A stretch of DNA of 64,000 nt, taken from positions 1 through 64,000 of the forward strand of contig JAFDZQ010000017.1 of NCBI GenBank assembly GCA_018266895.1, written 5' to 3'. How positions within the stretch are numbered: position 1 is the stretch's first letter; each line of letters starts with the position of its first letter. Source of the stretch: Bacteroidota bacterium (GTDB taxonomy: Bacteria > Bacteroidota > Ignavibacteria > Tepidaquicellales > Tepidaquicellaceae). Position numbers and translations under genes: made by a program. The notes below the pieces were generated by a model. It had not been told where the DNA came from, searched no databases, and saw only the letters and a list, made by a program, of their open reading frames with translations. Shown one piece after another: positions 1 to 64,000 of the stretch.

Positions 1-337
1 ATAAATTCCATTGCTGTTCCATTTATGGAACGGATATATAATTGCCGTTCCATTTATGAAAAGGATATCTCATTTCAGTTTCATTTTTCCGTTGGTTAAA
101 GCCAAGGGTAATTTAGTAAGTGATTTACAAATAAATTCCATTGCCGTTCCATTTATGAAAAGGATATCTCATTTCAGTTTCATTTTTCCGTTGGTTAAAG
201 CCAAGGGTAATTTAGTAAGTGATTTACAAATAAATTTCATTGCTGTTCCATTTTTCCGTTGGCTAAAGCCAACGGCAATTTAGTATGTGATTTACAAATA
301 AATTTCATTGCCGTTCCATTTATGGAACGGATATATC
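1..337. repeat. 99-bp tandem repeat array of two hairpin motifs
   Basis: The unit starting at 41 recurs at 140 and 239 with an exact 99-base period. The third copy lacks about 30 bases, so the next partial unit begins at 308. Each unit combines a hairpin-forming motif (CCGTTCCATTTATGGAACGG, perfect 9-bp stem in the least diverged copies) with a second one (CCGTTGGCTAAAGCCAACGG, perfect 9-bp stem at 256-275). The 90-codon reading frame across it simply repeats with the array and is not a gene. The array may continue left of the window. The rest of the spacer to 444 is AT-rich with nothing recognisable. Confidence 0.9.
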
Positions 338-444
338 TAAACAATTCATCTGAACATTTGACTTAAATCAAATGAAGATAAAATTAATATAGTTAATTTT
401 ACAAACAATCAGTTCATTAATTAATTAATTTTATTAAACAAACA

Positions 445-999
445 ATGTATATGAAAACTTCTATTTTAATTTTAATTTTCTTTGTAATTATTTCCGGTGG
501 CTGCAGTAAGAATGAAGATCAGACAAAATCCGCATCTGATCAAAAAAGTAAAGTTACAGAAAATACTCTTCAGAATATTGATAATGAATCAAAGAAAGAC
601 ATTGTAAAAACTGCTTTAGCTTCAAAGGATCATACAACACTTGTCACAGCCATTAAAGCGGCAGACCTGGTAGTGTCGCTTTCAAACGCAGGACCGTTTA
701 CGGTCTTTGCTCCTGTTAACAGTGCATTTGAGAAGCTTCCTGCAGGAACAGTAGATGAACTGCTTAAGCCGGAAAATAAATCCAAACTTGCATCAATATT
801 GCAGCACCATGTTGCAGTAGCAGTTTATACAAAAGACATTCTTAAAGACGGAATGAACATTGGCATGGTTGACGGAAAAAATGCAAAAGTAACTATAAAG
901 GACGGAGTAACTTTTATTGATAAAGCAAAAATCATTGCAACTGTTCCGGCAACAAACGGAATTATATATGTTGTAGATGAAGTTATTCTTCCGCAGTAA
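445..999 (+). CDS. Fasciclin (FAS1) domain lipoprotein
   Basis: Secreted lipoprotein with one FAS1 domain, a fold linked to adhesion and extracellular matrix binding. The N-terminus is a lipoprotein signal ending in ISGGC (Cys20, or Cys18 if the in-frame ATG at 451 is used), followed by a polar linker. The FAS1 domain spans about residues 50-184, with the typical FTVFAPVNSAFEKLP segment, a central HHV and a C-terminal NGIIYVVDEVILP. Length fits single-domain bacterial members. It stands alone between long repeat-filled spacers. Family assignment is firm; the ligand cannot be read from sequence. Confidence 0.9.
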   Translation: MYMKTSILILIFFVIISGGCSKNEDQTKSASDQKSKVTENTLQNIDNESKKDIVKTALASKDHTTLVTAIKAADLVVSLSNAGPFTVFAPVNSAFEKLPAGTVDELLKPENKSKLASILQHHVAVAVYTKDILKDGMNIGMVDGKNAKVTIKDGVTFIDKAKIIATVPATNGIIYVVDEVILPQ

Positions 1000-1024
1000 T
1001 AAAAATAAATTTATTTACTATGCT

Positions 1025-1150
1025 TGACCGCTTTGATCTATGAAGATTATTTTCCGCCATGAATTACATGGAGTCACACTAATTGTACTAAAAAAGAATT
1101 TTCAAATTCGTGTCAATTAGTGAAGTTAGCGGCAAGATTTGTTTTCAATC
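1025..1150 (-). repeat. Dispersed inverted-repeat element (family 'GCCACTAATT')
   Basis: This lies in the 635-base spacer 1000-1634, which otherwise shows no gene. Read on the - strand it matches elements at about 6085-6235 and 7225-7365: a palindromic core built from CACTAATT / AATTAGTG arms, flanked by a tail containing GATCAAAGCGGTCA. The opposite orientation of this copy shows it is a dispersed element and not a conserved leader. The remainder of the spacer is AT-rich. Confidence 0.65.
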
Positions 1151-1634
1151 CGGAAGGGTCTGCTTAAGTTATTTAATTAAATCTTTGAAATCAGTTTGAG
1201 TTATCAGTTCCCGGTCAGTTCTACTTAAGTGGTGAAATGACCGCGAACGGTTATTTTACTATTTTCAGTAATATCGTATACAAAAAAAAAATTATTTTCC
1301 TTCTTTAAATTTTCAGATAACTTTTCATTACATAGATGTAAAGTTTAATTTCTTCCTGTAATCACACTATTCTCACGTTATACTTCTGCAATATTTAATT
1401 TTCCTGAAATTGTAAAACAAAAAAAAATATAAAATAGGTTTTTATTCTAATATATATTTTATATTTTGATCCTCAATAAAAATTTTCGTTAATCAATTTT
1501 GAAAGGGGTAATTATTTACCACCCGGTAATTAATATCATTAAAATCCTTGTATCCTATTCCTTAATCTTTATTAATTTTGCTGGTTTTTTTCTTTCCCCA
1601 AAAAAGAAAATAAAAGGTAGATAACTAGATTCGA

Positions 1635-3713
1635 ATGATCCCAAAAAAATATTTTTTACAGCTAATCGCATTATTAATATTTATTACAAATATTAATTCT
1701 GAAGTTGGATTATGCTTCAGTAACCAATCCGTGAATTCTTCCGGTATCAGCAATATAAATGAAACATCAGGTATCACAGCAGTAATTACTTATTATCAGC
1801 TTCCGAGAACTCTTCAGTTCTTCGCAAGAGATAATCAGGATTCTGCATCAGTTACTTTCTCCGGTAAATTATATACTTCGGGTTATGATTCAGTATTTGC
1901 AGAAGTTTACAGGAATAATGTTTACCATAAAAGAAAGTCTGTCAAGCTTAATTATTCCGGGGGCGTATCGTCATTTACATTTTCCCAGAAAATTCATTCC
2001 GAACTATCAGAATACAAATTCAAATTGTATCTGAAATCAGGCAGTTCAAATTCTCATATCTATACCGCTGACAGTGTTGTATGCGGTGATGCATTCATTA
2101 TATGCGGCCAGTCTAATTCACATCCGACTGATGTTCAGGCAACATATAAAAATGAATTCTGCAGATCGTTCGGCGTTCAGACAAGTAATTACAATTCGAC
2201 TGCTTATAATCCTGCTGATACGAACTGGGGTTATTCGAAAGCGGACGGTTCTGTTTATTACTGGTCGGGTCCTAACAATGTAGGTGTATGGGGACTTCAG
2301 CTTCAGAGGCTTATAAAAGAATCTTACGGAATTCCCACATGCATTATTAACGGCGGCAGGGCGAGCACTACAATTGAAATGCATTTAAGGAATGACGTGG
2401 ATCAGACAGATCTTAATTCCATTTACGGCAAACTTCTTTACAGAGTGAACAAGTCAGGGCTTGCAGGAAATATAAAAGCTGTATTCTGGTATCAGGGAGA
2501 ATCAGATGGCGGTCTAAGCTGGATGAACTATTACAATAATTTTTCAGATCTGTATTATTCGTGGAAAGAAAATTATCCCGGTTTTAAAAAAATATTTTTA
2601 TTTCAGACACGTCCATGCTGCTCTGAACCTTATGCAAGTCAGCTCAGGGAAGTACAGAGATGTCTCCCGAAGGCTTATCCTGATATCAGACTTATGTCAA
2701 CGGCAGGTTTCCCGAATTACGACGGCTGTCATTACAGTTATAACGGATACATAAATTTAACGGATTATGTTTTAAATCTTGTAGAAAAAGATCTTTATAA
2801 TTCATCTGATACAACAGATATACTGCCTCCGGATATTAAAGCTGCATGGTTTTCCAATGCCCAGAAAAATGAAATTTTTCTGCTTTTTAATAATTCCAAG
2901 ATCAGTTACTGGCCTGCAGATACACTGGGGCAAAGCATGAAAGACTATTTTTATCTTGACGGAGCAACGGGAGTTGTCAGTTCCGGATCGGTTTCAGGCG
3001 ACACTCTGAAACTCAGACTTTACTCTTCAAGTAATGCAACAAAAATTACTTATCTGCCGACTGTATGGACTCATGTTGATTCGTTGGTATATGAAGGTCC
3101 TTTTTTAAAAAATCCAAAAAAGATAGGAGCTTTGTCTTTTCATAACTTTCCTGTCAGCGCTTATTCTCCTTCAACAGTAAATGTAACAATGGCAATCGAA
3201 GGATATCTTAACACTGTAACTAACAAACACTACGGAAAAGATACAGTTAAAATATATTTAAGAAACAATTACTATCCTTATCTTAAAAGAGATTCTTCAG
3301 CGGCAGTCATAGACTCCAATACTCTTTCGGGGAAATTTACTTTCGGCAATGCGCCTTCTGGTACTTATTTTCTTGCGCTTACAGGAAAAAGTCTTATCGA
3401 AACCTGGAGCAGGAATCCGGGAGTGACTATCACAAACGGAGCTGTTACAAATTTCAATTTTACTACATCAGCTTCACAGGCATACGGAAATAATATGATA
3501 CTGAAGGGCAGCAAGTACTGCGTTTACAGCTCGGATATTAATCAGGACGGAATAGTTGACTGCATGGATAACGCTATAGTTTCCAATTTCGCTTTTGAAC
3601 TTTTTGAAGGCTATTCATCCGCTGATCTGAACGGAGACAGGATTGTGGACGCCGATGATGTTATCATTGCAGAAAGAAATTCTTATATATACATAACTAA
3701 AATTACACCCTGA
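1635..3713 (+). CDS. Secreted sialate O-acetylesterase-like carbohydrate esterase with dockerin-like tail
   Basis: Predicted exported SGNH-type esterase removing acetyl groups from glycans. It has an N-terminal signal segment (residues 1-28). The SASA-family blocks are all present: CGQSN with the candidate nucleophile Ser160, WYQGES at about 285-290, and DGCH with the Asp363/His366 pair. Residues about 390-620 are beta-rich, possibly carbohydrate-binding. The last 60 residues hold two calcium-loop segments (DINQDGIVD and DLNGDRIVDADD), the pattern of a type I dockerin or dockerin-like calcium module. A cohesin partner is not in the window. In this group such tails may act as structural calcium modules and need not imply a cellulosome. 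The substrate is not predictable. Confidence 0.85.
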   Translation: MIPKKYFLQLIALLIFITNINSEVGLCFSNQSVNSSGISNINETSGITAVITYYQLPRTLQFFARDNQDSASVTFSGKLYTSGYDSVFAEVYRNNVYHKRKSVKLNYSGGVSSFTFSQKIHSELSEYKFKLYLKSGSSNSHIYTADSVVCGDAFIICGQSNSHPTDVQATYKNEFCRSFGVQTSNYNSTAYNPADTNWGYSKADGSVYYWSGPNNVGVWGLQLQRLIKESYGIPTCIINGGRASTTIEMHLRNDVDQTDLNSIYGKLLYRVNKSGLAGNIKAVFWYQGESDGGLSWMNYYNNFSDLYYSWKENYPGFKKIFLFQTRPCCSEPYASQLREVQRCLPKAYPDIRLMSTAGFPNYDGCHYSYNGYINLTDYVLNLVEKDLYNSSDTTDILPPDIKAAWFSNAQKNEIFLLFNNSKISYWPADTLGQSMKDYFYLDGATGVVSSGSVSGDTLKLRLYSSSNATKITYLPTVWTHVDSLVYEGPFLKNPKKIGALSFHNFPVSAYSPSTVNVTMAIEGYLNTVTNKHYGKDTVKIYLRNNYYPYLKRDSSAAVIDSNTLSGKFTFGNAPSGTYFLALTGKSLIETWSRNPGVTITNGAVTNFNFTTSASQAYGNNMILKGSKYCVYSSDINQDGIVDCMDNAIVSNFAFELFEGYSSADLNGDRIVDADDVIIAERNSYIYITKITP

Positions 3714-3774
3714 TGTAAGAATAAAAGAATAAATTTTATTTAAATGAATAACCTTGCCATAAGCAGCTGTGTAT

Positions 3775-3852
3775 CTTTATTAATTATTTTGAAGTTTCTG
3801 ATAAAAAACTTTTTACTTTGTCATCCCCGAAATCTTTTGTCGGGGATCCATT
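3775..3852 (+). repeat. Dispersed hairpin repeat, CCCCGA...TCGGGG
   Basis: A hairpin (CCCCGA, loop, TCGGGG at about 3825-3845) with AT-rich flank; almost the same 75 bases recur at 5998-6076. Related palindromes with CCCCGC/GCGGGG or CCCGC/GCGGG arms occur at 4720-4750, 28,837-28,937 and 32,311-32,362. Intergenic, no coding potential. Confidence 0.8.
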
Positions 3853-3913
3853 AATTTCTTTTAGCTGATTAAACTTCCGCCAGGTGCAGGCTGTCTGAAA
3901 ACAAAGGAATAAA

Positions 3914-3982
3914 CTCAAAGTCTCTAAGACTCTAAGTTAAAAACTTTCAAAACAAGATTCTTTGAGCCTTAGAGACTTTGAG
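3914..3982. repeat. Inverted repeat with perfect 15-bp arms
   Basis: CTCAAAGTCTCTAAG at 3914-3928 is exactly complementary to CTTAGAGACTTTGAG at 3968-3982, with a 39-base spacer. It lies mid-way between the esterase and Nudix-like genes with no T-run immediately after, so it reads more like a dispersed element than an intrinsic terminator. Confidence 0.7.
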
Positions 3983-4110
3983 GTTTTTCTTTCAATTTAT
4001 TTTCGGACATTATGTAGCTAGCGGGAATTACAATCGGTGTTTTTCAGAAGTTTTTATTTTATTATTTTTTCGCCGCGATTGGTGGCGAATTTAACCCTAA
4101 ACGATTATAC

Positions 4111-4533
4111 ATGCCTGACATAAAATATAAACTTATAGCAGATGTTGCGCTTTTTACAGGCAACGAAGTTTTGCTTTTAAAATACAAAGATGAAAACAAA
4201 TACGATCATCAGGCGGGATGGTTCCTTCCTGATGATCTGCTGAAGGAATTTGAACATCCGGATGAAGCTGCTGACAGAATACTTCTTGAGCAATTGAATC
4301 TTTCAAATATAAATCCTGCGCTTGATCATATTGAATCATTTAAAGGAAAGGATTCTTCCTGGCATCTGGTTTTTCATTACAAAGCTGAAATAAATAATTA
4401 TCTCGACATTGTAAAGTCTGATGAAATATCAGAGCTTGACTGGTTTGATCTCAGCGAACTCCCGGCAAAGAAAGAAGTTGCGCACAACGGCTGGGCTTTA
4501 TTTACAATTAAAGCAATCCGTGGTTTGAAATAA
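4111..4533 (+). CDS. Nudix-fold protein with degenerate Nudix box
   Basis: 140-residue protein resembling Nudix hydrolases (cleavage of nucleoside diphosphates linked to another group). The N-terminal strand (LIADVALFTGNEVLLLKY), the WFLPDD region and the C-terminal EISELDWFDLSELP segment fit the fold. The signature GX5EX7REUXEEXGU is eroded: the helix reads EAADRILLEQLNL, so the expected RE and EE positions are RI and EQ and the Gly is Asn. That removes metal-binding glutamates, so this is either an inactive or a substrate-binding homologue. Single gene with long spacers on both sides. Confidence 0.65.
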   Translation: MPDIKYKLIADVALFTGNEVLLLKYKDENKYDHQAGWFLPDDLLKEFEHPDEAADRILLEQLNLSNINPALDHIESFKGKDSSWHLVFHYKAEINNYLDIVKSDEISELDWFDLSELPAKKEVAHNGWALFTIKAIRGLK

Positions 4534-5048
4534 TATATTTAAGTATACTGCTTTCATCTTTTAAGTTTGTTTCCCGCCAAGAATTATACTAATTCCCACT
4601 AATTATATTTTCAATCCATTTTTTAGTTTCGAAATTTTTATTAAAATCTTCATATATTTATCTCACTTCATATTTATTAATAACATAGATGCTTCTGAAA
4701 AACTAACACCCCTCGGATTGTCATTCCCGCGTGCTCCTGGCGGGAATCCACAGCCTCTCGCTTTCAGCGAGTCAAGCACGCTTTCAGCGAGGCAGGCGGA
4801 GACGCAGAGCAATTATAATTTGAAAATAAATCTCTCTGTGACTTTGTGTCCCTGTGTTAAAAGAATGTTTAATTGTTTTGAGACACTGTAGCAATTTGAC
4901 TGTTTGTGATGGGTCAAATTAACCGGAATTAATAATAAATACGTTTTACAGAATAAAAAGTATAATTTACTAAGCATTAATAAGTTCTTTTAATTTGAAT
5001 TTATAAAAATTTATTTTGCAGGATTGTAAATAAAATTAATATAAATAA
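4534..5048. other. 515-base spacer with small palindromes, no gene
   Basis: It holds a GTCATTCCCGC...GCGGGAATCC palindrome (4720-4750), a short hairpin CTCGCTTTCAGCGAG (4757-4771) with a partial second copy just after it, and a motif resembling the CACAGAT/CTGTG repeat family near 4830-4860. No reading frame with coding character and no recognisable riboswitch precede the TerC gene. Confidence 0.55.
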
Positions 5049-5972
5049 TTGTCACACGAATTAATATTATGGATAGGTTTTAATGTCTTCATAATACTGA
5101 TGCTTGCATTGGATCTCGGAGTATTTCAGAGAAATCCGCACACAATTAAAGTGAAGGAAGCTCTGATATGGAGCGCAATCTGGGTAATACTGGCTCTGAT
5201 ATTCAATGTATTTATTTACTATGACATGGGCGAGCAGAAAGCTCTTGAGTTTTTCACCGGTTACCTGCTTGAAAGATCATTAAGCGTTGATAACATTTTT
5301 GTATTTGTACTTCTGTTTTCATATTTCAAAGTTCCCGCACTGTATCAGCATAAAGTTTTATTCTGGGGAGTGCTCGGGGCTCTGATACTCCGCGCAATAC
5401 TCATAGGTATCGGTGCGCTTATGGTAGCAAAGTTCGGATGGATAATATATATATTCGGCGGATTTCTGCTGTTCACAGGATTCAAGATGGCATTTCAGAC
5501 TGACAAGGAAATAGAGCCGGAGAATAATATAATTATACGAACATTTAAAAAACTTTTTCCGGTCACACACGAATATCATGACGGAAAGTTCATAGTGACG
5601 ATCAATAAAAAGAAATTCGCAACTCCCCTGCTGGTTGTGCTTGTGGCAGTTGAGTTCGCAGATCTTGTCTTTGCGTTTGATTCAATACCGGCAATATTCG
5701 CAGTAACAACTGACCCTTTCATCATCTACACTTCAAATATTTTTGCAATACTCGGTTTAAGGACATTGTATTTTGCAATTGCGAGTATAATGCATAAATT
5801 CCATTACCTCAAGATAGGACTTTCTCTCATTCTGATATTTATCGGATTTAAAATGCTGATAATTGATCTTTACAAAATCCCGATAGTATTTTCATTAAGC
5901 ATAATAGCTCTTATTCTTGTCGCTTCGATTATATATTCCCTTGCAAAGCCGCTTAAAAAAGGAGAGAAATGA
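5049..5972 (+). CDS. TerC family integral membrane protein
   Basis: Inner-membrane protein of the TerC/Alx family, associated with tellurite resistance or Mn(II) export. It has about eight or nine hydrophobic segments across 307 residues. Acidic residues inside membrane segments are diagnostic: LDLGVF near residue 21, SVDNIF near 79 and FADLVFAFDSIPA near 200. The start is TTG, chosen because the protein aligns from MSHELILW and no earlier ATG exists; there is no Shine-Dalgarno. Length is typical for the Alx-like subgroup. Whether it exports manganese here is inferred from the family only. Confidence 0.9.
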   Translation: MSHELILWIGFNVFIILMLALDLGVFQRNPHTIKVKEALIWSAIWVILALIFNVFIYYDMGEQKALEFFTGYLLERSLSVDNIFVFVLLFSYFKVPALYQHKVLFWGVLGALILRAILIGIGALMVAKFGWIIYIFGGFLLFTGFKMAFQTDKEIEPENNIIIRTFKKLFPVTHEYHDGKFIVTINKKKFATPLLVVLVAVEFADLVFAFDSIPAIFAVTTDPFIIYTSNIFAILGLRTLYFAIASIMHKFHYLKIGLSLILIFIGFKMLIIDLYKIPIVFSLSIIALILVASIIYSLAKPLKKGEK

Positions 5973-6695
5973 ACAACTTCTCCTCAAGCAGAGATGTATT
6001 TTAATTAATTATTTAAAACTTTTGATATAAACTTTTTACACTTTGTCATCCCCGAAATCTTTTGTCGGGGATCCATTCATATTTTGTAGTACAAATTAGT
6101 GTGAATTCGTGGCGGGAAAAACATTGCCACTAATTTCAATAATTAACACGAATTTGAAAAATTTGTTATTCATTAAAATTACTGCGAATTCGTGAAATTC
6201 GTGGCGGAAATAAATCTTCAATGATCAAAGCGGTCATCAAAGTAAAATTAGAATTTTCAATTATGAACATATATCCAGTGCTGTCCAAATCGTTTCGGGT
6301 TAATTAAACAAAGTTAGTTATGAATACAATTTCAAACAGAATTCCCCGGACATTTAAAACTAAACCAGAAGTTTAATCATTTTTATATTTAAAAAACAAA
6401 ACAAAGCTTTTCTCTCACAGATGGCACAGATTTTCACAGATACATACACACTTATACTCTTACCCGAGTTTTCAAAAATAGTAAAAAATATGTAGAGTCT
6501 TATCTGTGTTAATCTGTGTAATCTGTGAGAAACAAGACATTTGATTTACAATATAGTTTTAGTTTCTTGAACAAATATTCAACGTTTTGGACGGATGTGA
6601 CATGTATCATTCCGTATTCAAATAAATAACATTGAATATATTTGAAGCATAAATTAAATTGACAAAACTATTTTAAAATACTCAAACAAATCATT
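5973..6695. repeat. Repeat-rich spacer: three dispersed repeat families
   Basis: No gene in 723 bases. From left: a second copy of the CCCCGA/TCGGGG element (5998-6076); a copy of the GCCACTAATT family with tail GATCAAAGCGGTCATC (about 6085-6240); and an imperfect inverted repeat whose arms are runs of CACAGAT (6410-6445) and ATCTGTG (6498-6533). All are palindromic and could form hairpins. The last 150 bases before the next gene show nothing clear. Confidence 0.75.
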
Positions 6696-7154
6696 ATGCC
6701 ATTTCCCAACATTTTCACAAAACCTGTTACAGATGAGATCATACAAAGGATCAGCAAACTAACTCCGGACACACAGCCGCTCTGGGGAAAGATGAGCGCG
6801 GAGCAGATGCTTGCACACTGCAACGTATCTTACGAGATGATTTATGAAAACATTCATCCGAAGCCGAATGCTTTTATGAAATTCATATTAAAGACAATGA
6901 TCAAAAACAAAGTAACAGGCGAAACTCCGTTTCCTCACAGCAGCCGGACTGCCCCGCAGTTCATAATCACCGGCACAAAGGATTTTGAAAAGGAAAAGCA
7001 GAGACTGATCAGTTACATTAATAAAACACAGGAGCTTGGTGAGAGTCATTTTGACAAGAAAGAATCACCCTCATTCGGACCTCTTAATACAACCGAATGG
7101 AATAATTTATTTTACAAACATCTCGATCATCATCTTCAGCAGTTCGGAGTGTGA
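6696..7154 (+). CDS. DUF1569 (DinB superfamily) protein
   Basis: 152-residue four-helix protein of the DUF1569 family, a DinB relative. Visible landmarks are GKMSAEQMLAHC near residue 30-42 and the C-terminal FYKHLDHHLQQFG, which supply the His residues expected to form the DinB-type metal site. Members are often of unknown role; some DinB proteins are thiol-dependent enzymes. It is monocistronic. A second DinB-like protein occurs at 34,894. Confidence 0.8.
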   Translation: MPFPNIFTKPVTDEIIQRISKLTPDTQPLWGKMSAEQMLAHCNVSYEMIYENIHPKPNAFMKFILKTMIKNKVTGETPFPHSSRTAPQFIITGTKDFEKEKQRLISYINKTQELGESHFDKKESPSFGPLNTTEWNNLFYKHLDHHLQQFGV

Positions 7155-7224
7155 AGAAAGTAATATGATTATAAAACTTTGAAATGATTATTGCATTATA
7201 CATCTAAATGATTTTACATTATAA

Positions 7225-7365
7225 ATCAATCAGACCGCTTCAGGATTGAATAAAAAGCTTTGCCACTAATTTCACTAATTACACGAATTTAAAAATTTAT
7301 TTTTAATGTAATTAGTGAGAATTCGTGTAATTCGTGGTAGAAAGGAATCTTCAAAGATCAACGCA
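7225..7365 (+). repeat. Dispersed inverted-repeat element (family 'GCCACTAATT')
   Basis: Third clear copy of the element at 1025-1150 and 6085-6235. Left arm GCCACTAATTTCACTAATT and right arm with AATTCGTGTAATTCGTGG are imperfectly complementary, followed by a GATCAA-containing tail. It sits in the 657-base spacer 7155-7811, which has no gene. Confidence 0.7.
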
Positions 7366-7470
7366 GTGAACTTTGTTAAAAAAAATTTTTAAGGAAAGAA
7401 TTTATTCATACAATTACCCAGGAAACATTTCAGAACTGAGATCAGCTATGTAAAGATTATGAATAAATAA

Positions 7471-7766
7471 GTTTTGTAACAGCAGAGATGAACCTGTAAT
7501 CTTTCTGACAGGATTAAGTATTTACAAACCTTTAAGCTTCATAGAATGTGAGTTTAATAGCGGAGCCGTGGAGAGAGTGTGTTTGTTTTCTGATTTAAAA
7601 TATTTATTAAGTTTCTTAATAAATTCGCTGATGTGATACATTATCATTTAAAATTTGTAATAAAACTAATGCTAACTGTATTAGATAGGAGAATTTTGAC
7701 ATAATACAAATTTTACCTTTAATTAACCGGTTTGGCGAAATGTGTCAATGCAAACATTGAGCGCAA
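7471..7766 (+). repeat. Long direct repeat, copy A, upstream of VOC gene
   Basis: About 290 bases that recur as copy B (8211-8476) on the other side of the small VOC gene. Shared blocks are TTTCTGACAGGA, CTTCATAGAATGTGAGTTTA, GCGGAGCCGTGGAGAGAGT, and a right end that is nearly identical over about 28 bases (from TTACCTTTAATTAACCGG to TTTGGCGAAA). The right end holds the CCGGTTTGGCG motif of attC-like arms and ends in ACATTGAGCGC at the position of a right core. Confidence 0.8.
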
Positions 7767-7811
7767 TTTTTTTGGACAACATAGGCAACTAAACATAACA
7801 AGGGACAACAA

Positions 7812-8192
7812 ATGAAATTTTCATTAGGACGAATCATCATTTTTGGACACTTTATTGAAAAATTAAAATTCTTTTACGTTGAGAATTTTGGCTTCTCAGT
7901 GATTGAGGAAATTACGAACCAGTGGATCGTTTTAAACGCAGGACAAATGGAATTAGCTATACATAAAATTGGACAAGGTTACGAGCCAAACGAGGGAGAA
8001 GAATTCAGAGTTGAGAGCAATATAAAACTAGTCTTTTATATAAACGATAACTTAGAAAATTTTAGACAGCGACTTATTGAAAAGGGAGTATTAATTGGAG
8101 ACATTAAATCATTCGATGGTATAAACTCACTATTTTGTGATGGAGAAGATCCAGAAGGAAACGTATTTCAAATAGAACAAAAGTTGAGTTAA
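7812..8192 (+). CDS. VOC family (glyoxalase/bleomycin-resistance fold) protein
   Basis: 126-residue single VOC module pair with the usual start (SLGRIIIFGHFIEKLKFFYVENFGF) and end (CDGEDPEGNVFQIEQ). The DPEGN turn and terminal Glu are typical. VOC proteins include antibiotic-binding proteins, glyoxalases and dioxygenases; metal ligands are incomplete here (Gly-His at the first strand, Glu at the last), so a ligand-binding role is possible. It is flanked by the two long direct repeats, as a one-gene unit. Confidence 0.85.
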   Translation: MKFSLGRIIIFGHFIEKLKFFYVENFGFSVIEEITNQWIVLNAGQMELAIHKIGQGYEPNEGEEFRVESNIKLVFYINDNLENFRQRLIEKGVLIGDIKSFDGINSLFCDGEDPEGNVFQIEQKLS

Positions 8193-8210
8193 AAAACCAT
8201 CGAACAACAA

Positions 8211-8476
8211 AAAGTTTTATGGCATCAGTAATGATCCGGTAATTTTTCTGACAGGACAGATAATCATTAGAACTTTAAACTTCATAGAATGTGAGTTTAT
8301 TGGCGGAGCCGTGGAGAGAGTATAATTAGAAACATAGATAAATTTAGTCAGAGTATTATATAACTTTTAGAATATCCAACAAACTTTAAATTGTTAGATA
8401 GTAAAATTTTGACTTAATAAGTATTTTTTACCTTTAATTAACCGGTTTGGCGAAAAGCGTCAATGCAGACGTTATA
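8211..8476 (+). repeat. Long direct repeat, copy B, ending in an attC-like right core
   Basis: Second copy of the 7471-7766 repeat. Its right end runs into ACGTTATATGGC (core GTTATATGGC at 8471-8480), immediately before the GNAT gene. The core is the reverse complement, at 9 of 10 positions, of the sequence just after that gene (GACATATAAC, 8972-8981), as expected for the two ends of one cassette. Confidence 0.75.
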
Positions 8477-8487
8477 TGGCATTTTAA

Positions 8488-8967
8488 ATGAACGAATGTA
8501 AAAAAAACAAATTTTTAATGAAGATAATATCAATAAGGCAAAATCCTGAATACAAAGAAAAAGCAGTAAAATATTTTCAGAAAAGTTGGTCCAAAATTTC
8601 GCCAATTATTTATGAAGATTGTATTTCGAACAGTATTGATGCAACACAATTTTTACCTCATTGGTATTTATTGGAAAAAAATGGGGAAATAATTGGGTGT
8701 GCCGGATTAATAACAAATGACTTTATAAGTAGAATGGATTTATATCCTTGGGTTTGCGCAATTTATATTGAAGAAAAGCATAGAGGAAATGCTTTCGGTT
8801 CATTACTCATTGAAAAAGCCAAAGAAGACACAAAATTTTTCGGATTTAAATACTTGAATTTGTGTACTGACCATATAGGTTATTATGAAAAATATGGATT
8901 TGAATATATTGGACAAGGTTATCATCCCTGGAAAGAAGAATCAAGAATTTATCAAATCGAAGTATAA
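8488..8967 (+). CDS. GNAT family N-acetyltransferase
   Basis: 159-residue acetyl-CoA-dependent acyltransferase. GNAT motif A is seen as VCAIYIEEKHRGNAFGSLLIEKA (Q/R-x-x-G-x-G/A variant RGNAFG) and motif B as YYEKYGFEYIG near the C-terminus. The substrate is unknown; small solitary GNATs often act on drugs or small amines. ATG at 8488 gives a lysine-rich leader; the in-frame ATG at 8518 (MKIISIRQN) is an equally good start. The gene starts only 8 bases after an attC-like core and a matching left core follows its stop. Confidence 0.85.
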   Translation: MNECKKNKFLMKIISIRQNPEYKEKAVKYFQKSWSKISPIIYEDCISNSIDATQFLPHWYLLEKNGEIIGCAGLITNDFISRMDLYPWVCAIYIEEKHRGNAFGSLLIEKAKEDTKFFGFKYLNLCTDHIGYYEKYGFEYIGQGYHPWKEESRIYQIEV

Positions 8968-8971
8968 AAAT

Positions 8972-9067
8972 GACATATAACAGCAACTACCCAAAAGTGG
9001 CGGTTCAGTTATCCGCATCAACATTTGTGGTGAAAATCTCCCACCTTCGCCAAGCCGAAACAATACC
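8972..9067 (+). repeat. attC-like site after GNAT gene
   Basis: Left core GACATATAAC (8972-8981), left arm including AAGTGGCGGTTCAG (8995-9008), variable middle with ACATTTGTGGTG, and right arm CCACCTTCGCCAAGCC (9041-9056) leading to ACAATACC. The arms are complementary over GTGGCG / CGCC-type blocks. The right core is weak in this copy. Confidence 0.6.
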
Positions 9068-9114
9068 TGCATGCATTGAACAAAAAATCATAAATTAAAC
9101 TAAACATAAACAAT

Positions 9115-9792
9115 ATGAAAATTAAATCTTTAATCATTTGCATTATTGCAACGATTACTTGTGTATTTACCATTAACGCACAATCAAAGTTTGAATTGCC
9201 TCAGTTAGGTTATGCGTATGATGCGCTTGAACCTGTTATTGATGCACAAACAATGCAAATTCATCATTCAAAACATCATCAGGCCTACGTTAATAACCTG
9301 AACAAAGCGCTTGAAGGTACAGCGGTTGAAAATTTATCATTAGAGGAAATAATAAAGAATATCTCTAAATATTCTACAGCTGTAAGAAACAATGCCGGTG
9401 GTCACTACAATCATTCGTTGTTCTGGACTATTCTGACTCCAAATAAAAACACACAGCCATCTGAGCGTCTGCTTCAGGCAATTAATCAGCAGTTTGGATC
9501 AGTAGACAGCTTGAAAATATTATTGAATACTGCCGCTTCTAATCAGTTTGGATCCGGCTGGGCCTGGCTCTCTTTAGATAAAGACAACAAACTTTTTATT
9601 TCTTCAACATCAAACCAGGATAATCCGCTAATGGACTTAGCTGAAAAACCAGGAAGACCAATTCTGGGAATTGATGTTTGGGAGCATGCATATTATCTAA
9701 AATACCAGAATAAAAGAGCTGACTACCTTTCAGCTATCTGGGATGTAATTAACTGGGATGAAGTCAGTAAACGATATGAAACGACTGAATAA
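9115..9792 (+). CDS. Exported Fe/Mn superoxide dismutase
   Basis: Converts superoxide to peroxide and oxygen. It has a signal peptide ([23 protein letters not shown]), so it is periplasmic or secreted, unlike the usual cytoplasmic SodA/SodB. Metal ligands are visible: His in [14 protein letters not shown], His in [11 protein letters not shown], and Asp/His in [15 protein letters not shown]. Length (225 with signal) is normal. It stands as a one-gene unit between two attC-like sites and could act with the downstream KatG against oxidative stress. Confidence 0.93.
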
Positions 9793-9813
9793 AAAATTTA
9801 AAAAAGGAATTAA

Positions 9814-9944
9814 GGTATGTAACAGGAGTCATATATCATAGCTTTGAGTGTTATTTGCAAGTTCAGTTCCCGTAGTTTCGTTTATCCCGATAAACAAGAT
9901 AGCAACCAATAAATTGCTGAGTTTCATATCGCCAACCGTTATTT
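9814..9944 (+). repeat. attC-like site after superoxide dismutase gene
   Basis: Left core GGTATGTAAC (9814-9823), a left arm around ATCATAGCTTTGAG, a long AT-rich middle, then right arm TCATATCGCCAACC and right core GTTATTTG (9938-9945). The right core is clear; the arms are less well paired than in the 16.7, 17.3 and 21.5 kb sites. Confidence 0.5.
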
Positions 9945-9988
9945 GTAATGTCTTTTTCAGTTTCTCAAACAATTAAAATTTATAAATT

Positions 9989-11704
9989 ATGATAGCACTG
10001 AACACTTCAAAAAGAAACTTCCTTCCGCAGAATCTGGATATCAGCCAATGGCAAAACCTGAAACCTTATTACGATAAGTTGGAAAACGAGACAATTAAAA
10101 ATAAAGAAGATCTGAAATCATGGCTTAAACATTGCGATGAATTAGGGGATGCTGTAGGTGAGTACATGACAAGGTTAGGCATTAACACTACAACCAAAAC
10201 AAATGATGAAGATACAGCGAAGGCGTATGAGAAGTTTGTGACTCTCCTTCAACCAGGTATTTTAGCTTATGAAAATAAATTCAAATTAAAATTAACCGAT
10301 AGTCCCTTTTTTGAAGAAATAGATGAGGAGGATTTTTTTCCTGCTTTCAGAAAAATTAAAAGCGACCTTGAGACATACAATGCTGAAAACGATACATTAC
10401 TTGGCGAAGAAGCAATCTTACAAAATAAATATACCCAAATTATTGGGACACAGACCTTTAATTACGAGGGGAAACAACTACCCCTTGATCGTATGAGTGT
10501 GCTTTTGGAAGACAGAGACCGAACTAAGAGAGAACAGATCTTTCAAATAGCATCGGAAGTATTATTACAGGACTCTGAAAAGCTGGATGATTTATTATCA
10601 AAACTAATTGCTATACGGCATAAGATAGCGAAGAATGCCGGCTTTGATAATTATAACTCTTATAAGTTTGCTGATTGGGGAAGGTTTGATTATTCCATAG
10701 AAGAATGCAGGCAGATGTATAGTTCGATTGCAGATATTGTGGTGCCTATGGAGATACAGATAAAGGAAGAACGAAAAAGACTTTTGCAATTAGATGTTTT
10801 GAGACCCTGGGATTCACAAGTTCCGCTTACTGACCGCCCTCCGCTCAAACCTTCTGAAAACACCGAAGAACTACTAAATAAGACCATTCAATGTTTTAAC
10901 CACATTGATGAATATTTTGGTACCGGACTTGCACGAATGAAAGAAACAGGTAATTTTGATTTAGATCCCAGGATAAATAAAATGAAAGGTGCAGCTTACA
11001 CTACTTATCTCCCGGAAACAAAGGTTCCGTTTATTCTTCATAATAATAATAACACAGCCAGTGATTTAAATACCTTAATACATGAAGGAGGACATGCTAT
11101 ACATTCAATGCTTTGTGCTGATATGGAATATTCTTTTTTTAGAGATGTACCATTGGAAATTGCTGAAGTAGCCTCCAAAGCTATGGAGTTAATAAGTATG
11201 GAATTCTGGGGTATCTTTTATCTGAATCCAGAGGATTTGAAGCAGGCTAAAAAAGCAAAGTTGAAAGAAATTATAAAGGTGTTGCCTTTATATTCAATGG
11301 CTGAGACCTTTCAATTATGGATGTATGAAAATCCCACACATTCTACAGAAGAAAGGCATAATAAATGGACAGAATATCATAGACAATACACGGGTGGAAT
11401 AATCGATTATTCGGGTTACGAAAATATTTTTAGTAGCGGCTTTCAGAAAAATATGGCAATATATACTCTTCCATTATATATGGCTGCTTATTGTTTCAGT
11501 GATTTTGGGGCTATTGCTTTGTGGCGTAATTATAAAAAAGACCCCGTGATAGCGCTGGAACAATACAAAACAGCACTAAGCCTTGGTAATACCCGAACTG
11601 TTCCGGAGTTATATAAAGCTGCAGGAATTGAATTTAACTCTTCCCCGGCTTATATAAAGGAACTAATGGATTTTTTGAAACAGCAAATTGCAGAACTGGA
11701 ATAG
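9989..11704 (+). CDS. M3 family oligoendopeptidase
   Basis: 571-residue zinc peptidase of the thimet oligopeptidase / oligoendopeptidase F family, degrading short peptides in the cytoplasm (no signal peptide). The zinc motif is HEGGH (His368, Glu369, His372 in TLIHEGGHAIHSM), with the third ligand expected in VPLEIAEVASKAME, about 25 residues on. Typical C-terminal motifs (YTGGIIDYSGYEN, YMAAYCFSDFGAIALWR) are present. It is complete and is the second-largest cargo gene of the attC-like array. Confidence 0.93.
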   Translation: MIALNTSKRNFLPQNLDISQWQNLKPYYDKLENETIKNKEDLKSWLKHCDELGDAVGEYMTRLGINTTTKTNDEDTAKAYEKFVTLLQPGILAYENKFKLKLTDSPFFEEIDEEDFFPAFRKIKSDLETYNAENDTLLGEEAILQNKYTQIIGTQTFNYEGKQLPLDRMSVLLEDRDRTKREQIFQIASEVLLQDSEKLDDLLSKLIAIRHKIAKNAGFDNYNSYKFADWGRFDYSIEECRQMYSSIADIVVPMEIQIKEERKRLLQLDVLRPWDSQVPLTDRPPLKPSENTEELLNKTIQCFNHIDEYFGTGLARMKETGNFDLDPRINKMKGAAYTTYLPETKVPFILHNNNNTASDLNTLIHEGGHAIHSMLCADMEYSFFRDVPLEIAEVASKAMELISMEFWGIFYLNPEDLKQAKKAKLKEIIKVLPLYSMAETFQLWMYENPTHSTEERHNKWTEYHRQYTGGIIDYSGYENIFSSGFQKNMAIYTLPLYMAAYCFSDFGAIALWRNYKKDPVIALEQYKTALSLGNTRTVPELYKAAGIEFNSSPAYIKELMDFLKQQIAELE

Positions 11705-11869
11705 ATTCGGTTCAAATTCACCCTTTCATTGGTGACAAAATTTCTTTTTAATTTCAAAGAAAGCCATAACCTGGACGCTGGTGGCAGAGTGTTTGTGGCA
11801 TAAAGCCCGACTGTAGCAAGTCAGCAAAACGTTCGCTGTAACTTTTAAAACCTTAATTCTTATATTGTT

Positions 11870-11936
11870 CCCGCTTAGTCTCCCGCATTGCTTTTATTTT
11901 AAATTAACAAAATATCTTGACGCGGGGACTCAGCGG
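11870..11936 (+). repeat. REP-like palindrome 1
   Basis: Left arm CCCGCTTAGTCTCCCGC (11870-11886) and right arm GCGGGGACTCAGCGG (11922-11936) are near-perfect complements separated by an AT-rich loop. The following ...AACTGACATTA is shared with the copies at 12,041-12,078 and 14,944-14,975. Confidence 0.75.
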
Positions 11937-11978
11937 ATATAACTGACATTAACGAAATAGAATGTTAAAATTCTTGTT

Positions 11979-12343
11979 CCCGCTGCCTGCCCTGTGGGAG
12001 TCTTTCGAATAGCATATATTATAAATCAACAAAATATATTGACGAAGGGACTCAGCGGGCGAACTGACATTAGCGAAGTATTATCATAAAAATTATAACT
12101 GAAAAATTTGTGAGACAGAAACTAAATTATATACATAAGAATCCTGTATCAGGGAAATGGAAACTTGTTGAGCACTACCTTGATTATAAATATTCAAGTG
12201 CGGGGTTCTATGATTCAGGGGAAAAGGCTAATTGTAAATTATATAATTATGCTGAGCTGATATCCACTGATTCCCCGCATCAAAATTTTTTGTTGCTTTA
12301 AAAATGTAACAATGCGGGAGACTCCCACAGGGCAGGCAGCGGG
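11979..12343 (+). mobile_element. REP-bounded element with perfect 25-bp inverted ends
   Basis: Positions 11979-12003 (CCCGCTGCCTGCCCTGTGGG plus 5 bases) are the exact reverse complement of 12319-12343. Inside lie a second REP right arm (GGGACTCAGCGGGCGAACTG, about 12047-12066) and the C-terminal piece of a Y1-type transposase. The size (365 bp) and structure fit a decayed REP-associated transposase unit. Confidence 0.7.
12074..12301 (+). pseudogene. C-terminal fragment of REP-associated (Y1/IS200-like) transposase
   Basis: The frame is open from 12074; the recognisable protein runs from about 12,101 (EKFVRQKLNYIHKNPV) to the stop at 12,301. KLNYIHKNPVSGKWKLVEH followed by YLDYKYSSAGFYD is the C-terminal signature of the RAYT / Transposase_17 family, single-strand transposases of the HUH class. 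The catalytic HUH and the bulk of the domain are missing, so it cannot be active. It sits between REP palindromes, as RAYT genes usually do. Confidence 0.75.
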
Positions 12344-12560
12344 GACAGAAACAACACATTTGCGATAAGCTGTTGCTATTTCGCAGCCGTACTTCGCAGA
12401 CCCGCCTGCATTTCAATCCGGACGGGCAGGCAGTTTTGCGGTTAAAGAAAGTGCAGTTCTCCGAATAAGCATTAGTGCTCAGAAACCCCCGAACGCAAAG
12501 CCCGAAAACGTTAGGTGCAAAGTTTTGATCTATCTAATAATAATTAAATTTAAAACTTAA

Positions 12561-14756
<2,196 letters not shown>

Positions 14757-14781
14757 AAGTGGATTGACAAATTAACACTGA

Positions 14782-14890
14782 TGCTAACTGCGGTTTGGCT
14801 TAATGGCGGGTTCAGTTGTAGATTGAACGGTAGTATTCTGATAAACATTTGTGCCTGGTTGACAGTGAAGTACTTCTAAGTCCGCCACTT
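14782..14890 (+). repeat. attC-like site after katG, cut by a REP element
   Basis: Left core ATGCTAAC (14781-14788), left arm TGCGGTTTGGCTTAATGGCG (14789-14808), variable middle, and the first part of the right arm (AGTCCGCCACTT, 14879-14890). The arm then stops and a REP palindrome begins; no right core follows. The core is partly complementary (about 7 of 10) to the core before katG (GTTAGGTGCA). Confidence 0.65.
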
Positions 14891-14893
14891 TGT

Positions 14894-14975
14894 CCCCGCT
14901 GAGTCTCCCGCACTGCATATATTTTAAAATAACGAAGTCTTTTGACGCGGGTACTCAGCGGGCGAACTGACATTA
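14894..14975 (+). repeat. REP-like palindrome 4
   Basis: Left arm CCCGCTGAGTCTCCCGC (14895-14911) pairs with GCGGGTACTCAGCGGG (14947-14962) across an AT-rich loop. The element ends in CGAACTGACATTA like the copies near 12 kb. It directly replaces the right end of the attC-like site on its left and abuts the recombinase fragment on its right. Confidence 0.75.
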
Positions 14976-15244
14976 TTTGTTCGAAGGTCAAGACGAAGGT
15001 GTTTACAGTTCGAGAAGCATACAGGCAATAATAAAAAACTCCAGTATAAAGTCAGGGATCACAAAAAAGAAGCATACATTCTCTGAGACATTCATTTGCT
15101 ACACATTTATTAGAAGGCGGAACAGATATTCTGTCAATAAAGAAACTGCCCGGACATAAAAGTTTGCGGACAACCATGATATACACTCACGTAAGCAACG
15201 AACATATCAACAAAATACAATCGCCGATTGACAAGATCATTTAA
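14974..15244 (+). pseudogene. Tyrosine recombinase C-terminal remnant, frameshifted
   Basis: Frame 1 from 14,974 reads YLFEGQDEGVYSSRSIQ..., then [18 protein letters not shown]. Shifting frame near 15,080 continues as [20 protein letters not shown], then [19 protein letters not shown]..., to TAA at 15,242. Together this is the last 90 residues of a phage/XerD/integron-type recombinase with catalytic His-x-x-Arg (HT..LRH), His (PGHKS) and Tyr (MIYTH) still recognisable. The N-terminal two-thirds is absent and one frameshift separates the halves. It lies inside the attC-like array, between a REP palindrome and a right-end repeat, so it may be a relic of the enzyme that built the array or of an unrelated element. 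Confidence 0.85.
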
Positions 15245-15249
15245 ATTTA

Positions 15250-15334
15250 CGCAACCGCCACTTGCGCAAGCCGCAAACTGCTTTGCATATATATGCAGGT
15301 ATAAGTTTGTTGCGGGTATTTAATCGTTAGCGGC
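15250..15334 (+). repeat. Right-end repeat, second type (GTTTGTTGCGGGTA), with core GTTAGCGGC
   Basis: CCGCAAAC (15272-15279) pairs with GTTTGTTGCGG around the perfect palindrome TGCATATATATGCA. Then come TTGCGGGTATTTAATC and core GTTAGCGGC (15326-15334). The same end occurs at 37,436-37,514 and, more diverged, at 20,255-20,298. The core matches the reverse complement of the left core after the serine hydrolase (GCAGCTAAC, 8 of 9). Confidence 0.65.
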
Positions 15335-15397
15335 GATTTTACAGAACAAAGCAACGACAGAGAAATAGTAGTCTCATTAAAAAAGCAATAAAGAAAT

Positions 15398-16693
15398 ATG
15401 AAGAGATTTATCAAATACACAATCGCAACTTTAATTTTGACCATTGGTTGGGCTATCATTGTTTTAAATGGACTTTTAAATGGCTGGTGGCACAACCCAA
15501 TTACAAAAAACAAAGACACAGAATCATTTATTACCGAAGTCAAAGAGACTACTCAAAAAGAATTTGTAGGAAACTTTGCAATGGCAATTATGAAGGATGG
15601 CAAAGTTGATAAAGAGATTTTCATTTCTTACAACAAACCAATTGACAGGAACACAATTTTTCAAGTTTCTTCTCTGTCAAAATTTGTATCAGCAGTAGGG
15701 ATAATGAAATTAACTGAATCAGGAAAAATTAATTTAGATACTCCTGTCAGTCGTTATCTAAAAAGATGGCAATTGCCACCAAGTGAATTTAATAATGAGC
15801 AGGTGACAGTTCGAAGGTTGTTAAGTCACACTGCTGGTTTAACTGATGGACTTGGCTATAGCGGTTTTGAAAACCGAGACTCTGTACAAACTATTGAATC
15901 TTCACTTACTAAGGCAAAAGATGCGGACAAGGGAATTAGCGGAGAAGTACGAGTAGGTGTAGAACCAAATTCCACCTGGAAATACTCAGGCGGAGGTTTT
16001 ACGCTTTTACAATTAATAGTAGAAGAGACAAGCGGACAGTCTTTTAATGAATTTATGACTTCCAATTTGTTCACTCCCTTAAACATGACCAGTAGTACCT
16101 ACATATTAAACGATTCATTAAAAAACAGGCTATGTGAGTTCTACAATTCAGATAAAACAACTGCTCCTCATTATTACTACACTTCATTAGCAGCGACATC
16201 ACTTTACACTTCATTAGCAGATTTAGAAACATTTTTTCAAATTTTTCTTAAAGGAAAAGACGGTGAACAAATTGGCAGGGGACAATTAGTGCCAGAAAGT
16301 TTGAAGTTAATGAGAGAAGGACATTGGGACATGATGGGTGAGAAAATTTATGGTTTAGGATGTATGCTTTACATAGATATTGAAAACAATGAGGATATTT
16401 TTGGTCATGATGGTAAAAGCACACCTCCAATTAATACTGCAATAAGAATTAATCCAGTTACAGGTGACGGAATAATAGTTTTGGAAACAGGTAATCCGGA
16501 TTTGGCTACAAGAATTGCCAGTGATTGGGTGTATTTACATACTGGAAAAGTAGATACTTTGCTTTTTAGTATGCTGTTAGGAAAGACAATAAAAATTGCG
16601 TTAGTCGGAATACTTTTAATTATACTTTTTCTTATTGGAGTAGCAAGATGGCGTAAGAAAAGAAAAACTGCAGCTAACAAGGGTTTGGTGTAA
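15398..16693 (+). CDS. Membrane-anchored serine hydrolase (beta-lactamase class C / PBP4 fold)
   Basis: 431-residue member of the beta-lactamase-related serine hydrolases (PF00144), which include D-aminopeptidases, esterases and penicillin-binding proteins. An N-terminal membrane segment (residues about 8-28) anchors it. The nucleophile motif SxxK is Ser92-Lys95 (SSLSKF), the second motif is KYSGGGF (Tyr near 195) and the third is GHDG near 340. A C-terminal membrane helix (about 393-415) followed by KKRKTAAN gives a second anchor. The last codons overlap the attC-like left core and arm, so the C-terminus partly encodes the site. Confidence 0.88.
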   Translation: MKRFIKYTIATLILTIGWAIIVLNGLLNGWWHNPITKNKDTESFITEVKETTQKEFVGNFAMAIMKDGKVDKEIFISYNKPIDRNTIFQVSSLSKFVSAVGIMKLTESGKINLDTPVSRYLKRWQLPPSEFNNEQVTVRRLLSHTAGLTDGLGYSGFENRDSVQTIESSLTKAKDADKGISGEVRVGVEPNSTWKYSGGGFTLLQLIVEETSGQSFNEFMTSNLFTPLNMTSSTYILNDSLKNRLCEFYNSDKTTAPHYYYTSLAATSLYTSLADLETFFQIFLKGKDGEQIGRGQLVPESLKLMREGHWDMMGEKIYGLGCMLYIDIENNEDIFGHDGKSTPPINTAIRINPVTGDGIIVLETGNPDLATRIASDWVYLHTGKVDTLLFSMLLGKTIKIALVGILLIILFLIGVARWRKKRKTAANKGLV

Positions 16694-16802
16694 TGGGGGA
16701 AGACGCGCTGAATTTGAACATTTGTGCTTCTGTCATCATTCGTGGTTTATTAAACTTTTGTGCTTCTAAACCCCCACTTCGTCAAGCCCCAAACCGTTAT
16801 CG
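16670..16802 (+). repeat. attC-like site after serine hydrolase gene
   Basis: Left core GCAGCTAAC (16670-16678), left arm GGGTTTGGTGTAATGGGGG (16681-16699), middle with two copies of TTTGTGCTTCT, right arm CCCCCACTTCGTCAAGCCCC (16771-16790) plus AAACC, and right core GTTATCG (16796-16802). The arms pair over GGGTTTGG..TGGGGG / CCCCCA..CCAAACC. One of the best-preserved sites. Confidence 0.8.
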
Positions 16803-16844
16803 GTCATTGTAGAACGACATTCATAACATAAAATTATTACAGAA

Positions 16845-17261
16845 ATGGAAAAAATATTTGAGACATACAAACCGATTGGATTTCATACCATGACAATATA
16901 CCTATTTGTTGACAATCCAAAAGAATTAATTGATTTTTTAAAAAAAGCCTTTTTTGCTATAGAAATCAATCGTTCAATTAATCCGGCAAATAATGACATT
17001 GCAAATTGTATTTTGCAAATTGGTGACACTTGTTTTATGATTAGTCAAGCAAGAGAACAGTTTTTAAATATGAGAACTGCATTGTATTTGTTTGTTGACA
17101 ATGTTGATGATATGCACAAAAGAGCATTAGAAAATGGGGCTAAATCCGAATTTGAGCCAGAAAATATGCCTTATGATGACAGGCAATCTGGAATAATTGA
17201 CCCAAGTGGAAATTATTGGTGGATTTCTAAACGGCTAAAACAAAAAGGTTATCAAGAATGA
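16845..17261 (+). CDS. VOC family protein (PhnB/YdcF-like, glyoxalase fold)
   Basis: 138-residue VOC protein of the bleomycin-resistance / PhnB-like group. It starts with THMTIYLFVDNPKELIDFLKKAF-like topology and ends GIIDPSGNYWWISKRL, the usual last strand (DPxGN.W). The central FVDNVDDMHKRALENGAK is the second-module helix. No catalytic role can be read; many such proteins bind drugs or act on amino sugars. One-gene unit between two strong attC-like sites. Confidence 0.82.
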   Translation: MEKIFETYKPIGFHTMTIYLFVDNPKELIDFLKKAFFAIEINRSINPANNDIANCILQIGDTCFMISQAREQFLNMRTALYLFVDNVDDMHKRALENGAKSEFEPENMPYDDRQSGIIDPSGNYWWISKRLKQKGYQE

Positions 17262-17293
17262 AACACACATTATCTCAAGAAGAAAAACAACGA

Positions 17294-17426
17294 ACCGCAA
17301 ACAGCACCTACAAGAAATTGGCGGTTCAGGGGTTAAATAAAGCTTTGTGCTTTGTATCAAGTTTTGTGGTGGCAGACAGTTTTGTGCTTCGAAATCGCCA
17401 ACTTCTTGTAGCTGTAACCGTTAGCG
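17294..17426 (+). repeat. attC-like site after VOC gene
   Basis: Left core ACCGCAAAC (17294-17302), left arm GCACCTACAAGAAATTGGCG (17304-17323), right arm CGCCAACTTCTTGTAGCTG (17396-17414), and right core GTTAGCG (17420-17426). The arms pair over about 18 of 20 positions, the most obvious hairpin of the array. The middle repeats TTTTGTG and TTTGTGCTT. Confidence 0.85.
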
Positions 17427-17463
17427 GCAACTCGTGACGACCGGTCAGAAATTAAACACTAAA

Positions 17464-18597
17464 ATGAGGAACTTAAAAATAATTTTGACACAGCTGACAA
17501 TTTCTGCTTTACTTTTTACCTGTTTGATTTCCTGCAAAGGACAAGTTCAATCCGACAATTCAAATAATAAAGAGGAAAGGCATTCTTCAACGGCTCAAAC
17601 ATCAAAGCAAGTTAACGCATTCACTGCAACAACTGTAAATGCCATTGACAAGAACATACGTAGTATTTTTCAAGATAAAAATGGCACGTATTGGTTTGGC
17701 ACAAATGGAGCAGGCGTATATCGTTACGATAAAAAATTGTTGACTCAATTTACGGTAAAAGACGGACTTGCAGACAATCAGGTGCAGAGCATTCAGGAAG
17801 ATGATTTGGGAAACATTTGGTTCGGAACAGGAGGATTTGGTGTTAGTAAATTTGACGGTAAAAATCTCATGACATTAACCAATACCAACAATATAAAAAT
17901 AACTAACGGATCTGATAACGACTGGAAATCAAAACCCGGCGACCTGTGGTTTTACGCCGGTGGTGGAGTGTTTAGATACAGCAATCAGGGACTTGTCTAT
18001 TTGGAGTTTAACCCATCAAGTGTAAATTCTAAAAAACAGAACAAATCTCCGTTTAGTCTTAGCCGATATAGTGTATATTGCATTTTGAAAGACAAGAAAG
18101 GAAATGTATGGTTTGGCACGCAAGCTCAGGGCGTATGTCATTATGACGGAATATCACTTACCTGGTTTGCAGATAAAGGACTTGCAGGACCAGCGGTTCT
18201 CAGTATTTTTGAAGACAGCAAAGGCAGCCTTTGGTTCGGAAATAATGGTTCAGGTCTGTTCCGATATGACGGCAATACTTTAATAAATTTTACCGAAGAA
18301 AAAGGACTGGGCAATAAAGACTTTAGAGCCACCGGAAAATCTGACTCAGAGACTTTGGCTCGTGTATATTCCATAAACGAGGACATAAAAGGAAATATCT
18401 GGATTGGAACAGTTGCAGTAGGAGTTTGGAAATATGATGGTAACGTTTTGACTAATTATACCACCAAAGACGGACTTACGAGCAATGCAGTAAATACAAT
18501 TTATAAGGACAATAACGGAGAACTTTGGTTTGGGACAGACGGCAATGGCATTTGCAAATTCAACGGAACGACATTCACCGAGTTTATAATAGAATAA
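17464..18597 (+). CDS. Lipoprotein of two-component-regulator propeller repeats
   Basis: Beta-propeller protein built from about seven repeats resembling IFQDKNGTYWFGTNGAGVYR, i.e. the periplasmic sensor module (Reg_prop) of Bacteroidota hybrid two-component systems. Here it is free-standing: there is no histidine kinase, transmembrane or DNA-binding domain. ATG at 17,464 is preferred over the upstream GTG at 17,434 because it places a lipoprotein signal (MRNLKIILTQ... ending LISC) at the N-terminus. Role unknown; perhaps ligand binding at the cell surface. It begins 36 bases after an attC-like core. Confidence 0.88.
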   Translation: MRNLKIILTQLTISALLFTCLISCKGQVQSDNSNNKEERHSSTAQTSKQVNAFTATTVNAIDKNIRSIFQDKNGTYWFGTNGAGVYRYDKKLLTQFTVKDGLADNQVQSIQEDDLGNIWFGTGGFGVSKFDGKNLMTLTNTNNIKITNGSDNDWKSKPGDLWFYAGGGVFRYSNQGLVYLEFNPSSVNSKKQNKSPFSLSRYSVYCILKDKKGNVWFGTQAQGVCHYDGISLTWFADKGLAGPAVLSIFEDSKGSLWFGNNGSGLFRYDGNTLINFTEEKGLGNKDFRATGKSDSETLARVYSINEDIKGNIWIGTVAVGVWKYDGNVLTNYTTKDGLTSNAVNTIYKDNNGELWFGTDGNGICKFNGTTFTEFIIE

Positions 18598-18607
18598 ACA
18601 GCGAGCA

Positions 18608-18742
18608 GCAGTAAACCATGGTTTTGCATCAGTGCAGATTTAGTACTGAGTTTAACATTTTTACTTTCAATTAACTTTTATAGTAAACTTAAACTTTGTA
18701 CTTTTTATTCAACACCGTATGAAAAGCCAAAAAACCTTGGCG
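18608..18742 (+). repeat. attC-like site after propeller gene (diverged)
   Basis: Left core GCAGTAAAC (18608-18616), left arm CATGGTTTTGCATCAGTGCAG region, AT-rich middle, right arm ending AAAGCCAAAAAACC and right core CTTGGCGGTC (18736-18745). The TCATTGTA after the core is identical to that after the core at 16,796. Confidence 0.55.
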
Positions 18743-18796
18743 GTCATTGTAAAAAGAAATTAATTAACCTTAAACAAAAATAATAAATAGAACTAT

Positions 18797-19372
18797 ATGA
18801 GAAAAATAATTTCATTTATGCACATATCGCTTGACGGTTTTGTATCTGGACTGAACGGAGAAATGGACTGGATAAAAGTTGATGAAGAAATTTTTGATTA
18901 TGCCGGTAAGCGGATAAGCGAGGGCGACACTGCAATATATGGCAGAGTAACTTACCAGATGATGGAAAATTACTGGCCAACCGCAGGAGACAAGCCGGCA
19001 GCGACCAGGCACGACATTGAACATTCTAAGTGGTATAGCAAAGTTCATAAAGTTGTTTTATCAAAAACATTGAAAGACGCGGGTTTGACTAACACAAAAA
19101 TTATTAGCGACAACCTTCCGGACAGAATAAATGAAATAAAACAACAGTCAGGTAATGACATCCTGCTTTTTGGCAGCCCGACAGCAACACATTCACTTAT
19201 TCAGCTTAACTTAATTGACGGCTTCTGGCTATTTGTTAATCCAGTTATTCTTGGACGAGGTATTCCATTGTTTGCAGACATAAAAGACAAAATAAAACTA
19301 AAACTATTGCCTACTACCCGACAATTTACCTGCGGGGTAACTGAGCTGAATTACATAGTGGACAGACAATAA
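18797..19372 (+). CDS. Dihydrofolate reductase family protein (RibD C-terminal-like)
   Basis: 191-residue protein of the RibD_C / YwjB group of the DHFR fold, NADPH-dependent reductases of mostly unknown substrate. The N-terminus RKIISFMHISLDGFVSG is diagnostic, followed by GEMDWI, AIYGRVTYQMMENYWP, and the nucleotide-binding ILLFGSPTATHSLIQLNLIDG. It is not a canonical folate DHFR. A relative with the same start pattern (RKIIILSMISLDG) is at 26,764. One-gene unit. Confidence 0.88.
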   Translation: MRKIISFMHISLDGFVSGLNGEMDWIKVDEEIFDYAGKRISEGDTAIYGRVTYQMMENYWPTAGDKPAATRHDIEHSKWYSKVHKVVLSKTLKDAGLTNTKIISDNLPDRINEIKQQSGNDILLFGSPTATHSLIQLNLIDGFWLFVNPVILGRGIPLFADIKDKIKLKLLPTTRQFTCGVTELNYIVDRQ

Positions 19373-19412
19373 CTTTCGCAGCGAAAAGACGCGACAACGA
19401 AAGACAAGAGTT

Positions 19413-19455
19413 ACTGCTAACAACATGATTAAGAAATAGCGGCGATGAGTAAACT
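19413..19455 (+). repeat. attC-like left half only
   Basis: Left core ACTGCTAAC (19413-19421), partly complementary (6 of 9) to the core before the reductase gene, followed by a diverged arm (AGCGGCGATGAG). No convincing right arm or right core is found before the next gene at 19,565. Confidence 0.4.
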
Positions 19456-19564
19456 TAAATTTTCGTGCATTTAAATTACTTTTACAGCGGCTGAAAGTGA
19501 AGTGTCACTAACAGAGAAAGATACTCACATAATATTTATTAAAAAAAATTAACTTAAGAAAACG

Positions 19565-20233
19565 ATGTATAACTTTTCATACTTCAAAGAAAAAGACAAG
19601 CAAACAATTTTGGATTTCATAGAAGAAAATCCATTTGCCTTTATGACAGGGAGTTACTTATCGGGTACACAGGTTGCAACACAGATACCTGTATTACCCG
19701 AAGAAAGAAATGGTGAACTGTATCTGCAAGGACACATTATGCGAAACACCGACCATCATAAAGCTTTCATAGAAAATCCGAACGCATTGATTGTGTTCAC
19801 AGGACCGAGTTGTTATGTAAGTGCATCCTGGTACAGCAACCCGCAAATTGGTTCCACCTGGAATTACATGAGTGTTCATATTACCGGACAGGTCAATTTT
19901 ATGACGAATGATGAACTGGCAGCGTTTATGCGAAAATTGACTTTAAAATTTGAAAAAGGTAACACAGAATCGCCAACATTTTTTGACAATCTTCCGGAAC
20001 ATTTTTTGAGTAAGATGATGCCGGCAATTACCGGTTTTGAAATTAAAGCAGAGAAATTAGAAAATGTATTTAAACTCAGCCAGAACCGGGATGAGAAAAG
20101 TTATTTAAACATTATTTCAAAAATTGAAGAACAAGGTGGGAATAGCGCTTTAATTGCATCAGAAATGAAAAAAAGAAAAGCGGAATTATTTCCTGCCGGT
20201 GTTGAATGGGATGCTACAAAATTTGACTCGTGA
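19565..20233 (+). CDS. FMN-binding PaiB-type protein
   Basis: 222-residue protein of the FMN-binding negative transcriptional regulator family (PaiB-like, flavin-reductase-like split barrel). Recognised by the PFAFMTGSYLSGTQVATQIP start, LQGHIMRNTDHHKAF and SCYVSASWYSNPQIGSTWNYMSVHITG blocks, and the C-terminal ITGFEIKAEKLENVFKLSQNR. Despite the name, a DNA-binding role is not established for most members; flavin or haem binding is more likely. One-gene unit. Confidence 0.88.
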   Translation: MYNFSYFKEKDKQTILDFIEENPFAFMTGSYLSGTQVATQIPVLPEERNGELYLQGHIMRNTDHHKAFIENPNALIVFTGPSCYVSASWYSNPQIGSTWNYMSVHITGQVNFMTNDELAAFMRKLTLKFEKGNTESPTFFDNLPEHFLSKMMPAITGFEIKAEKLENVFKLSQNRDEKSYLNIISKIEEQGGNSALIASEMKKRKAELFPAGVEWDATKFDS

Positions 20234-20235
20234 AG

Positions 20236-20298
20236 AAAAAAGTATAACGAACCGTGAACACAGGTTTGTAGTGTATTGCGTATAAATAATCGTTATCG
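20236..20298 (+). repeat. Right-end repeat, second type, with core GTTATCG
   Basis: GGTTTGTAGTGTATTGCGTA, then TAAATAATC and core GTTATCGGCAA (20292-20302), followed by ATTTCAAAACGACA. It is a diverged relative of the ends at 15,300 and 37,480. The core is the reverse complement of CTGCCGATAAC after the next gene, 10 of 11 positions. Confidence 0.65.
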
Positions 20299-20370
20299 GC
20301 AATTTCAAAACGACACCGCATAAATGAAAATAAAATTTTACATTGTAACACTTTTTAGATTTTTTCAAAT

Positions 20371-21510
20371 TTGATTTTTGGACAAAATAAATATCAAAAA
20401 GACTTTAACGAATTTTGGAACGACCTAAACTCTAATTATGCATATTTAAAAGAACAAAATATTGATTTGAAAAAAGTAAAAGAAATTTATCAGCCCAAAA
20501 CCGAAAATATTTCTACAAATTCCGAATTTATACAGTTTTTGGAAAGCATTTTAAATGAACTTTACAACGGACACTCTTCTCTAAATACAAATCTGAATTC
20601 CTCAAACAGATTAATTCCGTCTGGACAAGATATTTTTGTTGAAAAAATTAACAACAAATTTATTATTACAGATTTACGAAAAGATTTTGGGGCTGAAAAA
20701 GGCGGACTAAGAGTAAGAATGGAAATTACAAAATTCAACGGAAAACCAATTGAAGAACAACTTAACAAGTTTCTTCCAAAATTTACGCAAAATCATAATT
20801 CAAAAATGTATCAATTTGCATTGGATATGCTTTTTGCAGGAACACATAACACAAAAAGAGAAATTTCTGTTTTAGAAAACGGAACCGGGAAAAAATATTT
20901 TCCTGATGAATTTAAGCATACTCAATCAAATTCTTTACTTAAAAGCAAAATTATCAACAAAAATACTGCTTGCCTAAAAATTAATAACTCACTAGGAAAC
21001 AATCAATTAATTTTAGATTTTGACAAAACACTTGACAATTTTATAAACTATAAAAATCTAGTAATTGACCTTACAGAAACTCCAAGCGGAGGAAATACAA
21101 CAGTTGCAAGAGCAATTATGGGAAGATTTATTGACAAAACTTTGCCGTATCAAAGACACGAATTTGACGAACAATACGAAACGAAAAGAGTATGGACAGA
21201 ATTTGTAACGCCAAGAAAAACTCAGTTTAAAGGAAAAGTTTATATTTTAGTCGGGCATTGGACAGGAAGTATGGGAGAAGGAATTGCAATCGGTTTTGAC
21301 GGAATGAAAAGAGCGAAAATTATCGGAACAAAAATGGCGGGATTGCTTGGAGCAATTTCTAACTTCCAAATGACCGAAACAAAAATTGGTTATCAATTTC
21401 CAACGGAAAGATTATATCAAACAAATGGTAAACCGAGGGAAGATTTTTTGCCGAAAATTTTGACAAAAAATACTGAAGAAACTTATAAAAAAATGTCAGA
21501 AATAAAATGA
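20371..21510 (+). CDS. S41 family peptidase (C-terminal-processing-protease-like), signal peptide frameshifted
   Basis: 379-residue open frame with a PDZ-like turn (GGLRVRMEITKFNGKPIEEQL) and the S41 core: LVIDLTETPSGGNTTVARAI, VYILVGHWTGSMGEGIAIGFDGMKRAKIIG. The nucleophile is the Ser of TGSMGEG. The frame starts at TTG 20,371 with no signal, but the ATG at 20,324 in another frame encodes MKIKFYIVTLFRFF, and adding one T to the six-T run at 20,360-20,365 joins them into a normal signal peptide ending LIFGQ. So the export signal is out of frame by one base (decay, phase variation or sequence error). Confidence 0.8.
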   Translation: MIFGQNKYQKDFNEFWNDLNSNYAYLKEQNIDLKKVKEIYQPKTENISTNSEFIQFLESILNELYNGHSSLNTNLNSSNRLIPSGQDIFVEKINNKFIITDLRKDFGAEKGGLRVRMEITKFNGKPIEEQLNKFLPKFTQNHNSKMYQFALDMLFAGTHNTKREISVLENGTGKKYFPDEFKHTQSNSLLKSKIINKNTACLKINNSLGNNQLILDFDKTLDNFINYKNLVIDLTETPSGGNTTVARAIMGRFIDKTLPYQRHEFDEQYETKRVWTEFVTPRKTQFKGKVYILVGHWTGSMGEGIAIGFDGMKRAKIIGTKMAGLLGAISNFQMTETKIGYQFPTERLYQTNGKPREDFLPKILTKNTEETYKKMSEIK

Positions 21511-21521
21511 AAATAAAGAAA

Positions 21522-21658
21522 CTGCCGATAACTAGGATTTTGCGTCAGGCGGGCTGAAGTGCAAAATTCAAGTTTTGTACTTCTATTGAAATTTGTATAT
21601 TAGCTCAACGTTTCGGCTTCGAAAGCCCGCCCGAACACCAAGCCCCAAACCGTTAGCA
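21522..21658 (+). repeat. attC-like site after S41 peptidase gene
   Basis: Left core CTGCCGATAAC (21522-21532), left arm GGATTTTGCGTCAGGCGGGC (21535-21554), right arm AGCCCGCCCGAACACCAAGC (21624-21643) then CCCAAACC, and right core GTTAGCACC (21652-21660). GGCGGGCT pairs perfectly with AGCCCGCC. The left core is the 10-of-11 reverse complement of the core before the same gene. Confidence 0.82.
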
Positions 21659-21707
21659 CCAATTTTGGGACGACACTGTAACTAAATTACAACAAATAAT
21701 AAATAGA

Positions 21708-22637
21708 ATGAAACCAATCATCACATTGACAATTTTTGTATTAGCAACAATGTTTGCATACGGACAAAGCATTTATACCAAGACTTTTGGTAGCAGTAAA
21801 GACAATCCAATTATCTTTCTTCACGGTGGACCTGGCTACAATTGTGTAAACTTTGAAGCTACAACTGCACAACAACTTGCTGACAAAGGGTTCTTTGTAA
21901 TAGTTTACGACAGACGCGGAGAAGGGCGAAGCAATAACACAAATGCAAAGTTTACTTTCAAAGAAACTTTTGACGACTTAAACGCCATTTATCAAAAATA
22001 CAGTCTGACAAAAGCAACTTTAATCGGACACAGTTTTGGCGGGGTTATTGCGACACTTTTTGCTGAAACTAATCCTAATAAAGTTCAATCAATTGTTCTT
22101 GTCGGAGCACCTGTTTCTTTGCAAGCCACTTTCAAAAATATTCTCTCTAAATCAAAAAGTATTTATCAAACAAAAAAAGATAGCATAAACTTAAAAAACA
22201 TTTCTATGCTTGAAAATATGGATACAGCAAGTATTGAATATAGTTCTTATTGTTTTGGACACGCTATGCAAAACGGTTTTTATACTCCCATAAATCCATC
22301 GGCAGAAGCTAAAAATATTTATACAAAATTCAAAACTGATACTTTATTGACAAAATACGCTTCTCAAATGTCTTATGAAGCACCACAAGGTTTTTGGAAA
22401 AATGAAAAATATACAACTATCGTCCTTACAAAGAATTTGCAATCCTTACAAAAGCAGAATATAAGAATCTATGGACTTTATGGTAAAGACGATGGACTTT
22501 ACTCTGCGCAACAAGTTAACGACCTACAAGACCTAATTGGTTCAAGCAACATAAAATACTTTGACAACTGTTCCCACAATGTTTTCATTGACCAACAAAC
22601 ACAATTTATTGACGCTATAAATACTTGGACAAAATAA
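21708..22637 (+). CDS. Exported alpha/beta hydrolase (prolyl iminopeptidase-like)
   Basis: 309-residue alpha/beta hydrolase with a signal peptide (MKPIITLTIFVLATMFAYGQ). The oxyanion motif HGGPG (near residue 38) is typical of the proline iminopeptidase branch. The nucleophile elbow is GHSFGG (Ser near 108), the acid lies after IYGLYGKDDGLYSA, and the His is in FDNCSHNVF near the C-terminus. The triad looks complete. Substrate unknown. One-gene unit between good attC-like sites whose ends match each other (GTTAGCACC before, GGCGCTAAT after). Confidence 0.88.
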   Translation: MKPIITLTIFVLATMFAYGQSIYTKTFGSSKDNPIIFLHGGPGYNCVNFEATTAQQLADKGFFVIVYDRRGEGRSNNTNAKFTFKETFDDLNAIYQKYSLTKATLIGHSFGGVIATLFAETNPNKVQSIVLVGAPVSLQATFKNILSKSKSIYQTKKDSINLKNISMLENMDTASIEYSSYCFGHAMQNGFYTPINPSAEAKNIYTKFKTDTLLTKYASQMSYEAPQGFWKNEKYTTIVLTKNLQSLQKQNIRIYGLYGKDDGLYSAQQVNDLQDLIGSSNIKYFDNCSHNVFIDQQTQFIDAINTWTK

Positions 22638-22642
22638 AAACT

Positions 22643-22784
22643 GGCGCTAATATCGGTTTGGCAATATGGCAGCTGAAGTGCTACTTTGAAACTTGTGTGC
22701 AAGGTTCAACAGTAGTAATTCTATTGAACTTTTATGCTAAAAATCCGCCACATTCATGTTCCCGCTGAGTCTGAACCGTTGTTG
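22643..22784 (+). repeat. attC-like site after alpha/beta hydrolase, with REP fragment inserted
   Basis: Left core GGCGCTAAT (22643-22651), left arm ATCGGTTTGGCAATATGGC then AGCTGAAGTG, right arm beginning TCCGCCACATTC (22744-22755), then TTCCCGCTGAGTCT (22759-22772), which matches the left arm of the REP palindromes near 12 and 14.9 kb, then GAACC and right core GTTGTTG (22778-22784). Confidence 0.7.
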
Positions 22785-22904
22785 TGCCTGTTCGTGGGTT
22801 CCATAAAGTTTGACATATTATATTTCGTGAAAGATTAGCTGCAAACTTTTTGGTCTCCCCGCCTAAGACTTAAAGCTAAAATTATTAACTACAGGGAAAT
22901 TATT

Positions 22905-23135
22905 TTGGAAGATAAACGAAATATTTTAAGAGATGATCAGCCTTTTGCTTATAAGCTATTGAAGAATGAGAAGGCTCAAATTTATTACAATAATAAAATG
23001 GTTAAGATATTAACCAGAAAAGATTATGCTAACTTAATCAGAGTAATAGATGCAGATGATGCTTATTCACTTCAATTATTCATGGCAAAAGTCACCGGAA
23101 ACTTTAAGCACGGCAACGAAAAAATTAATAAATAG
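22905..23135 (+). CDS. Small conserved-looking hypothetical protein (76 aa)
   Basis: 76-residue charged protein starting at TTG (MEDKRNILRDDQPFAYKLLK). No signal peptide or membrane segment. The order of a KIL-type strand (NNKMVKILTRKDYANLI) and a C-terminal GNFKHGNEK resembles small uncharacterised proteins of this group, but I do not recognise a family. Codon use looks real and it occupies the expected place between two attC-like sites, the second starting 4 bases after its stop. Confidence 0.6.
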   Translation: MEDKRNILRDDQPFAYKLLKNEKAQIYYNNKMVKILTRKDYANLIRVIDADDAYSLQLFMAKVTGNFKHGNEKINK

Positions 23136-23138
23136 CTT

Positions 23139-23224
23139 CAGCTAACAGTGGCTTGGCGTAATGCCGGCTGATGGAAATATAAATGAACCTAATGCTAAAA
23201 TTCCCCTATTTCGATCCTTTAACG
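23139..23224 (+). repeat. attC-like site after the 76-aa protein, shortened
   Basis: Left core CAGCTAAC (23139-23146), left arm GTGGCTTGGCGTAATGCCGG (23148-23167) then CTGATGG. A shortened right half follows (TTCCCCTATTTCG, then TTTAACGCGG at 23218-23227). It looks internally deleted. Confidence 0.6.
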
Positions 23225-23341
23225 CGGAAAGTCAGATATTCAGACAAGCTGGTGGATGAGTGAGATATTGGAAAAATGCTGGAAAAAATATTACGCATTT
23301 AATAATGATATTAAAAAACTATTACAACCGGTTTACTGAAA

Positions 23342-23635
23342 ATGGAATCTAAGAAAAATTTACGGACCTGCAAGAAAGGTCATCAATATTACAAAAGCAG
23401 TGATTGCCCCGTTTGCCCGATTTGCGGGAAGAATGACAAACCCGAAGTTGGTTTTCTTTCCCTGATCTCTGCACCTGCAAGAAGAGCATTAGAAAACAAA
23501 AACATAAAGACACTAAAGCAACTATCAAAATATTCCGTAAGAGACATTTTAGACCTGCACGGAATAGGAAAGACAACCATTCCAATTTTAAAAAAGGAAC
23601 TTGAAAATGCCGGACTTGCATTTAAAGACGGATAA
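23342..23635 (+). CDS. Zinc-ribbon plus RNA polymerase alpha-CTD-like protein
   Basis: 97-residue protein in two parts. Residues 8-30 hold four cysteines (CKKGHQYYKSSDCPVCPICG), probably a zinc ribbon. Residues 38-95 (LISAPARRALENKNIKTLKQLSKYS, then DILDLHGIGKTTIPILKKEL) match the C-terminal domain of RNA polymerase alpha, with the helix-hairpin-helix LHGIG. It is not RpoA: there is no assembly domain. It could bind DNA or compete with alpha-CTD for activators; the role is inferred only from the fold. Confidence 0.8.
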   Translation: MESKKNLRTCKKGHQYYKSSDCPVCPICGKNDKPEVGFLSLISAPARRALENKNIKTLKQLSKYSVRDILDLHGIGKTTIPILKKELENAGLAFKDG

Positions 23636-23660
23636 TGAAACACTTCTTATTACTGAAGCT

Positions 23661-23740
23661 TTGCGACAGGAAGGTTAAACTCACTCTTTGAATTCCGTTC
23701 CAAATACTCCCCTGTCGCAAATCTGCAGAACTAATGTGGC
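23661..23740 (+). repeat. Inverted repeat with perfect 10-bp arms before bla gene
   Basis: TTGCGACAGG (23661-23670) and CCTGTCGCAA (23711-23720) are exact complements, in the position of an attC-like site. The downstream ACTAATGTGGCAATTTTCG would be the right core region; sequence after the beta-lactamase gene (GCCACCAACATTA) is complementary to TAATGT..GGC with a 4-base insertion. No classical GTTRRRY core is present. Confidence 0.5.
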
Positions 23741-23783
23741 AATTTTCGCAAACATACTTCAACATTCAAAACAGACAAAAACT

Positions 23784-24689
23784 ATGACTAAATTATTTCA
23801 TTTAACAGCTTTACTGTATCTTTTTATTTTCTCTCAGGCATCAGCTCAAACAAAAGATTCATTACAGCAAAAAATAGAACAAATCGTTTCGGCAAAGAAT
23901 GCTGTTGTCGGAGTTTCAATTATTGGCAATAGCGGGAAAGACACTATATCAATAAATGGCGACAGAAATTTCCCATTTCAAAGCGTATTTAAGTTTCATA
24001 TAGCATTAGCGGTGCTGTCTCAGATTGACAAAGGAAAATTTACTCTTAATCAAAAAATTATAATTGAGAAAAAAGACCTTTTGCCGGATCTTTACAGTCC
24101 CATCAGAGATAAATATCCTAACGGCGTAACCCTGACAATTTCAAAAATTTTAAAATATACAGTTTCTGAAAGTGACAATGTCGGATGCGACCTTTTATTA
24201 AAGCTGATCGGAGGACCTGAGATAGTTGAAGAATACTTTATAAAAAATAATTTTAATGACATATCAATAAAATTTAATGAAGAAGTGCAGCAGTCAAACT
24301 GGGATAATCAATTTCAAAATTGGACAACACCACAAGCAGCAAACGAAACACTTGCAGGATTTTATTTAAACAATACAAAACTTTTATCACAAAAAAGTCA
24401 TGACTTTATCTGGAAAATAATGAAGGAGACAAGTACAGGAACAAACAGGATAAAAGGACAACTTCCGGAGAATACTGTTGTTGCTCACAAAACAGGCACA
24501 TCAGGTACAAACAAAGAAGGATTGACTGCAGCAGTAAACGATATTGGAATTGTATTTTTGCCAGACGGACAGCATTTTTATATAAGTGTTTTTGTAACAA
24601 ACTCAACTGAAAATGCTGAAACAAATGAAAAAATAATTGCTGACATTTCAAAAGCTGCCTGGGACTATTTTACAGGCACGACAAAATAA
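23784..24689 (+). CDS. Class A beta-lactamase, A2-like
   Basis: Periplasmic serine beta-lactamase. The ATG at 23,784 gives a clean signal peptide (MTKLFHLTALLYLFIFSQASA); the longer upstream frame adds an implausible leader. All active-site elements are seen: SVFK (Ser67-Lys70), SDN (130-132), Glu166 within FNEEVQQ, and KTG (236-238). In the Glu166 loop the usual Asn170 position is Gln, followed by the QFQNWTTP segment; this and the TPQAAN region resemble the PER/VEB/CfxA/CblA branch common in Bacteroidota. The spectrum cannot be read from sequence. One-gene unit in the attC-like array. Confidence 0.92.
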   Translation: MTKLFHLTALLYLFIFSQASAQTKDSLQQKIEQIVSAKNAVVGVSIIGNSGKDTISINGDRNFPFQSVFKFHIALAVLSQIDKGKFTLNQKIIIEKKDLLPDLYSPIRDKYPNGVTLTISKILKYTVSESDNVGCDLLLKLIGGPEIVEEYFIKNNFNDISIKFNEEVQQSNWDNQFQNWTTPQAANETLAGFYLNNTKLLSQKSHDFIWKIMKETSTGTNRIKGQLPENTVVAHKTGTSGTNKEGLTAAVNDIGIVFLPDGQHFYISVFVTNSTENAETNEKIIADISKAAWDYFTGTTK

Positions 24690-24825
24690 AACCGCCACCA
24701 ACATTATCATTTGGCGGTTATGTTGTATGACAATGATGACGAGACAAATTTGACTTTTGACTAGAATGAAAAATATTTAAGTTGGACCCGGACATTTGCT
24801 GTTCGGTTATTGGTATCACAGTGTC
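24690..24825 (+). repeat. Possible attC-like site after beta-lactamase gene
   Basis: An 8-bp hairpin AACCGCCA (24690-24697) / TGGCGGTT (24712-24719) lies right at the stop codon, then an AT-rich middle and a right core GTTATTGGTA (24816-24825) followed by GTGTCGTC. Left and right arms pair poorly, so assignment rests on position and the right core. The hairpin could instead act in transcription termination. Confidence 0.4.
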
Positions 24826-24875
24826 GTCAATTAACAACTATAAAATAGAAAGATCTAAACTTTAATTTCATAAAA

Positions 24876-25256
24876 ATGCCGAAAGACTTTAATCCCGCAG
24901 TGTACTTTGAAATTCCCGTTGTCGACATCGACAGAGCTATAGAGTTTTACTCGACTGTTTTTAATTTTTCGTTTGACAAACAAGAAATTGACAATAATGA
25001 AATGGCGTTGTTTCCATTTTCAGAGGAGAATTCCGGAATTTCAGGAGCACTCGCAAAAGGAGAAATATATAAACCTACAAATGATGGTGTAGTAATTTAT
25101 TTCAGAACGAAAGACATCGACAGGACTTTAAAACTGGCAGTTAACAACGGCGGACAAATTTTATATCCGAAGACTTCTAACGGTGACTTAGGATTTGTTG
25201 CCGAGTTTGAAGATAGTGAGGGAAATAGAATTGCTTTACATCAACCATTGGAGTGA
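24876..25256 (+). CDS. VOC family protein (glyoxalase-like, YdeN/CatE type)
   Basis: 126-residue VOC protein: FEIPVVDIDRAIEFYSTVFNFSF start, second module YFRTKDIDRTLKLAVNNGGQIL, and end FVAEFEDSEGNRIALHQP. The Glu and His positions of metal-dependent VOC enzymes are partly present. Similar proteins are annotated as glyoxalase/bleomycin resistance proteins without tested substrates. One-gene unit. Confidence 0.87.
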   Translation: MPKDFNPAVYFEIPVVDIDRAIEFYSTVFNFSFDKQEIDNNEMALFPFSEENSGISGALAKGEIYKPTNDGVVIYFRTKDIDRTLKLAVNNGGQILYPKTSNGDLGFVAEFEDSEGNRIALHQPLE

Positions 25257-25296
25257 GCCGTAACAAAACAATCAACCGGCAGAAATAAAATCTTAA

Positions 25297-25556
25297 ATTT
25301 ATATAAAAAATATTTATACAAATTCAAACAGCAAGGAAATTTCTGTAAGTGTTGACTTTCAAGCCGACACTAAGACAATTTGGGGCTTGCTGCCAATGGA
25401 GAGAATTATCCGAAATATTATTCAACTGTAATTTCCATATTAAAAGGAAAAAAAAATTTTGTTTTGACAGAAAAAACTGGAAGACCATTATTTCCATTGT
25501 TTACGATAATGATGCATCCTTTTGATGATTCATTTGAAAAGTTATCAACGATTTAA
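25297..25556 (+). pseudogene. SRPBCC (START-like) protein remnant, frameshifted
   Basis: Frame 1 reads ISVSVDFQADTKTIWGLL up to about 25,391, and a second frame continues NGENYPKYYSTVISILKGKK then NFVLTEKTGRPLFPLFTIMM to TAA at 25,554. The pattern DADxxxIWxLL..NYPKYYSTV is the beginning of the polyketide-cyclase/START-like fold. It has a one-base frameshift near 25,390, no start codon and an early stop, so it is a decayed copy. This explains most of the 343-base spacer. Confidence 0.65.
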
Positions 25557-25599
25557 AATAAGAAGCAGAAAAAATAATAATAAACTAAATCAAAAAGTT

Positions 25600-26007
25600 A
25601 TGTCTTACAAAATTGGTACAAAGGAAAAACCATTGGTTTTAAAAACACCACCATTGACAAGTGAATACACAATGCATGTTGATGAAAAAGACGGCAAAGA
25701 AGTTTTAGTATGCACTGTAGGTAAAACGGTATTACTATACGACATTCGCTGTCTTGCCGACCTTCATGCAATGCTTAAAAAACATGGCGACTGGATGGAA
25801 CTTGGGAGTGCGGACGAACAAAAACCTGCAAAAGACGGAACTGTGGAAGCATGGGGACGTTCAGAGAAAAACCCGGTTAAAGGTTGGTATGGTTTAAAGA
25901 AGGGACTTCGTGGACGCTTTGGAATGTACATTCCGCCATTAATGGAAAAACTTGATCTAGCAGAAGTGACGCATGATGCAAAGGGAAATAAAATGAAAGC
26001 GAAATAG
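25600..26007 (+). CDS. DUF6855-like conserved hypothetical protein
   Basis: 135-residue protein; the ATG at 25,600 (MSYKIGTKEKPLVLKTPPLT) is preferred to the longer frame because the conserved part starts there. It is highly regular: SEYTMHVDEKDGKEVLVC, a central WMELGSADEQKP and a C-terminal GWYGLKKGLRGRFGMYIPPL. I recall it as a widespread uncharacterised family in environmental genomes (DUF6855); that name is from memory and should be checked. No signal peptide, membrane segment or catalytic motif is visible. Confidence 0.75.
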   Translation: MSYKIGTKEKPLVLKTPPLTSEYTMHVDEKDGKEVLVCTVGKTVLLYDIRCLADLHAMLKKHGDWMELGSADEQKPAKDGTVEAWGRSEKNPVKGWYGLKKGLRGRFGMYIPPLMEKLDLAEVTHDAKGNKMKAK

Positions 26008-26150
26008 TAATGGAAGACAAATTTTCATAAACCAGAACATTATTGCTTCGACTGAACAGCGGTACTGAAAAACTCCGACTGTCAGCAAGCAGCAGATTAT
26101 TGGGAGTAAATATTCGAATTTTCTAAATTACCGAAATTTAAAATAACTAT

Positions 26151-26510
26151 ATGCCTTACGAAAATTTAAATACTGAAGAATGGCCGGAGGAGCTTGACGC
26201 ATTAGTTGCAGCTCCTCAGCATCATAAATTGTTACTGGAGAATGACTTTGTGCGGGTACTTGATACATTAATTCCTTCCGGTGAAATTACAAATGTTCAT
26301 ACACATAAATGGCCTGCTTCTTTATATATTATAAGCTGGTCAGATTTTATCAGGTATGACGGCGAGGGTAATATTGTTTTAGATTCCCGAAAACTCTCCG
26401 AAGCTCCTTTAACTTCTTCTGCTATATGGTCAGATCCATTAAGTCCTCACGCGCTGGAAAATACAGGTGAAAATACCATTCATATTATCAGTGTTGAAAT
26501 CAAAAGATAA
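26151..26510 (+). CDS. Small cupin-like protein
   Basis: 119-residue single-domain cupin-like protein: HHKLLLENDFVRVLDTLIPSGE, then NVHTHKWPASLYII with two His residues in the first cupin motif, and the second motif region (PHALENTGENTIHIISVEIKR). Residues typical for metal binding are partly present (His-x-His, then a later His). Role unknown. The following 253-base spacer has only a degenerate attC-like left arm (TTGTGTAAGCGGGGCTTGAC). Confidence 0.75.
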   Translation: MPYENLNTEEWPEELDALVAAPQHHKLLLENDFVRVLDTLIPSGEITNVHTHKWPASLYIISWSDFIRYDGEGNIVLDSRKLSEAPLTSSAIWSDPLSPHALENTGENTIHIISVEIKR

Positions 26511-26763
26511 AATGGCAACGATAGTGATTAAGTTTTGTGTAAGCGGGGCTTGACAAACAAATTTCACCAAGAGTCTGGTTGCTGCCTGCCCGCAATTAAT
26601 GTTGATTTGTATTTATGTCTCAAACGGGGTAACTAATAAGTTCGTATTATTTGTGTTCTGAATTTTTAATATTAATTAGCAAACTTTTTGGAACCCTCAG
26701 GGCAGGCACCATCAACGGCGGTAGTACCGGAATTAAAATAACTCAAGTCAAAAACATTTTATT

Positions 26764-27357
26764 ATGAGAAAAATAATTATTTTATCAATGATATCATTAG
26801 ATGGAGTCATGCAAGCGCCGGGCGGATCAAATGAAGACAGATCTGAAGGTTTCAAATACGGCGGCTGGACGGCACCTTATGGTGACGAAGCTTATGGCAA
26901 GGCAGTTCGGAAAGAACTGGAACCAGCAGACTATCTTTTAGGCAGAAAAACATTTGAGATTTGGGAAAATTACTGGCCTGAACATTCCGACTTTTGGCCA
27001 GGTATAAATGATGGTAAAAAATACGTAATGTCCAGAACGAGGAAAAAGTCGAATTGGAAAAACTCAGTATTCATAAAAAAAGTACCTGATATCAGGAAGC
27101 TCAAAAATTCGAAAGGTAACGACATTCAGGTTTGGGGCAGTAGTGAGCTCATTCACTTGTTATTGAAGAATGACCTTGTAGACGAACTCCGGCTCAAAAT
27201 TCACCCGTTAACTCTTGGTAAAGGAAAAAAGCTGTTCGGCAAGTGTGCGTACCCGGCAAAATTTATTTTAACAGAAAGTACTGTTACAACAACCGGAGTA
27301 ATTTTAGCAAATTATAAAAGTGCCGGAAAAGTTAAGACAGGTAATGCTGGAGATTAA
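26764..27357 (+). CDS. Dihydrofolate reductase family protein (RibD C-terminal-like)
   Basis: 197-residue member of the DHFR-like reductase family with RKIIILSMISLDGVMQAPGG start, DYLLGRKTFEIWENYWP, and the NADPH-binding IQVWGSSELIHLLLKNDLVDE followed by LGKGKKLFG. It is a more standard-length relative of the protein at 18,797. Substrate unknown; not the essential FolA. The next spacer (27,358-27,567) shows only a weak GCGGGGTTTCG/AGACCCGC palindrome. Confidence 0.9.
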   Translation: MRKIIILSMISLDGVMQAPGGSNEDRSEGFKYGGWTAPYGDEAYGKAVRKELEPADYLLGRKTFEIWENYWPEHSDFWPGINDGKKYVMSRTRKKSNWKNSVFIKKVPDIRKLKNSKGNDIQVWGSSELIHLLLKNDLVDELRLKIHPLTLGKGKKLFGKCAYPAKFILTESTVTTTGVILANYKSAGKVKTGNAGD

Positions 27358-27567
27358 GATGCAAAACATGGGAGTGACTGGTTATTTTCAGATTTTAGTA
27401 CTTGGTCTTAACAATACATTTACATTATGCGGGGTTTCGTGCTCCTCAGACCCGCTCGTATTAAATTTCGAGTCCAGTACAATTCAATTTTAATAATTTA
27501 AATTTGATACCAAAAACTGTAATCAATTTACTCGATACTTAAGAAATAATTCAAACATTAAATTAAA

Positions 27568-27819
27568 ATGAAAAGCAAAACAAAATTCACAGCAATGTTT
27601 CTATATGCAATCTCCGCAATAACAATTAGTTGCAATCAACCCGGGTCAAAACAATCTGAATCAAAAAGCTCAGGTTTATCATCCGACTCTGTTATTGCCT
27701 TAGCAGAGCAGGCATATGTATTACGATTTCATAAACTCCATTTATTATTTGGTATTCAAAAAAACAATCATTGTGTTCTGAAGGCGGAAAAAGTGGAATT
27801 TATAAAATTTAGGAGTTAA
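27568..27819 (+). pseudogene. Truncated lipoprotein, possibly DUF1254 N-terminus
   Basis: 83-residue frame: lipoprotein signal ending ITISC (Cys22), a Ser-rich linker, then DSVIALAEQAYV, which resembles the start of DUF1254 proteins (usually AEQAYVYGLPL). After that the sequence changes character (LRFHKLHLLFGIQ...) and ends. I read it as an N-terminal remnant joined to unrelated sequence. It could still be a small secreted lipoprotein. Confidence 0.45.
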
Positions 27820-27844
27820 GATAAAAAAAATATTCTATTAATTT

Positions 27845-27852
27845 AAGGAGGG
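27845..27852 (+). promoter_or_regulatory. Strong Shine-Dalgarno before aldo/keto reductase
   Basis: AAGGAGGG lies 7 bases before the ATG at 27,860. Most genes in the window have no such motif (61,057 is another exception), so this stands out and may reflect transfer from a lineage that uses Shine-Dalgarno sites. Confidence 0.7.
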
Positions 27853-27859
27853 TAATAAT

Positions 27860-28807
27860 ATGCAAAAACGTAAATTCGGAAACAGTGATTTGCAGGTTTC
27901 ACAATTAGGTCTGGGATGTATGGGAATGAGTGAATTTTATGGAAGTTATAATGATGAAGAATCGAACAAAGTTATACATTACGCTATTGAAAATGGTATT
28001 AACTTTTTTGATACTGCAGATATGTATGGTTCGGGAAAAAATGAAACATTAGTTGGAAAAGCCCTGAGTGGAGTAAGAGACAAAGTTGTAATAGCAACAA
28101 AGTTTGGTATTTTAAGAGGTGAAGGCGGCTCGTTTATGGGTATTAACGGAAAACCTGAATATGTAAAACAATCGTGCGAGAAGAGCTTACAAAGATTAGG
28201 CATGGATCATATTGATTTATATTATCAGCATCGGGTTGACCCGAATACGCCTATTGAAGATACTGTTGGCGCTATGGCTGATTTAGTAAAAGAAGGTAAA
28301 GTCAGGTATCTTGGATTATCGGAGGCGTCAGAGGAAATTATCAGAAGAGCTCATAAAGTTCACCCAATTGCCGCGGTTCAAACCGAATATTCTTTATGGA
28401 GTAACGATTTAGAAGCTGTCATACCAGTTTGCAGAGAACTTGATATTGCCTTGGTTCCTTACAGTCCCTTAGGAAGAGGATTTTTATCCGGAAAGTTTAA
28501 GTCACTTGAAGATTTTGAAGAAAATGATTTCAGACGGTACAATCCCAGATTCAGTGCGGAAAATTTCAATAAGAATCTGGAAATTGTAAAAGTAGTGGAA
28601 GAAATTGCAAAATCAAAATCTGTTACTCCTTCACAAATTGCACTTGCCTGGGTCATATCAAAGGGTGACGATATGTTCCCTATCCCCGGCACAAAAAGAA
28701 TAAATTACCTGAAAGAAAATATTACTGCGATAGATATCAAACTTGAAAAAGATGAAATCGAACAGTTAGACAGTTTGTATAATTTGGTTTCAGGAAAGAG
28801 GTATTAA
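27860..28807 (+). CDS. Aldo/keto reductase
   Basis: 315-residue NADPH-dependent aldo/keto reductase (AKR13-like, as annotated for many general stress reductases). The tetrad is visible: Asp51/Tyr56 in FFDTADMYG, Lys81 in VIATKFG, and His124 in DLYYQHR. Cofactor-binding elements follow ([23 protein letters not shown]). It lies after a truncated lipoprotein and has the strongest ribosome-binding site of the accessory region. Confidence 0.95.
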
Positions 28808-28836
28808 TACACAAAGACTTCTGAATAACCCTTACT

Positions 28837-28937
28837 GTCATCCCCGCGAGCTTTTAGCGGGGATCCAATCAAAAAGAATTTTGAACTAAAATGAAGCATT
28901 TTTGAATGGATTCCCGCTAGGAGCATGCGGGAATGAC
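28837..28937. repeat. Double palindrome with GTCATCCCCGC / GCGGGAATGAC ends
   Basis: GTCATCCCCGC (28837-28847) pairs with GCGGGAATGAC (28927-28937). Each end also contains its own hairpin (CCCCGC..AGCGGGG and TTCCCGC..GCGGGAA). A dispersed intergenic element related to those at 3820, 4720, 6045 and 32,311. Confidence 0.75.
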
Positions 28938-28993
28938 AAATTGTATTAGTTTTTCAGAAGTCTCTACACAGCGAAATAAAATTATCAACTACA

Positions 28994-29587
28994 GTGACAA
29001 ACAATTTAGACAAATTCAGAAAGGGATTTTTAGAAGCAAATACCTGGGCACAGAGGAAAGACGGTGTTCCTCTTTACCTACTTGACAACCTTTCGGATAA
29101 AGAACTTAAGATCGCAGAAGTTGATCTTATAAATGCTGCAGGTCTTAGTGACACCTGGCCAATCGTTGGACTTGGACACATCAAGTCAAAAGACTCACTT
29201 CCGGCTCTATATAAATTGCTCGAGAAGAGTAATGGAGCTATGAAGGTGACAATAGCTCATTCAATTTTTCAAATATCCCGGGACGAGAAAATGAAAGAGA
29301 TTGTCCTGGAGACAATTCCAAAGATCACAAACGAGGTTGAGCTCATAGATGTTCTGTATTATTTACCTGATTTCAAAGATAAGAGAGTTACAGACTTGCA
29401 CCACACATATCGAAATCATAAAGATTATTTAGTCGCTTATAATGCGACCCGATATCTTGGATTACCTACGGAGGAAGTAGTTGAAAAATTCAGAAACAAA
29501 GAAAACGGATATAAAAAAACTGCATCTAGCAGCACTTTTCAAAATGCGGGACAAAAATGGTGGCAGAAATTTTTCGGATCAAAATAA
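28994..29587 (+). CDS. HEAT-repeat-like protein
   Basis: 197-residue soluble protein starting at GTG. Residues about 45-170 form repeated helical pairs (LPALYKLLEKSNGAMKVTIA, EIVLETIPKITNEVELIDVL, YLVAYNATRYLGLPTEEVVE), the pattern of HEAT-like scaffold proteins. The C-terminus is basic and Trp-rich (GQKWWQKFFGSK). No catalytic motif. Role probably protein-protein contact, unknown partner. Confidence 0.65.
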   Translation: MTNNLDKFRKGFLEANTWAQRKDGVPLYLLDNLSDKELKIAEVDLINAAGLSDTWPIVGLGHIKSKDSLPALYKLLEKSNGAMKVTIAHSIFQISRDEKMKEIVLETIPKITNEVELIDVLYYLPDFKDKRVTDLHHTYRNHKDYLVAYNATRYLGLPTEEVVEKFRNKENGYKKTASSSTFQNAGQKWWQKFFGSK

Positions 29588-29691
29588 ACATTAATCATAA
29601 TTTGACATTTTAAATCTCCGAATTCAGCACTAAGAAATAAACTTTGACAAGCTAAAGATATAAAACATTGATAATTAAAACCAAACAATAT

Positions 29692-30945
29692 ATGAAGTTG
29701 ACTAATCTATTACTTTCAATATTTATACTGCTAATCTTGTGTTCCTGGAACCAGGAAAACAAATACAAATTTTTTCTGCCTGCTGAATGGGAAACACAGT
29801 CAGGAGTTATTGTAGGAGGACTCGATGACAATGCTACTTTTGAACTTGCAACCCAGCTTAGTAAAGAAACACAAGTCTACAGCATTGTCATAGATTCTTT
29901 AAAAGAAAAGTACATAAAGAAACTTTCTGATGCCGGAGCTAATACAGACAGCATTCATCTGATTGCCTCGTCAACAGATTTTAACTATGCCGAAAGAGAT
30001 GGTATGTTGTTTATGAAAAATGAAAACGGACAAAAGCAGTTAGTAAATTTCGCATGGAATTGTTATGGATGGTATTTTGAACCCGTTTACAGGAATTATA
30101 TTGAGAAAGATAAACAAACGAGGGAATTATATACTAAACTCCATATCAATACTTTTAAATATCCAGTAATTTCATCTTCAATGGTTAATGAAGGTGGAGC
30201 TATTGAAACAAATGGCAAAGGAACCATCTTACAGGTAGAGTCGGTGAATATGCAGCGTAATCCGGGCATGACAAAAGAAGCACAGGAAACAGAATTGAAA
30301 AAAATACTCAATGTAAATAAAATAATCTGGTTAAAAGAAGGTGCAGCAGAAGACCCCTTTGGATGGGGAACATTGATAGTGAATAATTATTTCGGAATTG
30401 GTGTAAAGGGTCACATTGATGAGTTTTGTCGTTTCGTAAATGAAAACACTATTTTAATTTCTTTTCCTGATTCAGCAGAAGCAGAACATGACCCCATAAA
30501 AAAAATCAACCTGGAGCGAATGAAAGTAAATTACGACATATTAAAAAATGCTACCGACCAGAATGGAAAGTCATTCAACATTGTAAAAATGCCCGTGCCT
30601 GATATTGATTATATGACTTTTGCATTGGATACAGTCAGTAAAAATGATGAAATAAAATTTCTTTCACAACAAATTCTCTTTGAACAAAAAAACTTTTCAG
30701 TTGGTGACACTGTTCACTTTGTGCCTTCAAGCAGTTATCTGAATTTTTTAATTACAAATAAAACAGTATACCAAGCTAAATACTGGACAAAAGGAATGCC
30801 GGAAACTGTAAAAGCTAAAGACGAAAAGGCAAAGCAAATATTGAAAAAATATTTCCCGGACAAAAATATTTATCAGATAAATACTGCGGAAACTAATCAT
30901 AATGGTGGCGGGCTTCATTGCTGGAGTATGCAGATTCCAAAATAG
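29692..30945 (+). CDS. Agmatine/peptidyl-arginine deiminase family protein (exported)
   Basis: Guanidino-group hydrolase of the PAD_porph / agmatine deiminase family. ATG at 29,692 gives a signal peptide (MKLTNLLLSIFILLILC). Catalytic elements are seen as NEGGAIETNG, GHIDEFCRF (His and Asp) and the C-terminal nucleophile Cys in GGGLHCWS. AERDGMLF near residue 90 may supply the substrate Asp. Being exported, it could act on peptidyl or free arginine derivatives and not be part of polyamine synthesis; there is no agmatinase partner nearby. Confidence 0.87.
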   Translation: MKLTNLLLSIFILLILCSWNQENKYKFFLPAEWETQSGVIVGGLDDNATFELATQLSKETQVYSIVIDSLKEKYIKKLSDAGANTDSIHLIASSTDFNYAERDGMLFMKNENGQKQLVNFAWNCYGWYFEPVYRNYIEKDKQTRELYTKLHINTFKYPVISSSMVNEGGAIETNGKGTILQVESVNMQRNPGMTKEAQETELKKILNVNKIIWLKEGAAEDPFGWGTLIVNNYFGIGVKGHIDEFCRFVNENTILISFPDSAEAEHDPIKKINLERMKVNYDILKNATDQNGKSFNIVKMPVPDIDYMTFALDTVSKNDEIKFLSQQILFEQKNFSVGDTVHFVPSSSYLNFLITNKTVYQAKYWTKGMPETVKAKDEKAKQILKKYFPDKNIYQINTAETNHNGGGLHCWSMQIPK

Positions 30946-31074
30946 GTTTTAAAATTCAATTCCGCGATTATAATTCATCTTGAACAACATGCATGTTAAA
31001 TTCAAACAGTTTTTTTACTGCATAAAATATAACGGCACATAACAAGGACTTAAAAAAATTAACTAACTAAGAAT

Positions 31075-31653
31075 ATGAATCCAAAAGCTGACTGGTTTTT
31101 TAATAGAGCAACAAAATGGAAGGACGAATATTCTGAGTTGAGAAAGATTATTCTGGACTGCGGACTAACAGAAGAGTTGAAATGGGGTTGTCCTTGCTAT
31201 ACAGTTGGAAAAAGTAATATAGTAGTAATACACGGCTTTAAAGAATACTGTGCTTTGCTTTTTATGAAAGGGGCTTTACTGAAAGACCCGGAAGGAATTT
31301 TAATTCAGCAAACAGAAAATGTGCAGTCAGCAAGACAAATCCGGTTCGATAATATTCAACAAATATTGAAATGCAAATCAACTATAAAAGCATACATAAA
31401 AGAAGCCGTTGCAATTGACAAAGCAGGTTTAAAAGTGGAATTAAAAAAGACAGATGATTATAAAATACCTGCTGAATTTCAATCCGTTTTAAATGACATG
31501 CCTGAATTACAAACAGCATTTAAAGCATTGACACCGGGACGACAAAGAGGGTACCTGCTCTTTTTTTCTGCACCAAAAAAAGTTAAGACAAGAGAATTGA
31601 GAATTGAAAAGCATTTGCAAAAAATACTTGATGGAAATGGGTTAGACGACTGA
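31075..31653 (+). CDS. YdeI/DUF1801 family protein
   Basis: 192-residue protein with a DUF1801 N-terminal half (WKDEYSELRKIILDCGLTEELKWGCPCYT) and a YdeI-like C-terminal half (ALTPGRQRGYLLFFSAPKKVKTRELRIEKHLQKILDG). The latter block is the Omp/bacteriocin-protection signature. Widespread, of uncertain function. Three more DUF1801-related genes lie at 34,099-35,865, an unusual local density. Confidence 0.88.
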   Translation: MNPKADWFFNRATKWKDEYSELRKIILDCGLTEELKWGCPCYTVGKSNIVVIHGFKEYCALLFMKGALLKDPEGILIQQTENVQSARQIRFDNIQQILKCKSTIKAYIKEAVAIDKAGLKVELKKTDDYKIPAEFQSVLNDMPELQTAFKALTPGRQRGYLLFFSAPKKVKTRELRIEKHLQKILDGNGLDD

Positions 31654-31716
31654 CAGGGATAATTCATAAGACAAATAAATAATAATAATACAAAAGCACA
31701 AATTAATTACAATAAA

Positions 31717-32280
31717 ATGAAACGGGGATCATTTATATTATCGGCACTTGCACTCTTTCCATTGAGTATATTTGCTAAAATTAAAACCAGCATATTTATG
31801 AGAACAGATAAGGGATTTAAAGTAAGTGCGGGTGAAGCCAGATTTGGCGAACACTATAAAATGAAAGGTGTTACACTCAACACTTTAGATATCAAAATTT
31901 CCGGTATTGACACTGAAAATGATTTAGCTGTGTTTGAGCAAACCGGACTTACTCCAAACGGAGGACCTCCATTGCATATTCATCCTTTCCAGGACGAATG
32001 GTTTTATATAATTGAAGGAGAATATCTTTTTCAGGTTGGTGAGGACAAATATCAAATGAAATCCGGCGACACAATTTTTCTTCCAAGAAATGTGCAACAT
32101 GCTTTCGTGCAGTTGACAGAAAAAGGAAAGATGATAGTTTCTTATTTACCTGCTGGAAAGATGGAAGCATTTTTTAAGGTCACGGACAAATGGACTTCTC
32201 CGCCTGACAAAGAAGAAATTGCAAAAGTTTTTGCAGACCATGATATGAAGGTTGTCGGAGCACCATTAAAAGTTGATTAA
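31717..32280 (+). CDS. Exported cupin domain protein
   Basis: 187-residue cupin with an N-terminal hydrophobic leader (MKRGSFILSALALFPLSIFA). Cupin motif 1 is PPLHIHPFQDEWFYIIEGE (two His, one Glu) and motif 2 FLPRNVQHAFVQL supplies the third His, so a complete 3-His/1-Glu metal site is likely. Similar to quercetinase-like and oxalate-type cupins; substrate unknown. Confidence 0.82.
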   Translation: MKRGSFILSALALFPLSIFAKIKTSIFMRTDKGFKVSAGEARFGEHYKMKGVTLNTLDIKISGIDTENDLAVFEQTGLTPNGGPPLHIHPFQDEWFYIIEGEYLFQVGEDKYQMKSGDTIFLPRNVQHAFVQLTEKGKMIVSYLPAGKMEAFFKVTDKWTSPPDKEEIAKVFADHDMKVVGAPLKVD

Positions 32281-32310
32281 CTGATAAAGACTTCATAAAA
32301 AACCATTACT

Positions 32311-32427
32311 TTGATTCCCGCCAGCCTTGCCCCGGGGTAAGCGTGCTTTTAACGGGGATCCAAGCAGTCGGACAGATAGTTTTGTGATTAAAGGAAGTAC
32401 AGCCCTTCGACTATGCTCAGGACAGGT
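32311..32427. repeat. Dispersed palindromes (TTCCCGCC...ACGGGGATCC and CCCTTCGACTATGCTCAGG)
   Basis: A CCCGCC / GGGGAT palindrome related to the other GATTCCCGC elements is followed by CCCTTCGACTATGCTCAGG, a motif I associate with intergenic repeats in this group (from memory). Both lie between two unrelated genes and have no coding potential. Confidence 0.55.
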
Positions 32428-32596
32428 TAGCCGGATGAACATTTAAACTGAAAAAATATGTACATCGCAAATCAGCAAAACGATATGCTCAACTTTTAAT
32501 GACAGTACTAACTCAAACATTTTCTAATAAAATCAACAGTTAAAACCAAACATTAGTTATATGAAAGTTCAACTCACATTAAAGATAAGACTAATA

Positions 32597-33811
32597 ATGA
32601 AACGACTAAACCAACTCGTACTTTTTTTTCTCATTATTAATGCTTTGACAGGCTGTAATGGTCAGACCAAAAACAATCATCAATCTGCTGATACTACGAC
32701 AGACACTAAAAAACTTACAGGTGGCGGATGTGATGGTTGCGAACTTATGTTTATTGGAATGCCGGCAAATTTAAAATCTGCGGATACAAGTGCTGGCTGG
32801 ACTGAGAATGGGCAAAAACTTTTAGTTACGGGGACTGTTTACAAAATTGACGGGAAAACTCCTGCTCCAAATATTGTAATTTATTACTGGCAAACTGATC
32901 ACAACGGTTACTATTCACCTGGAAAAGGAATGAATGAAGAAGCCAAACGGCACGGACACATTCGCGGCTGGGTAAAGACTGACGAAAAAGGCAAGTACTC
33001 AATTTACACTATAAGACCTGCACCCTATCCAAATGAAAGTATTCCTGCACACATTCATACTTCAATTAAAGAGCCAGACATTGACAATGAATATTATATT
33101 GACGAGTTTGTTTTTGACGATGACAGACTTTTAACAGTCGAGAAAAGAAAAGCGCTTGAAAATCGCGGCGGAAGCGGGATTTTGAGAGTTTTGATTTCTG
33201 ACGATTTACAAATAGCCGAACACAATATAATTTTAGGCCTTAATATTCCAGACTATCCGGAAACAAACAAAACAGAAAAGCAATCAGGACTTGAAATTGG
33301 AGAAGACAATCCTTCGTTTATTCCTTATCATGCATTTGGACCTGACAAAGGAACAAGAACTTGTCCGGTTTGTAAATATGGACGCTATCATGGTATCGTT
33401 TATTTTGTTGGTAATAATCCCAATTGGGACGACATTAAAAAGTGGCTGACTTTTTTAGAGCAGCAAAGCGCAGCCCGAAGTAAATATCTTAAAGCATATT
33501 TTGTTTACGGAAATGAAAAGGATTACAACAAAGACACTCGACAAAAAGAATTGGAAAATACCGGCCTTGAACTCAACTTAAATAATATTGCTTTGACATT
33601 TGTCCCTTCTATGACGGATACTGAAAGTGAAGTAAATCTCAACAAAATAAATCCGAATATTGAAAACACTTTTGTAATTTACAGACACAGAACAATAATT
33701 GACAAATTTATTGATTTGAAACCTACTGAAGAAAATTTCAGAATAATATCAAATACAATTGACAAAACAAAAAGTGAATATTTTAACTTGCAAGAACCAG
33801 ATCACGAATAA
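32597..33811 (+). CDS. Lipoprotein fusing intradiol dioxygenase and thioredoxin-like domains
   Basis: About 404 residues from ATG 32,597 (the upstream ATG at 32,561 adds a poor leader). Lipobox NALTGC puts the lipid on Cys20. Residues about 35-220 match intradiol ring-cleavage dioxygenases: iron ligands fit Tyr in YYWQTDHNGYYS, Tyr in YSIYTIRPAPYP, and two His in RHGHIRGW / IPAHIHTS. Residues about 245-395 form a thioredoxin-like domain with CPVC (GTRTCPVCKYGRYHG). Fusion of these two on one exported lipoprotein is unusual; secreted intradiol homologues can act on non-catechol substrates. Function not assigned. Confidence 0.8.
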   Translation: MKRLNQLVLFFLIINALTGCNGQTKNNHQSADTTTDTKKLTGGGCDGCELMFIGMPANLKSADTSAGWTENGQKLLVTGTVYKIDGKTPAPNIVIYYWQTDHNGYYSPGKGMNEEAKRHGHIRGWVKTDEKGKYSIYTIRPAPYPNESIPAHIHTSIKEPDIDNEYYIDEFVFDDDRLLTVEKRKALENRGGSGILRVLISDDLQIAEHNIILGLNIPDYPETNKTEKQSGLEIGEDNPSFIPYHAFGPDKGTRTCPVCKYGRYHGIVYFVGNNPNWDDIKKWLTFLEQQSAARSKYLKAYFVYGNEKDYNKDTRQKELENTGLELNLNNIALTFVPSMTDTESEVNLNKINPNIENTFVIYRHRTIIDKFIDLKPTEENFRIISNTIDKTKSEYFNLQEPDHE

Positions 33812-34098
33812 CAAGAAGGGTTGCTAAATTATAACAACACCGCTGAGGACGGCAAGGCAGCTGCTGGCATAAGATTAAACGATATTTTAAAAAGGGGGCA
33901 TTGACGGTAACTCATTTTTAGGAAAATAGTGATGGATGTCTAAGCTCTAACATTGGATTTCAGAATGTGAGTGTCGTGCTAAGGTAATGCTTTTAGTTTC
34001 TGTTTAGCATTAGTGAAGTCTGACAAAGAAATGTTTCATTTTTTCCATCTTAAGCAAACCCAGAAATTTTAAAACTATTTTTTAACGAATACTAAAAT

Positions 34099-34455
34099 AT
34101 GAATAAAAAAATAAAAACAGTTGATGATTATATTTCATATTTTCCGTCAGAAACAAAGACAAAGCTTCAAATTATTCGTCAGATCATTAAAGACACTGCG
34201 CCTGAAGCAATTGAAAGCATCTCATACGGAATGCCTGCATACAAGATAAATAAAAAACCGTTGGTATACTATGGCGGCTTTGCAAAACATATAGGGTTTT
34301 ACGCAACACCAACAGGACACGAAAAATTTAAGAATCAATTGTCAGTTTACAAACAAGGAAAAGGATCTGTTCAGTTTCCACTTGATCAGCCATTACCGGT
34401 TGCTCTGATTAAAGATATTATAAAATTCAGATTAAAAGAAAATAATAAAATATGA
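34099..34455 (+). CDS. DUF1801 (YdhG-like) protein
   Basis: 118-residue DUF1801 protein with the family order IDDYISYFPSET, APEAIESISYGMPAYKINKKPLVYYGGFAKHIGFY, and FPLDQPLPVALIKDIIKFRL. Members resemble a frataxin-like iron-binding fold, but the role is unproven. Its stop overlaps the start of the SRPBCC gene by 4 bases (ATGA), so the two are co-translated. Confidence 0.9.
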   Translation: MNKKIKTVDDYISYFPSETKTKLQIIRQIIKDTAPEAIESISYGMPAYKINKKPLVYYGGFAKHIGFYATPTGHEKFKNQLSVYKQGKGSVQFPLDQPLPVALIKDIIKFRLKENNKI

Positions 34456-34868
34456 AAACAGAAAAAATAACGGTACAAGCAATAATTGCAGCAGACAAAA
34501 AAAAAGTTTGGGAGTATTACACAAATCCCGTTCACATAACAAAATGGAACTTTGCCTCAGACGACTGGGAATGTCCGGCAGCAAGCAATGATATGCGAAC
34601 CGGCGGAAAATACTCAGCACGGATGGAAGCAAAAGACGGAAGTTTTGGTTTTGACTTTGAAGCCATTTATGATGAAATCATTGAAGGTGAAATATTTAAT
34701 TACACAATGGGAGACGGCAGAAAGGCAGCAGTAATCTTCAACGACCTTGGCAACAAAACCGAAGTGAGTGTAACCTTTGACACTGAGACAGAAAATTCTG
34801 CTGAAATGCAGCGGGACGGCTGGCAGGCAATACTCAATAACTTTAAAAAATATTCAGAAGCAAATTGA
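34452..34868 (+). CDS. SRPBCC / AHSA1-like protein
   Basis: 138-residue START-like domain (Activator of Hsp90 ATPase homologue 1-like): VQAIIAADKKKVWEYYTNPVHITKWNFAS, then GGKYSARMEAKDGSFGFDFE and DGWQAILNNFKKY. Translationally coupled to the DUF1801 gene before it. Common together with DUF1801 and DinB genes in accessory regions. Ligand unknown. Confidence 0.88.
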   Translation: MKTEKITVQAIIAADKKKVWEYYTNPVHITKWNFASDDWECPAASNDMRTGGKYSARMEAKDGSFGFDFEAIYDEIIEGEIFNYTMGDGRKAAVIFNDLGNKTEVSVTFDTETENSAEMQRDGWQAILNNFKKYSEAN

Positions 34869-34893
34869 CGGAGAAATTAAATCAGATAAATAA

Positions 34894-35349
34894 ATGAATA
34901 AATTGGAAAAGCTTTTAACCCAACTTGAAACTAATATTTCAAAATTTAATAAGACAAATCAAAAGATTTCAAAGTCAAATGTTGGCTGGCATATTGAACA
35001 TACATTACTGGCATTAACAAGAATTACAGATTCTTTAACAAACTCAACCGCTCAGGACTACAGATGGAAGTTTAATTTCATCCGAATTGCAGTATTTACA
35101 ATGAAAAAGATCCCTAGAGGAAAAGCGAAATCTCCTGAAGTAGTCCAGCCAAAAGGAAATTATAATATTGAAAGTTTGACAAAACATTTGTCAAATACAA
35201 AAGCAAGAATTGAAGAGCTAAAGACAATGGATAAAAATAAATATTTTGATCACCCTGTGTTCGGTCATCTCAAATTAAAACAAACTATAAATTTTCTTGA
35301 AATTCATACCAAACATCATTTAGAAATAATAAATGACATACAAAAATAG
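34894..35349 (+). CDS. DinB/DUF1569-like protein
   Basis: 151-residue four-helix protein; the His set is in NVGWHIEHTLLAL and in NFLEIHTKHHLEIINDI, placed as in DUF1569/DinB. 25 bases after the SRPBCC gene, so probably in the same transcript. Function unknown; the metal site looks preserved. Confidence 0.75.
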   Translation: MNKLEKLLTQLETNISKFNKTNQKISKSNVGWHIEHTLLALTRITDSLTNSTAQDYRWKFNFIRIAVFTMKKIPRGKAKSPEVVQPKGNYNIESLTKHLSNTKARIEELKTMDKNKYFDHPVFGHLKLKQTINFLEIHTKHHLEIINDIQK

Positions 35350-35445
35350 TATAAATACCGCCAGAACCGGAAGAACTTAAAGCCGGAGGTCTTGAAACAA
35401 AATTCAGAGAATCTTCAGACAATTGCAAATTATAAATTTTAAATC

Positions 35446-35865
35446 ATGGCAAAGAACAAAACTTTAGAAACAAAGGAAAGTGTAAAAGACTTTATTGCAA
35501 AGATATCTGAAGTAAGAAAACGAAAAGACTTTTCTTCAATAACTGATCTGGTAAGTAAACATACGGGCTTAAAACCAAAAATGTGGGGAACAAGCATCGT
35601 AGGTTTTGGAAGTTATCATTACAAATATGAAAGCGGTCGTGAAGGTGATGCGCCGATGGTAGGAATTGCACCGAGAGCAAGTTCAATAGTTTTGTATCTT
35701 GGATGCGAGCAAGCTGTAAGAGATGATCTGCTCTCGAAATTCGGAAAGTATAAATTAAGCGGAAGCTGTATTCATATTCATAAGCTTGAAGACATTGACA
35801 CAGCAGTATTAATTAAGATGGTTAAAAATTCAATTGAACACAGAAAGAAAGAATATACATGCTGA
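35446..35865 (+). CDS. DUF1801 protein
   Basis: 139-residue DUF1801 homologue of the longer sub-type: VKDFIAKISEVRKRKDFSSI, KPKMWGTSIVGFGSYHYKYESGR, and SGSCIHIHKLEDIDTAVLIKMV. The GFGxYHYKYxSGREGD block is well conserved. Second DUF1801 gene of this four-gene cluster (34,099-35,865). Confidence 0.88.
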   Translation: MAKNKTLETKESVKDFIAKISEVRKRKDFSSITDLVSKHTGLKPKMWGTSIVGFGSYHYKYESGREGDAPMVGIAPRASSIVLYLGCEQAVRDDLLSKFGKYKLSGSCIHIHKLEDIDTAVLIKMVKNSIEHRKKEYTC

Positions 35866-35975
35866 CGAACCGGAATTATAAATTCAGTCAAATGCGGAAC
35901 AAACCAAAAGTAATTTGAATAACTTTTTGTTATAATGTAACTTCTTACTCACTTCAATAAACAAACATCACAAAA

Positions 35976-36491
35976 GTGGCTTTAATAGTTAAAGCAAAAG
36001 AGGAAGATTTTCAGTTACTTGCTGACATCGGCAGAACATCATTCATAGAATCGCACGGAAGCAGCGCTTCTACTGCAGATATAAATGATTATGTAAATGA
36101 GAAATATAATTGTGATGTGCTTAAAGAAGAAATCAGGAACCCGGAAAATATTTACCATATTATTTTTCATAATAAGCAGCCGGCCGGTTATTCTAAAATA
36201 ATTTTCAATGTCCCTCATTCAAATATTCCGTTGGAAAATGTAACCAAGATGGAAAGGATTTACCTTCTGAAAGAATTTTACAATTTAAAATTAGGGTTTG
36301 AACTTTTCTCATTCAACATTGAATTATCAAAAAATAACAATCAGGCGGGAATGTGGTTATACGTTTGGAAAGAAAACCACAGGGCTGTCAGGTTTTATGA
36401 AAGGACAGGATTTAAAGTTGTTGGCAGTTACGATTTCAAAATTACTGAAACTCATTCAAACCCAAATCATCAGATGTTTCTGAGGTATTAA
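35976..36491 (+). CDS. GNAT family N-acetyltransferase
   Basis: 171-residue acetyltransferase starting at GTG. MERIYLLKEFYNLKLGFELF contains the motif A helix, and MWLYVWKENHRAVRFYERTGFKVVG is the motif B region with typical W/Y-E-x-N-xx-A-xx-FY-x-x-x-GF. The glycine-rich acetyl-CoA loop is less canonical (NLKLGFELF). Substrate unknown. Confidence 0.85.
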   Translation: MALIVKAKEEDFQLLADIGRTSFIESHGSSASTADINDYVNEKYNCDVLKEEIRNPENIYHIIFHNKQPAGYSKIIFNVPHSNIPLENVTKMERIYLLKEFYNLKLGFELFSFNIELSKNNNQAGMWLYVWKENHRAVRFYERTGFKVVGSYDFKITETHSNPNHQMFLRY

Positions 36492-36593
36492 CAGTCAAAG
36501 ACTTATTACTGAACTTCTAATATTCTTAATTCACTGCCGTCATATTGATGAATTGAATTTTAGAATTACAATATAAAATATCAAACATAAATT

Positions 36594-37400
36594 ATGAATT
36601 TTAAACCTGTTGTGAGCAGAATAACAATTTATCCTGTTAAGTCTCTGGATGGTTTATCTCTGCAAAAAGCAGTAATATCGGAAGGCGGATGTCTATTGCA
36701 TGACCGGGAATATGCGATCACAGATGAGAAGGGAAATTATATAATCGGGAAAACTAATAAGCTCGTACATTCATTACGCACTTCATTTGATCCTGAAATC
36801 AGATTTATTTCATTCCGGCAATTTAATGAAACAACACAGGTACATTTTCATTTGCAAAAAGAAAAATCATCAATTGAATCTTATCTGTCTGATTTTTTCG
36901 GTGTGAAAATTTTGTTTCATCAGAATAGTACAGGACGGTTTTTGGATGTCCCAGATTTAAGCGGAGCAACTGTGATTTCGACTTCGAGTTTAAAGGAAGT
37001 TTCAGGTTGGTTTGATATTATAGATTTGGAAGAAGCAAGAAAGCGTTTCAGAGCAACTGTGGAAATTGAAGGCGTGCCTGCTTTCTGGGAAGATCATTTG
37101 TTTTCTAATGAAGGGAAAAGAATTGAATTTGAAATTGGTGACGTTACTTTATTCGGAATAAGTCCGAGGGCAAGGTGTGTAGTTCCAACCCGAAATCCTG
37201 AAACAGGTGAAGTCATACATGCTTTCACGAAATCATTTGTAAAGCGCCGCGCTTCTACTTTACCCGAATGGTCAACGCTTAATGAATTTGGTCATTATTA
37301 TTATTTGTCAGTTGATTGTCTGATTCCTGCTACAGAAATCGGGAAAGTAATTGAAACAGGAGATGAAGTGAAAATCATTGGAGAAAGGGTTTTTAATTAA
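36594..37400 (+). CDS. MOSC domain protein (YcbX-like)
   Basis: 268-residue molybdenum-cofactor sulfurase C-terminal (MOSC) protein: N-terminal beta-barrel SRITIYPVKSLDGLSLQKAV, then MOSC core with FSNEGKRIEFEIGDV and the conserved Cys in SPRARCVVPTRNPETGE near residue 197. Family members (YcbX, mARC) reduce N-hydroxylated compounds with a partner reductase. No ferredoxin domain is fused here, so a separate electron donor would be needed. Confidence 0.92.
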   Translation: MNFKPVVSRITIYPVKSLDGLSLQKAVISEGGCLLHDREYAITDEKGNYIIGKTNKLVHSLRTSFDPEIRFISFRQFNETTQVHFHLQKEKSSIESYLSDFFGVKILFHQNSTGRFLDVPDLSGATVISTSSLKEVSGWFDIIDLEEARKRFRATVEIEGVPAFWEDHLFSNEGKRIEFEIGDVTLFGISPRARCVVPTRNPETGEVIHAFTKSFVKRRASTLPEWSTLNEFGHYYYLSVDCLIPATEIGKVIETGDEVKIIGERVFN

Positions 37401-37435
37401 ATTTAATTTCTGCTTTGATTAAATTTATTCCACGA

Positions 37436-37514
37436 CACTTTCGCAAATCCGCAAATTACTTATTAATTTCATGAAGGTTTTTGTAAGTTTGTTGCGGGTA
37501 ATTAATCCTTATCC
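37436..37514 (+). repeat. Right-end repeat, second type, with core CTTATCCGG
   Basis: TTTCGCAAATCCGCAAAT, a loop with ATGAAGG, TAAGTTTGTTGCGGGTAATT then AATC and core CTTATCCGG (37508-37516). Shares the GTAAGTTTGTTGCGGGTA block with 15,301-15,318 (TAAGTTTGTTGCGGGTA). The core is the reverse complement, 7 of 9, of CAGGATAAT at the end of the next gene. Confidence 0.65.
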
Positions 37515-37539
37515 GGTATTTTAAAACGGCATCTCGAAA

Positions 37540-38205
37540 ATGAATGACTTCTATAAACAACATAAGTTATTGCAATGGATTGAAGCAATTTTACTTTTGC
37601 TAATAAGCTTATTGCCGGCACTTGTTATCATTGAAATGGCTAACTCCCAACCTTTGTTCTTCATACTTTTTTTGGTTTACGTACCTATTGGACAATTTGC
37701 AGCAGCCCCATTTTTTACACTTGTGGGTATTTACAAATATTATTCGCCAATGTTACTTGGGTATATGGCAAATGACACCCAAATTGATTTACATAGTGGT
37801 GTAAGTTTTGATTACATTTTTGTAATGAGGAAATATAAATCAGGAATTGAGTTCAAATACAGGCTGTTAATTTATCATTTGGAAGGTTTGATATGCTTAA
37901 TTAAGCTAATTGAGAATAAAAACATACCTGATACAGTAAATATTACAGGAACATCATATTTTTTCAACAACAGGACATTGAACAAAATGGGTTTTGAGAT
38001 TAAGAATCCATCATTTATTTATAGAGTAAATCTATTCCTAAATTTTATTGACTTATTTTGGATGTATTCTCTTTCACAAGGTAAGCTTTCAATTCCTAAG
38101 ATATGGAATGCAAAAAAAGCAAGTATATCAGGAGCTAAATTAGTTGAATCTAAAAAGTTAATTGAAGAACTTTATAACAAAATGAAATCAAAAAAGACAG
38201 GATAA
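37540..38205 (+). CDS. Hypothetical membrane protein with two N-terminal helices
   Basis: 221 residues. Two hydrophobic segments (about 12-32 and 38-62) are followed by a soluble, Lys-rich part, with a further hydrophobic stretch near 167-180. I do not recognise a family. The last codons form the left core of a repeat (CAGGATAAT), so the gene fits a cassette that starts at core 37,508. This is the only well-supported cassette to the right of 27 kb. Confidence 0.6.
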   Translation: MNDFYKQHKLLQWIEAILLLLISLLPALVIIEMANSQPLFFILFLVYVPIGQFAAAPFFTLVGIYKYYSPMLLGYMANDTQIDLHSGVSFDYIFVMRKYKSGIEFKYRLLIYHLEGLICLIKLIENKNIPDTVNITGTSYFFNNRTLNKMGFEIKNPSFIYRVNLFLNFIDLFWMYSLSQGKLSIPKIWNAKKASISGAKLVESKKLIEELYNKMKSKKTG

Positions 38206-38240
38206 TACTGATTTTGCGTCATGGGGTTGACACAACCGGA
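38198..38240 (+). repeat. attC-like left half after membrane protein gene
   Basis: Left core CAGGATAAT (38198-38206) and arm CTGATTTTGCGTCATGGGG (38208-38226), closely matching the arm after the S41 gene (GGATTTTGCGTCAGGCGGGC). No right arm follows; the array seems to end here. Confidence 0.6.
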
Positions 38241-38322
38241 CATTTCTTCAGGAAGCGAATATAAATTAAATATCTTTACTTATTAAACAAGCATTAACAA
38301 TTTAAAAATAAATTACATCAAA

Positions 38323-38841
38323 ATGAAAAATGCAGCATTAATATTTTTAGGATTTACATCAATATTTTTCCTGGGTTTCTTTTCCAGGAATGTTTTTACA
38401 AATCTACCTAATAATAATATTGGAAATAAACAAACAGATAGTATCATTAAAACTAAAACAAAAAGCAAAATGAAATTAGGAGCATTTTCAATAAGCTTAA
38501 GTGTCAAGGATTTAAACGCTTCAAAACTATTTTATGAAAATCTTGGCTTTACAGTTTTTGCAGGAAGTATGGAAAATAATTATCTCATTATGAAAAATGA
38601 GAATTCTCTGATCGGAATATTTCATGGAATGTTTGAGAACAATATTCTGACATTCAATCCCGGATGGGACGAAAACGCAAATAACATTGAGAAGTTTGAT
38701 GATGTGAGAGAAATTCAACGTCAACTGAAAAGTAATAATGTTAAGTTAACAACTGAAGCAGATGAGAATACGACCGGACCTGCAAGTATAATGGTTACTG
38801 ACCCGGACGGGAATGTTATTCTGATTGATCAGCATCGCTGA
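38323..38841 (+). CDS. Exported or anchored VOC family protein
   Basis: 172 residues: an N-terminal hydrophobic helix (residues 4-24) and linker, then a VOC domain from about residue 50 (FSISLSVKDLNASKLFYENLGF) to the end (MVTDPDGNVILIDQHR). Most VOC proteins are cytoplasmic; this one appears anchored outside the membrane. An internal ATG at residue 50 (KMKLGAF) could give a cytoplasmic form, but the open frame and leader argue for the long one. Confidence 0.82.
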   Translation: MKNAALIFLGFTSIFFLGFFSRNVFTNLPNNNIGNKQTDSIIKTKTKSKMKLGAFSISLSVKDLNASKLFYENLGFTVFAGSMENNYLIMKNENSLIGIFHGMFENNILTFNPGWDENANNIEKFDDVREIQRQLKSNNVKLTTEADENTTGPASIMVTDPDGNVILIDQHR

Positions 38842-39075
38842 TTGATTTTATTGCCTGAATAACAGTAATGATGAAAGAGATAGATAAAGTTTTAGTTTTA
38901 TAAGTTGTTAATTTAGATGAAGAATAAAGTTATTCCTTAACATTTGTATTCATATCTTTATTTATTAAATACAATTCTTTATCCAAGGCAGAATAATAAA
39001 ATTCACTTTTTACTTTTTAAAATCATAGCTATTTTTTATTAATAATTTCAGCACTTAATAAATTAAAAAACTATA

Positions 39076-39666
39076 ATGAGAATATTTCTATTTATCTTTT
39101 CTGTTTTAATTATGTCGTTTACTATGCCGAAGGATAATCCGATTGATCGAATCGGAGTTCCAGGACCGCTGATGTTTAATCAGGTAAGTTATAATCTTGC
39201 ATGGTCAGACAGACCCCGTGATACTTATTACATTCAGGAATATTTACCTGAAGGAGAGAATGTAAACAGCTTCAGTCAAATGCTTACTATTCATTTATTT
39301 GATGTTGACATTTCAATCGAAGATGCTGTAAAGAAGAAAATCAATGAACTTGAGAACAGAATTAAAACTGACGCTACCTGTAATTACGAAGTATATAAAA
39401 GTCCTGATGGCAAAGAGATAATTATAGATTTCACTCTTGAAGAAAGTAAAAATAACGAAATGACAATTGCGGAATTCAACATTTACCGTTACAAAAACCT
39501 GGAACTTGGCAACAATAAAAACGGATTACTGGTATATTCTTACTCTCAAAGAAGTTATGGTGAGAAAATCACTGATTTTTATAAATCGTTAAAAGTTTAC
39601 AGACCTGAATTAATAAGCATGATGTCATCATCGGAATTACCTGTTATCAGCTTGTCAAATGAATAA
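39076..39666 (+). CDS. Hypothetical exported protein
   Basis: 196 residues with a short signal segment (MRIFLFIFSVLIMSFTM) and no recognisable family. The middle contains DVDISIEDAVKKKINELENRI followed by a strand-rich part (YEVYKSPDGKEIIIDFTLEE), suggesting a small alpha/beta domain. It lies 44 bases upstream of the amidotransferase gene; a functional link is not evident. Confidence 0.6.
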   Translation: MRIFLFIFSVLIMSFTMPKDNPIDRIGVPGPLMFNQVSYNLAWSDRPRDTYYIQEYLPEGENVNSFSQMLTIHLFDVDISIEDAVKKKINELENRIKTDATCNYEVYKSPDGKEIIIDFTLEESKNNEMTIAEFNIYRYKNLELGNNKNGLLVYSYSQRSYGEKITDFYKSLKVYRPELISMMSSSELPVISLSNE

Positions 39667-39710
39667 ATATAACTCAAGTGATTTTAAAACAAACTTAAAT
39701 TAGAATAAAA

Positions 39711-40529
39711 ATGTGCAGATGGCTGGCATACAAAGGAGGTCCGATTTTAATGAGCGAATTGCTCATCAAACCAAAGGACAATCTTATACATCAGAGTATT
39801 CATGCAAAAGCAATGCGTGTCCCGACCAACGGCGATGGATACGGACTTGGCTGGTATGACAAGCAGCCATATCCGGGCTTGTTCCGGAGTATACGTCCTG
39901 CATGGAATGACTCTAACCTTCACGATTTGGCTCGACATATAGAATCACCATTATTCCTGTCTCATGTTCGTGCATCATCACTTGCTCCGATTCAGGAAAC
40001 CAATTGCCATCCATTCAGATATAATAAATGGTTGTTTATGCACAACGGGCAGATTGCTCAGTTTGAATTTCTCCGGCAGGCATTACTCGCTAAGATCTCG
40101 CCAGAATATTTTAATGATCTCATGGGTTCTACAGATTCGGAAGTAATGTTTTATCTTGCTCTCACATTCGGACTCGAAGATGATGTTGTATCTGCAATAG
40201 CCGAAATGGTGCGGGTCGTAAAAGCCGAGGGTAAAAAAGCAGGCGTCACAGGATATTTGTGGATAACTCTTGCAATCTCTGACGGTAAAAGTCTCTGGGG
40301 TTTCAGATACGGTAGTGACGGCAAAGGTCCTACGCTTTACATAAGTCCGAGTATAGAAGAACTTAACCGTCTGAATCCGCATGTTGAAGGAAAGTTCGGA
40401 GACTTCGCCGCATGTCTGGTTTCAGAGCCAATCGGTAATTACCAGAATATCTGGCGGGTTGTTCCCGAGAACTCAGTTGTAATTGTTCAGGATCAAAATA
40501 TTGCCGTGAATACTTTTCAGGTGAAATAA
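39711..40529 (+). CDS. Class II glutamine amidotransferase (YafJ/EgtC-like)
   Basis: 272-residue Ntn-type amidotransferase domain protein. The N-terminal nucleophile is Cys2 (MCRWLAYKGGPI), exposed after Met removal. Other family blocks are GYGLGWYDKQPYPGLFRSI, FLSHVRASSLAPIQETNCHPF, MHNGQIAQF and SDSEVMFYL. There is no synthase domain, so it is a stand-alone glutaminase or a related amidase; no ergothioneine genes lie nearby. Confidence 0.92.
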   Translation: MCRWLAYKGGPILMSELLIKPKDNLIHQSIHAKAMRVPTNGDGYGLGWYDKQPYPGLFRSIRPAWNDSNLHDLARHIESPLFLSHVRASSLAPIQETNCHPFRYNKWLFMHNGQIAQFEFLRQALLAKISPEYFNDLMGSTDSEVMFYLALTFGLEDDVVSAIAEMVRVVKAEGKKAGVTGYLWITLAISDGKSLWGFRYGSDGKGPTLYISPSIEELNRLNPHVEGKFGDFAACLVSEPIGNYQNIWRVVPENSVVIVQDQNIAVNTFQVK

Positions 40530-40571
40530 GTATTAGAAATTCATACATAAAAATTTATTGATACGAATTTT

Positions 40572-42167
40572 GTGAATAACGACAGAAAACATTCCGACAC
40601 AAATGAAATTGAACGAGAATATTCAAAATTCACAACGATTGAGCACAGAAAAAAATACGCTCAATTCTTTACGCCTTTCTCTTTAGCTGATTTAATGGCC
40701 AAATGGCTAATTGGAAATAAGGATTTAAAAACAGTTTTAGATCCTGCATTTGGATTAGGAGTATTTTCAAGAGCATTGTTGAATCATAATCATAATTTAA
40801 AGATTATTGGATTTGAAATTGACGAAAACATTTATGAGAAAGCAAAAATTATTTTCAAAAATAATAAGAACATCTCAATTAATCTCAGCGACTTTATGCA
40901 TAATGACTGGGATAATAAATATGATGGTATCATTTGCAATCCTCCATACTTTAATTTTCGTGATTACGACAGTAAGAATATATTAGAAGAAATTGGAAAG
41001 AGAATTTCCTTTAAACTGAACGGTTTAACAAATCTTTACACATTATTTCTTTTAAAATCTATTTATCAGTTAAATGAAAATGGCAGAGCAGCATTTATAA
41101 TACCTTCAGAATTTCTCAATTCAGACTTCGGCAAACTTATTAAGTCTTATTTAATAAAAAGCAAAACTTTACGTCATATAGCTGTTATTAACTTCAAAGA
41201 GAATGTTTTCAACGATGCCCTTACAACCTCTGCGATAATTCTTTGTGCAAATGATAACAAATCCGGCAAAGTACAATTCAGCAATGTCAGCAGTAAAAAT
41301 GATTTTTCAAAAATTGAAAGAGTCATTGAGAGTTATCCCGATTATTTAAGTAATGAACGGACATTCGAATTTAACAATCTGAATCCTGAACTAAAATGGC
41401 GGGCATATTATCAGGAACAGAATGCTGTTAAATATAAAAACTTAGTACCATTTGGAAATTACGGTAAAGTTTTACGCGGGATTGCTACCGGTTCAAATGA
41501 ATTTTTTACTTTTAATCTTTCTAAAGCAAATAAATTCGGAATTGCTAATAAATATTTATTGCCATGTATTTGTAAATCAATTGATTCAAAAAATTCTTTT
41601 TTCACAAATGATGATTTTGAGAAACTTCAGGCAAATGATAAAACAGTATACTTACTTAATGCCGTAAACCCGGATAAATTAGTTAAAAGATATATTGCAT
41701 CCGGAGAGGAACAGGAAATAGATAAAAAGTATCTTACAGAAAAGAGAAATCCCTGGTATTCCATAGAAAACAGACCTCCATCGCCAATCTGGGTTTCAGT
41801 TTTTAACCGTACCGGACTTCGGTTTGTCCGAAATGAAGCTAACATTTCAAACTTAACAACTTTTCATTGCATTTATCTGAATATGTTTTCTGCGCCTAAG
41901 ACAGATTTATTTTTTGCTTATCTGCTAACGGATGTATCAAAACAAATTTTCAATGATAACAGACGCGAGTATGGTAAAGGATTACAGAAATTTGAACCTA
42001 ACGATATAAATAATTCAAAAATGTTAAATCTCGAACTTTTACCATCAGATTCAGAATCAGAAATATTAGAATATTTTAGTTTATATCGTAATTCTGTGAT
42101 TGAAAAAAAACCAGACGAAAGTTTTGTAAATAAAATCAATGACATCTTCATTAAATTCTATACATAA
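40572..42167 (+). CDS. Solitary N6-adenine DNA methyltransferase (type II, gamma-like)
   Basis: 531-residue S-adenosylmethionine-dependent methyltransferase. Motif I is DPAFGLGVFS (near residue 57), the FTP motif KKYAQFFTP precedes it, and motif IV is NPPY (near 119), as in Eco57I/TaqI-like enzymes. The C-terminal half (from about 290) is a target-recognition-like region ending near residue 530. No nuclease domain is fused and no restriction gene lies on either side (the next 276 bases are empty). Start is GTG. It is either an orphan regulator or a remnant of a restriction-modification system. Confidence 0.9.
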   Translation: MNNDRKHSDTNEIEREYSKFTTIEHRKKYAQFFTPFSLADLMAKWLIGNKDLKTVLDPAFGLGVFSRALLNHNHNLKIIGFEIDENIYEKAKIIFKNNKNISINLSDFMHNDWDNKYDGIICNPPYFNFRDYDSKNILEEIGKRISFKLNGLTNLYTLFLLKSIYQLNENGRAAFIIPSEFLNSDFGKLIKSYLIKSKTLRHIAVINFKENVFNDALTTSAIILCANDNKSGKVQFSNVSSKNDFSKIERVIESYPDYLSNERTFEFNNLNPELKWRAYYQEQNAVKYKNLVPFGNYGKVLRGIATGSNEFFTFNLSKANKFGIANKYLLPCICKSIDSKNSFFTNDDFEKLQANDKTVYLLNAVNPDKLVKRYIASGEEQEIDKKYLTEKRNPWYSIENRPPSPIWVSVFNRTGLRFVRNEANISNLTTFHCIYLNMFSAPKTDLFFAYLLTDVSKQIFNDNRREYGKGLQKFEPNDINNSKMLNLELLPSDSESEILEYFSLYRNSVIEKKPDESFVNKINDIFIKFYT

Positions 42168-42443
42168 TCCGCATCAGCGCAGTCAGAATAATTTACTATA
42201 CCTTCAATATGGATTCAGATGAAATACTTATTTATTAACAAATGAAGAAACTGAACTTTAGTAACTAAGTTTCAGGAATTTTCAATTGAATCAATACATT
42301 TTGTTTCATCTAAAGAATCTTCTTTATTACATCAAACAGACAGATCTTAAAATGTCAGAATATCTTTTGAAAATATATTTTTCCTAATCTGTAACATTTT
42401 CAAACTCTCTGTATCTAAATGACAAACAATAAAATAAAACATT

Positions 42444-43292
42444 ATGAAAAAGTTTGTCAGTTTTACAATCGTAATAATATTTTTTGCTTTAACAATAAAT
42501 GCTTACTGTCAGGATAACAACTTTCCTTTTGAAGTAAAAAAGACAGGAGAAGGAAAACAGTCATTGATATTTATTCCGGGATTTTCATGTTCCGGAGAAG
42601 TCTGGAATGAAACAACTTCTGTATTTGAAAAAGATTACACCTGCTATGTCCTGACAATGGCGGGATTTGCAGGAGTTCCTCCTCAGTCTGATCCAACGTT
42701 TCAAAGCTGGGAAAAAGGAATTGCATACTTTATTGAACAATTCAAAATTGAAAAGCCGGTAATAATCGGACACAGTATGGGCGGCGGACTGGCGATGGCT
42801 ATAGCTGCTGACTACCCGCGGCTTATTTCTAAAATTGTTGTGGTAGATGCATTGCCTTGCTTAGCCGCATTAATGGATAATTCATTTAAGTCAAAAGACA
42901 CTAATGATTGCAGCGCAATTATTTCACAAATTACATCCGCAACAAACGAAGAGTTTTATCAAATGCAAAAGAAGTCTGTTCCGCAAATGCTTGCGGATAC
43001 TTCAAAGCAAACTCTTGTAGTTGACTGGTCAGTAAAGTCTGACCGAAAGACACTTGCAGAAATGTATTGCGACTTTTCAAATACAGACTTAAGAGAAAAG
43101 ACAGCTTTGATAGAATGCCCGGCTTTAGTTTTGCTGGAATCATATTTTGTAAATTTCAAGCCGGCTTTAAATGAGCAGTTCAAAAACTTAAAAACAGCTA
43201 ACATACAATATGCTACAAAAGGACTTCACTTTATTATGTATGATGATACAGAATGGTTTATTGAGCAACTAATCAGTTTTGTTAAACAATAA
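42444..43292 (+). CDS. Exported alpha/beta hydrolase
   Basis: 282-residue hydrolase with a signal peptide (MKKFVSFTIVIIFFALTINAYCQ). FIPGFSCSGEVW is the oxyanion region, GHSMGGGLAMA holds the nucleophile Ser near residue 112, and the His lies in TKGLHFIMYDD. It is 6 bases upstream of an ECF sigma gene, so it is probably the first gene of a three-gene operon with the sigma factor and a membrane protein. Confidence 0.88.
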   Translation: MKKFVSFTIVIIFFALTINAYCQDNNFPFEVKKTGEGKQSLIFIPGFSCSGEVWNETTSVFEKDYTCYVLTMAGFAGVPPQSDPTFQSWEKGIAYFIEQFKIEKPVIIGHSMGGGLAMAIAADYPRLISKIVVVDALPCLAALMDNSFKSKDTNDCSAIISQITSATNEEFYQMQKKSVPQMLADTSKQTLVVDWSVKSDRKTLAEMYCDFSNTDLREKTALIECPALVLLESYFVNFKPALNEQFKNLKTANIQYATKGLHFIMYDDTEWFIEQLISFVKQ

Positions 43293-43298
43293 CACAGA

Positions 43299-43769
43299 AT
43301 GATTTTTGAAGATATTTACAAAGCATACTGGCTAAAAATATTCCGCTTATGCATGGGTTATATGAACGACAGGGATTCGGCAAAAGATTTAGCTCAGGAA
43401 ACATTTATCACAGTTTGGCAGAAACTTCCGGATTTCAGAAACGAATCGTCTATCGGAACCTGGGTTTTCAGAATAGCATCCAATCATTGCCTTCGGCAGA
43501 TTGAGAAGCAAAACAGAATGCCCAAAACTCAGTTACCGGCAGAGATTGAAGATGTTATTCATCACGGGAATGAAGATAAAATGGAATTCTTATACAAGTG
43601 TATTTCTGAGCTTCCTGAGTCAGAGCGAATCATCATCTCACTGGAGTTAGAGGACTTAAAGCAAGCTGAGATAGCCGATATAACAGGAATATCAGAGTCG
43701 AATGTTCGTGTAAAAATTCACAGAATCAAAGAAAAGCTAACTAAAAAATTTAATAACTATGAACAATAA
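43299..43769 (+). CDS. ECF-type RNA polymerase sigma factor
   Basis: 156-residue sigma-70 family ECF factor. Region 2 is DIYKAYWLKIFRLCMGYMND and DLAQETFITVWQKL; region 4 is LPESERIIISLELEDLKQAE then IADITGISESNVRVKIHRIK. It lacks region 3, as usual. It overlaps the next gene by 11 bases, so they are co-translated; the next protein is the likely regulator partner. Target promoters cannot be read. Confidence 0.95.
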   Translation: MIFEDIYKAYWLKIFRLCMGYMNDRDSAKDLAQETFITVWQKLPDFRNESSIGTWVFRIASNHCLRQIEKQNRMPKTQLPAEIEDVIHHGNEDKMEFLYKCISELPESERIIISLELEDLKQAEIADITGISESNVRVKIHRIKEKLTKKFNNYEQ

Positions 43770-44355
43770 CATAGACCTGAAAGGCTTGTGGAATAAACAG
43801 GAAGCTGATATTCCTGATACAAAAGAATTATTTGAAAAAATTAATGCATACAAAAAAAGAAGCTTTGGAAAAATAATATTTACAAATACACTTTTAATTT
43901 TAACTTCTGCTTTCATTATTTTTATCTGGTATTATTACCAGCCGGAAATGATCAGTTCAAAACTCGGAATAGTGTTAATAATTTTAGCAATGGCGATATT
44001 TGTATTCGTTTTAAATCAGACTCTGCCATTATTGACTAAAGTTGATTTTGATTTAGACATCAGAGAATCTTTAAAACAGCTCTTCAGGTACAGGGAGAAA
44101 CAAATATTTCTTCAGACTACTATGCTAAATATTTATTTTATTCTTTTATCTGCCGGTATTTGTTTATACATGTTTGAGTACGCTTTAAAAATGACTTTTT
44201 TATTGGCAGCCATTTCATATTTTACAACACTCATGTGGATTGCTTTTAACTGGTTTTATCTCAGACCAAGACAAATAAAGAAGCAGCGGGCTAAGACGGA
44301 TGAATTAATACTCAAACTGGAAATGTTAAACAGGCAGATTTCAGAGAATGATTAA
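43759..44355 (+). CDS. Four-helix membrane protein, possible sigma-factor regulator
   Basis: 198 residues. A cytoplasmic N-terminus (DLKGLWNKQEADIPDTKELFEKI) is followed by four membrane segments in two pairs (about 36-55, 62-85, 110-135, 140-160) and a Lys/Arg-rich tail. The overlap with the ECF sigma gene and the N-terminal helix resemble unclassified anti-sigma-like partners in Bacteroidota. The anti-sigma role is inference from operon structure; no zinc-binding anti-sigma motif is present. Confidence 0.75.
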   Translation: MNNNIDLKGLWNKQEADIPDTKELFEKINAYKKRSFGKIIFTNTLLILTSAFIIFIWYYYQPEMISSKLGIVLIILAMAIFVFVLNQTLPLLTKVDFDLDIRESLKQLFRYREKQIFLQTTMLNIYFILLSAGICLYMFEYALKMTFLLAAISYFTTLMWIAFNWFYLRPRQIKKQRAKTDELILKLEMLNRQISEND

Positions 44356-44412
44356 ATAACTTCTTCACAAAACTGACTGATAAATATATTTTTAACAATT
44401 AACACATAAAAT

Positions 44413-45000
44413 ATGGACATTAAACTATTTGATAATTACAGTATAAGAATTACAGACGACGAAATAGAATTCGGCAGCTTCTTTTCACAAAACAGACCTG
44501 TCCTGTTTTCAGATAATATTGACCTTAAGCTTTCAAATATATTGACCGAGCACGAGAAGTCAAAAATTAAAGAATTAAGTACAAGCTATGGCTCGCCTTA
44601 CAAGCTGAGAATTTATATTCTTAACGGAGATGAGAAGATCGGATGGTTTATTGGCGAGCAAAAAGACTCACAGACATTTTACATGATAAACACAGCAATT
44701 TTCAGTCAACATCAGAATAAAGGGATTTACAAATCACTCCTGCCGAAGATCCTTGACATACTCAAAGAAAAAGGATTTCAAAAAGTTTACAGCAGACATT
44801 CAGCAACAAATAATCAGATAATTATTCCGAAACTCAAACAGGGTTTTATGATCACAGCTTTTGAGATCAGTGATATTTTTGGTATTCTGATACATTTGAC
44901 TTATTATTTCAATGAAAGCAGAAGAAAAGCAATTGAATTCCGCACCGGACAATTAAAACCTGACAGGAAACTCAGTGAAGCGCTTTCGCTGAATGACTAA
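44413..45000 (+). CDS. GNAT-like acetyltransferase
   Basis: 195 residues; a GNAT domain in the middle (YMINTAIFSQHQNKGIYKSL then LPKILDILKEKGFQKVYSRH) with the acetyl-CoA loop Q-x-x-K-G-I-Y. The C-terminal part (LIHLTYYFNESRRKAIEFRTG) is unlike standard members. Substrate unknown. Separate from the ECF operon by 57 bases. Confidence 0.72.
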   Translation: MDIKLFDNYSIRITDDEIEFGSFFSQNRPVLFSDNIDLKLSNILTEHEKSKIKELSTSYGSPYKLRIYILNGDEKIGWFIGEQKDSQTFYMINTAIFSQHQNKGIYKSLLPKILDILKEKGFQKVYSRHSATNNQIIIPKLKQGFMITAFEISDIFGILIHLTYYFNESRRKAIEFRTGQLKPDRKLSEALSLND

Positions 45001-45057
45001 CCGGACATAATTCTGTTAAAGATTATAAATTACTAAAAGAAATTTTAAGAAGAGATA

Positions 45058-45975
45058 TTGCGATACTATTTCAGACTGCAATACAAAATGTTAAACAGAC
45101 ACATTTCCGATTTTGGACTACATCCATTGATCGGATACGGAATTTCAATTGCAGGATTTACAGTGCTTTCATTTTATCTTTTTTCAAAAACCGAATTCGC
45201 AGACTACGTTTATATTGCAATTGCGATTAGTATGATATTAAAGTTATGCGAAAATAAAAGGAATGGATTTCTAAAAAATTGTTTTTCATCAGATATTTAT
45301 TACAGTTTAAGATTTTCAGAAAATTGCATAGTGATTTTACCGTTCGTGATTTTCCTGATTTATATGCAATCGTTCACTCCCCTTCTGATACTGTTGCTGT
45401 CAGCAAGCTTACTGGCGTTTATTAATCTCAGCAATCAATTTCAATTCACCATTCCTACTCCATTTTTTAAAAGACCATTTGAGTTTATTACAGGATTCAG
45501 GAAAACATTTTACTTTATAATAATAGCATATATACTTGCAATAATTTCAGTTTCCGTTGGTAACTTTAATCTCGGAATATTCTCTTTAATGCTTGTCTTT
45601 CTTACTTCGTTTTCATATTACACTGAACCAGAAGCAGAATATTTTATCTGGATTTATAATTTAAGTCCCGGAAGATTCTTGTTAAACAAAATCAGAACAG
45701 GAATACTGTATTCAACTTTTATGTGTCTGCCAATTATAGTTACAATTGGAGTTTTCTTTTTTGACAAAATTAATATTGTTTTTGGCTTTCAGGCATTGGG
45801 ATATGTATTTTTAACGACTGTAATACTTGCGAAATATTCCGCATACCCCGGAAAAATAAATATACCTCAAACTGCATTAATAGCTCTGTGCCTGTATCTG
45901 CCGGCTTTTCTGATCGGAATTATTCCGTATTTTTATTTGCAGTCAATTAAACGGCTTAAAGAATATTTAGAATGA
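45058..45975 (+). CDS. ABC transporter permease-like membrane protein
   Basis: 305 residues, starting at TTG, with about eight hydrophobic helices and no soluble domain. It overlaps the next ATPase gene by 4 bases (ATGA), so the pair forms a two-gene ABC system of the ABC-2 / Bacteroidota exporter type. No substrate-binding protein is present, which favours export. Substrate unknown. Confidence 0.78.
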   Translation: MRYYFRLQYKMLNRHISDFGLHPLIGYGISIAGFTVLSFYLFSKTEFADYVYIAIAISMILKLCENKRNGFLKNCFSSDIYYSLRFSENCIVILPFVIFLIYMQSFTPLLILLLSASLLAFINLSNQFQFTIPTPFFKRPFEFITGFRKTFYFIIIAYILAIISVSVGNFNLGIFSLMLVFLTSFSYYTEPEAEYFIWIYNLSPGRFLLNKIRTGILYSTFMCLPIIVTIGVFFFDKINIVFGFQALGYVFLTTVILAKYSAYPGKINIPQTALIALCLYLPAFLIGIIPYFYLQSIKRLKEYLE

Positions 45976-46652
45976 TAAAAATTGAAAACTTATCCAAAGC
46001 TTACGGATCAAAGCAAGTTCTTAAAAATGTTAATATCAGTTTTGAGAAAGGCAAAGTATATGGGATTGTCGGAGAAAACGGTTCCGGAAAGACAACATTT
46101 TTTAAGTGCATTGCAGGTCTGGAAAGATACAGCGGAAATGTCTCATCTGATTTTGATAATCTTAAAAACCATACCGGATTTTTGCAAACTGAACCGTTCT
46201 ATTTTTCAAAAATTACAGGAAGAGAATTTATTCAGTTGCTTTGCAGTGCAAGAGGCAAACAAGCCATAGCTACTGATCAAAGAAATATTTTTGATTTGCC
46301 ATTGGACCAGTACGCTTCAACTTATTCAACAGGAATGAAGAAAAAACTTGCGTTGACAGCAATACTTATGCAAACAAATGAGTGTTTTGTTCTTGACGAA
46401 CCATTTAACGGAGTAGACATTCACAGCAATATTATAATTACAGATATTATCAGAAAGTTAAAAGAACTGAACAAAACAATTATCATTTCATCTCATATAT
46501 TTGCGACTTTAAACGACACCTGTGATGAAATTCATTTGCTGAAAGAAGGAGTATTTGTAAAAAAAGTATGCAGGGAAGAATTTGGAATTTTAGAGCAGGA
46601 AATGAAAGATTTTACAATTGGAAATAAGATTGATAAACTTATGCTTACTTAG
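45972..46652 (+). CDS. ABC transporter ATP-binding protein
   Basis: 226-residue ATPase. Walker A is GENGSGKT (residues 34-41), the signature is STGMKKKLAL near 119, and Walker B is CFVLDEPFNGVD with catalytic Glu near 142; the H-loop is ISSHIF. The signature has TGM in place of SGG, as in several export systems. Partner of the overlapping permease. Powers export or lipoprotein/antibiotic efflux; substrate not inferable. Confidence 0.93.
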   Translation: MIKIENLSKAYGSKQVLKNVNISFEKGKVYGIVGENGSGKTTFFKCIAGLERYSGNVSSDFDNLKNHTGFLQTEPFYFSKITGREFIQLLCSARGKQAIATDQRNIFDLPLDQYASTYSTGMKKKLALTAILMQTNECFVLDEPFNGVDIHSNIIITDIIRKLKELNKTIIISSHIFATLNDTCDEIHLLKEGVFVKKVCREEFGILEQEMKDFTIGNKIDKLMLT

Positions 46653-47020
46653 ATAAAAAAAACTTTATTTTTGTTTTTAAGAAATAAAAAAACATTTACA
46701 CTTTTTTAACAATCCTGATTTTCTACCGATGTATAATCCCTCAATTTGATACCTTCAAGACTGAAAACAAGAAATCGCCATTAATTTCACTACTAGTCAC
46801 AAATATGAAAACGTATTCTTAATACAGTTTGGGAAAATTCGTTTACTTATTAATGGAAAACTAATTTCAATAATCAAATCTTCCATCTAGAGTAATTAAA
46901 GAATCAATAATCAATTTATATAAAAACTTTTATTTAAAAATATTTATTTAGTAAAAATTTTAATATATTTGTCAAAATAATTTTCATATAAACATTTTTT
47001 TAAAATTCAAAATTCAACAA
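46653..47020. other. 368-base spacer with candidate promoter of outer-membrane protein gene
   Basis: No gene. 46,770-46,830 contains a weak fragment of the CACTAATT repeat family. A TATATTTG box (46964-46971) resembles the Bacteroidota -7 element (TAnnTTTG), about 50 bases before the next start; a clear -33 TTTG at the ideal spacing is not present. The surrounding sequence is very AT-rich. Confidence 0.45.
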
Positions 47021-47977
47021 ATGAATAAACCGGTAATATTTATTATTTTAATTATTGCACTTTCATCAATCTGTAGTTATGCTCAGGTGCCAACGCCTCC
47101 AAAGACATATCAGAATTACCCTGTTGGCATGCAATTGTTTCAGGCGGGATACGGCTTGCAAACCACCAACTCCACAGTAGACGGAGCCATTACTCTTCCA
47201 AATAACAGTGTGAATATTAAAGCAGACTTTGCCTATTTAAGATATGCAATTTTCTTTAAACTTTTTAACAAGATATCCGGCTTTCAGGCAGTAGTGCCTT
47301 TTGTTTGGATAGACGCGGATATTTTAGGAGTCAACAAAAAAAATTCAGGTCTGGGAGATATGTCATTCGTTTTTGGTTCAGCTATAATAGGCGGACAGCC
47401 GCTCAATTTAGCAAAGTTTATCCAAACACCAAAAACTCTAAGTCTCGGATGGGCTTTATCTTTAACTGCTCCAACAGGCAGTTATTCCACAGACAAGTTG
47501 TTAAATCCTTCGGGTCACAGATGGCAGATAAAACCAGAATTAGGATTGTCAATTCCGGTTAAGAAGTTCGATATAGAATTTAACGCTACTGCCAAGTTTT
47601 TCACTGAGAATTCTGAATCACCTTCATTACTGTCTATCATTCCTACAAAAACATTAACTCAGAAACCTTTCTTCAGTCTTACCAATCATACACTTTACAA
47701 TGTTAATCAAATGTTCTGGATATCATTGGATGCAGCAGCTCGTTTCGGCGGCGAAACCACAAAAAACGGAACAGCCGAAGGAAACTCTCAATCCTTGTTT
47801 GCTATCGGAGGATCAGCTGGTTTAATTATACCAAACATCCATCATCAGTTTCAAGTGAATTATATAACTAAAGCAGCCGGTAATGAGTATGCTCCGGAAG
47901 GATCTATTTTAAGTCTCTCATACTCCTATGTCTTCGGACCAAAATTTGATGAAACGTTAAGGAAAATTAAAAAATAA
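47021..47977 (+). CDS. Outer-membrane MetA-pathway-of-phenol-degradation-like transporter
   Basis: 318 residues with signal peptide (MNKPVIFIILIIALSSICSYA) and an alternating strand pattern ending in an aromatic-rich strand (SLSYSYVFGPKFDETLRKIKK), typical of the phenol_MetA_deg beta-barrel family. Internal marks are GLGDMSFVFG and SLGWALSLTAPTGSY. These proteins are often found near aromatic-compound pathways; HPPD, an aromatic amino acid enzyme, lies 800 bases downstream, but a direct link is only inferred. Confidence 0.85.
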   Translation: MNKPVIFIILIIALSSICSYAQVPTPPKTYQNYPVGMQLFQAGYGLQTTNSTVDGAITLPNNSVNIKADFAYLRYAIFFKLFNKISGFQAVVPFVWIDADILGVNKKNSGLGDMSFVFGSAIIGGQPLNLAKFIQTPKTLSLGWALSLTAPTGSYSTDKLLNPSGHRWQIKPELGLSIPVKKFDIEFNATAKFFTENSESPSLLSIIPTKTLTQKPFFSLTNHTLYNVNQMFWISLDAAARFGGETTKNGTAEGNSQSLFAIGGSAGLIIPNIHHQFQVNYITKAAGNEYAPEGSILSLSYSYVFGPKFDETLRKIKK

Positions 47978-48011
47978 ATTTTATGTTTATTTGATCTGAG
48001 ATTAAAATAAT

Positions 48012-48563
48012 ATGAAGTTTCAACAAACAGAAGTACTTTTAAAGAACAATGATATTATAACAATACAAATCTGTGATATTGAAGATGCTGAAGAATTATT
48101 GAGGACAGTTAAGACTTATCTTGCCGATAGTGAATATATTCCTGTAAGACCTGAGGAATTTACAATTTCAATTGAAAAAGAGAAGCTGAGGATCAGATCA
48201 TTTCTGGAAAATGATAACTCTCTTCTTTTAATTGCAAAAAAAGGAAATGAGATTTTAGGAAACATTGATATAACAGGCAGCCAGAAAGAAGCAATAAAAC
48301 ATACTGCCGTTATCGGAATGGGAATGCTAAAAGAATACAGAAACAAAGGACTTGGGACAGCATTATTGAGGAAAGGCATAGAATGGGCAAGGCAAAATCC
48401 GGTTTTAGAAATTTTATGGCTTCAGGTTTATGCTGAGAATACTGCCGGAGTTACACTTTATAGAAATGCAGGATTCGAAATAAACGGGATTCAAAAAAAG
48501 TTTTTCAAATCAAAAGAGAATATATATTTTGACAATGTAATAATGAGCTTAGATGTCAGATAA
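48012..48563 (+). CDS. GNAT family N-acetyltransferase (RimI/RimL-like)
   Basis: 183-residue acetyltransferase. AVIGMGMLKEYRNKGLGTALLRKGIEW holds the acetyl-CoA motif R-N-K-G-L-G, and LQVYAENTAGVTLYRNAGFEING is the motif B block. Close to the standard sequence, so activity is likely; the substrate (protein or small amine) is unknown. 34 bases after the outer-membrane gene. Confidence 0.93.
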   Translation: MKFQQTEVLLKNNDIITIQICDIEDAEELLRTVKTYLADSEYIPVRPEEFTISIEKEKLRIRSFLENDNSLLLIAKKGNEILGNIDITGSQKEAIKHTAVIGMGMLKEYRNKGLGTALLRKGIEWARQNPVLEILWLQVYAENTAGVTLYRNAGFEINGIQKKFFKSKENIYFDNVIMSLDVR

Positions 48564-48771
48564 GTTTTCAATTAAAACACTTTGATTAAAAACGATTTAT
48601 ATTAGTTAACATATCCCGCCTGCGGCAGGTCCATGATTCTCCGGAAAGAATTCTTATTCAACTCCGGATAAAGATTTCAATATTATCAATTAACTTTTAT
48701 TTCATTAATTCTTAACCATATTTTTATTAAATTGCTTAAAATAAATTTCTGCAAATTTAATTATAATAATC

Positions 48772-49920
48772 ATGAGCTTAACTCAGCATACAGAATCAGG
48801 AACAATAGAAGATACTGAAGCCGCAAAAGATTTTCTTCCTTTAAAAAGAATTGATCATCTTGAATTTTATGTAGGAAATGCCAAACAATCTTCATTCTTT
48901 TATCAGTATGTAATGGGATTTAATCTTACAGGATACTCCGGACTTGAAACAGGTAACAGGGAAAAAGCATCTTACCTTCTTGAGCAGGGAAAAATAAGAT
49001 TTGTACTTTCCTCCCCTCTTACTGATGACAGTTTTCTTGCTGAACACCATAAAAAGCATGGTGACGGTGTCAGGGATATTGCAATGGAAGTGGATGATGC
49101 TGCAAAATCATATTATGAAACTACCAACAGAGGCGCAAAAGGAGTACTGGAACCGACTGAAATTAAAGATGAAAACGGCGTGATAATAAAATCTTCAATT
49201 CAGACTTACGGTGATACGATTCATTCTTTCATAGAGAGAAAGAATTACAATGGTTCTTTCATGCCGGGTTTTATGAATGCAGAAAGTAAAGGCGCTAAGA
49301 ATATAAAAGATACCGGATTAAAATCGGTTGATCATATAGTAGGAAATGTAGAACTAGGAACAATGAATGACTGGGTGAAATTTTATGCGCACACGATGGG
49401 ATTCAATCAGCTGATATCTTTTGATGATAAAGATATCTCAACTGATTACACTGCGCTGATGAGCAAGGTTATGCAGAACGGATCCGGAAAGATAAAATTT
49501 CCAATAAACGAACCGGCAAAAGGAAAAAAGAAATCTCAGATCGAAGAGTATCTAGATTTTTACAAATCAGCGGGAGCTCAGCATATTGCCATGTCAACCG
49601 GAAACATACTTGAAACTGTAACCGAACTTCAAAACAGAGGACTTGAATTTCTTACTGTTCCTACTACTTATTACAGAGAACTTGAAGGCAGGATCGGAAA
49701 GATCGATGAAAATATTTCAGACCTTGAAAAACTTGGTATTCTTGTTGACAGAGATGAGGACGGATATCTGCTTCAGATATTTTCCAAACCAATTGAGGAC
49801 AGACCTACAGTCTTTTTTGAAATAATTCAGAGAAAAGGCGCAAGGAGTTTCGGCAAAGGAAATTTCAAGGCATTGTTTGAAGCTATCGAGAGAGAACAGG
49901 AGCTCAGAGGAACATTATAA
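48772..49920 (+). CDS. hppD: 4-hydroxyphenylpyruvate dioxygenase
   Basis: Non-haem iron enzyme converting 4-hydroxyphenylpyruvate to homogentisate in tyrosine breakdown. The 382 residues form two VOC-type repeats: N-terminal IDHLEFYVGNAKQSSFFYQY and C-terminal SVDHIVGNVELGTMNDWVKF. The iron ligands fit His near 188, His near 270 (AQHIAMST) and Glu near 349 (FFEIIQRKG). The substrate-binding end FGKGNFKALFEAIEREQ is intact. No homogentisate dioxygenase lies in the window, so the rest of the pathway must be elsewhere. Confidence 0.97.
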   Translation: MSLTQHTESGTIEDTEAAKDFLPLKRIDHLEFYVGNAKQSSFFYQYVMGFNLTGYSGLETGNREKASYLLEQGKIRFVLSSPLTDDSFLAEHHKKHGDGVRDIAMEVDDAAKSYYETTNRGAKGVLEPTEIKDENGVIIKSSIQTYGDTIHSFIERKNYNGSFMPGFMNAESKGAKNIKDTGLKSVDHIVGNVELGTMNDWVKFYAHTMGFNQLISFDDKDISTDYTALMSKVMQNGSGKIKFPINEPAKGKKKSQIEEYLDFYKSAGAQHIAMSTGNILETVTELQNRGLEFLTVPTTYYRELEGRIGKIDENISDLEKLGILVDRDEDGYLLQIFSKPIEDRPTVFFEIIQRKGARSFGKGNFKALFEAIEREQELRGTL

Positions 49921-49974
49921 TATTGAATTTGTATTTTGGAATTCGAACCTGATTTATTTTTTAACTGATTTTTT

Positions 49975-50047
49975 ATACCACGAAAATCTTAGTTACAGGA
50001 TTAAAGATTGTTTTGTTTTTTCTTTATGAACTAAGTCTTTGTGGTAT
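49975..50047. repeat. Imperfect inverted repeat ATACCACGAAAATCTTAGT / ACTAAGTCTTTGTGGTAT
   Basis: The arms (about 49975-49993 and 50030-50047) pair at most positions. Located in the 158-base gap before aspS. A terminator for hppD or another dispersed repeat; there is no strong T-run after it. Confidence 0.45.
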
Positions 50048-50078
50048 ATTTTTTTTAATATTAAACTTGCATTAATAA

Positions 50079-51872
50079 ATGATATTCAAAAAAAGAACTC
50101 ATACGTGCGGTGAATTAAGATTAACTGATATTAACAGTCAGATCACGTTGAATGGCTGGGTCTCAAAAAAAAGAGACCTCGGAGGATTACTCTTTATAGA
50201 CATCAGAGACCGATACGGATTAACTCAGATCAAAATTGCGCCTGAAAATACTGAAGCTTACACAAAAGCGATTAAACTCGGACAGGAATTTGTAATTTCT
50301 GTTTCCGGGAAAGTCATAAAGCGTGAAAGCATTAACAAAAACATTCCGACGGGTGAAATTGAGATTGAAGTAAGTGAAATTGAAGTTCTGAATGAGTCAG
50401 AAGTTCCCCCGTTTGTTATCGAAGAAGATGTTAAAGCATCCGATGAACTTCGACTTAAATACAGATATCTTGATATAAGAAGAAAAAATATTTCTGACAA
50501 TCTTATCTTAAGAAGTAAAGTTTCTCATATAGTTCACAGATATTTCGAAAAAAACAATTTTGTGGAAATAGAAACTCCTGTATTAATGAAATCAACACCT
50601 GAAGGAGCAAGGGATTATCTAGTGCCATCGAGAGTTCATAAAGGAAAATTCTATGCTCTGCCTCAATCTCCGCAAATATATAAACAGATATTGATGGTTT
50701 CGGGAATGGACAGGTATGTTCAGATATGCAAATGTTTCAGAGACGAGGATCTCAGAGCGGACAGACAGCCGGAATTTACACAGATTGATCTTGAGATGAG
50801 TTTTGTAACACAGGATGATGTTTTTGAAATACTCGAAGGAATGTTCGGAGAGATCTGGAAAGAAGTGAAAGGGATTGAATTACCAGTTAAGTTCAGAAGA
50901 ATGACTTATGATGAGGCAATGAAAAATTACGGAAGCGACAAACCTGATCTAAGAATCAGGGGCGATATGAAAATCGAAAATTTATCTGAGATTGTAAAGA
51001 ATTCTGAATTCAAAGTATTTCAGGATGCGTTGTCGGTAAAAGCCGGAGTGGTTGCAGGAATAAAACTTAGCGGCAAAGAAGTAACCAGAAAAATAATTGA
51101 TTCGCTGACAGATTTTATAAAGAAACTTGGATTTGGCGGACTGGGATATCTGAAGTACAATTCTGACGGGACAGTGCAGTCTCCGATGACTAAATTTTTA
51201 ACCGAAGAAATACTGACCGGAATTAAAGAATTGTTTAAAGCGGAAAACGGAGATACAGTTTTCATTTTAAGCGGAGAAAATTTAAAAGTACTTCAGTCAC
51301 TCGGGAGTTTAAGATTAAAGTTTGCCGAAGATTTTAAACTTACTGACGAAACAATATATGAATTCCTATGGGTTACAGACTTCCCTCTTTTCCATTATGA
51401 CGAAGAGGAAAAAAGATTTTTTGCAGAGCATCATGTATTTACTATGCCAAAGGATGAATATATAAAATTCCTTGACAGCAGAGATAAGGATGAAGTGGAA
51501 AGCATAAGAGCCAACTGTTATGATCTCGTTCTTAATGGTCACGAGATTACGAGCGGCAGTATCAGGATACACAAACCTGATATTCAGAAAAAAGTTTTTG
51601 ACATGATAGGACTTACAGATGAAGAGGCAAAAATGAAATTCGGATTTATACTTGAAGCATTCAGATACGGTGCGCCGCCGCATGGAGGAGCTGCTGTAGG
51701 ATATGACCGTGTAATAGCAATACTTGCAGGACTGAAATCAATTACTGACACGATTGCATTTCCAAAGACACTAAGGGCGACTTCTCTTATGGATGAATGT
51801 CCTAGCGAAGTATCGGGAATTCAGCTTGAAGAGCTTGGAATTGAAATATCAAAACCTGCTGTAAAACAATAA
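50079..51872 (+). CDS. aspS: Aspartyl-tRNA synthetase
   Basis: 597-residue class II synthetase of the bacterial type. OB-fold anticodon-binding domain (GELRLTDINSQITLNGWVSKK) at 10-110, class II motif 1 near 155, motif 2 RCFRDEDLR-type segment (CKCFRDEDLRADRQPEFTQID) near 215-235, the bacterial GAD insertion (about 300-420) and motif 3 GAPPHGGAAVGYDR near 530-545. All catalytic motifs are intact. It marks the beginning of the core block 50-61 kb. The GAD domain separates it from the archaeal-type enzyme. Confidence 0.98.
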   Translation: MIFKKRTHTCGELRLTDINSQITLNGWVSKKRDLGGLLFIDIRDRYGLTQIKIAPENTEAYTKAIKLGQEFVISVSGKVIKRESINKNIPTGEIEIEVSEIEVLNESEVPPFVIEEDVKASDELRLKYRYLDIRRKNISDNLILRSKVSHIVHRYFEKNNFVEIETPVLMKSTPEGARDYLVPSRVHKGKFYALPQSPQIYKQILMVSGMDRYVQICKCFRDEDLRADRQPEFTQIDLEMSFVTQDDVFEILEGMFGEIWKEVKGIELPVKFRRMTYDEAMKNYGSDKPDLRIRGDMKIENLSEIVKNSEFKVFQDALSVKAGVVAGIKLSGKEVTRKIIDSLTDFIKKLGFGGLGYLKYNSDGTVQSPMTKFLTEEILTGIKELFKAENGDTVFILSGENLKVLQSLGSLRLKFAEDFKLTDETIYEFLWVTDFPLFHYDEEEKRFFAEHHVFTMPKDEYIKFLDSRDKDEVESIRANCYDLVLNGHEITSGSIRIHKPDIQKKVFDMIGLTDEEAKMKFGFILEAFRYGAPPHGGAAVGYDRVIAILAGLKSITDTIAFPKTLRATSLMDECPSEVSGIQLEELGIEISKPAVKQ

Positions 51873-51891
51873 TCTGTATTCAAATATTTTT

Positions 51892-52581
51892 ATGTCAAAA
51901 ATCGCAGTCATTACCGGAGCTTCAAAAGGAATAGGAAAAGCATGCGCTGAACTATTTCTTAAAAATAATTACATTGTAGTAAACGCATCGCGAAGTGATC
52001 CAAAGCCAATCAGAAATAAAAATTACCGTTTTATAAAAACTAATGTAGCTCTGGAAAAAGATGTAATGAAATTATTTAAAAATGTAATTAAGGAATTTGT
52101 AATGATAGATACAATTATCTGCAATGCGGGATTCGGCAGGTTTGCAAATCTGGCGGATTCGAGAACCGAAGATTTTGATGAAATGTTTGCAGTGAATGTA
52201 AAAGGACTATACCTTTGCAACCGTTATGCTCTTCAGTCAATGCTGAAAAGAAAAAGCGGAACAATAATCAATATATCATCTGTAGCGGGAAAAAACGGCA
52301 TAGCTACGGCATCAATTTACAGCGCTACAAAACATGCAGTGATAGGATTATCATCTTCTCTCATGGCAGAAGTCAGAAAGGACAATATAAGAGTTGTAAC
52401 CATCTGTCCCGGATCAGTGGACACAAATTTTTTTGACGATCCGAGCGCAGCTTTAAGTTCGAACAGAGAAACAATATTATCACCGGAAGATGTAGCGAAA
52501 GTATGCTTATTGTCATCACAACTTCCGCAAAATGCTTTAATGAATGAAGTTGAGATCAGACCTTTGAATCCGCATAAATAA
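51892..52581 (+). CDS. SDR family oxidoreductase
   Basis: 229-residue short-chain dehydrogenase. Nucleotide-binding TGASKGIGKACAE, NAG in IICNAGFGRF, Ser in NISSVAGKNG, and the YxxxK catalytic pair in IYSATKHAVIGLSS. The N-terminal pattern prefers NADP(H) or NAD(H), not resolved. It is 19 bases after aspS, so likely in one transcript. Substrate unknown; 3-ketoacyl-ACP-type enzymes look similar. Confidence 0.93.
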   Translation: MSKIAVITGASKGIGKACAELFLKNNYIVVNASRSDPKPIRNKNYRFIKTNVALEKDVMKLFKNVIKEFVMIDTIICNAGFGRFANLADSRTEDFDEMFAVNVKGLYLCNRYALQSMLKRKSGTIINISSVAGKNGIATASIYSATKHAVIGLSSSLMAEVRKDNIRVVTICPGSVDTNFFDDPSAALSSNRETILSPEDVAKVCLLSSQLPQNALMNEVEIRPLNPHK

Positions 52582-52634
52582 GTATTCAAATTATTAAAAA
52601 CATATTTTTAATTTCTATTTTTTTAATTCTAATC

Positions 52635-52665
52635 TTTAAATTCCTTCCTTTAATAGTTATATTTG
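52635..52665 (+). promoter_or_regulatory. Bacteroidota-type promoter before GH2-like gene
   Basis: TTTA (52635-52638) and TATATTTG (52658-52665) are spaced by exactly 19 bases, matching the TTTG-N19-TAnnTTTG consensus of the Bacteroidota housekeeping sigma factor except for one base in the -33 box. The next start codon follows 19 bases later. It would drive the GH2-like, smc and HAD genes. Confidence 0.6.
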
Positions 52666-52684
52666 CATTATTTAAATTCACTTA

Positions 52685-55294
52685 ATGAGATTATATTACC
52701 GGACAAATTTCGGATACACGATATTCGTATCAGTAATATTTTTAATATTATTTTCTTCCCATTCGAGATCACAGATAAAAGTATTCGAAAGACCTTCAGG
52801 CAAAGATTCAGTTAATTCAGGGTTATTTATTGAAAGCGAGACAAGAAAGAGAATAGAGCTTAACGGTCCGTGGGAAGTATCATTCAACGAAGGAGTGAAT
52901 TTCAGTAAATTCATAATACCCGTTGCTTATAATCATGAAGGAAGGGTATTATTAAAAAGGACTTTCAGCGTAACCGATGAACTTCTGAAAGATTATAGTT
53001 TTATTTTTGTAGCAGAAGGAATTAATTATGAATCAGAAGTAAAGATCAATAATAATTTTATTTCAAATCATACCGGCGGCAACCTTCCTGTGATTATTCC
53101 ATTAACAGAAGGAATAATCTCAACAGAAAATGAAATAAAAGTAACCGTCAGCAACTCACTTAATTTCAGAAACACAATTCCATTGTCAGATCAGATAAAT
53201 TACTCTGAAGTATTCGGCGGGATAGTGCATGACATATATATTCTGGCTGTTCCGAAACTTTTTGTACTTAAAAATAAATTAGATTATAAAATAGATAATC
53301 TTCTCACCATAAAACTGAAAAACACTGCAGACATCAAATCCTCAAATTTGTACGCTCATGATGACTCTTCAAAAGTAAAAGAATATTTTATTCAGACAAA
53401 GATTTTCAGAAAAACGGGAAATGTGGAATCAGGGAGCAGCAGTTCTGTGAAATTCACTATAGGTGACAATAATTCCATGAAAATCGAAAACGATGTTCAG
53501 ATATCTAATCCTGTTATATGGACTCCGGAAACACCTGAATTGTATTTGATTAATACAATCATATCTGACAGTAAAGATAAAGTTATTGACGTATTAATTA
53601 CCGAGACAGGATTTACTAATCTTGATATAAGAAACAATCAGATATTTCAAAGCGGCAAACAATTTACACTTAACGGAATAAATTATTACGAAGATCAGCC
53701 GAAATTCGCTTCTGCTTTAGATTACAAAGTAACTGAAAATGATCTTAAAAATATAAAGACACTTGGATTTAATGCAGTGAGAGTTCCCGGAAAGATATCT
53801 CATCCTTATATTGTAAACATCTGCAACAGACTTGGCTTATATCTCTTTCAGGAAATTCCCTTTAATGAGACATCGGAATATTATCTTGAAGATGACAAAT
53901 ACATAAGATTAAATCTTGGTCTTTTATCTGAGCTTATAGAGAGGGACAAGAGCTCTCCATGTATACTAGCATGGGGGATAGGAAATGATTTTGATGTTTC
54001 GAAACAGTCTTCGCTTGAATATGTGAAAGCAGCAGGAGCGTTGATTGATTCGCTGGATTTCAGATTCAGATATTACACATCAAGGGCATATGCAGAAGAT
54101 ATTTGTTCGGAGGAAGTGGATTTCGTTGGAATAAATTTTTACGAAAACAATACTGAATACATAAAGAATACTGTTACTGAAATTACAAACAGGTCAAAGC
54201 CGGTTACCAACAGAAAAAACCCGAATATATTTGTATCCGGATACGGCATCAGCATTCAGAACAGCAATACAAACGGTTTCAGCGACAGCAGGTCTCAGGA
54301 AGCTCAGATGAAATTTTTCAGCGAGACATTTCCTAAGATTTCCCAGCTTATGTTTGGAAATTTCATTTCGTCTTATGCAGACTGGAATTCATCTAACCCT
54401 CTTAATCATCCGGAGGACACGGATCAGTATCTGAAGACTAACGGTTTATATACTTTTAACAGGGAGCAGAAAAGGTCTGCTGAATATATAAGAAGACTTC
54501 TGAATAAGGAGGACCTGCCGAGAATTCAGGAAGGTAACTTCATAAAAGACTATCCATATATATTTATATTCATAGGAATGTTTGCAATAGTAATATTTCT
54601 TTATTTTATTAACAGGGACAAAAAATTCAGATCAGGTATAATAAGATGTCTTTACAAGCCGACATATTTTTATTCACTTGTAAAAGATCAGATGATAATT
54701 ACAACAGGATATAATTTACTTTTATCATTCTCTATTTCGATAGGAATAGCTCTGTATTTTTCATCACTTCTTTATTTTTATAAAGACAGTAATACCTTTG
54801 ACATGATACTCGCTAAAATTCTGACAAATGATTCTTCTAAAATAACTTTCAGCGGAATAATTAATAACAAGCTGTATTTATTCGGAATACTAGCAGCATT
54901 AAATTTACTTGTTACATTTTTTACAGCTCTCTTTCTTTATTTCATTTCATTTTATACAAAAGGAAAATCATATTTTAAAAACATTTATACAGTCTGCGTT
55001 TGGTCAACGCTTCCGATGATAATATTTTTATTTCTCGGAACAATTTTTTACAAACTTACAGAATCTAATCCCGGATTTGTCAATGTTTCAATCTGGTTAT
55101 TTGTAATTTTGTATATACTTTATTTAAACAGGATCATCATCGGCGCAAAGTCATTGTTTGATATCAGGACAGGAAAAGTTTATTTGTATGGATTAATAAT
55201 CATATTCGTTATTTTTGCATTAATATATTCTTATTTCAGATTTTTCACAGGTGCATTGGAAACGTATGATCTCATATCGGTTTTAAATAAATAA
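52685..55294 (+). CDS. GH2-fold pseudoenzyme fused to a multi-helix membrane domain
   Basis: 869 residues. Signal segment at 1-28, then a GH2 jelly-roll (LNGPWEVSFNEGVNFSK..., NHEGRVLLKRTFSV, GIVHDIYI), an Ig-like domain and a TIM-barrel part (NGINYYEDQPKF ... NIKTLGFNAVR). Both catalytic carboxylates of GH2 enzymes are replaced: the acid/base segment reads ILAWGIGNDFD (Glu to Asp, near 432), and the nucleophile segment reads FVSGYGIS where active enzymes have ITEYG (Glu to Gly, near 518). From about 622 six hydrophobic helices form a Yip1-like membrane domain. It ends 11 bases before smc. So it is probably a non-catalytic glycan-binding membrane protein. Confidence 0.82.
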   Translation: MRLYYRTNFGYTIFVSVIFLILFSSHSRSQIKVFERPSGKDSVNSGLFIESETRKRIELNGPWEVSFNEGVNFSKFIIPVAYNHEGRVLLKRTFSVTDELLKDYSFIFVAEGINYESEVKINNNFISNHTGGNLPVIIPLTEGIISTENEIKVTVSNSLNFRNTIPLSDQINYSEVFGGIVHDIYILAVPKLFVLKNKLDYKIDNLLTIKLKNTADIKSSNLYAHDDSSKVKEYFIQTKIFRKTGNVESGSSSSVKFTIGDNNSMKIENDVQISNPVIWTPETPELYLINTIISDSKDKVIDVLITETGFTNLDIRNNQIFQSGKQFTLNGINYYEDQPKFASALDYKVTENDLKNIKTLGFNAVRVPGKISHPYIVNICNRLGLYLFQEIPFNETSEYYLEDDKYIRLNLGLLSELIERDKSSPCILAWGIGNDFDVSKQSSLEYVKAAGALIDSLDFRFRYYTSRAYAEDICSEEVDFVGINFYENNTEYIKNTVTEITNRSKPVTNRKNPNIFVSGYGISIQNSNTNGFSDSRSQEAQMKFFSETFPKISQLMFGNFISSYADWNSSNPLNHPEDTDQYLKTNGLYTFNREQKRSAEYIRRLLNKEDLPRIQEGNFIKDYPYIFIFIGMFAIVIFLYFINRDKKFRSGIIRCLYKPTYFYSLVKDQMIITTGYNLLLSFSISIGIALYFSSLLYFYKDSNTFDMILAKILTNDSSKITFSGIINNKLYLFGILAALNLLVTFFTALFLYFISFYTKGKSYFKNIYTVCVWSTLPMIIFLFLGTIFYKLTESNPGFVNVSIWLFVILYILYLNRIIIGAKSLFDIRTGKVYLYGLIIIFVIFALIYSYFRFFTGALETYDLISVLNK

Positions 55295-55305
55295 ATAATA
55301 TTTTT

Positions 55306-58300
55306 TTGTATTTATCAAAATTAGAAATATTCGGATTTAAATCATTTGCCGACAGGACTGCAATAGAATTTGACAGCGGTGTTTGCGCTATTGTAGGACC
55401 TAACGGTTCAGGTAAATCCAATATCGTCGACGCATTGAGATGGGTTCTCGGAGAGCAGGGTGACAAAGCGTTACGAAGCGGTAAAAGAGAAGATGTGGTA
55501 TTTAACGGAACAAAATACAGGAAACCTTTAAGTGTCGCTGAAGTGGCGGTTACTATTCAGAATAATAAAGGAAAACTCCCTACAGAATATTCTGAAGTTC
55601 AGATTGCAAGAAGATTTTTCAGAAGCGGTGAGACAGAATATTTTCTGAACGGAACTAAAGTCCGTCTAAAAGATATAAAAGAACTTTTCATTGATACAGG
55701 AATCGGTCCTGATGCATATTCTGTTATCGAACTCAAAATGGTAGAGACAATTTTATCTGATATAAAAAATGAGAGACGAAAATTATTCGAAGAAGCTGCC
55801 GGTGTCGTATCATATAAGCATAACCGTGATCTTACATATAACAGACTTGATGCAGTTCATGAATCTCTTATAAGGGTAAATGATATCATCCGTGAAAAGC
55901 AAAGGAATGTAAATGCTCTTGAGAGACAGGCGAAAAGGAATGAAGAGGCAAAGCTTGTATCAGAAGAACTTAAATCTCTTGAACTAAAAACTGGTAAGTA
56001 TGATTTCGATGAACTTGTAAGAGAAATAAAAGATATAAAAAGCAAAGAGGGCGATAATCTGAATCTGAAAGCCAGACTTTCGGAAGATATGTCAGCCAAC
56101 GATATAATTCTTGACAGGTACAGATCTGAACTGCAGGAGTTAGATTCAAAACTGTCTGAAATCAGCTTAGAGCTTACTTCAAAGAGAGAAGAAATTAATC
56201 TGATTGAGAAAGATAATCTGGTCTTATCTGAAAAAATAAAGAACCTTCTGGATAATATAAATCGTTTGAAATCAGAGAATGACAGCATTCTATCACAGCA
56301 GAAAAATAATTTCATTCGAAAAGAAGAGTTGTCGAATAAGATAAAAGTACTGAATAATACTATAATAATCTCCGAAGACTCTCTCAATGAAAAGAGATTG
56401 AAAGTTGAATCTTCCATTGAAGTTATCAATAGTAAGAAAAATGAAATGATAATACTTGGCAGGCAGATTAAGGAGATCAATAAACTTGTAAGTGACAATA
56501 AATCCGAATATCAGAAGAACAAAATTAATTACGAAAATAATCTTTTACAGCTCGAGAAACTTTCATCCCAAAACTCTTCCAATATTTTGCAGATAGACAG
56601 ACTGAACGAAGAGAAAAATTCTTTTGAAGAAAAGTTAACAGAGCTGATCATCAAACTCAAAGCGGCTGAAAAAGTCCTTAAGGAAAAAGAGGATGAGAAA
56701 ATTTCTACAGGTAAAATGATTTCTATAGCCGAGAAAGAATTATCTGAACTTATAATTGCACATCAAAGAGTAAAAAGTCAGTCGGATTATCTTATTAGTT
56801 TGTCAGAAAACTTTGAAGATTATGCAGAAGGCGTAAAGTATCTTTTGAAAGACATTAAAGGAAAGAATATACTTACAGTTCTGGATGCTATTGAAGTAGA
56901 GGATAAGTTCAAGATAGCTATAGAAACGGCATTGGGCGAAGTTTCAAATTATTTAATAGTAAATGAATCCGAAAACACTGATAATCTTATCAGTCTTCTT
57001 ACAGAAAATAAAAAAGGAAAAGTTACTTTTATTCTAAATGATATATTAAATAAAAAATCTTTCGGATATGCGGAATTTGACTCCGAAGATCCGGAATTCA
57101 TTGGTACAAAAGGAGTATATGGTTTCGCGGATAAGTTCGTAAAATGCACTGAAGACAGATACATTCTTTTAATGAAGTATATTCTTGATGAGTATGTAAT
57201 AGTTGATAATATTAATACAGCAAAGCGGCTTGCATTGGACAGTTATTATAAATTTATTACTGTTGACGGAGATATTTACACAAAGGGATTTGTAAGAGCG
57301 GGAGGTGAAATAAAGGAGGGCTCAATAAGATTGGGCAGGCAGAAGACAATTGACACACTGAATACAGAATCAGAATCTTTTCAGAAAAGAATTAACTTGC
57401 ATGAAACGAATCTGAAAGAACTTAACGCAAGATTTGAATCTATCAACCCGGAGGTTTTTAAAAAAGAGTATGAAGATCTAAAAAAAGTTTGCGATGAATC
57501 GGAAAAAGAAATTTCCAAACTGGAATTCCGTAAAGAGCAGCTTAATAAATCTATTTCAGATAATGAAGTATTCTATGAAAAATTAAACAAAGACAATAAG
57601 ACTCTTAACGAACAGATAAATAAATTTATTGAAGCTGTAAATAAATCCGAGAACGAGCAATATAATTTAGACAAAGAACTGATTTTCCTAACGGATGAAT
57701 TCAATGAAATTGAAAAGAGTTATTCAGGCGATTCTGCAGATTACAATAATTTTAATCTTGAATTCCTGAAGATTAAAAACGAATTAAAGAATGAAGAGCA
57801 GAATTTATACAGAATAAATCATTCGGTCACATTGAATGAAAAACGCATAGAGTTAAATAATGAGACTATGCTTGATAATGAAGTTAATCACAGAAAATTT
57901 ATTTTTGATCTAGAGAACAATAACGAAAAGCTGAATATACTTAAAGAAGCAATTAGAACAGTAGAGTTAAGTTATGAATCTGAAAGAGTTGTGTATGATG
58001 AGAAGAGAAGTCATCAGCATGAAACTGATGTGACTCAAAGACAGATAAGAATTGATTTTGATAATGTATCCCAGCGTCTTATAAATGCGCAGATAAAAAT
58101 AAAAGAAAACGAGATAAAATCCGAACAGGTAAAGGATTACATACTTAAGAAATATGAAAAAGATATTTCTTCAGTTGAAACTATTTTATCAGAAGTTCAG
58201 GGAGATAATTTTTATGATGACTTTGATATCTATGCTGCAAAGAAAAACATTGAAGAATTAAGCGAAAGACTAAAACGGTTAGGAGGCGGATATCAGCAGA

Positions 58301-58923
58301 TTTTATTTGAAGATTTTGAAAATGAAAAAGCTGAACTGTTAAATCTTATAGACCAAAAGGATGACTTGCTCGAATCAGAAAAGGACATTAAGAAAACGAT
58401 AGAGAAAATAAATAAAGAAGCCAGGGACAGGTTCATGCATACCTTTGAGCTTATCAGGGAAAACTTCATTAAAATCTTTAAAGAATTATTTTCAGAAGGG
58501 GACGAGGCGAACCTTAAAATTGTTTTCGAAGAAGATGAGGACGGGAAAGTGGAAGAGGATCCGCTTGAAGCGAAAATTGAGATTATCGCTAAGCCAAGAG
58601 GAAAGAGACCAACATCCATAGAACTGCTTTCAGGAGGAGAGAAAACACTTACAGCTATAGCTCTTCTGTTCGCTATTTATCTTGTAAAGCCATCACCATT
58701 TTGCGTGCTTGATGAAGTAGACGCACCTCTAGATGTTGCAAACCTCGGAAGATTTAATAATATGATCAGAAAATTTTCCGATAATACACAATTCATCCTA
58801 ATCACTCATAACGAGAGAACTATGGAATCTGTTGACAGACTTTACGGTGTCACGATGCAGGAAGCAGGTATTACAACTATAGTTGAGACAAAGTTTAAGT
58901 CTGATGAAAAAATACTCGCTTAA
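55306..58923 (+). CDS. smc: Chromosome segregation protein SMC
   Basis: 1205-residue condensin ATPase. Walker A GPNGSGKSN (31-39), two long coiled coils (about 165-500 and 650-1030), a hinge near 505-645 with GVYGFADKFVK and FVRAGGEIKEG, then the signature LSGGEK (near 1107) and Walker B FCVLDEVDAPLD (near 1133). Start is TTG at 55,306 (MYLSKLEIFGFKSF); no ATG precedes the conserved N-terminus. Organises the chromosome with ScpA/ScpB, which are not in the window. Adjacent to the GH2-like gene, and its end overlaps the HAD gene by 20 bases. Confidence 0.97.
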   Translation: MYLSKLEIFGFKSFADRTAIEFDSGVCAIVGPNGSGKSNIVDALRWVLGEQGDKALRSGKREDVVFNGTKYRKPLSVAEVAVTIQNNKGKLPTEYSEVQIARRFFRSGETEYFLNGTKVRLKDIKELFIDTGIGPDAYSVIELKMVETILSDIKNERRKLFEEAAGVVSYKHNRDLTYNRLDAVHESLIRVNDIIREKQRNVNALERQAKRNEEAKLVSEELKSLELKTGKYDFDELVREIKDIKSKEGDNLNLKARLSEDMSANDIILDRYRSELQELDSKLSEISLELTSKREEINLIEKDNLVLSEKIKNLLDNINRLKSENDSILSQQKNNFIRKEELSNKIKVLNNTIIISEDSLNEKRLKVESSIEVINSKKNEMIILGRQIKEINKLVSDNKSEYQKNKINYENNLLQLEKLSSQNSSNILQIDRLNEEKNSFEEKLTELIIKLKAAEKVLKEKEDEKISTGKMISIAEKELSELIIAHQRVKSQSDYLISLSENFEDYAEGVKYLLKDIKGKNILTVLDAIEVEDKFKIAIETALGEVSNYLIVNESENTDNLISLLTENKKGKVTFILNDILNKKSFGYAEFDSEDPEFIGTKGVYGFADKFVKCTEDRYILLMKYILDEYVIVDNINTAKRLALDSYYKFITVDGDIYTKGFVRAGGEIKEGSIRLGRQKTIDTLNTESESFQKRINLHETNLKELNARFESINPEVFKKEYEDLKKVCDESEKEISKLEFRKEQLNKSISDNEVFYEKLNKDNKTLNEQINKFIEAVNKSENEQYNLDKELIFLTDEFNEIEKSYSGDSADYNNFNLEFLKIKNELKNEEQNLYRINHSVTLNEKRIELNNETMLDNEVNHRKFIFDLENNNEKLNILKEAIRTVELSYESERVVYDEKRSHQHETDVTQRQIRIDFDNVSQRLINAQIKIKENEIKSEQVKDYILKKYEKDISSVETILSEVQGDNFYDDFDIYAAKKNIEELSERLKRLGGGYQQILFEDFENEKAELLNLIDQKDDLLESEKDIKKTIEKINKEARDRFMHTFELIRENFIKIFKELFSEGDEANLKIVFEEDEDGKVEEDPLEAKIEIIAKPRGKRPTSIELLSGGEKTLTAIALLFAIYLVKPSPFCVLDEVDAPLDVANLGRFNNMIRKFSDNTQFILITHNERTMESVDRLYGVTMQEAGITTIVETKFKSDEKILA

Positions 58924-59635
58924 AATTTACAGTGATTTTGACGGAACAATAATGAAAAATGACGTCTGGTTAAATTCCCTGGGGAATTTTATTAAGGATA
59001 AAATTAGTCTTAATAAACTTTGTGAAGATTTTCAATCAGGTAAAATCAGCACAAGGGAAGTTAACGAAAGACATCTGGCGCTTGTTGAGGATTTTTCTTT
59101 TGATAAATTTAATTCATATCTTGACGATGAAGCTATTGATGAATACTTCAGAGATTTTATTTTTTTTTGCAATGAAAGAGAAATAAAATTAACAATTCTT
59201 AGCAGCGGACTTGATTATTACATCAATTACATATTAAAGAGAGAAAATATTGATTTAAATTATTATTCCTCTTCTTTAATGTGGGATGATAAAAATAAAA
59301 AGATAAGTTGCAGTTATAAATTTACAGACGAATACTGCAGATTTTGTGATACCTGTAAAAGGAATTTACTTATTAATAATACAAATGATCTTGAGAACGA
59401 AGTTTCTGTTTACATAGGAGATGGTGTTTCTGATTTCTGTGTAAGCAATTACGCTGATATAGTGTTTGCAAAGGGTAAACTTGCATCATACTGCTGGAAA
59501 AACAACATAACTTATTATGATTACAATAACTTTAGTGATGTAAAAAATAAGTTGATTAAACTAATCGGGACAAACACTATTAAACAGAGGCGGGAATCAT
59601 CTATAAGAAGAAAAGACATTTTCATTGGGGGTTAA
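58904..59635 (+). CDS. HAD superfamily phosphatase (MtnX/SerB-like)
   Basis: The best start is ATG 58,904 (MKKYSLKIYSDFDGTI), overlapping smc by 20 bases. The HAD nucleophile is DFDGT, motif II is LTILSSGLDYY, and motif IV is VYIGDGVSDFC. The cap-less subfamily IB resembles MtnX, a 2-hydroxy-3-keto-5-methylthiopentenyl-1-phosphate phosphatase, and phosphoserine phosphatase. Several Cys residues (CRFCDTC) in the middle are unusual. Substrate not certain; other methionine-salvage genes are absent here. Confidence 0.85.
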   Translation: MKKYSLKIYSDFDGTIMKNDVWLNSLGNFIKDKISLNKLCEDFQSGKISTREVNERHLALVEDFSFDKFNSYLDDEAIDEYFRDFIFFCNEREIKLTILSSGLDYYINYILKRENIDLNYYSSSLMWDDKNKKISCSYKFTDEYCRFCDTCKRNLLINNTNDLENEVSVYIGDGVSDFCVSNYADIVFAKGKLASYCWKNNITYYDYNNFSDVKNKLIKLIGTNTIKQRRESSIRRKDIFIGG

Positions 59636-59708
59636 TTTTAATAGTATTTCAGCAGTTAATTAATATTTTTGGAATTTACATTTACTAATTTAAACATTTT
59701 ACTGATAC

Positions 59709-60290
59709 TTGAAATATTTAGGAACAATATTTTTTAAATACAGAAGCTATATACCTGTTCCGTTTGTTTTATTAATGCTGGTTTTTATGAAACCGACTAT
59801 GTTTAGCATTGTTGCAGGATTCATGATTTCATTAACCGGTGAGTTGATAAGAATATGGTCTGTAAGTTTTGCAGGAAGTGAAACCAGGACAACTTCTGGA
59901 GTCGGAGGAACATATCTTGTTACTCAGGGACCTTATTCCGTGGTAAGAAATCCGCTGTATATCGGAAATATTTTATTGTATGTAGGAATTGGCATTATGA
60001 GTATGTCATTGTTTCCTTATCTGCAACTCTTCGCATTATGTTTTTTCATTTTTCAGTATTACTGTATAATACTTGCAGAGGAAGAGTTTCTTCAGACTAA
60101 ATTCGGCGATTTATTTTCAGTTTATAAAAAATGTGTAAACAGATTTTTACCTTCAATTAACAAACTACCATCCGAAGTAACTTCTAATCTCACACTTAAT
60201 GTAAAAGATGGCGTAAAATCCGAAAGAAGATCGCTTCAGGCATTTTTAATAACTTCCGGAATTATAATTGTTTATTATATTTTTTCGTGA
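59709..60290 (+). CDS. Isoprenylcysteine carboxyl methyltransferase family membrane protein
   Basis: 193 residues, TTG start, with four or five membrane helices. The family signature TQGPYSVVRNPLYIGNILLY (about 75-94) and the C-terminal AEEEFLQTKFGDLFSVYKKCVNRFLP identify the ICMT/PEMT-like group, S-adenosylmethionine-dependent methyltransferases of lipids or prenylated groups. The bacterial substrate is generally unknown. 73 bases after the HAD gene, so possibly co-transcribed. Confidence 0.88.
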   Translation: MKYLGTIFFKYRSYIPVPFVLLMLVFMKPTMFSIVAGFMISLTGELIRIWSVSFAGSETRTTSGVGGTYLVTQGPYSVVRNPLYIGNILLYVGIGIMSMSLFPYLQLFALCFFIFQYYCIILAEEEFLQTKFGDLFSVYKKCVNRFLPSINKLPSEVTSNLTLNVKDGVKSERRSLQAFLITSGIIIVYYIFS

Positions 60291-60482
60291 GAGGATAATG
60301 ATCAATTCTAAACAATAATCTGGTGCTTAATTGATTAAGTATTTAAGGATGCAATACTGACATAATAATCTTATTATCATGTTTAGCCTAACATATAACT
60401 TTCATAGTATCAGAATTCTTCACATTTATATTGTTATTATGTTTCACAATAAATAACTTGTCATTAACAAACAATAATTTGT

Positions 60483-60902
60483 ATGAGATATAATATTATT
60501 GATCAGATTTTTCACTTAAAATCTGTTTGTATTTCAAAAGAAGAAAATATCAGAAAGGAACTTGGATTATCTCCAGCAGAATTCCGGGGTATCATGGCAA
60601 TGGTTCAGGGTTCGGATATTCCTTGTAGTCTATTGTCACGTAAAATGGGCTTATCAGTTTCAAGAGGAAGCAGAGTAACGGATAAACTTCTAAAAGGCGG
60701 GTATCTTAAATTGACAAGAAATGAATCTGACAAAAGAGTAATCAGCGCTGCTTTAACTGATAAGGGATTTTCTGTACAGCTTAAAATACATCAGATGTTT
60801 GAGAATTGCGAAAGAATGATAATGAACAAAATGTCGGAAGATGAAATCAAAGCATTAAAACGTTCGCTAATTAAAATAAGCGATTGTATAATTGATAAAT
60901 AA
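60483..60902 (+). CDS. MarR family transcriptional regulator
   Basis: 139-residue winged-helix regulator. The DNA-binding part includes LGLSPAEFRGIMAMVQGSDIPCSLLSRKMGLSVSRGSRV (helix-turn-helix) followed by the wing LTRNESDKRVISAALTDKG. N- and C-terminal helices form the dimer. It is 154 bases before the OsmC gene; OsmC and MarR genes are often linked (OhrR-Ohr), but the Cys of OhrR (near residue 15) is seen only as CISKEEN, so control of that gene is a guess. Confidence 0.9.
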   Translation: MRYNIIDQIFHLKSVCISKEENIRKELGLSPAEFRGIMAMVQGSDIPCSLLSRKMGLSVSRGSRVTDKLLKGGYLKLTRNESDKRVISAALTDKGFSVQLKIHQMFENCERMIMNKMSEDEIKALKRSLIKISDCIIDK

Positions 60903-61056
60903 TCTGTTCATACTTAGTTTGTCTTAGCTTTCCAATTAAAGAAACTGATTACATCAATATATTATATTTGTACTTTTCTTATGTTATCTAATCTATTTTT
61001 CATTGTTAATAACAACCTTTATTGTTAATTTAGAATAAATTAATAAGGAGTATTAA

Positions 61057-61473
61057 ATGGAATTTGAAATTTTTTTCGAAGATAATAAAAAAGTAAATGC
61101 AAGATACAAAGATCGTATAATAAAAACTGATCAGCCGGTAGAAGACGGAGGAGATAATTCTGCGCCTGCGCCTTTTGATCTTTTTCTCGCTTCTATAGGA
61201 ACTTGCACAGGAATATATGTTAAATCATTTTGTGATAGCCGGAATATTCCGTCCGATAAAATCAAGATTGTACAGTCAACGCACTATAATAAGGAGTTAC
61301 GCCTGATAGATAAGATCAGTATTAATATTAAGCTACCTTCAGATTTCCCTGAAAAGTATAAAACTGCTTTGCTTAATTCAGCCAATTTATGTACTGTAAA
61401 GAAACATCTACAAAATCCGCCCGAAGTTGAAGTGACTGCAATGCTCGAGAATTTAAATAGTCAGAAGATATAA
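61057..61473 (+). CDS. OsmC family protein
   Basis: 138-residue OsmC/Ohr fold protein (YhfA-like subgroup) that reduces peroxides or binds thiols. Reactive Cys residues are Cys50 in SIGTCTGIYVK and Cys111 in NLCTVKKHL. An AAGGAG motif lies 6 bases before ATG, unusual in this window. A strong bidirectional terminator follows 7 bases after the stop. MarR-type gene upstream. Confidence 0.92.
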   Translation: MEFEIFFEDNKKVNARYKDRIIKTDQPVEDGGDNSAPAPFDLFLASIGTCTGIYVKSFCDSRNIPSDKIKIVQSTHYNKELRLIDKISINIKLPSDFPEKYKTALLNSANLCTVKKHLQNPPEVEVTAMLENLNSQKI

Positions 61474-61479
61474 AACTAT

Positions 61480-61512
61480 AAAACCCCTGTTATCAGAGAT
61501 AAAAGGGGTTTT
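61480..61512. terminator. Bidirectional intrinsic terminator
   Basis: AAAACCCCT (61480-61488) and AGGGGTTTT (61504-61512) form a perfect 9-bp stem; the inner TTATC/GATAA extends it. It has T-rich ends in both directions. Located exactly where the + strand OsmC gene meets the - strand thioredoxin gene. Confidence 0.92.
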
Positions 61513-61538
61513 TAGTTTAAACTGCAAATATTTAATTT

Positions 61539-61895
61539 TCAATCAGGTATCGTTAAAACATCAGTTATTGCCTGTTTAAAACTTTCCTTTGGCAATGCTC
61601 CCATTGCCATCTGGGGTTTTCCTGATAATGGAATAAATAGAAATGATGGAATGCTTCTTATTCCGAATACTGAAGATAATTCCTGTTCTGCTTCTGTGTC
61701 AACTTTATAAAAATCAATTTTCCCGGAATACTCTTCTGATAATTCATCAAGTAAAGGAGCTACTATTTTGCATGGTCCGCACCAATCTGCATAAAAATCT
61801 ATTATGCATGGTTTATCACCTTCATACTTCCAATCTTTTTCCTTTTCAAAATTGAATATCTTTTCCCTGAATGTCTGAGCTGTTAAATGTTCCAT
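61539..61895 (-). CDS. trxA: Thioredoxin
   Basis: 118-residue thioredoxin with an N-terminal extension and the active site WCGPCK (Cys39 and Cys42). The cis-proline is in IRSIPSF (typical I-P). The protein should reduce disulfides in the cytoplasm. It is separated by 175 bases from the recombinase gene upstream on the same strand. Length fits Trx1-like proteins; a redox role in general is firm, the specific partner is not. Confidence 0.95.
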   Translation of the reverse strand: MEHLTAQTFREKIFNFEKEKDWKYEGDKPCIIDFYADWCGPCKIVAPLLDELSEEYSGKIDFYKVDTEAEQELSSVFGIRSIPSFLFIPLSGKPQMAMGALPKESFKQAITDVLTIPD

Positions 61896-62071
61896 TTGAT
61901 AGTTTTATTTTTTAATTCATGACTAAATATGTTACTGAAACTGTTTCGCATTAATTTATTAAATATACTTGTTATTAGCAACTTAATATTTATCACACCA
62001 TGATTCAATTTTTATTTTTTCGTTCAATAATTTAAGAACTGCAAATAAATTCAGGAAAATAAGATAACAAA

Positions 62072-63019
62072 TTACGCGCGGGGATGAGCTTGTTTATATA
62101 CCTTTTTTAATTTTTCAGGCGTAAGATGAGTATATATCTGAGTTGTAGAAAGACTTTCATGTCCAAGCAAATCCTTTACAGCTCTGATGTCCGCCCCGTT
62201 ATCAAGAAGATGTGTGGCAAATGTATGTCGAAGGACATGCGGTGATTTCTTTTTAATATCTGTTACAATAGAAAGATTTTTTTTGATTAATCTGTTTACC
62301 TGCATTGGATATAATTTTTTCCCTGAATTACTCAGGAAAAAGATATCAGTTTTTTCGGTATTACATATATCCCGTATTCCGATATAATTTAACAATGCGA
62401 GTTCTGCTTTCTTCCCGAACGGAACTATTCTTTCCTTTGATCCTTTTCCTAAAACTTTCAGAGTTCTGTTACTGAAATAAATATTCTGTATTTTTAGGTT
62501 AATCAATTCGGACAATCTTAAACCTGTACTATAAAAAAGTTCAATAATTGCCTTATCTAAAATGCTTATTTCAGAAATATATTTTTCTCCTAAAAGATTT
62601 TCGATTTCCCGTTTGCTTAAAAAAGACGGCAGCCGTTTTAGAGTTTTAGGAAATAAAAGAAATGAAGCATTGTTCTTTGAAATATATTTTTTCTTAATAA
62701 GAAATTTATAAAAGGATTTTAAAACAGAAATTTTTCTCGATACGGATTTTCTGGAATATCTTTTATTTCCTGAATCAGGGTCGGTAAGGTCTGCTATGTA
62801 TGATTTCAGAAAATTTAGTTCTATATTGCTGAAATCTAAAAATATATTTTGAATTTCCGGCAAAGAATTAGATTCTCTGCAAAGCCCGCTCTTAACAATA
62901 TAAACGCCGAACTGAGATAAATCTGTTTTATAAGAGATAAGAGTATGGAAGGAATAATTTCTGCTGACTTTAAGATACTCGATAAATTCACTTAAGTATT
63001 CGTCAAATGTCTTCTGCAT
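62072..63019 (-). CDS. Tyrosine recombinase XerC/XerD-like
   Basis: 315-residue site-specific recombinase. Catalytic residues: Arg in STGLRLSEL, Lys in GKGSKERIVPF, His-x-x-Arg in HVLRHTFATHLL, His in LLGHESL and Tyr in TQIYTHLTPEKL. The N-terminal SAM-like domain is present (DEYLSEFIEYLKVSRNYSFHT). Chromosome dimer resolution at dif is the normal task; XerC and XerD cannot be separated confidently. 12 bases after the tldD-like gene. It is intact, so it is a possible source of recombinase activity for repeats in this window, but this is only speculation. Confidence 0.93.
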   Translation of the reverse strand: MQKTFDEYLSEFIEYLKVSRNYSFHTLISYKTDLSQFGVYIVKSGLCRESNSLPEIQNIFLDFSNIELNFLKSYIADLTDPDSGNKRYSRKSVSRKISVLKSFYKFLIKKKYISKNNASFLLFPKTLKRLPSFLSKREIENLLGEKYISEISILDKAIIELFYSTGLRLSELINLKIQNIYFSNRTLKVLGKGSKERIVPFGKKAELALLNYIGIRDICNTEKTDIFFLSNSGKKLYPMQVNRLIKKNLSIVTDIKKKSPHVLRHTFATHLLDNGADIRAVKDLLGHESLSTTQIYTHLTPEKLKKVYKQAHPRA

Positions 63020-63030
63020 AGTCTTATAAG

Positions 63031-64000
63031 TTAAATTGCGTCAGAAACGGAAGAGAAATTGAATTCTGATATCTTAAGCGCCGGGACAACTATTTTGGAA
63101 TCATACGTTTCACTTCCTACTACTTTTTCTGAGACAGAAAGATCGATCACATGTTTTAAAACGTTTAAAGGAGATTCATTAAATCTGAAGTTATTGACTG
63201 AGGATTTTATTTTTCCGTTTTCAATAAGGAATACTCCGTCACGTGTAAGTCCGGTCAGAAGTATTTGCCTCGGATCTACTTGTCTGATATACCAGAATCT
63301 TGAAACGTAAATCCCCTTTTCTGTGGATGCGATAAGATCTTCTACTGATTTATCAGTTCCTTTCATAATAATATTTGAAGGATATGGAATATACTTAGTT
63401 TTTGTTTTTTCAGCCCAATACCTGCTGGAAAAAAGATTTTTCAGAATACCTTTTGATATCCACTCTGATTTAGTTAACGGAACTCCCTCTCTGGTAAATG
63501 GTGTAGAAGGAGCATCAGTAAATTGCGGATCAGAGAATATATCTACTTTCACATCAGCAATTTGCTGCCCGATTTTATTTCCTTTGTCTTTATCTGAAAA
63601 ATAACTTCTTCCTTCATCAGCACTTCGCTTATTCAGATATCCAAGCAGGTTATTTAACATATCACATACCGCAGCATTATCTAATATTGTTACATATTTC
63701 CCGGCTTCACACTTAACAGGTCCTTTAGACAATATTGCCCGTTCGGCAACATTATCAGAAAACTTTTTTATGTTCAGAAGATTTATATCAGCATACATTC
63801 TGTCAATCTTACCTGAACCGGTTGAATCTTCGGTTCTCATTGTAGAAGAAAATTTCGAAGATGTGCTTTTATGATAAGAGAATAAACCGTTTGAATTTCC
63901 ATTAGAAACAAATTCAGCATTCTTTTCAAAATATCCGGAGGAGATTAATTTTTTATCCTCTGCTTTTTTTAAAGTGTATGATATTTTTTCCGAAATATCT
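63031..64000 (-). CDS. TldD/PmbA family metallopeptidase (partial, runs off window)
   Basis: The frame is open from 63,031 to the window end on the - strand; the protein continues beyond, so its N-terminus is not seen. TREGVPLTKSEWISKGILKNLF and YPSNIIMKGTDKSVEDLIAS, with VDPRQILLTGLTRDGVFLIENGKI, fit the C-terminal half of TldD/PmbA peptidases. The internal ATG at 63,840 is not the start. The partner TldD or PmbA is expected further upstream. It overlaps no gene and is 12 bases before the recombinase. Confidence 0.85.
   Translation of the reverse strand, partial: DISEKISYTLKKAEDKKLISSGYFEKNAEFVSNGNSNGLFSYHKSTSSKFSSTMRTEDSTGSGKIDRMYADINLLNIKKFSDNVAERAILSKGPVKCEAGKYVTILDNAAVCDMLNNLLGYLNKRSADEGRSYFSDKDKGNKIGQQIADVKVDIFSDPQFTDAPSTPFTREGVPLTKSEWISKGILKNLFSSRYWAEKTKTKYIPYPSNIIMKGTDKSVEDLIASTEKGIYVSRFWYIRQVDPRQILLTGLTRDGVFLIENGKIKSSVNNFRFNESPLNVLKHVIDLSVSEKVVGSETYDSKIVVPALKISEFNFSSVSDAI

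Follow-up and report, generated by a model that had tools for sequence, protein, structure and literature searches.

The window, that is, the whole 64-kb stretch of DNA that was analysed, carries a cassette array with attC-like sites of about 134 nt in its intergenic DNA, the remains of an array-head tyrosine recombinase, and a short element built of REP units around the end of a RAYT gene. The order at the element is REP(+)-REP(+)-RAYT C-terminus-REP(-), and a complete attC-like site follows directly on its right (Table 1).

Table 1. Features of the RAYT/REP element and of the surrounding array (positions in the window; R1 is the covariance model of the attC-like sites)
Feature	Position	Strand	Remarks
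Left attC-like sequence, short and weak	11763..11837	+	no R1 match; shuffle p 0.003-0.03
REP unit 1 (type A) with AACTGACATTA tail	11867..11970	+	hairpin fold z -4.8; direct repeat D1/D2 with REP unit 2
REP unit 2, variant with 13-nt insert in 5' arm, plus tail; left 25-bp arm 11979-12003	11975..12091	+	
RAYT C-terminal remnant, from about codon 129 of the C48 relative	12086..12301	+	YIHKNP kept, HuH part absent
REP unit 3; right 25-bp arm 12319-12343; ends GGGGACAG	12260..12348	-	
Complete attC-like site abutting REP unit 3	12349..12520	+	aligns with L003 and L020 sites; R1 28 bits over 12394-12518
30-nt palindrome in loop side of right site	12402..12431	.	missing from aligned L003 site
attC-like site, 3' arm cut by REP	14781..14890	+	R1 39 bits
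REP type A copy between katG and recombinase remnant	14891..14976	+	
Array-head tyrosine recombinase, C-terminal remnant, frameshifted	14977..15241	+	tblastn to L135 recombinase 87% over residues 226-285; TIGR02249 72.5 bits
attI-like stretch after recombinase stop; GTT at 15326	15245..15345	+	position and ending as in L135, L136, L165
Intact attC-like site	16671..16804	+	R1 115.5 bits
Intact attC-like site	17295..17428	+	R1 111.3 bits
attC-like site	18609..18744	+	R1 51.9 bits
Intact attC-like site	21525..21660	+	R1 103 bits
attC-like site truncated at model position 112, then REP 5' arm	22663..22754	+	R1 56.2 bits, model 20-112
REP 5' arm GTTCCCGCTGAGTC, partner arm absent	22757..22771	+	

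The inverted repeat and the REP units

The original prediction of perfect 25-bp inverted ends was borne out: positions 12319-12343 are the exact reverse complement of 11979-12003, and no other exact inverted repeat in the window reaches 18 bp. The exact pair sits within an imperfect one of greater length (11975-12058 and 12264-12347; 84 nt, 76%), and a second related inverted pair (64 nt, 81%) matches the leftmost REP with the right end of the element. Each 25-bp arm is the 5' arm of a REP hairpin, and the two hairpins lie in opposite orientation around the RAYT C-terminus. Elsewhere in the genome the arm recurs exactly in contig C118 (39/39 bases), and related forms are present in contig C46 and, in a genome of the same genus (G001), in contigs C113 and C76.

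A REP palindrome had also been placed outside the left end, and REP unit 1 does contain one (11869-11944; DNA fold -14 kcal/mol, z -4.8). This unit and the arm-bearing REP unit 2 are tandem copies, 122 nt apart. The 13-nt insert in the 5' arm makes REP units 2 and 3 fold poorly (z -1.7 and -1.5, respectively), and its presence in both units creates the 25-bp arms. By their predicted folds, the arm-bearing units are not good hairpins today. This poor folding could be taken to favor the idea that the inverted repeat arose by chance or has nothing to do with a mobile element. However, only about 1.7e-5 exact 25-bp inverted pairs are expected in the window at its base composition, and the recurrence of the arm in C118, with its related forms in C46 and the G001 contigs, refutes a chance origin, to which we assign a negligible probability.

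The RAYT remnant and its relatives

The segment between REP units 2 and 3 was said to hold the C-terminal part of a RAYT-like transposase, and this assignment is supported by an open frame (12074-12298), by the YIHKNP motif, and by relatives at 63-68%. In the same genome, the remnant matches the C-termini of the RAYTs on contigs C102 (63%), C75 (68%), C17 (53%), and C48 (90% over 21 residues). The Y1 motif, Y...NP, is present as YIHKNP in the remnant and in its relatives. The HuH motif, which reads NHIH or NHLH in the C48 and C102 copies, has been deleted from the window copy. Because the part bearing HuH is gone, the window element cannot move by itself. A missing catalytic tyrosine in these RAYTs was suspected and then dropped, since class 2 RAYT proteins, according to PMC6006769, carry it in Y...NP, which is present here. 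A Pfam search of the window remnant returned no families; with the NCBIfam model REP_Tyr_transpos the C102 and C48 proteins reach 57 and 53 bits, both below the cut-off of 80, and PF01797 gives the C48 RAYT 18.6 bits against a cut-off of 23.

Contig C48 terminates within its RAYT gene, which is preceded by a REP, and contig C75 starts within the end of a RAYT gene, which is followed by a REP in the other orientation. Together the two give REP-RAYT-REP with the orientations seen in the window, and the window element aligns to both at the DNA level. C48 and C75, though unjoined in the assembly, would thus show the parent architecture of the window element. The RAYT on C102 is apparently complete and is flanked on either side by REPs of a type of its own.

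The nearest known system is the RAYT/TnpA-REP system (REPtron), with subclass 2.6, equivalent to RAYT group 5 (Quentin et al. 2018, PMC6006769), as the putative nearest subclass; the NCBIfam scores lie below the cut-off. The points of likeness are the Y...NP motif (YIHKNP here; YIH[QN]NP in its table), HuH as NH[ILV]H in the intact relatives, a Bacteroidota-type host group, and flanking palindromes that recur in the genome. Unlike that subclass, the window copy lacks HuH, and its REPs have an AT-rich loop of about 33 nt and include a subfamily with the 13-nt insert in one arm. The palindromes of subclass 2.6 are themselves termed atypical ("atypical secondary structures") in PMC6006769. The element also resembles a TIRtron, or TIRYT (Di Nocera et al. 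2013, PMC3733652), in having inverted terminal repeats around a RAYT-like gene and in its outer end, GGGGACAG (12341-12348), which fits the GGGGWSAS motif given in that paper; unlike a TIRtron, it has ends that are not only TIRs but also hairpin REPs. Most TIRYTs are assigned by Quentin et al. (PMC6006769) to subclass 2.1, with extra C-terminal domains.

The best explanation of the feature, with a probability of roughly 85%, is a dead, internally deleted RAYT/REP element (REPtron/TIRtron-like) parked in an integron-like cassette array. From the known chemistry of the family, an intact RAYT would have cut and joined the REP hairpins as single-stranded DNA, bringing the element in, and the middle of the element would have been lost after its arrival. 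The relic may have survived since intergenic cassette DNA is dispensable, and not since attC-like hairpins are a target. Taken alone, the window relic is an ordinary RAYT/REP element and matters little.

attC-like sites beside the element

An attC-like half had been predicted on each side of the element. On the right there is indeed an attC-like sequence, but it is a whole site: its R1 match is weak (12394-12518, 28 bits), and its alignment to an intact site of the related genome G011 is clear. A palindrome similar to the one in its loop side lies in a similar context in contig C113 of G001 (L023 about 2130-2175). The left flank, 11763-11837, has no R1 match at E<=0.05, and its similarity to intact sites is weak (8 sites, shuffle p 0.003-0.03). 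An element inside a single split attC-like site was rejected, since the right site is complete alone and the left is unrecognised by the model. The right end of the element meets the R'' end of the right site within a few bases (12348/12349), and by the alignments the element adjoins a complete site, at whose edge REP unit 3 ends. Around the element no target duplication was detected (local score 37 versus a maximum of 48 among 200 shuffles). Nor was an empty site found: pepF, the preceding gene, is without an ortholog in 30 genomes (apart from the copy in the window, the best match has 27% identity), and a search of 40 genomes with the flank DNA gave no intact orthologous intergenic region.

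The position of the relic, with a weak site on its left and a complete one on its right, could also mean that it is a gene cassette captured by the recombinase. In favor of such a capture, its reading frame has the direction of the array, and its end is followed by the right site. However, the left site is missed by the model and is followed by a REP, not by a cassette start, and RAYT cargo is present in no other array among the 98 sources described below. In addition, the bases before the right-site AAC are a REP end (GGGGACAGAAA, also in C118); because they belong to the REP, the start/R'' complementarity typical of array cassettes cannot be shown for the relic. Capture as a cassette is accordingly considered improbable, and the parked, deleted RAYT/REP element is retained as the preferred reading.

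The cassette array

The covariance model R1 was built from 10 seeds and describes the intergenic attC-like sites of the window, which are about 134 nt long. At E<=0.01 it gives 18 matches in this genome, of which 7 lie in the window, 10 on contig C50, and 1 on C81. Over 18 chosen sources there are 88 matches at E<=0.05, and when these are aligned, compensatory changes preserve the pairing: 328 cells have changed on both sides of a pair versus a shuffled mean of 124.7 (0/500 shuffles as high) and 49-69 in slid controls, in an alignment that was fitted to the structure and so leans towards it.

As in an integron, genes of the array are co-oriented and separated by imperfect hairpins, R'' and R' are complementary within each cassette, and an identical cassette can be found behind different sites with the junction G|TTA. 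The latter is seen in genome G010, where one 233-bp cassette lies behind several different sites, always joined at CG|TTATGCG. When the six bases at the start of a cassette are compared with the complement of the R'' flank in the cassette's own site, on average 4.39/6 agree over 51 consecutive site pairs; the permuted mean is 2.84, and 2000 permutations reach at most 3.35. Integron cassettes show such complementarity. The insertion footprints lie at CG|TTA and may reflect recombination of attI x attC. The consensus of the integron right box is GTTRRRY, and the array departs from it: its right boxes are mostly GTTATGC, GTTAGCG, and GTTATCG.

The end of the attI-like stretch in the window is repeated as D6 at 20268-20307 and 37484-37523. 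A second palindrome type, at 26560-26710, adjoins an attC-like 5' arm in the array and is also present in the 3' flank of the RAYT on C17 (L021 1189-1344).

Do attC-like hairpins attract RAYT elements?

The original prediction held that attC-like hairpins could attract the element, and a corresponding alternative is that the RAYT recognises single-strand attC-like hairpins besides its own REP hairpins and inserted in or beside one here. Several observations lend this some appeal. One end of the element abuts a site (12348/12349), and REPs inside long palindromes are known from other bacteria, according to PMC3733652. Moreover, two other REP arms in the window, at 14891 and 22757, break attC-like sites, both in the 3' arm, and both begin a few bases past CCGCCAC of the inner stem; against this alternative, the two breakpoints differ by about 3 nt.

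Surveys in both directions argue against such recognition. A search for RAYTs in 40 genomes gave matches in 23, and 30 loci were fetched and scanned with R1 at E<=1; no attC-like site was found within about 1.5 kb of the RAYT at any of the 30 loci (0 R1 matches in 92,055 bases). Reciprocally, three RAYTs were used in tblastn against 98 sources chosen for arrays or array recombinase (1,126,566 bases), and RAYT sequence was present in only one, the window itself, and in none of the remaining 97. The genome's second array, on C50 with ten sites, has no CCGCTGAGTC match, CCGCTGAGTC being the start of the typical REP hairpin.

The REP at 14891 also has a counterpart. In the window the order is katG, cut site, REP, recombinase remnant; in genome G013, related REPs form a cluster after katG and before the recombinase gene, and the katG-recombinase spacer has no attC-like site by R1. 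katG is near recombinase remnants in G011 as well. Since G013 has its REP cluster between katG and the recombinase gene, the position of the 14891 REP may be inherited and not the result of targeting; the REP may be old in its place. The broken sites at 14891 and 22757 keep a weak form of the attraction idea alive, and the fact that 3 of the 6 REP-A places of the genome lie in one array leaves room for some attraction or local spread. Overall, targeting of attC-like sites by the RAYT is unlikely, and we give the recognition of attC-like hairpins only a slim chance. Thus, of the initial interpretation, the REP/RAYT element and its place in a cassette array stand, and the split site and the attraction by hairpins are not supported. 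The open-access full-text literature yielded no report of RAYT/REP in attC sites.

The array recombinase

None of 25 genomes (this one and relatives) reaches the integron-integrase cut-off (TIGR02249). The best matches are in G013, G010, and G012, and each lies just upstream of an array, in the same orientation. With the integron integrase model (cut-off 265), the proteins of G013 and G010 reach 214 and 208 bits, and with recomb_XerA_Arch (site-specific tyrosine recombinase/integron integrase; cut-off 220) they reach 228 and 231 bits. The G013 recombinase is about 43 residues shorter than V. cholerae IntI4 and matches it on both sides of a gap, where query residues 188-207 face IntI4 185-247; compared with IntI4, the characteristic IntI insertion is absent. 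After the recombinase stop, the closest relatives have a stretch ending in TATTTAATYGTTA or similar, which is a putative attI. Relative to known integrons, the array therefore differs in the short recombinase with its sub-threshold score, in a recombinase gene that runs in array orientation with an attI-like stretch after its stop codon, and in its right boxes.

The extra domain of IntI is regarded as essential for integron function (PMC8138268). According to the same paper, the insertion is not fully conserved in its integron-like subgroup, and for this reason a protein without the insertion is not new by itself. Complete canonical integrons are reported in Chlorobi, Ignavibacteriae, and Salinibacter (PMC9024848), so that integrons as such are known in the host group. 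In the open-access full-text literature, no insertion-less integrase with attC arrays was found for Bacteroidota.

A scan of genome contigs covered 161 recombinase relatives, from Ignavibacteria, Bacteroidota, and others, of which 80 were kept. In these 80 loci R1 gives 89 matches at E<=0.01; 86 are downstream of the gene and on its strand, and 3 (L209, L210, L229) are on the other strand. At least one downstream match is present at 20/80 loci, and at 17/45 of those with at least 1.5 kb downstream; 22/80 end no more than 300 bases past the gene. Most loci of the wider family have no site visible to R1, and their sites either differ or are absent.

It is probable, though appreciably less firm than the identity of the relic, that the array is a working integron type of Ignavibacteria/Bacteroidota, with an array-oriented recombinase that lacks the IntI insertion, has attI behind its stop, and recombines hairpins of about 134 nt, and that REP/RAYT elements erode such arrays. 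The array seems to be a little-described kind of integron and is the part worth following. If this is true, cassette capture does not need the insertion held essential for IntI. An integron-like system with a recombinase of Xer size would allow tests of the origin of integrons from Xer-type recombinases and of the need for the extra IntI domain in using folded attC sites.

Integron-like arrays with sites of about 134 nt and a co-oriented, insertion-less recombinase are seen at 14781-22754 in the window, in L135, L136, and L137, and in L151-L230. The G011 array holds two C-terminal remnants of the recombinase (residues 217-285; L138 13346-13552 and 7104-7310), each followed by an attI-like stretch.

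REP copies and long target duplications

In the typical REP hairpin of this genome, CCGCTGAGTC[T]CCCGC and GCGGGGACTCAGCGG enclose an AT-rich loop, and the 14891-14976 copy is nearly of this form (z -4.8). The genome has 18 occurrences of CCGCTGAGTC, versus 0 of the reversed control pattern, and, read by context, 15 of the 18 occurrences are REPs and 3 (C68, C92, C128) are not. A GTAG-type foot, GT[AG]G, was seen in none of the REP sequences read. The six REP-A places are C26, C118, C48/C75, and three in the window, so that the half that fall in the window array exceed the array's share of the genome.

Some RAYT/REP insertions are accompanied by long direct duplications. The left flank of the C48 element (L018 812-1085) is repeated after the C75 REP (L029 315-588) over about 273 bp, and both copies abut REPs. 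The REP in C26 (L033 around 1400-1690) lies between two copies of the start of a sigma-factor gene, roughly 90-105 bp long, of which 87 bases were aligned and the full extent was read by eye. In the 30 RAYT loci, apparent duplications were found in two, L106 (61 bp, 1284-1344/2017-2077) and L104 (57 bp, 929-985/2071-2127, with one copy 44 nt from its REP); L095 is ambiguous. Of the other repeats in these loci, most are RAYT ends or REPs, and at several loci there are none. Elements of the IS200/IS605 family make no larger target duplications (PMC2817692), and the 57-273-bp duplications that accompany some RAYT/REP insertions depart from what is usual for Y1 elements, for which they are unexpected. 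No long RAYT/REP target duplications were found described in the open-access full-text literature. Such duplications would constrain how REPs spread, and, if the reading of the array is true, the relic shows that REP/RAYT elements, sometimes duplicating 57-273 bp of target, erode integron-like arrays.

Three further observations concern repeats. In G013, dense alternating REP hairpins lie between katG and the recombinase gene (L135 10080-11000). On C118 (L017 4281-4740), two REPs enclose about 105 bp that copy the duplicated sigma-factor start of C26 (L033), and this composite looks as if it had moved. Upstream of the array in the window, dispersed intergenic repeats, 76-79% identical, pair 3742-3864 with 5967-6089 and 7466-7578 with 8209-8321.

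Follow-up and report, generated by a model that had tools for sequence, protein, structure and literature searches.

A decayed integron-like cassette array in an Ignavibacteria genome, probably served by a lineage of patchless integrases

Hairpin sites and an integrase remnant at the locus

The window, by which we mean the whole 64,000-nucleotide stretch of DNA analysed here, carries a series of genes on the same strand, among them those for an S41 peptidase, a serine hydrolase, a VOC protein and an alpha/beta hydrolase, set apart by intergenic hairpins of stereotyped length, mostly 130–136 nt and typically ~134 nt (Table 1). These are imperfect hairpins of the integron type, arranged as R''-L''-loop-L'-R' and conserved in structure, and they were located as attC sites by a covariance model, R1, built on a seed of 16 sites, and by a broader model, R2, both trained on sites associated with the patchless integrases described below. 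In the alignment of the 16 seed sites, 86% of the pair cells are standard pairs, and covariation amounts to 0.496, against 0.161 in shuffled alignments and at most 0.09 for slid structures. On 102 sites the corresponding values are 0.525 and 0.155 (shuffled), but since this larger alignment was fitted to the structure, the seed figure is the cleaner of the two. The cores begin with GTTR in 86 and contain AAC in 95 of the 102 sites, whereas the canonical integron motifs GTTRRRY and RYYYAAC occur in only 11 and 5 of them. Because the core is GTTR and not GTTRRRY, a plain motif search reveals nothing: a strict GTTRRRY search of the window gave no excess over shuffles. A search of the window against Rfam returned no family, and in a generic hairpin scan shuffled sequence yielded as many matches. 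Among the three strong sites of the window, the bottom strand of the one at 17295–17427 has a predicted fold well below that of shuffled sequences (z=-3.8); the other two fold little better than shuffles when taken individually (z -0.45 and -1.8), which is compatible with decay without proving it. Genome-wide, confident sites form two clusters, one in the window and one on contig C50. C58 and C119 carry doubtful sites, and positions 9816 and 33944 of the window are perhaps further weak ones. Matches of R1 and R2 in locus L159 proved to be AT-rich repeats and were excluded from the counts.

Table 1. Coordinates of attC sites, cores, attI-like sites and the integrase remnant in the window
Feature	Position	Strand	Remarks
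attC, GNAT cassette (core before gene at 8471), right core lost	8974–9069	+	R1 E=0.05, R2 E=1e-4
Weak attC before katG	12394–12517	+	Core GTTAGGTGC at 12510; R1 E=0.001
attC after katG, right half cut off by REP-like element	14778–14894	+	R'' CTGATGCTAAC at 14778–14788; R1 partial match 14797–14894; repeat D3 at 14901
Patchless integrase remnant, ~90 C-terminal codons, one frameshift, front missing	14974–15243	+	TIGR02249 C-terminal match, 72.5 bits
attI-like site between integrase remnant and first cassette	15246–15334	+	TTACGCAA...TTGCG.(G)TATTTAATnGTTA
attC, serine-hydrolase cassette (core before gene at 15326)	16671–16803	+	R1 105.8 bits; seed site
attC, VOC cassette (core before gene at 16796)	17295–17427	+	R1 94.9 bits; seed site
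Degraded attC, propeller-gene cassette (core before gene at 17420)	18609–18743	+	R1 36.1 bits; non-seed
Right half of attI-like site before S41 cassette	20268–20302	+	Repeat family D6
5' core (R' end) opening S41 peptidase cassette	20292–20302	+	GTTATCGGCAA
R'' core closing S41 cassette	21522–21532	+	CTGCCGATAAC
attC hairpin, S41 cassette	21525–21659	+	R1 85.7 bits, E=1e-18; seed site
Degraded attC, alpha/beta hydrolase cassette (core before gene at 21652)	22644–22785	+	R1 53.9 bits, E=6e-11; non-seed
attI-like site before membrane-protein gene	37440–37518	+	Core CTTATCCGG at 37508; repeat family D6; closing core 38197–38206

The surviving part of the integrase, immediately ahead of the serine-hydrolase cassette, runs from YLFEG to HSLRHSF with no insert, across its frameshift. 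It has full-length counterparts in two relatives from the same taxonomic family, one of 281 aa in genome G013 (91% identity across the 55 aa that survive) and one of 290 aa in G010 (84%). The order of features in G013 is that of the window, namely a katG-type gene, repeats, the integrase, an attI-like site and cassettes, and in G010 the integrase, attI-like site and cassettes follow one another in the same way, the integrase there being followed by a CBASS cassette (SMODS synthetase and Cap15). The attI-like motif, compared by eye, lies 3' of the intact integrase in both genomes. Neither a patchless nor a canonical integrase of full length was found in the source assembly, which is 92% complete. 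The other tyrosine recombinase of the window (62072–63019) was considered as the integrase of the array and dropped, as it is XerC-like. The right half of the attI-like site occurs in three copies, at 15302, 20268 and 37484, and more than one integron platform, or duplication of attI, may thus stand behind the locus.

In the source genome the enzyme is defunct, and REP-like insertions and lost half sites, probably together with a frameshifted gene, are eroding the array. As the recombinase is reduced to a truncated remnant, the array is probably no longer mobile by itself in this genome. The weak or missing core matches at some units had originally been put down to turnover; decay fits them better, several attC sites having been cut by a repeat element or having lost one half. 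The repeat in question, a REP/MITE-like sequence (CCCCGCTGAGTCTCCCGC...GACGCGGGGACTCAGCGG), is found in the window at 11876–12072, 14901–14975, about 12300–12370 and 22755; it lies inside attC sites, also abuts the broken front of the integrase remnant, and is strongly amplified beside the integrase of the relative G013 (locus L044, about 11100–12000). Within the S41 cassette, the likely ATG and signal peptide (20326–20376) are out of frame with the remainder, and the S41 gene may therefore be broken. A class A-type beta-lactamase gene (Pfam Beta-lactamase2; 23688–24689) also lies within the array, its flanks devoid of a clear attC core.

Pairing of cores across cassettes

The original prediction held that the two cores on either side of a gene are reverse complements of each other. 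For the S41 cassette the two cores lie exactly where they had been placed and are complementary at 10 of 11 positions, and our recount likewise agrees for the GNAT (9/10) and serine hydrolase (8/9) genes and for the alpha/beta hydrolase, VOC and membrane-protein genes (7/9 each). The VOC R'' core ends in AAAC at 17302, consistent with the hairpin. The permutation proposed with that prediction, in which the core before gene i is scored against the core after gene j, singles out the six named pairs as the unique best of 720 arrangements (p=0.00138, the same at core lengths 9 and 10, with the first three letters unscored). With ten core pairs the permutation gives p=0.0002, and p=0.006–0.007 once the two least certain are removed. 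A first mechanical scan for anchors was noisy in this AT-rich DNA and was superseded by the covariance model; an unsupervised scan of 36 genes, with no core chosen by hand, gave p=0.0023 (47 of 20001).

A larger test drew on 42 cassettes lying between neighbouring sites of the attC model, four of them in the window and the rest in the second array of the source genome and in relatives, with the first four (anchor) letters unscored so that six variable positions remained. The two cores of one cassette match at a mean of 3.86 of these six positions; the means for the two cores of a single attC site and for unrelated pairs are 2.95 and 2.41 (permutation p=5e-5; within arrays p=2.5e-4; own cassette above same site p=6e-4). 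As a 5' core resembles the closing core of its own cassette more than the other core of its own site, it is the cassette, rather than the site, that is inherited as a unit, in line with the prediction of integron recombination at G|TT. Two cassettes of Winogradskyella ursingii match at 10/10 core positions.

The boundaries of cassettes are visible also in exact duplications. Genome G010 carries four copies of a 233-bp cassette, placed to either side of a phosphoesterase cassette and in every case bounded at G|TT; three of the copies are identical (233/233 bp), which is strong sequence evidence of past cassette movement. The fourth copy (locus L045, 13105–13337) departs from these solely in the final 8 bases ahead of the G|TT cut, 3 of which differ. 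Core pairing and these duplications both delimit the cassette as a gene with its own attC, bounded at G|TT.

Patchless integrases and their attC arrays

In the integrases of this family the additional domain of IntI, the patch or I2 insertion, is absent. From the KG.KDR strand to the HxLRH box there are 59–70 residues in 42 patchless proteins of the source class, 62–73 in short named relatives and 66–74 in Xer proteins, whereas 27 of 27 canonical IntI have 106. In an alignment with IntI4 the resulting gap is flanked by matches, 61 residues of IntI4 facing 18 of the patchless integrase, and the predicted structure has no extra helix at the patch position, its best solved neighbours being XerA and IntI4. 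Six patchless proteins that we tested score too low for the integron-integrase model TIGR02249 and narrowly exceed the threshold of NF040815 (site-specific tyrosine recombinase/integron integrase); patchless proteins also stay under the cut-offs for XerC and XerD. In the tree, canonical IntI form one clade (support 100) and most patchless integrases another (98 rows, support 92), neither nested in the other, with deeper branching left without resolution; a small number of patchless rows, of archaeal and candidate-phylum origin, are placed elsewhere, and one row, L158, is a Xer protein included by mistake. The XerC/D-type paralogues of the same genomes lie apart from the patchless clade, which moreover goes with multiple hairpin sites, where a housekeeping XerC/D orthologue would act at a single dif site.

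We consider it quite likely that the region is a decayed integron-type cassette array served by this patchless lineage. The most serious competitor would be an ordinary orphan array (CALIN), whose canonical, patch-bearing IntI acts in trans or has since been lost, the patchless recombinase being a passenger. It could appeal to the lack of an intact integrase in the window, to the canonical IntI present in 28 of 149 genomes of the source class, and to the view that the patch is necessary for cassette capture (PMC7790495). Across these 149 genomes, attC sites occur in 16 of 39 with a patchless integrase as compared with 11 of 110 without (p=5e-5), a contrast that leans in part towards the patchless type because of how the models were trained; genomes with and without canonical IntI have them in 5 of 28 and 22 of 121 cases (p=0.6). 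Twelve attC-positive genomes have a patchless integrase and no canonical IntI, against one with the reverse, and 10 of the 27 attC-positive genomes have neither integrase in full length at the thresholds used. One single-contig genome (G076) combines 21 sites and a patchless integrase with no canonical IntI at E<=1e-40. Unaffected by the training of the models is orientation: the arrays, in Bacteroidota genomes, begin at the patchless integrase, and in 23 of 80 fetched named loci all 67 of 67 sites point away from it, 62 downstream on the integrase strand and 5 upstream on the opposite strand. Around 20 canonical IntI genes R1 found no sites and R2 one weak site, though models trained on patchless-associated sites would favour such a result. 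Taken with the rest, we regard the orphan-array explanation as unlikely.

The link concerns only part of the patchless clade: for many patchless relatives, those of Alphaproteobacteria and of family f8 in the source class among them, no attC sites were found. Where a locus of the attC-rich clade lacks attC sites, its sequence often stops shortly after the integrase (within 1.5 kb downstream in about a third of 47), a pattern to be anticipated if arrays interrupt assembly. Arrays occur in Flavobacterium, Algoriphagus, Winogradskyella, Algibacter and others, and also on mobilizable plasmids, and their cargo includes CBASS anti-phage genes.

Several further contexts deserve mention. The ten attC-positive (R1) genomes with neither integrase type include G148, G140, G016 and G062, and some of them, such as G148 with 11 sites on one contig, may hold a further integrase type. 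On the mobilizable Flagellimonas marinaquae plasmid NZ_CP092416 (L263, 6903–9816), a patchless integrase annotated as 'integron integrase' adjoins erm(F) as well as a divergent attC pair that flanks a dihydrofolate-reductase-family gene. The patchless family also has a second, IS91-linked context: on the Acinetobacter baylyi plasmid pJAT2044 (L268), a relative with 52% identity over 83% of the query sits between ISVsa3 (IS91 family) and tet(X3), with no clear cassette array.

Two other explanations fare far worse than the orphan array. The hairpins might be intergenic repeats or terminators of the REP or MITE kind, and the genes between them not mobile cassettes at all; a REP-like family is indeed present in the window, even inside some sites, but what is conserved in the hairpins is their structure, not their sequence; they keep one orientation and stand beside a recombinase, the matching of cores spans the gene and not the site, and whole cassettes are duplicated with exact boundaries, so that we hold this account to be very improbable. 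Least credible of all is that the core matches reflect chance or selection bias, since, although a GTTA anchor is easy to find in AT-rich DNA, a free search meets many chance cores and five hand-picked pairs by themselves reach only p=0.04 (first four letters unscored), the model-defined cassettes pair far beyond chance with the anchor letters unscored, and five successive cassettes from a complete plasmid of Rufibacter tibetensis agree at 8–10 of 10 positions, the true pairing being the only best of 120.

Mechanism, known systems and significance

Each cassette consists of one gene and its own attC hairpin and starts with the last bases of that hairpin's right core. In the circular form of the cassette, the core before the gene would join the core after it to give one closed attC site, and it is because they together close this site that the cores would match across the gene. 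A tyrosine recombinase would cut at G|TT and insert cassettes, in folded single-stranded form, at attI or at a further attC; here, the enzyme would be related to IntI and XerA but short and patchless, its gene lying right next to attI. The sequences themselves establish the cassettes, the structured attC sites, the paired cores, the absence of the patch, and how arrays in relatives are placed and oriented with respect to the patchless integrase. That the patchless enzyme recombines these sites, and does so via folded single strands, we infer by analogy with the known integron (PMC7790495).

Neither the closing signature nor the cassette array departs from what textbooks describe for integrons. 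The original reading of the locus as integron cassettes accordingly stands, borne out by structured attC sites, cassette-specific cores, same-strand genes and an integrase remnant with an attI-like site at 15.0–15.3 kb. The likeness to integrons (IntI/attI/attC) extends to same-strand cassettes each with its own imperfect-palindrome attC, G|TT boundaries, a candidate attI-like site beside the integrase gene, arrays that point away from that gene, cassette duplication, and a distribution over chromosomes and plasmids. Unlike in integrons, the integrase has no patch/I2 insertion and forms a clade apart from canonical IntI, the core is GTTR in place of GTTRRRY with attC mostly about 134 nt long, and the integrase is usually transcribed toward the cassettes, not away from them. 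The arrays of the window and of contig C50 are attC sites with no intact integrase and in this respect are CALINs, but in the window the cause is visible as a truncated integrase remnant beside an attI-like site. With XerA, XerC, XerD and the members of NF040815 the patchless integrases share their size and a fold free of the patch, but differ from them in being linked to cassette arrays. As the patch is regarded as a defining and necessary part of IntI (PMC9668308, PMC7790495), we do not count the system as a canonical integron, though to judge from its sequences it would work like one.

The novelty lies in the integrase. A close known system is the integron-like subgroup of simple tyrosine recombinases described by Smyshlyaev 2021 (PMC8138268), where the insertion is termed essential for integron function; the passages of that paper that concern the subgroup do not tie its patchless members to attC arrays. 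In the open-access literature, which was the scope of our search, no publication turned up that connects patchless integrases with attC arrays in Bacteroidota; preprints may already describe such integrons. A survey with IntegronFinder 2.0 recorded one complete integron in Bacteroidetes proper, in Salinibacter ruber, besides those of Chlorobi and Ignavibacteriae (PMC9024848).

On balance we lean towards the broader view that Bacteroidota carry a second widespread integron lineage, whose integrase would capture and shuffle folded attC cassettes despite lacking the patch/I2 helix. Such a lineage may explain why the survey, which relied on patch-bearing IntI profiles and canonical site models, met a single complete integron in Bacteroidetes proper (PMC9024848). 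The patch/I2 has been seen as the step that turned a double-strand recombinase into an integron integrase able to handle single strands (PMC7790495), and a natural patchless clade heading attC arrays makes the claim of its necessity directly testable. If the view holds, recognition and the exchange of one strand only would be achieved by means other than the patch, and the origin of integrons would not have hinged on it.
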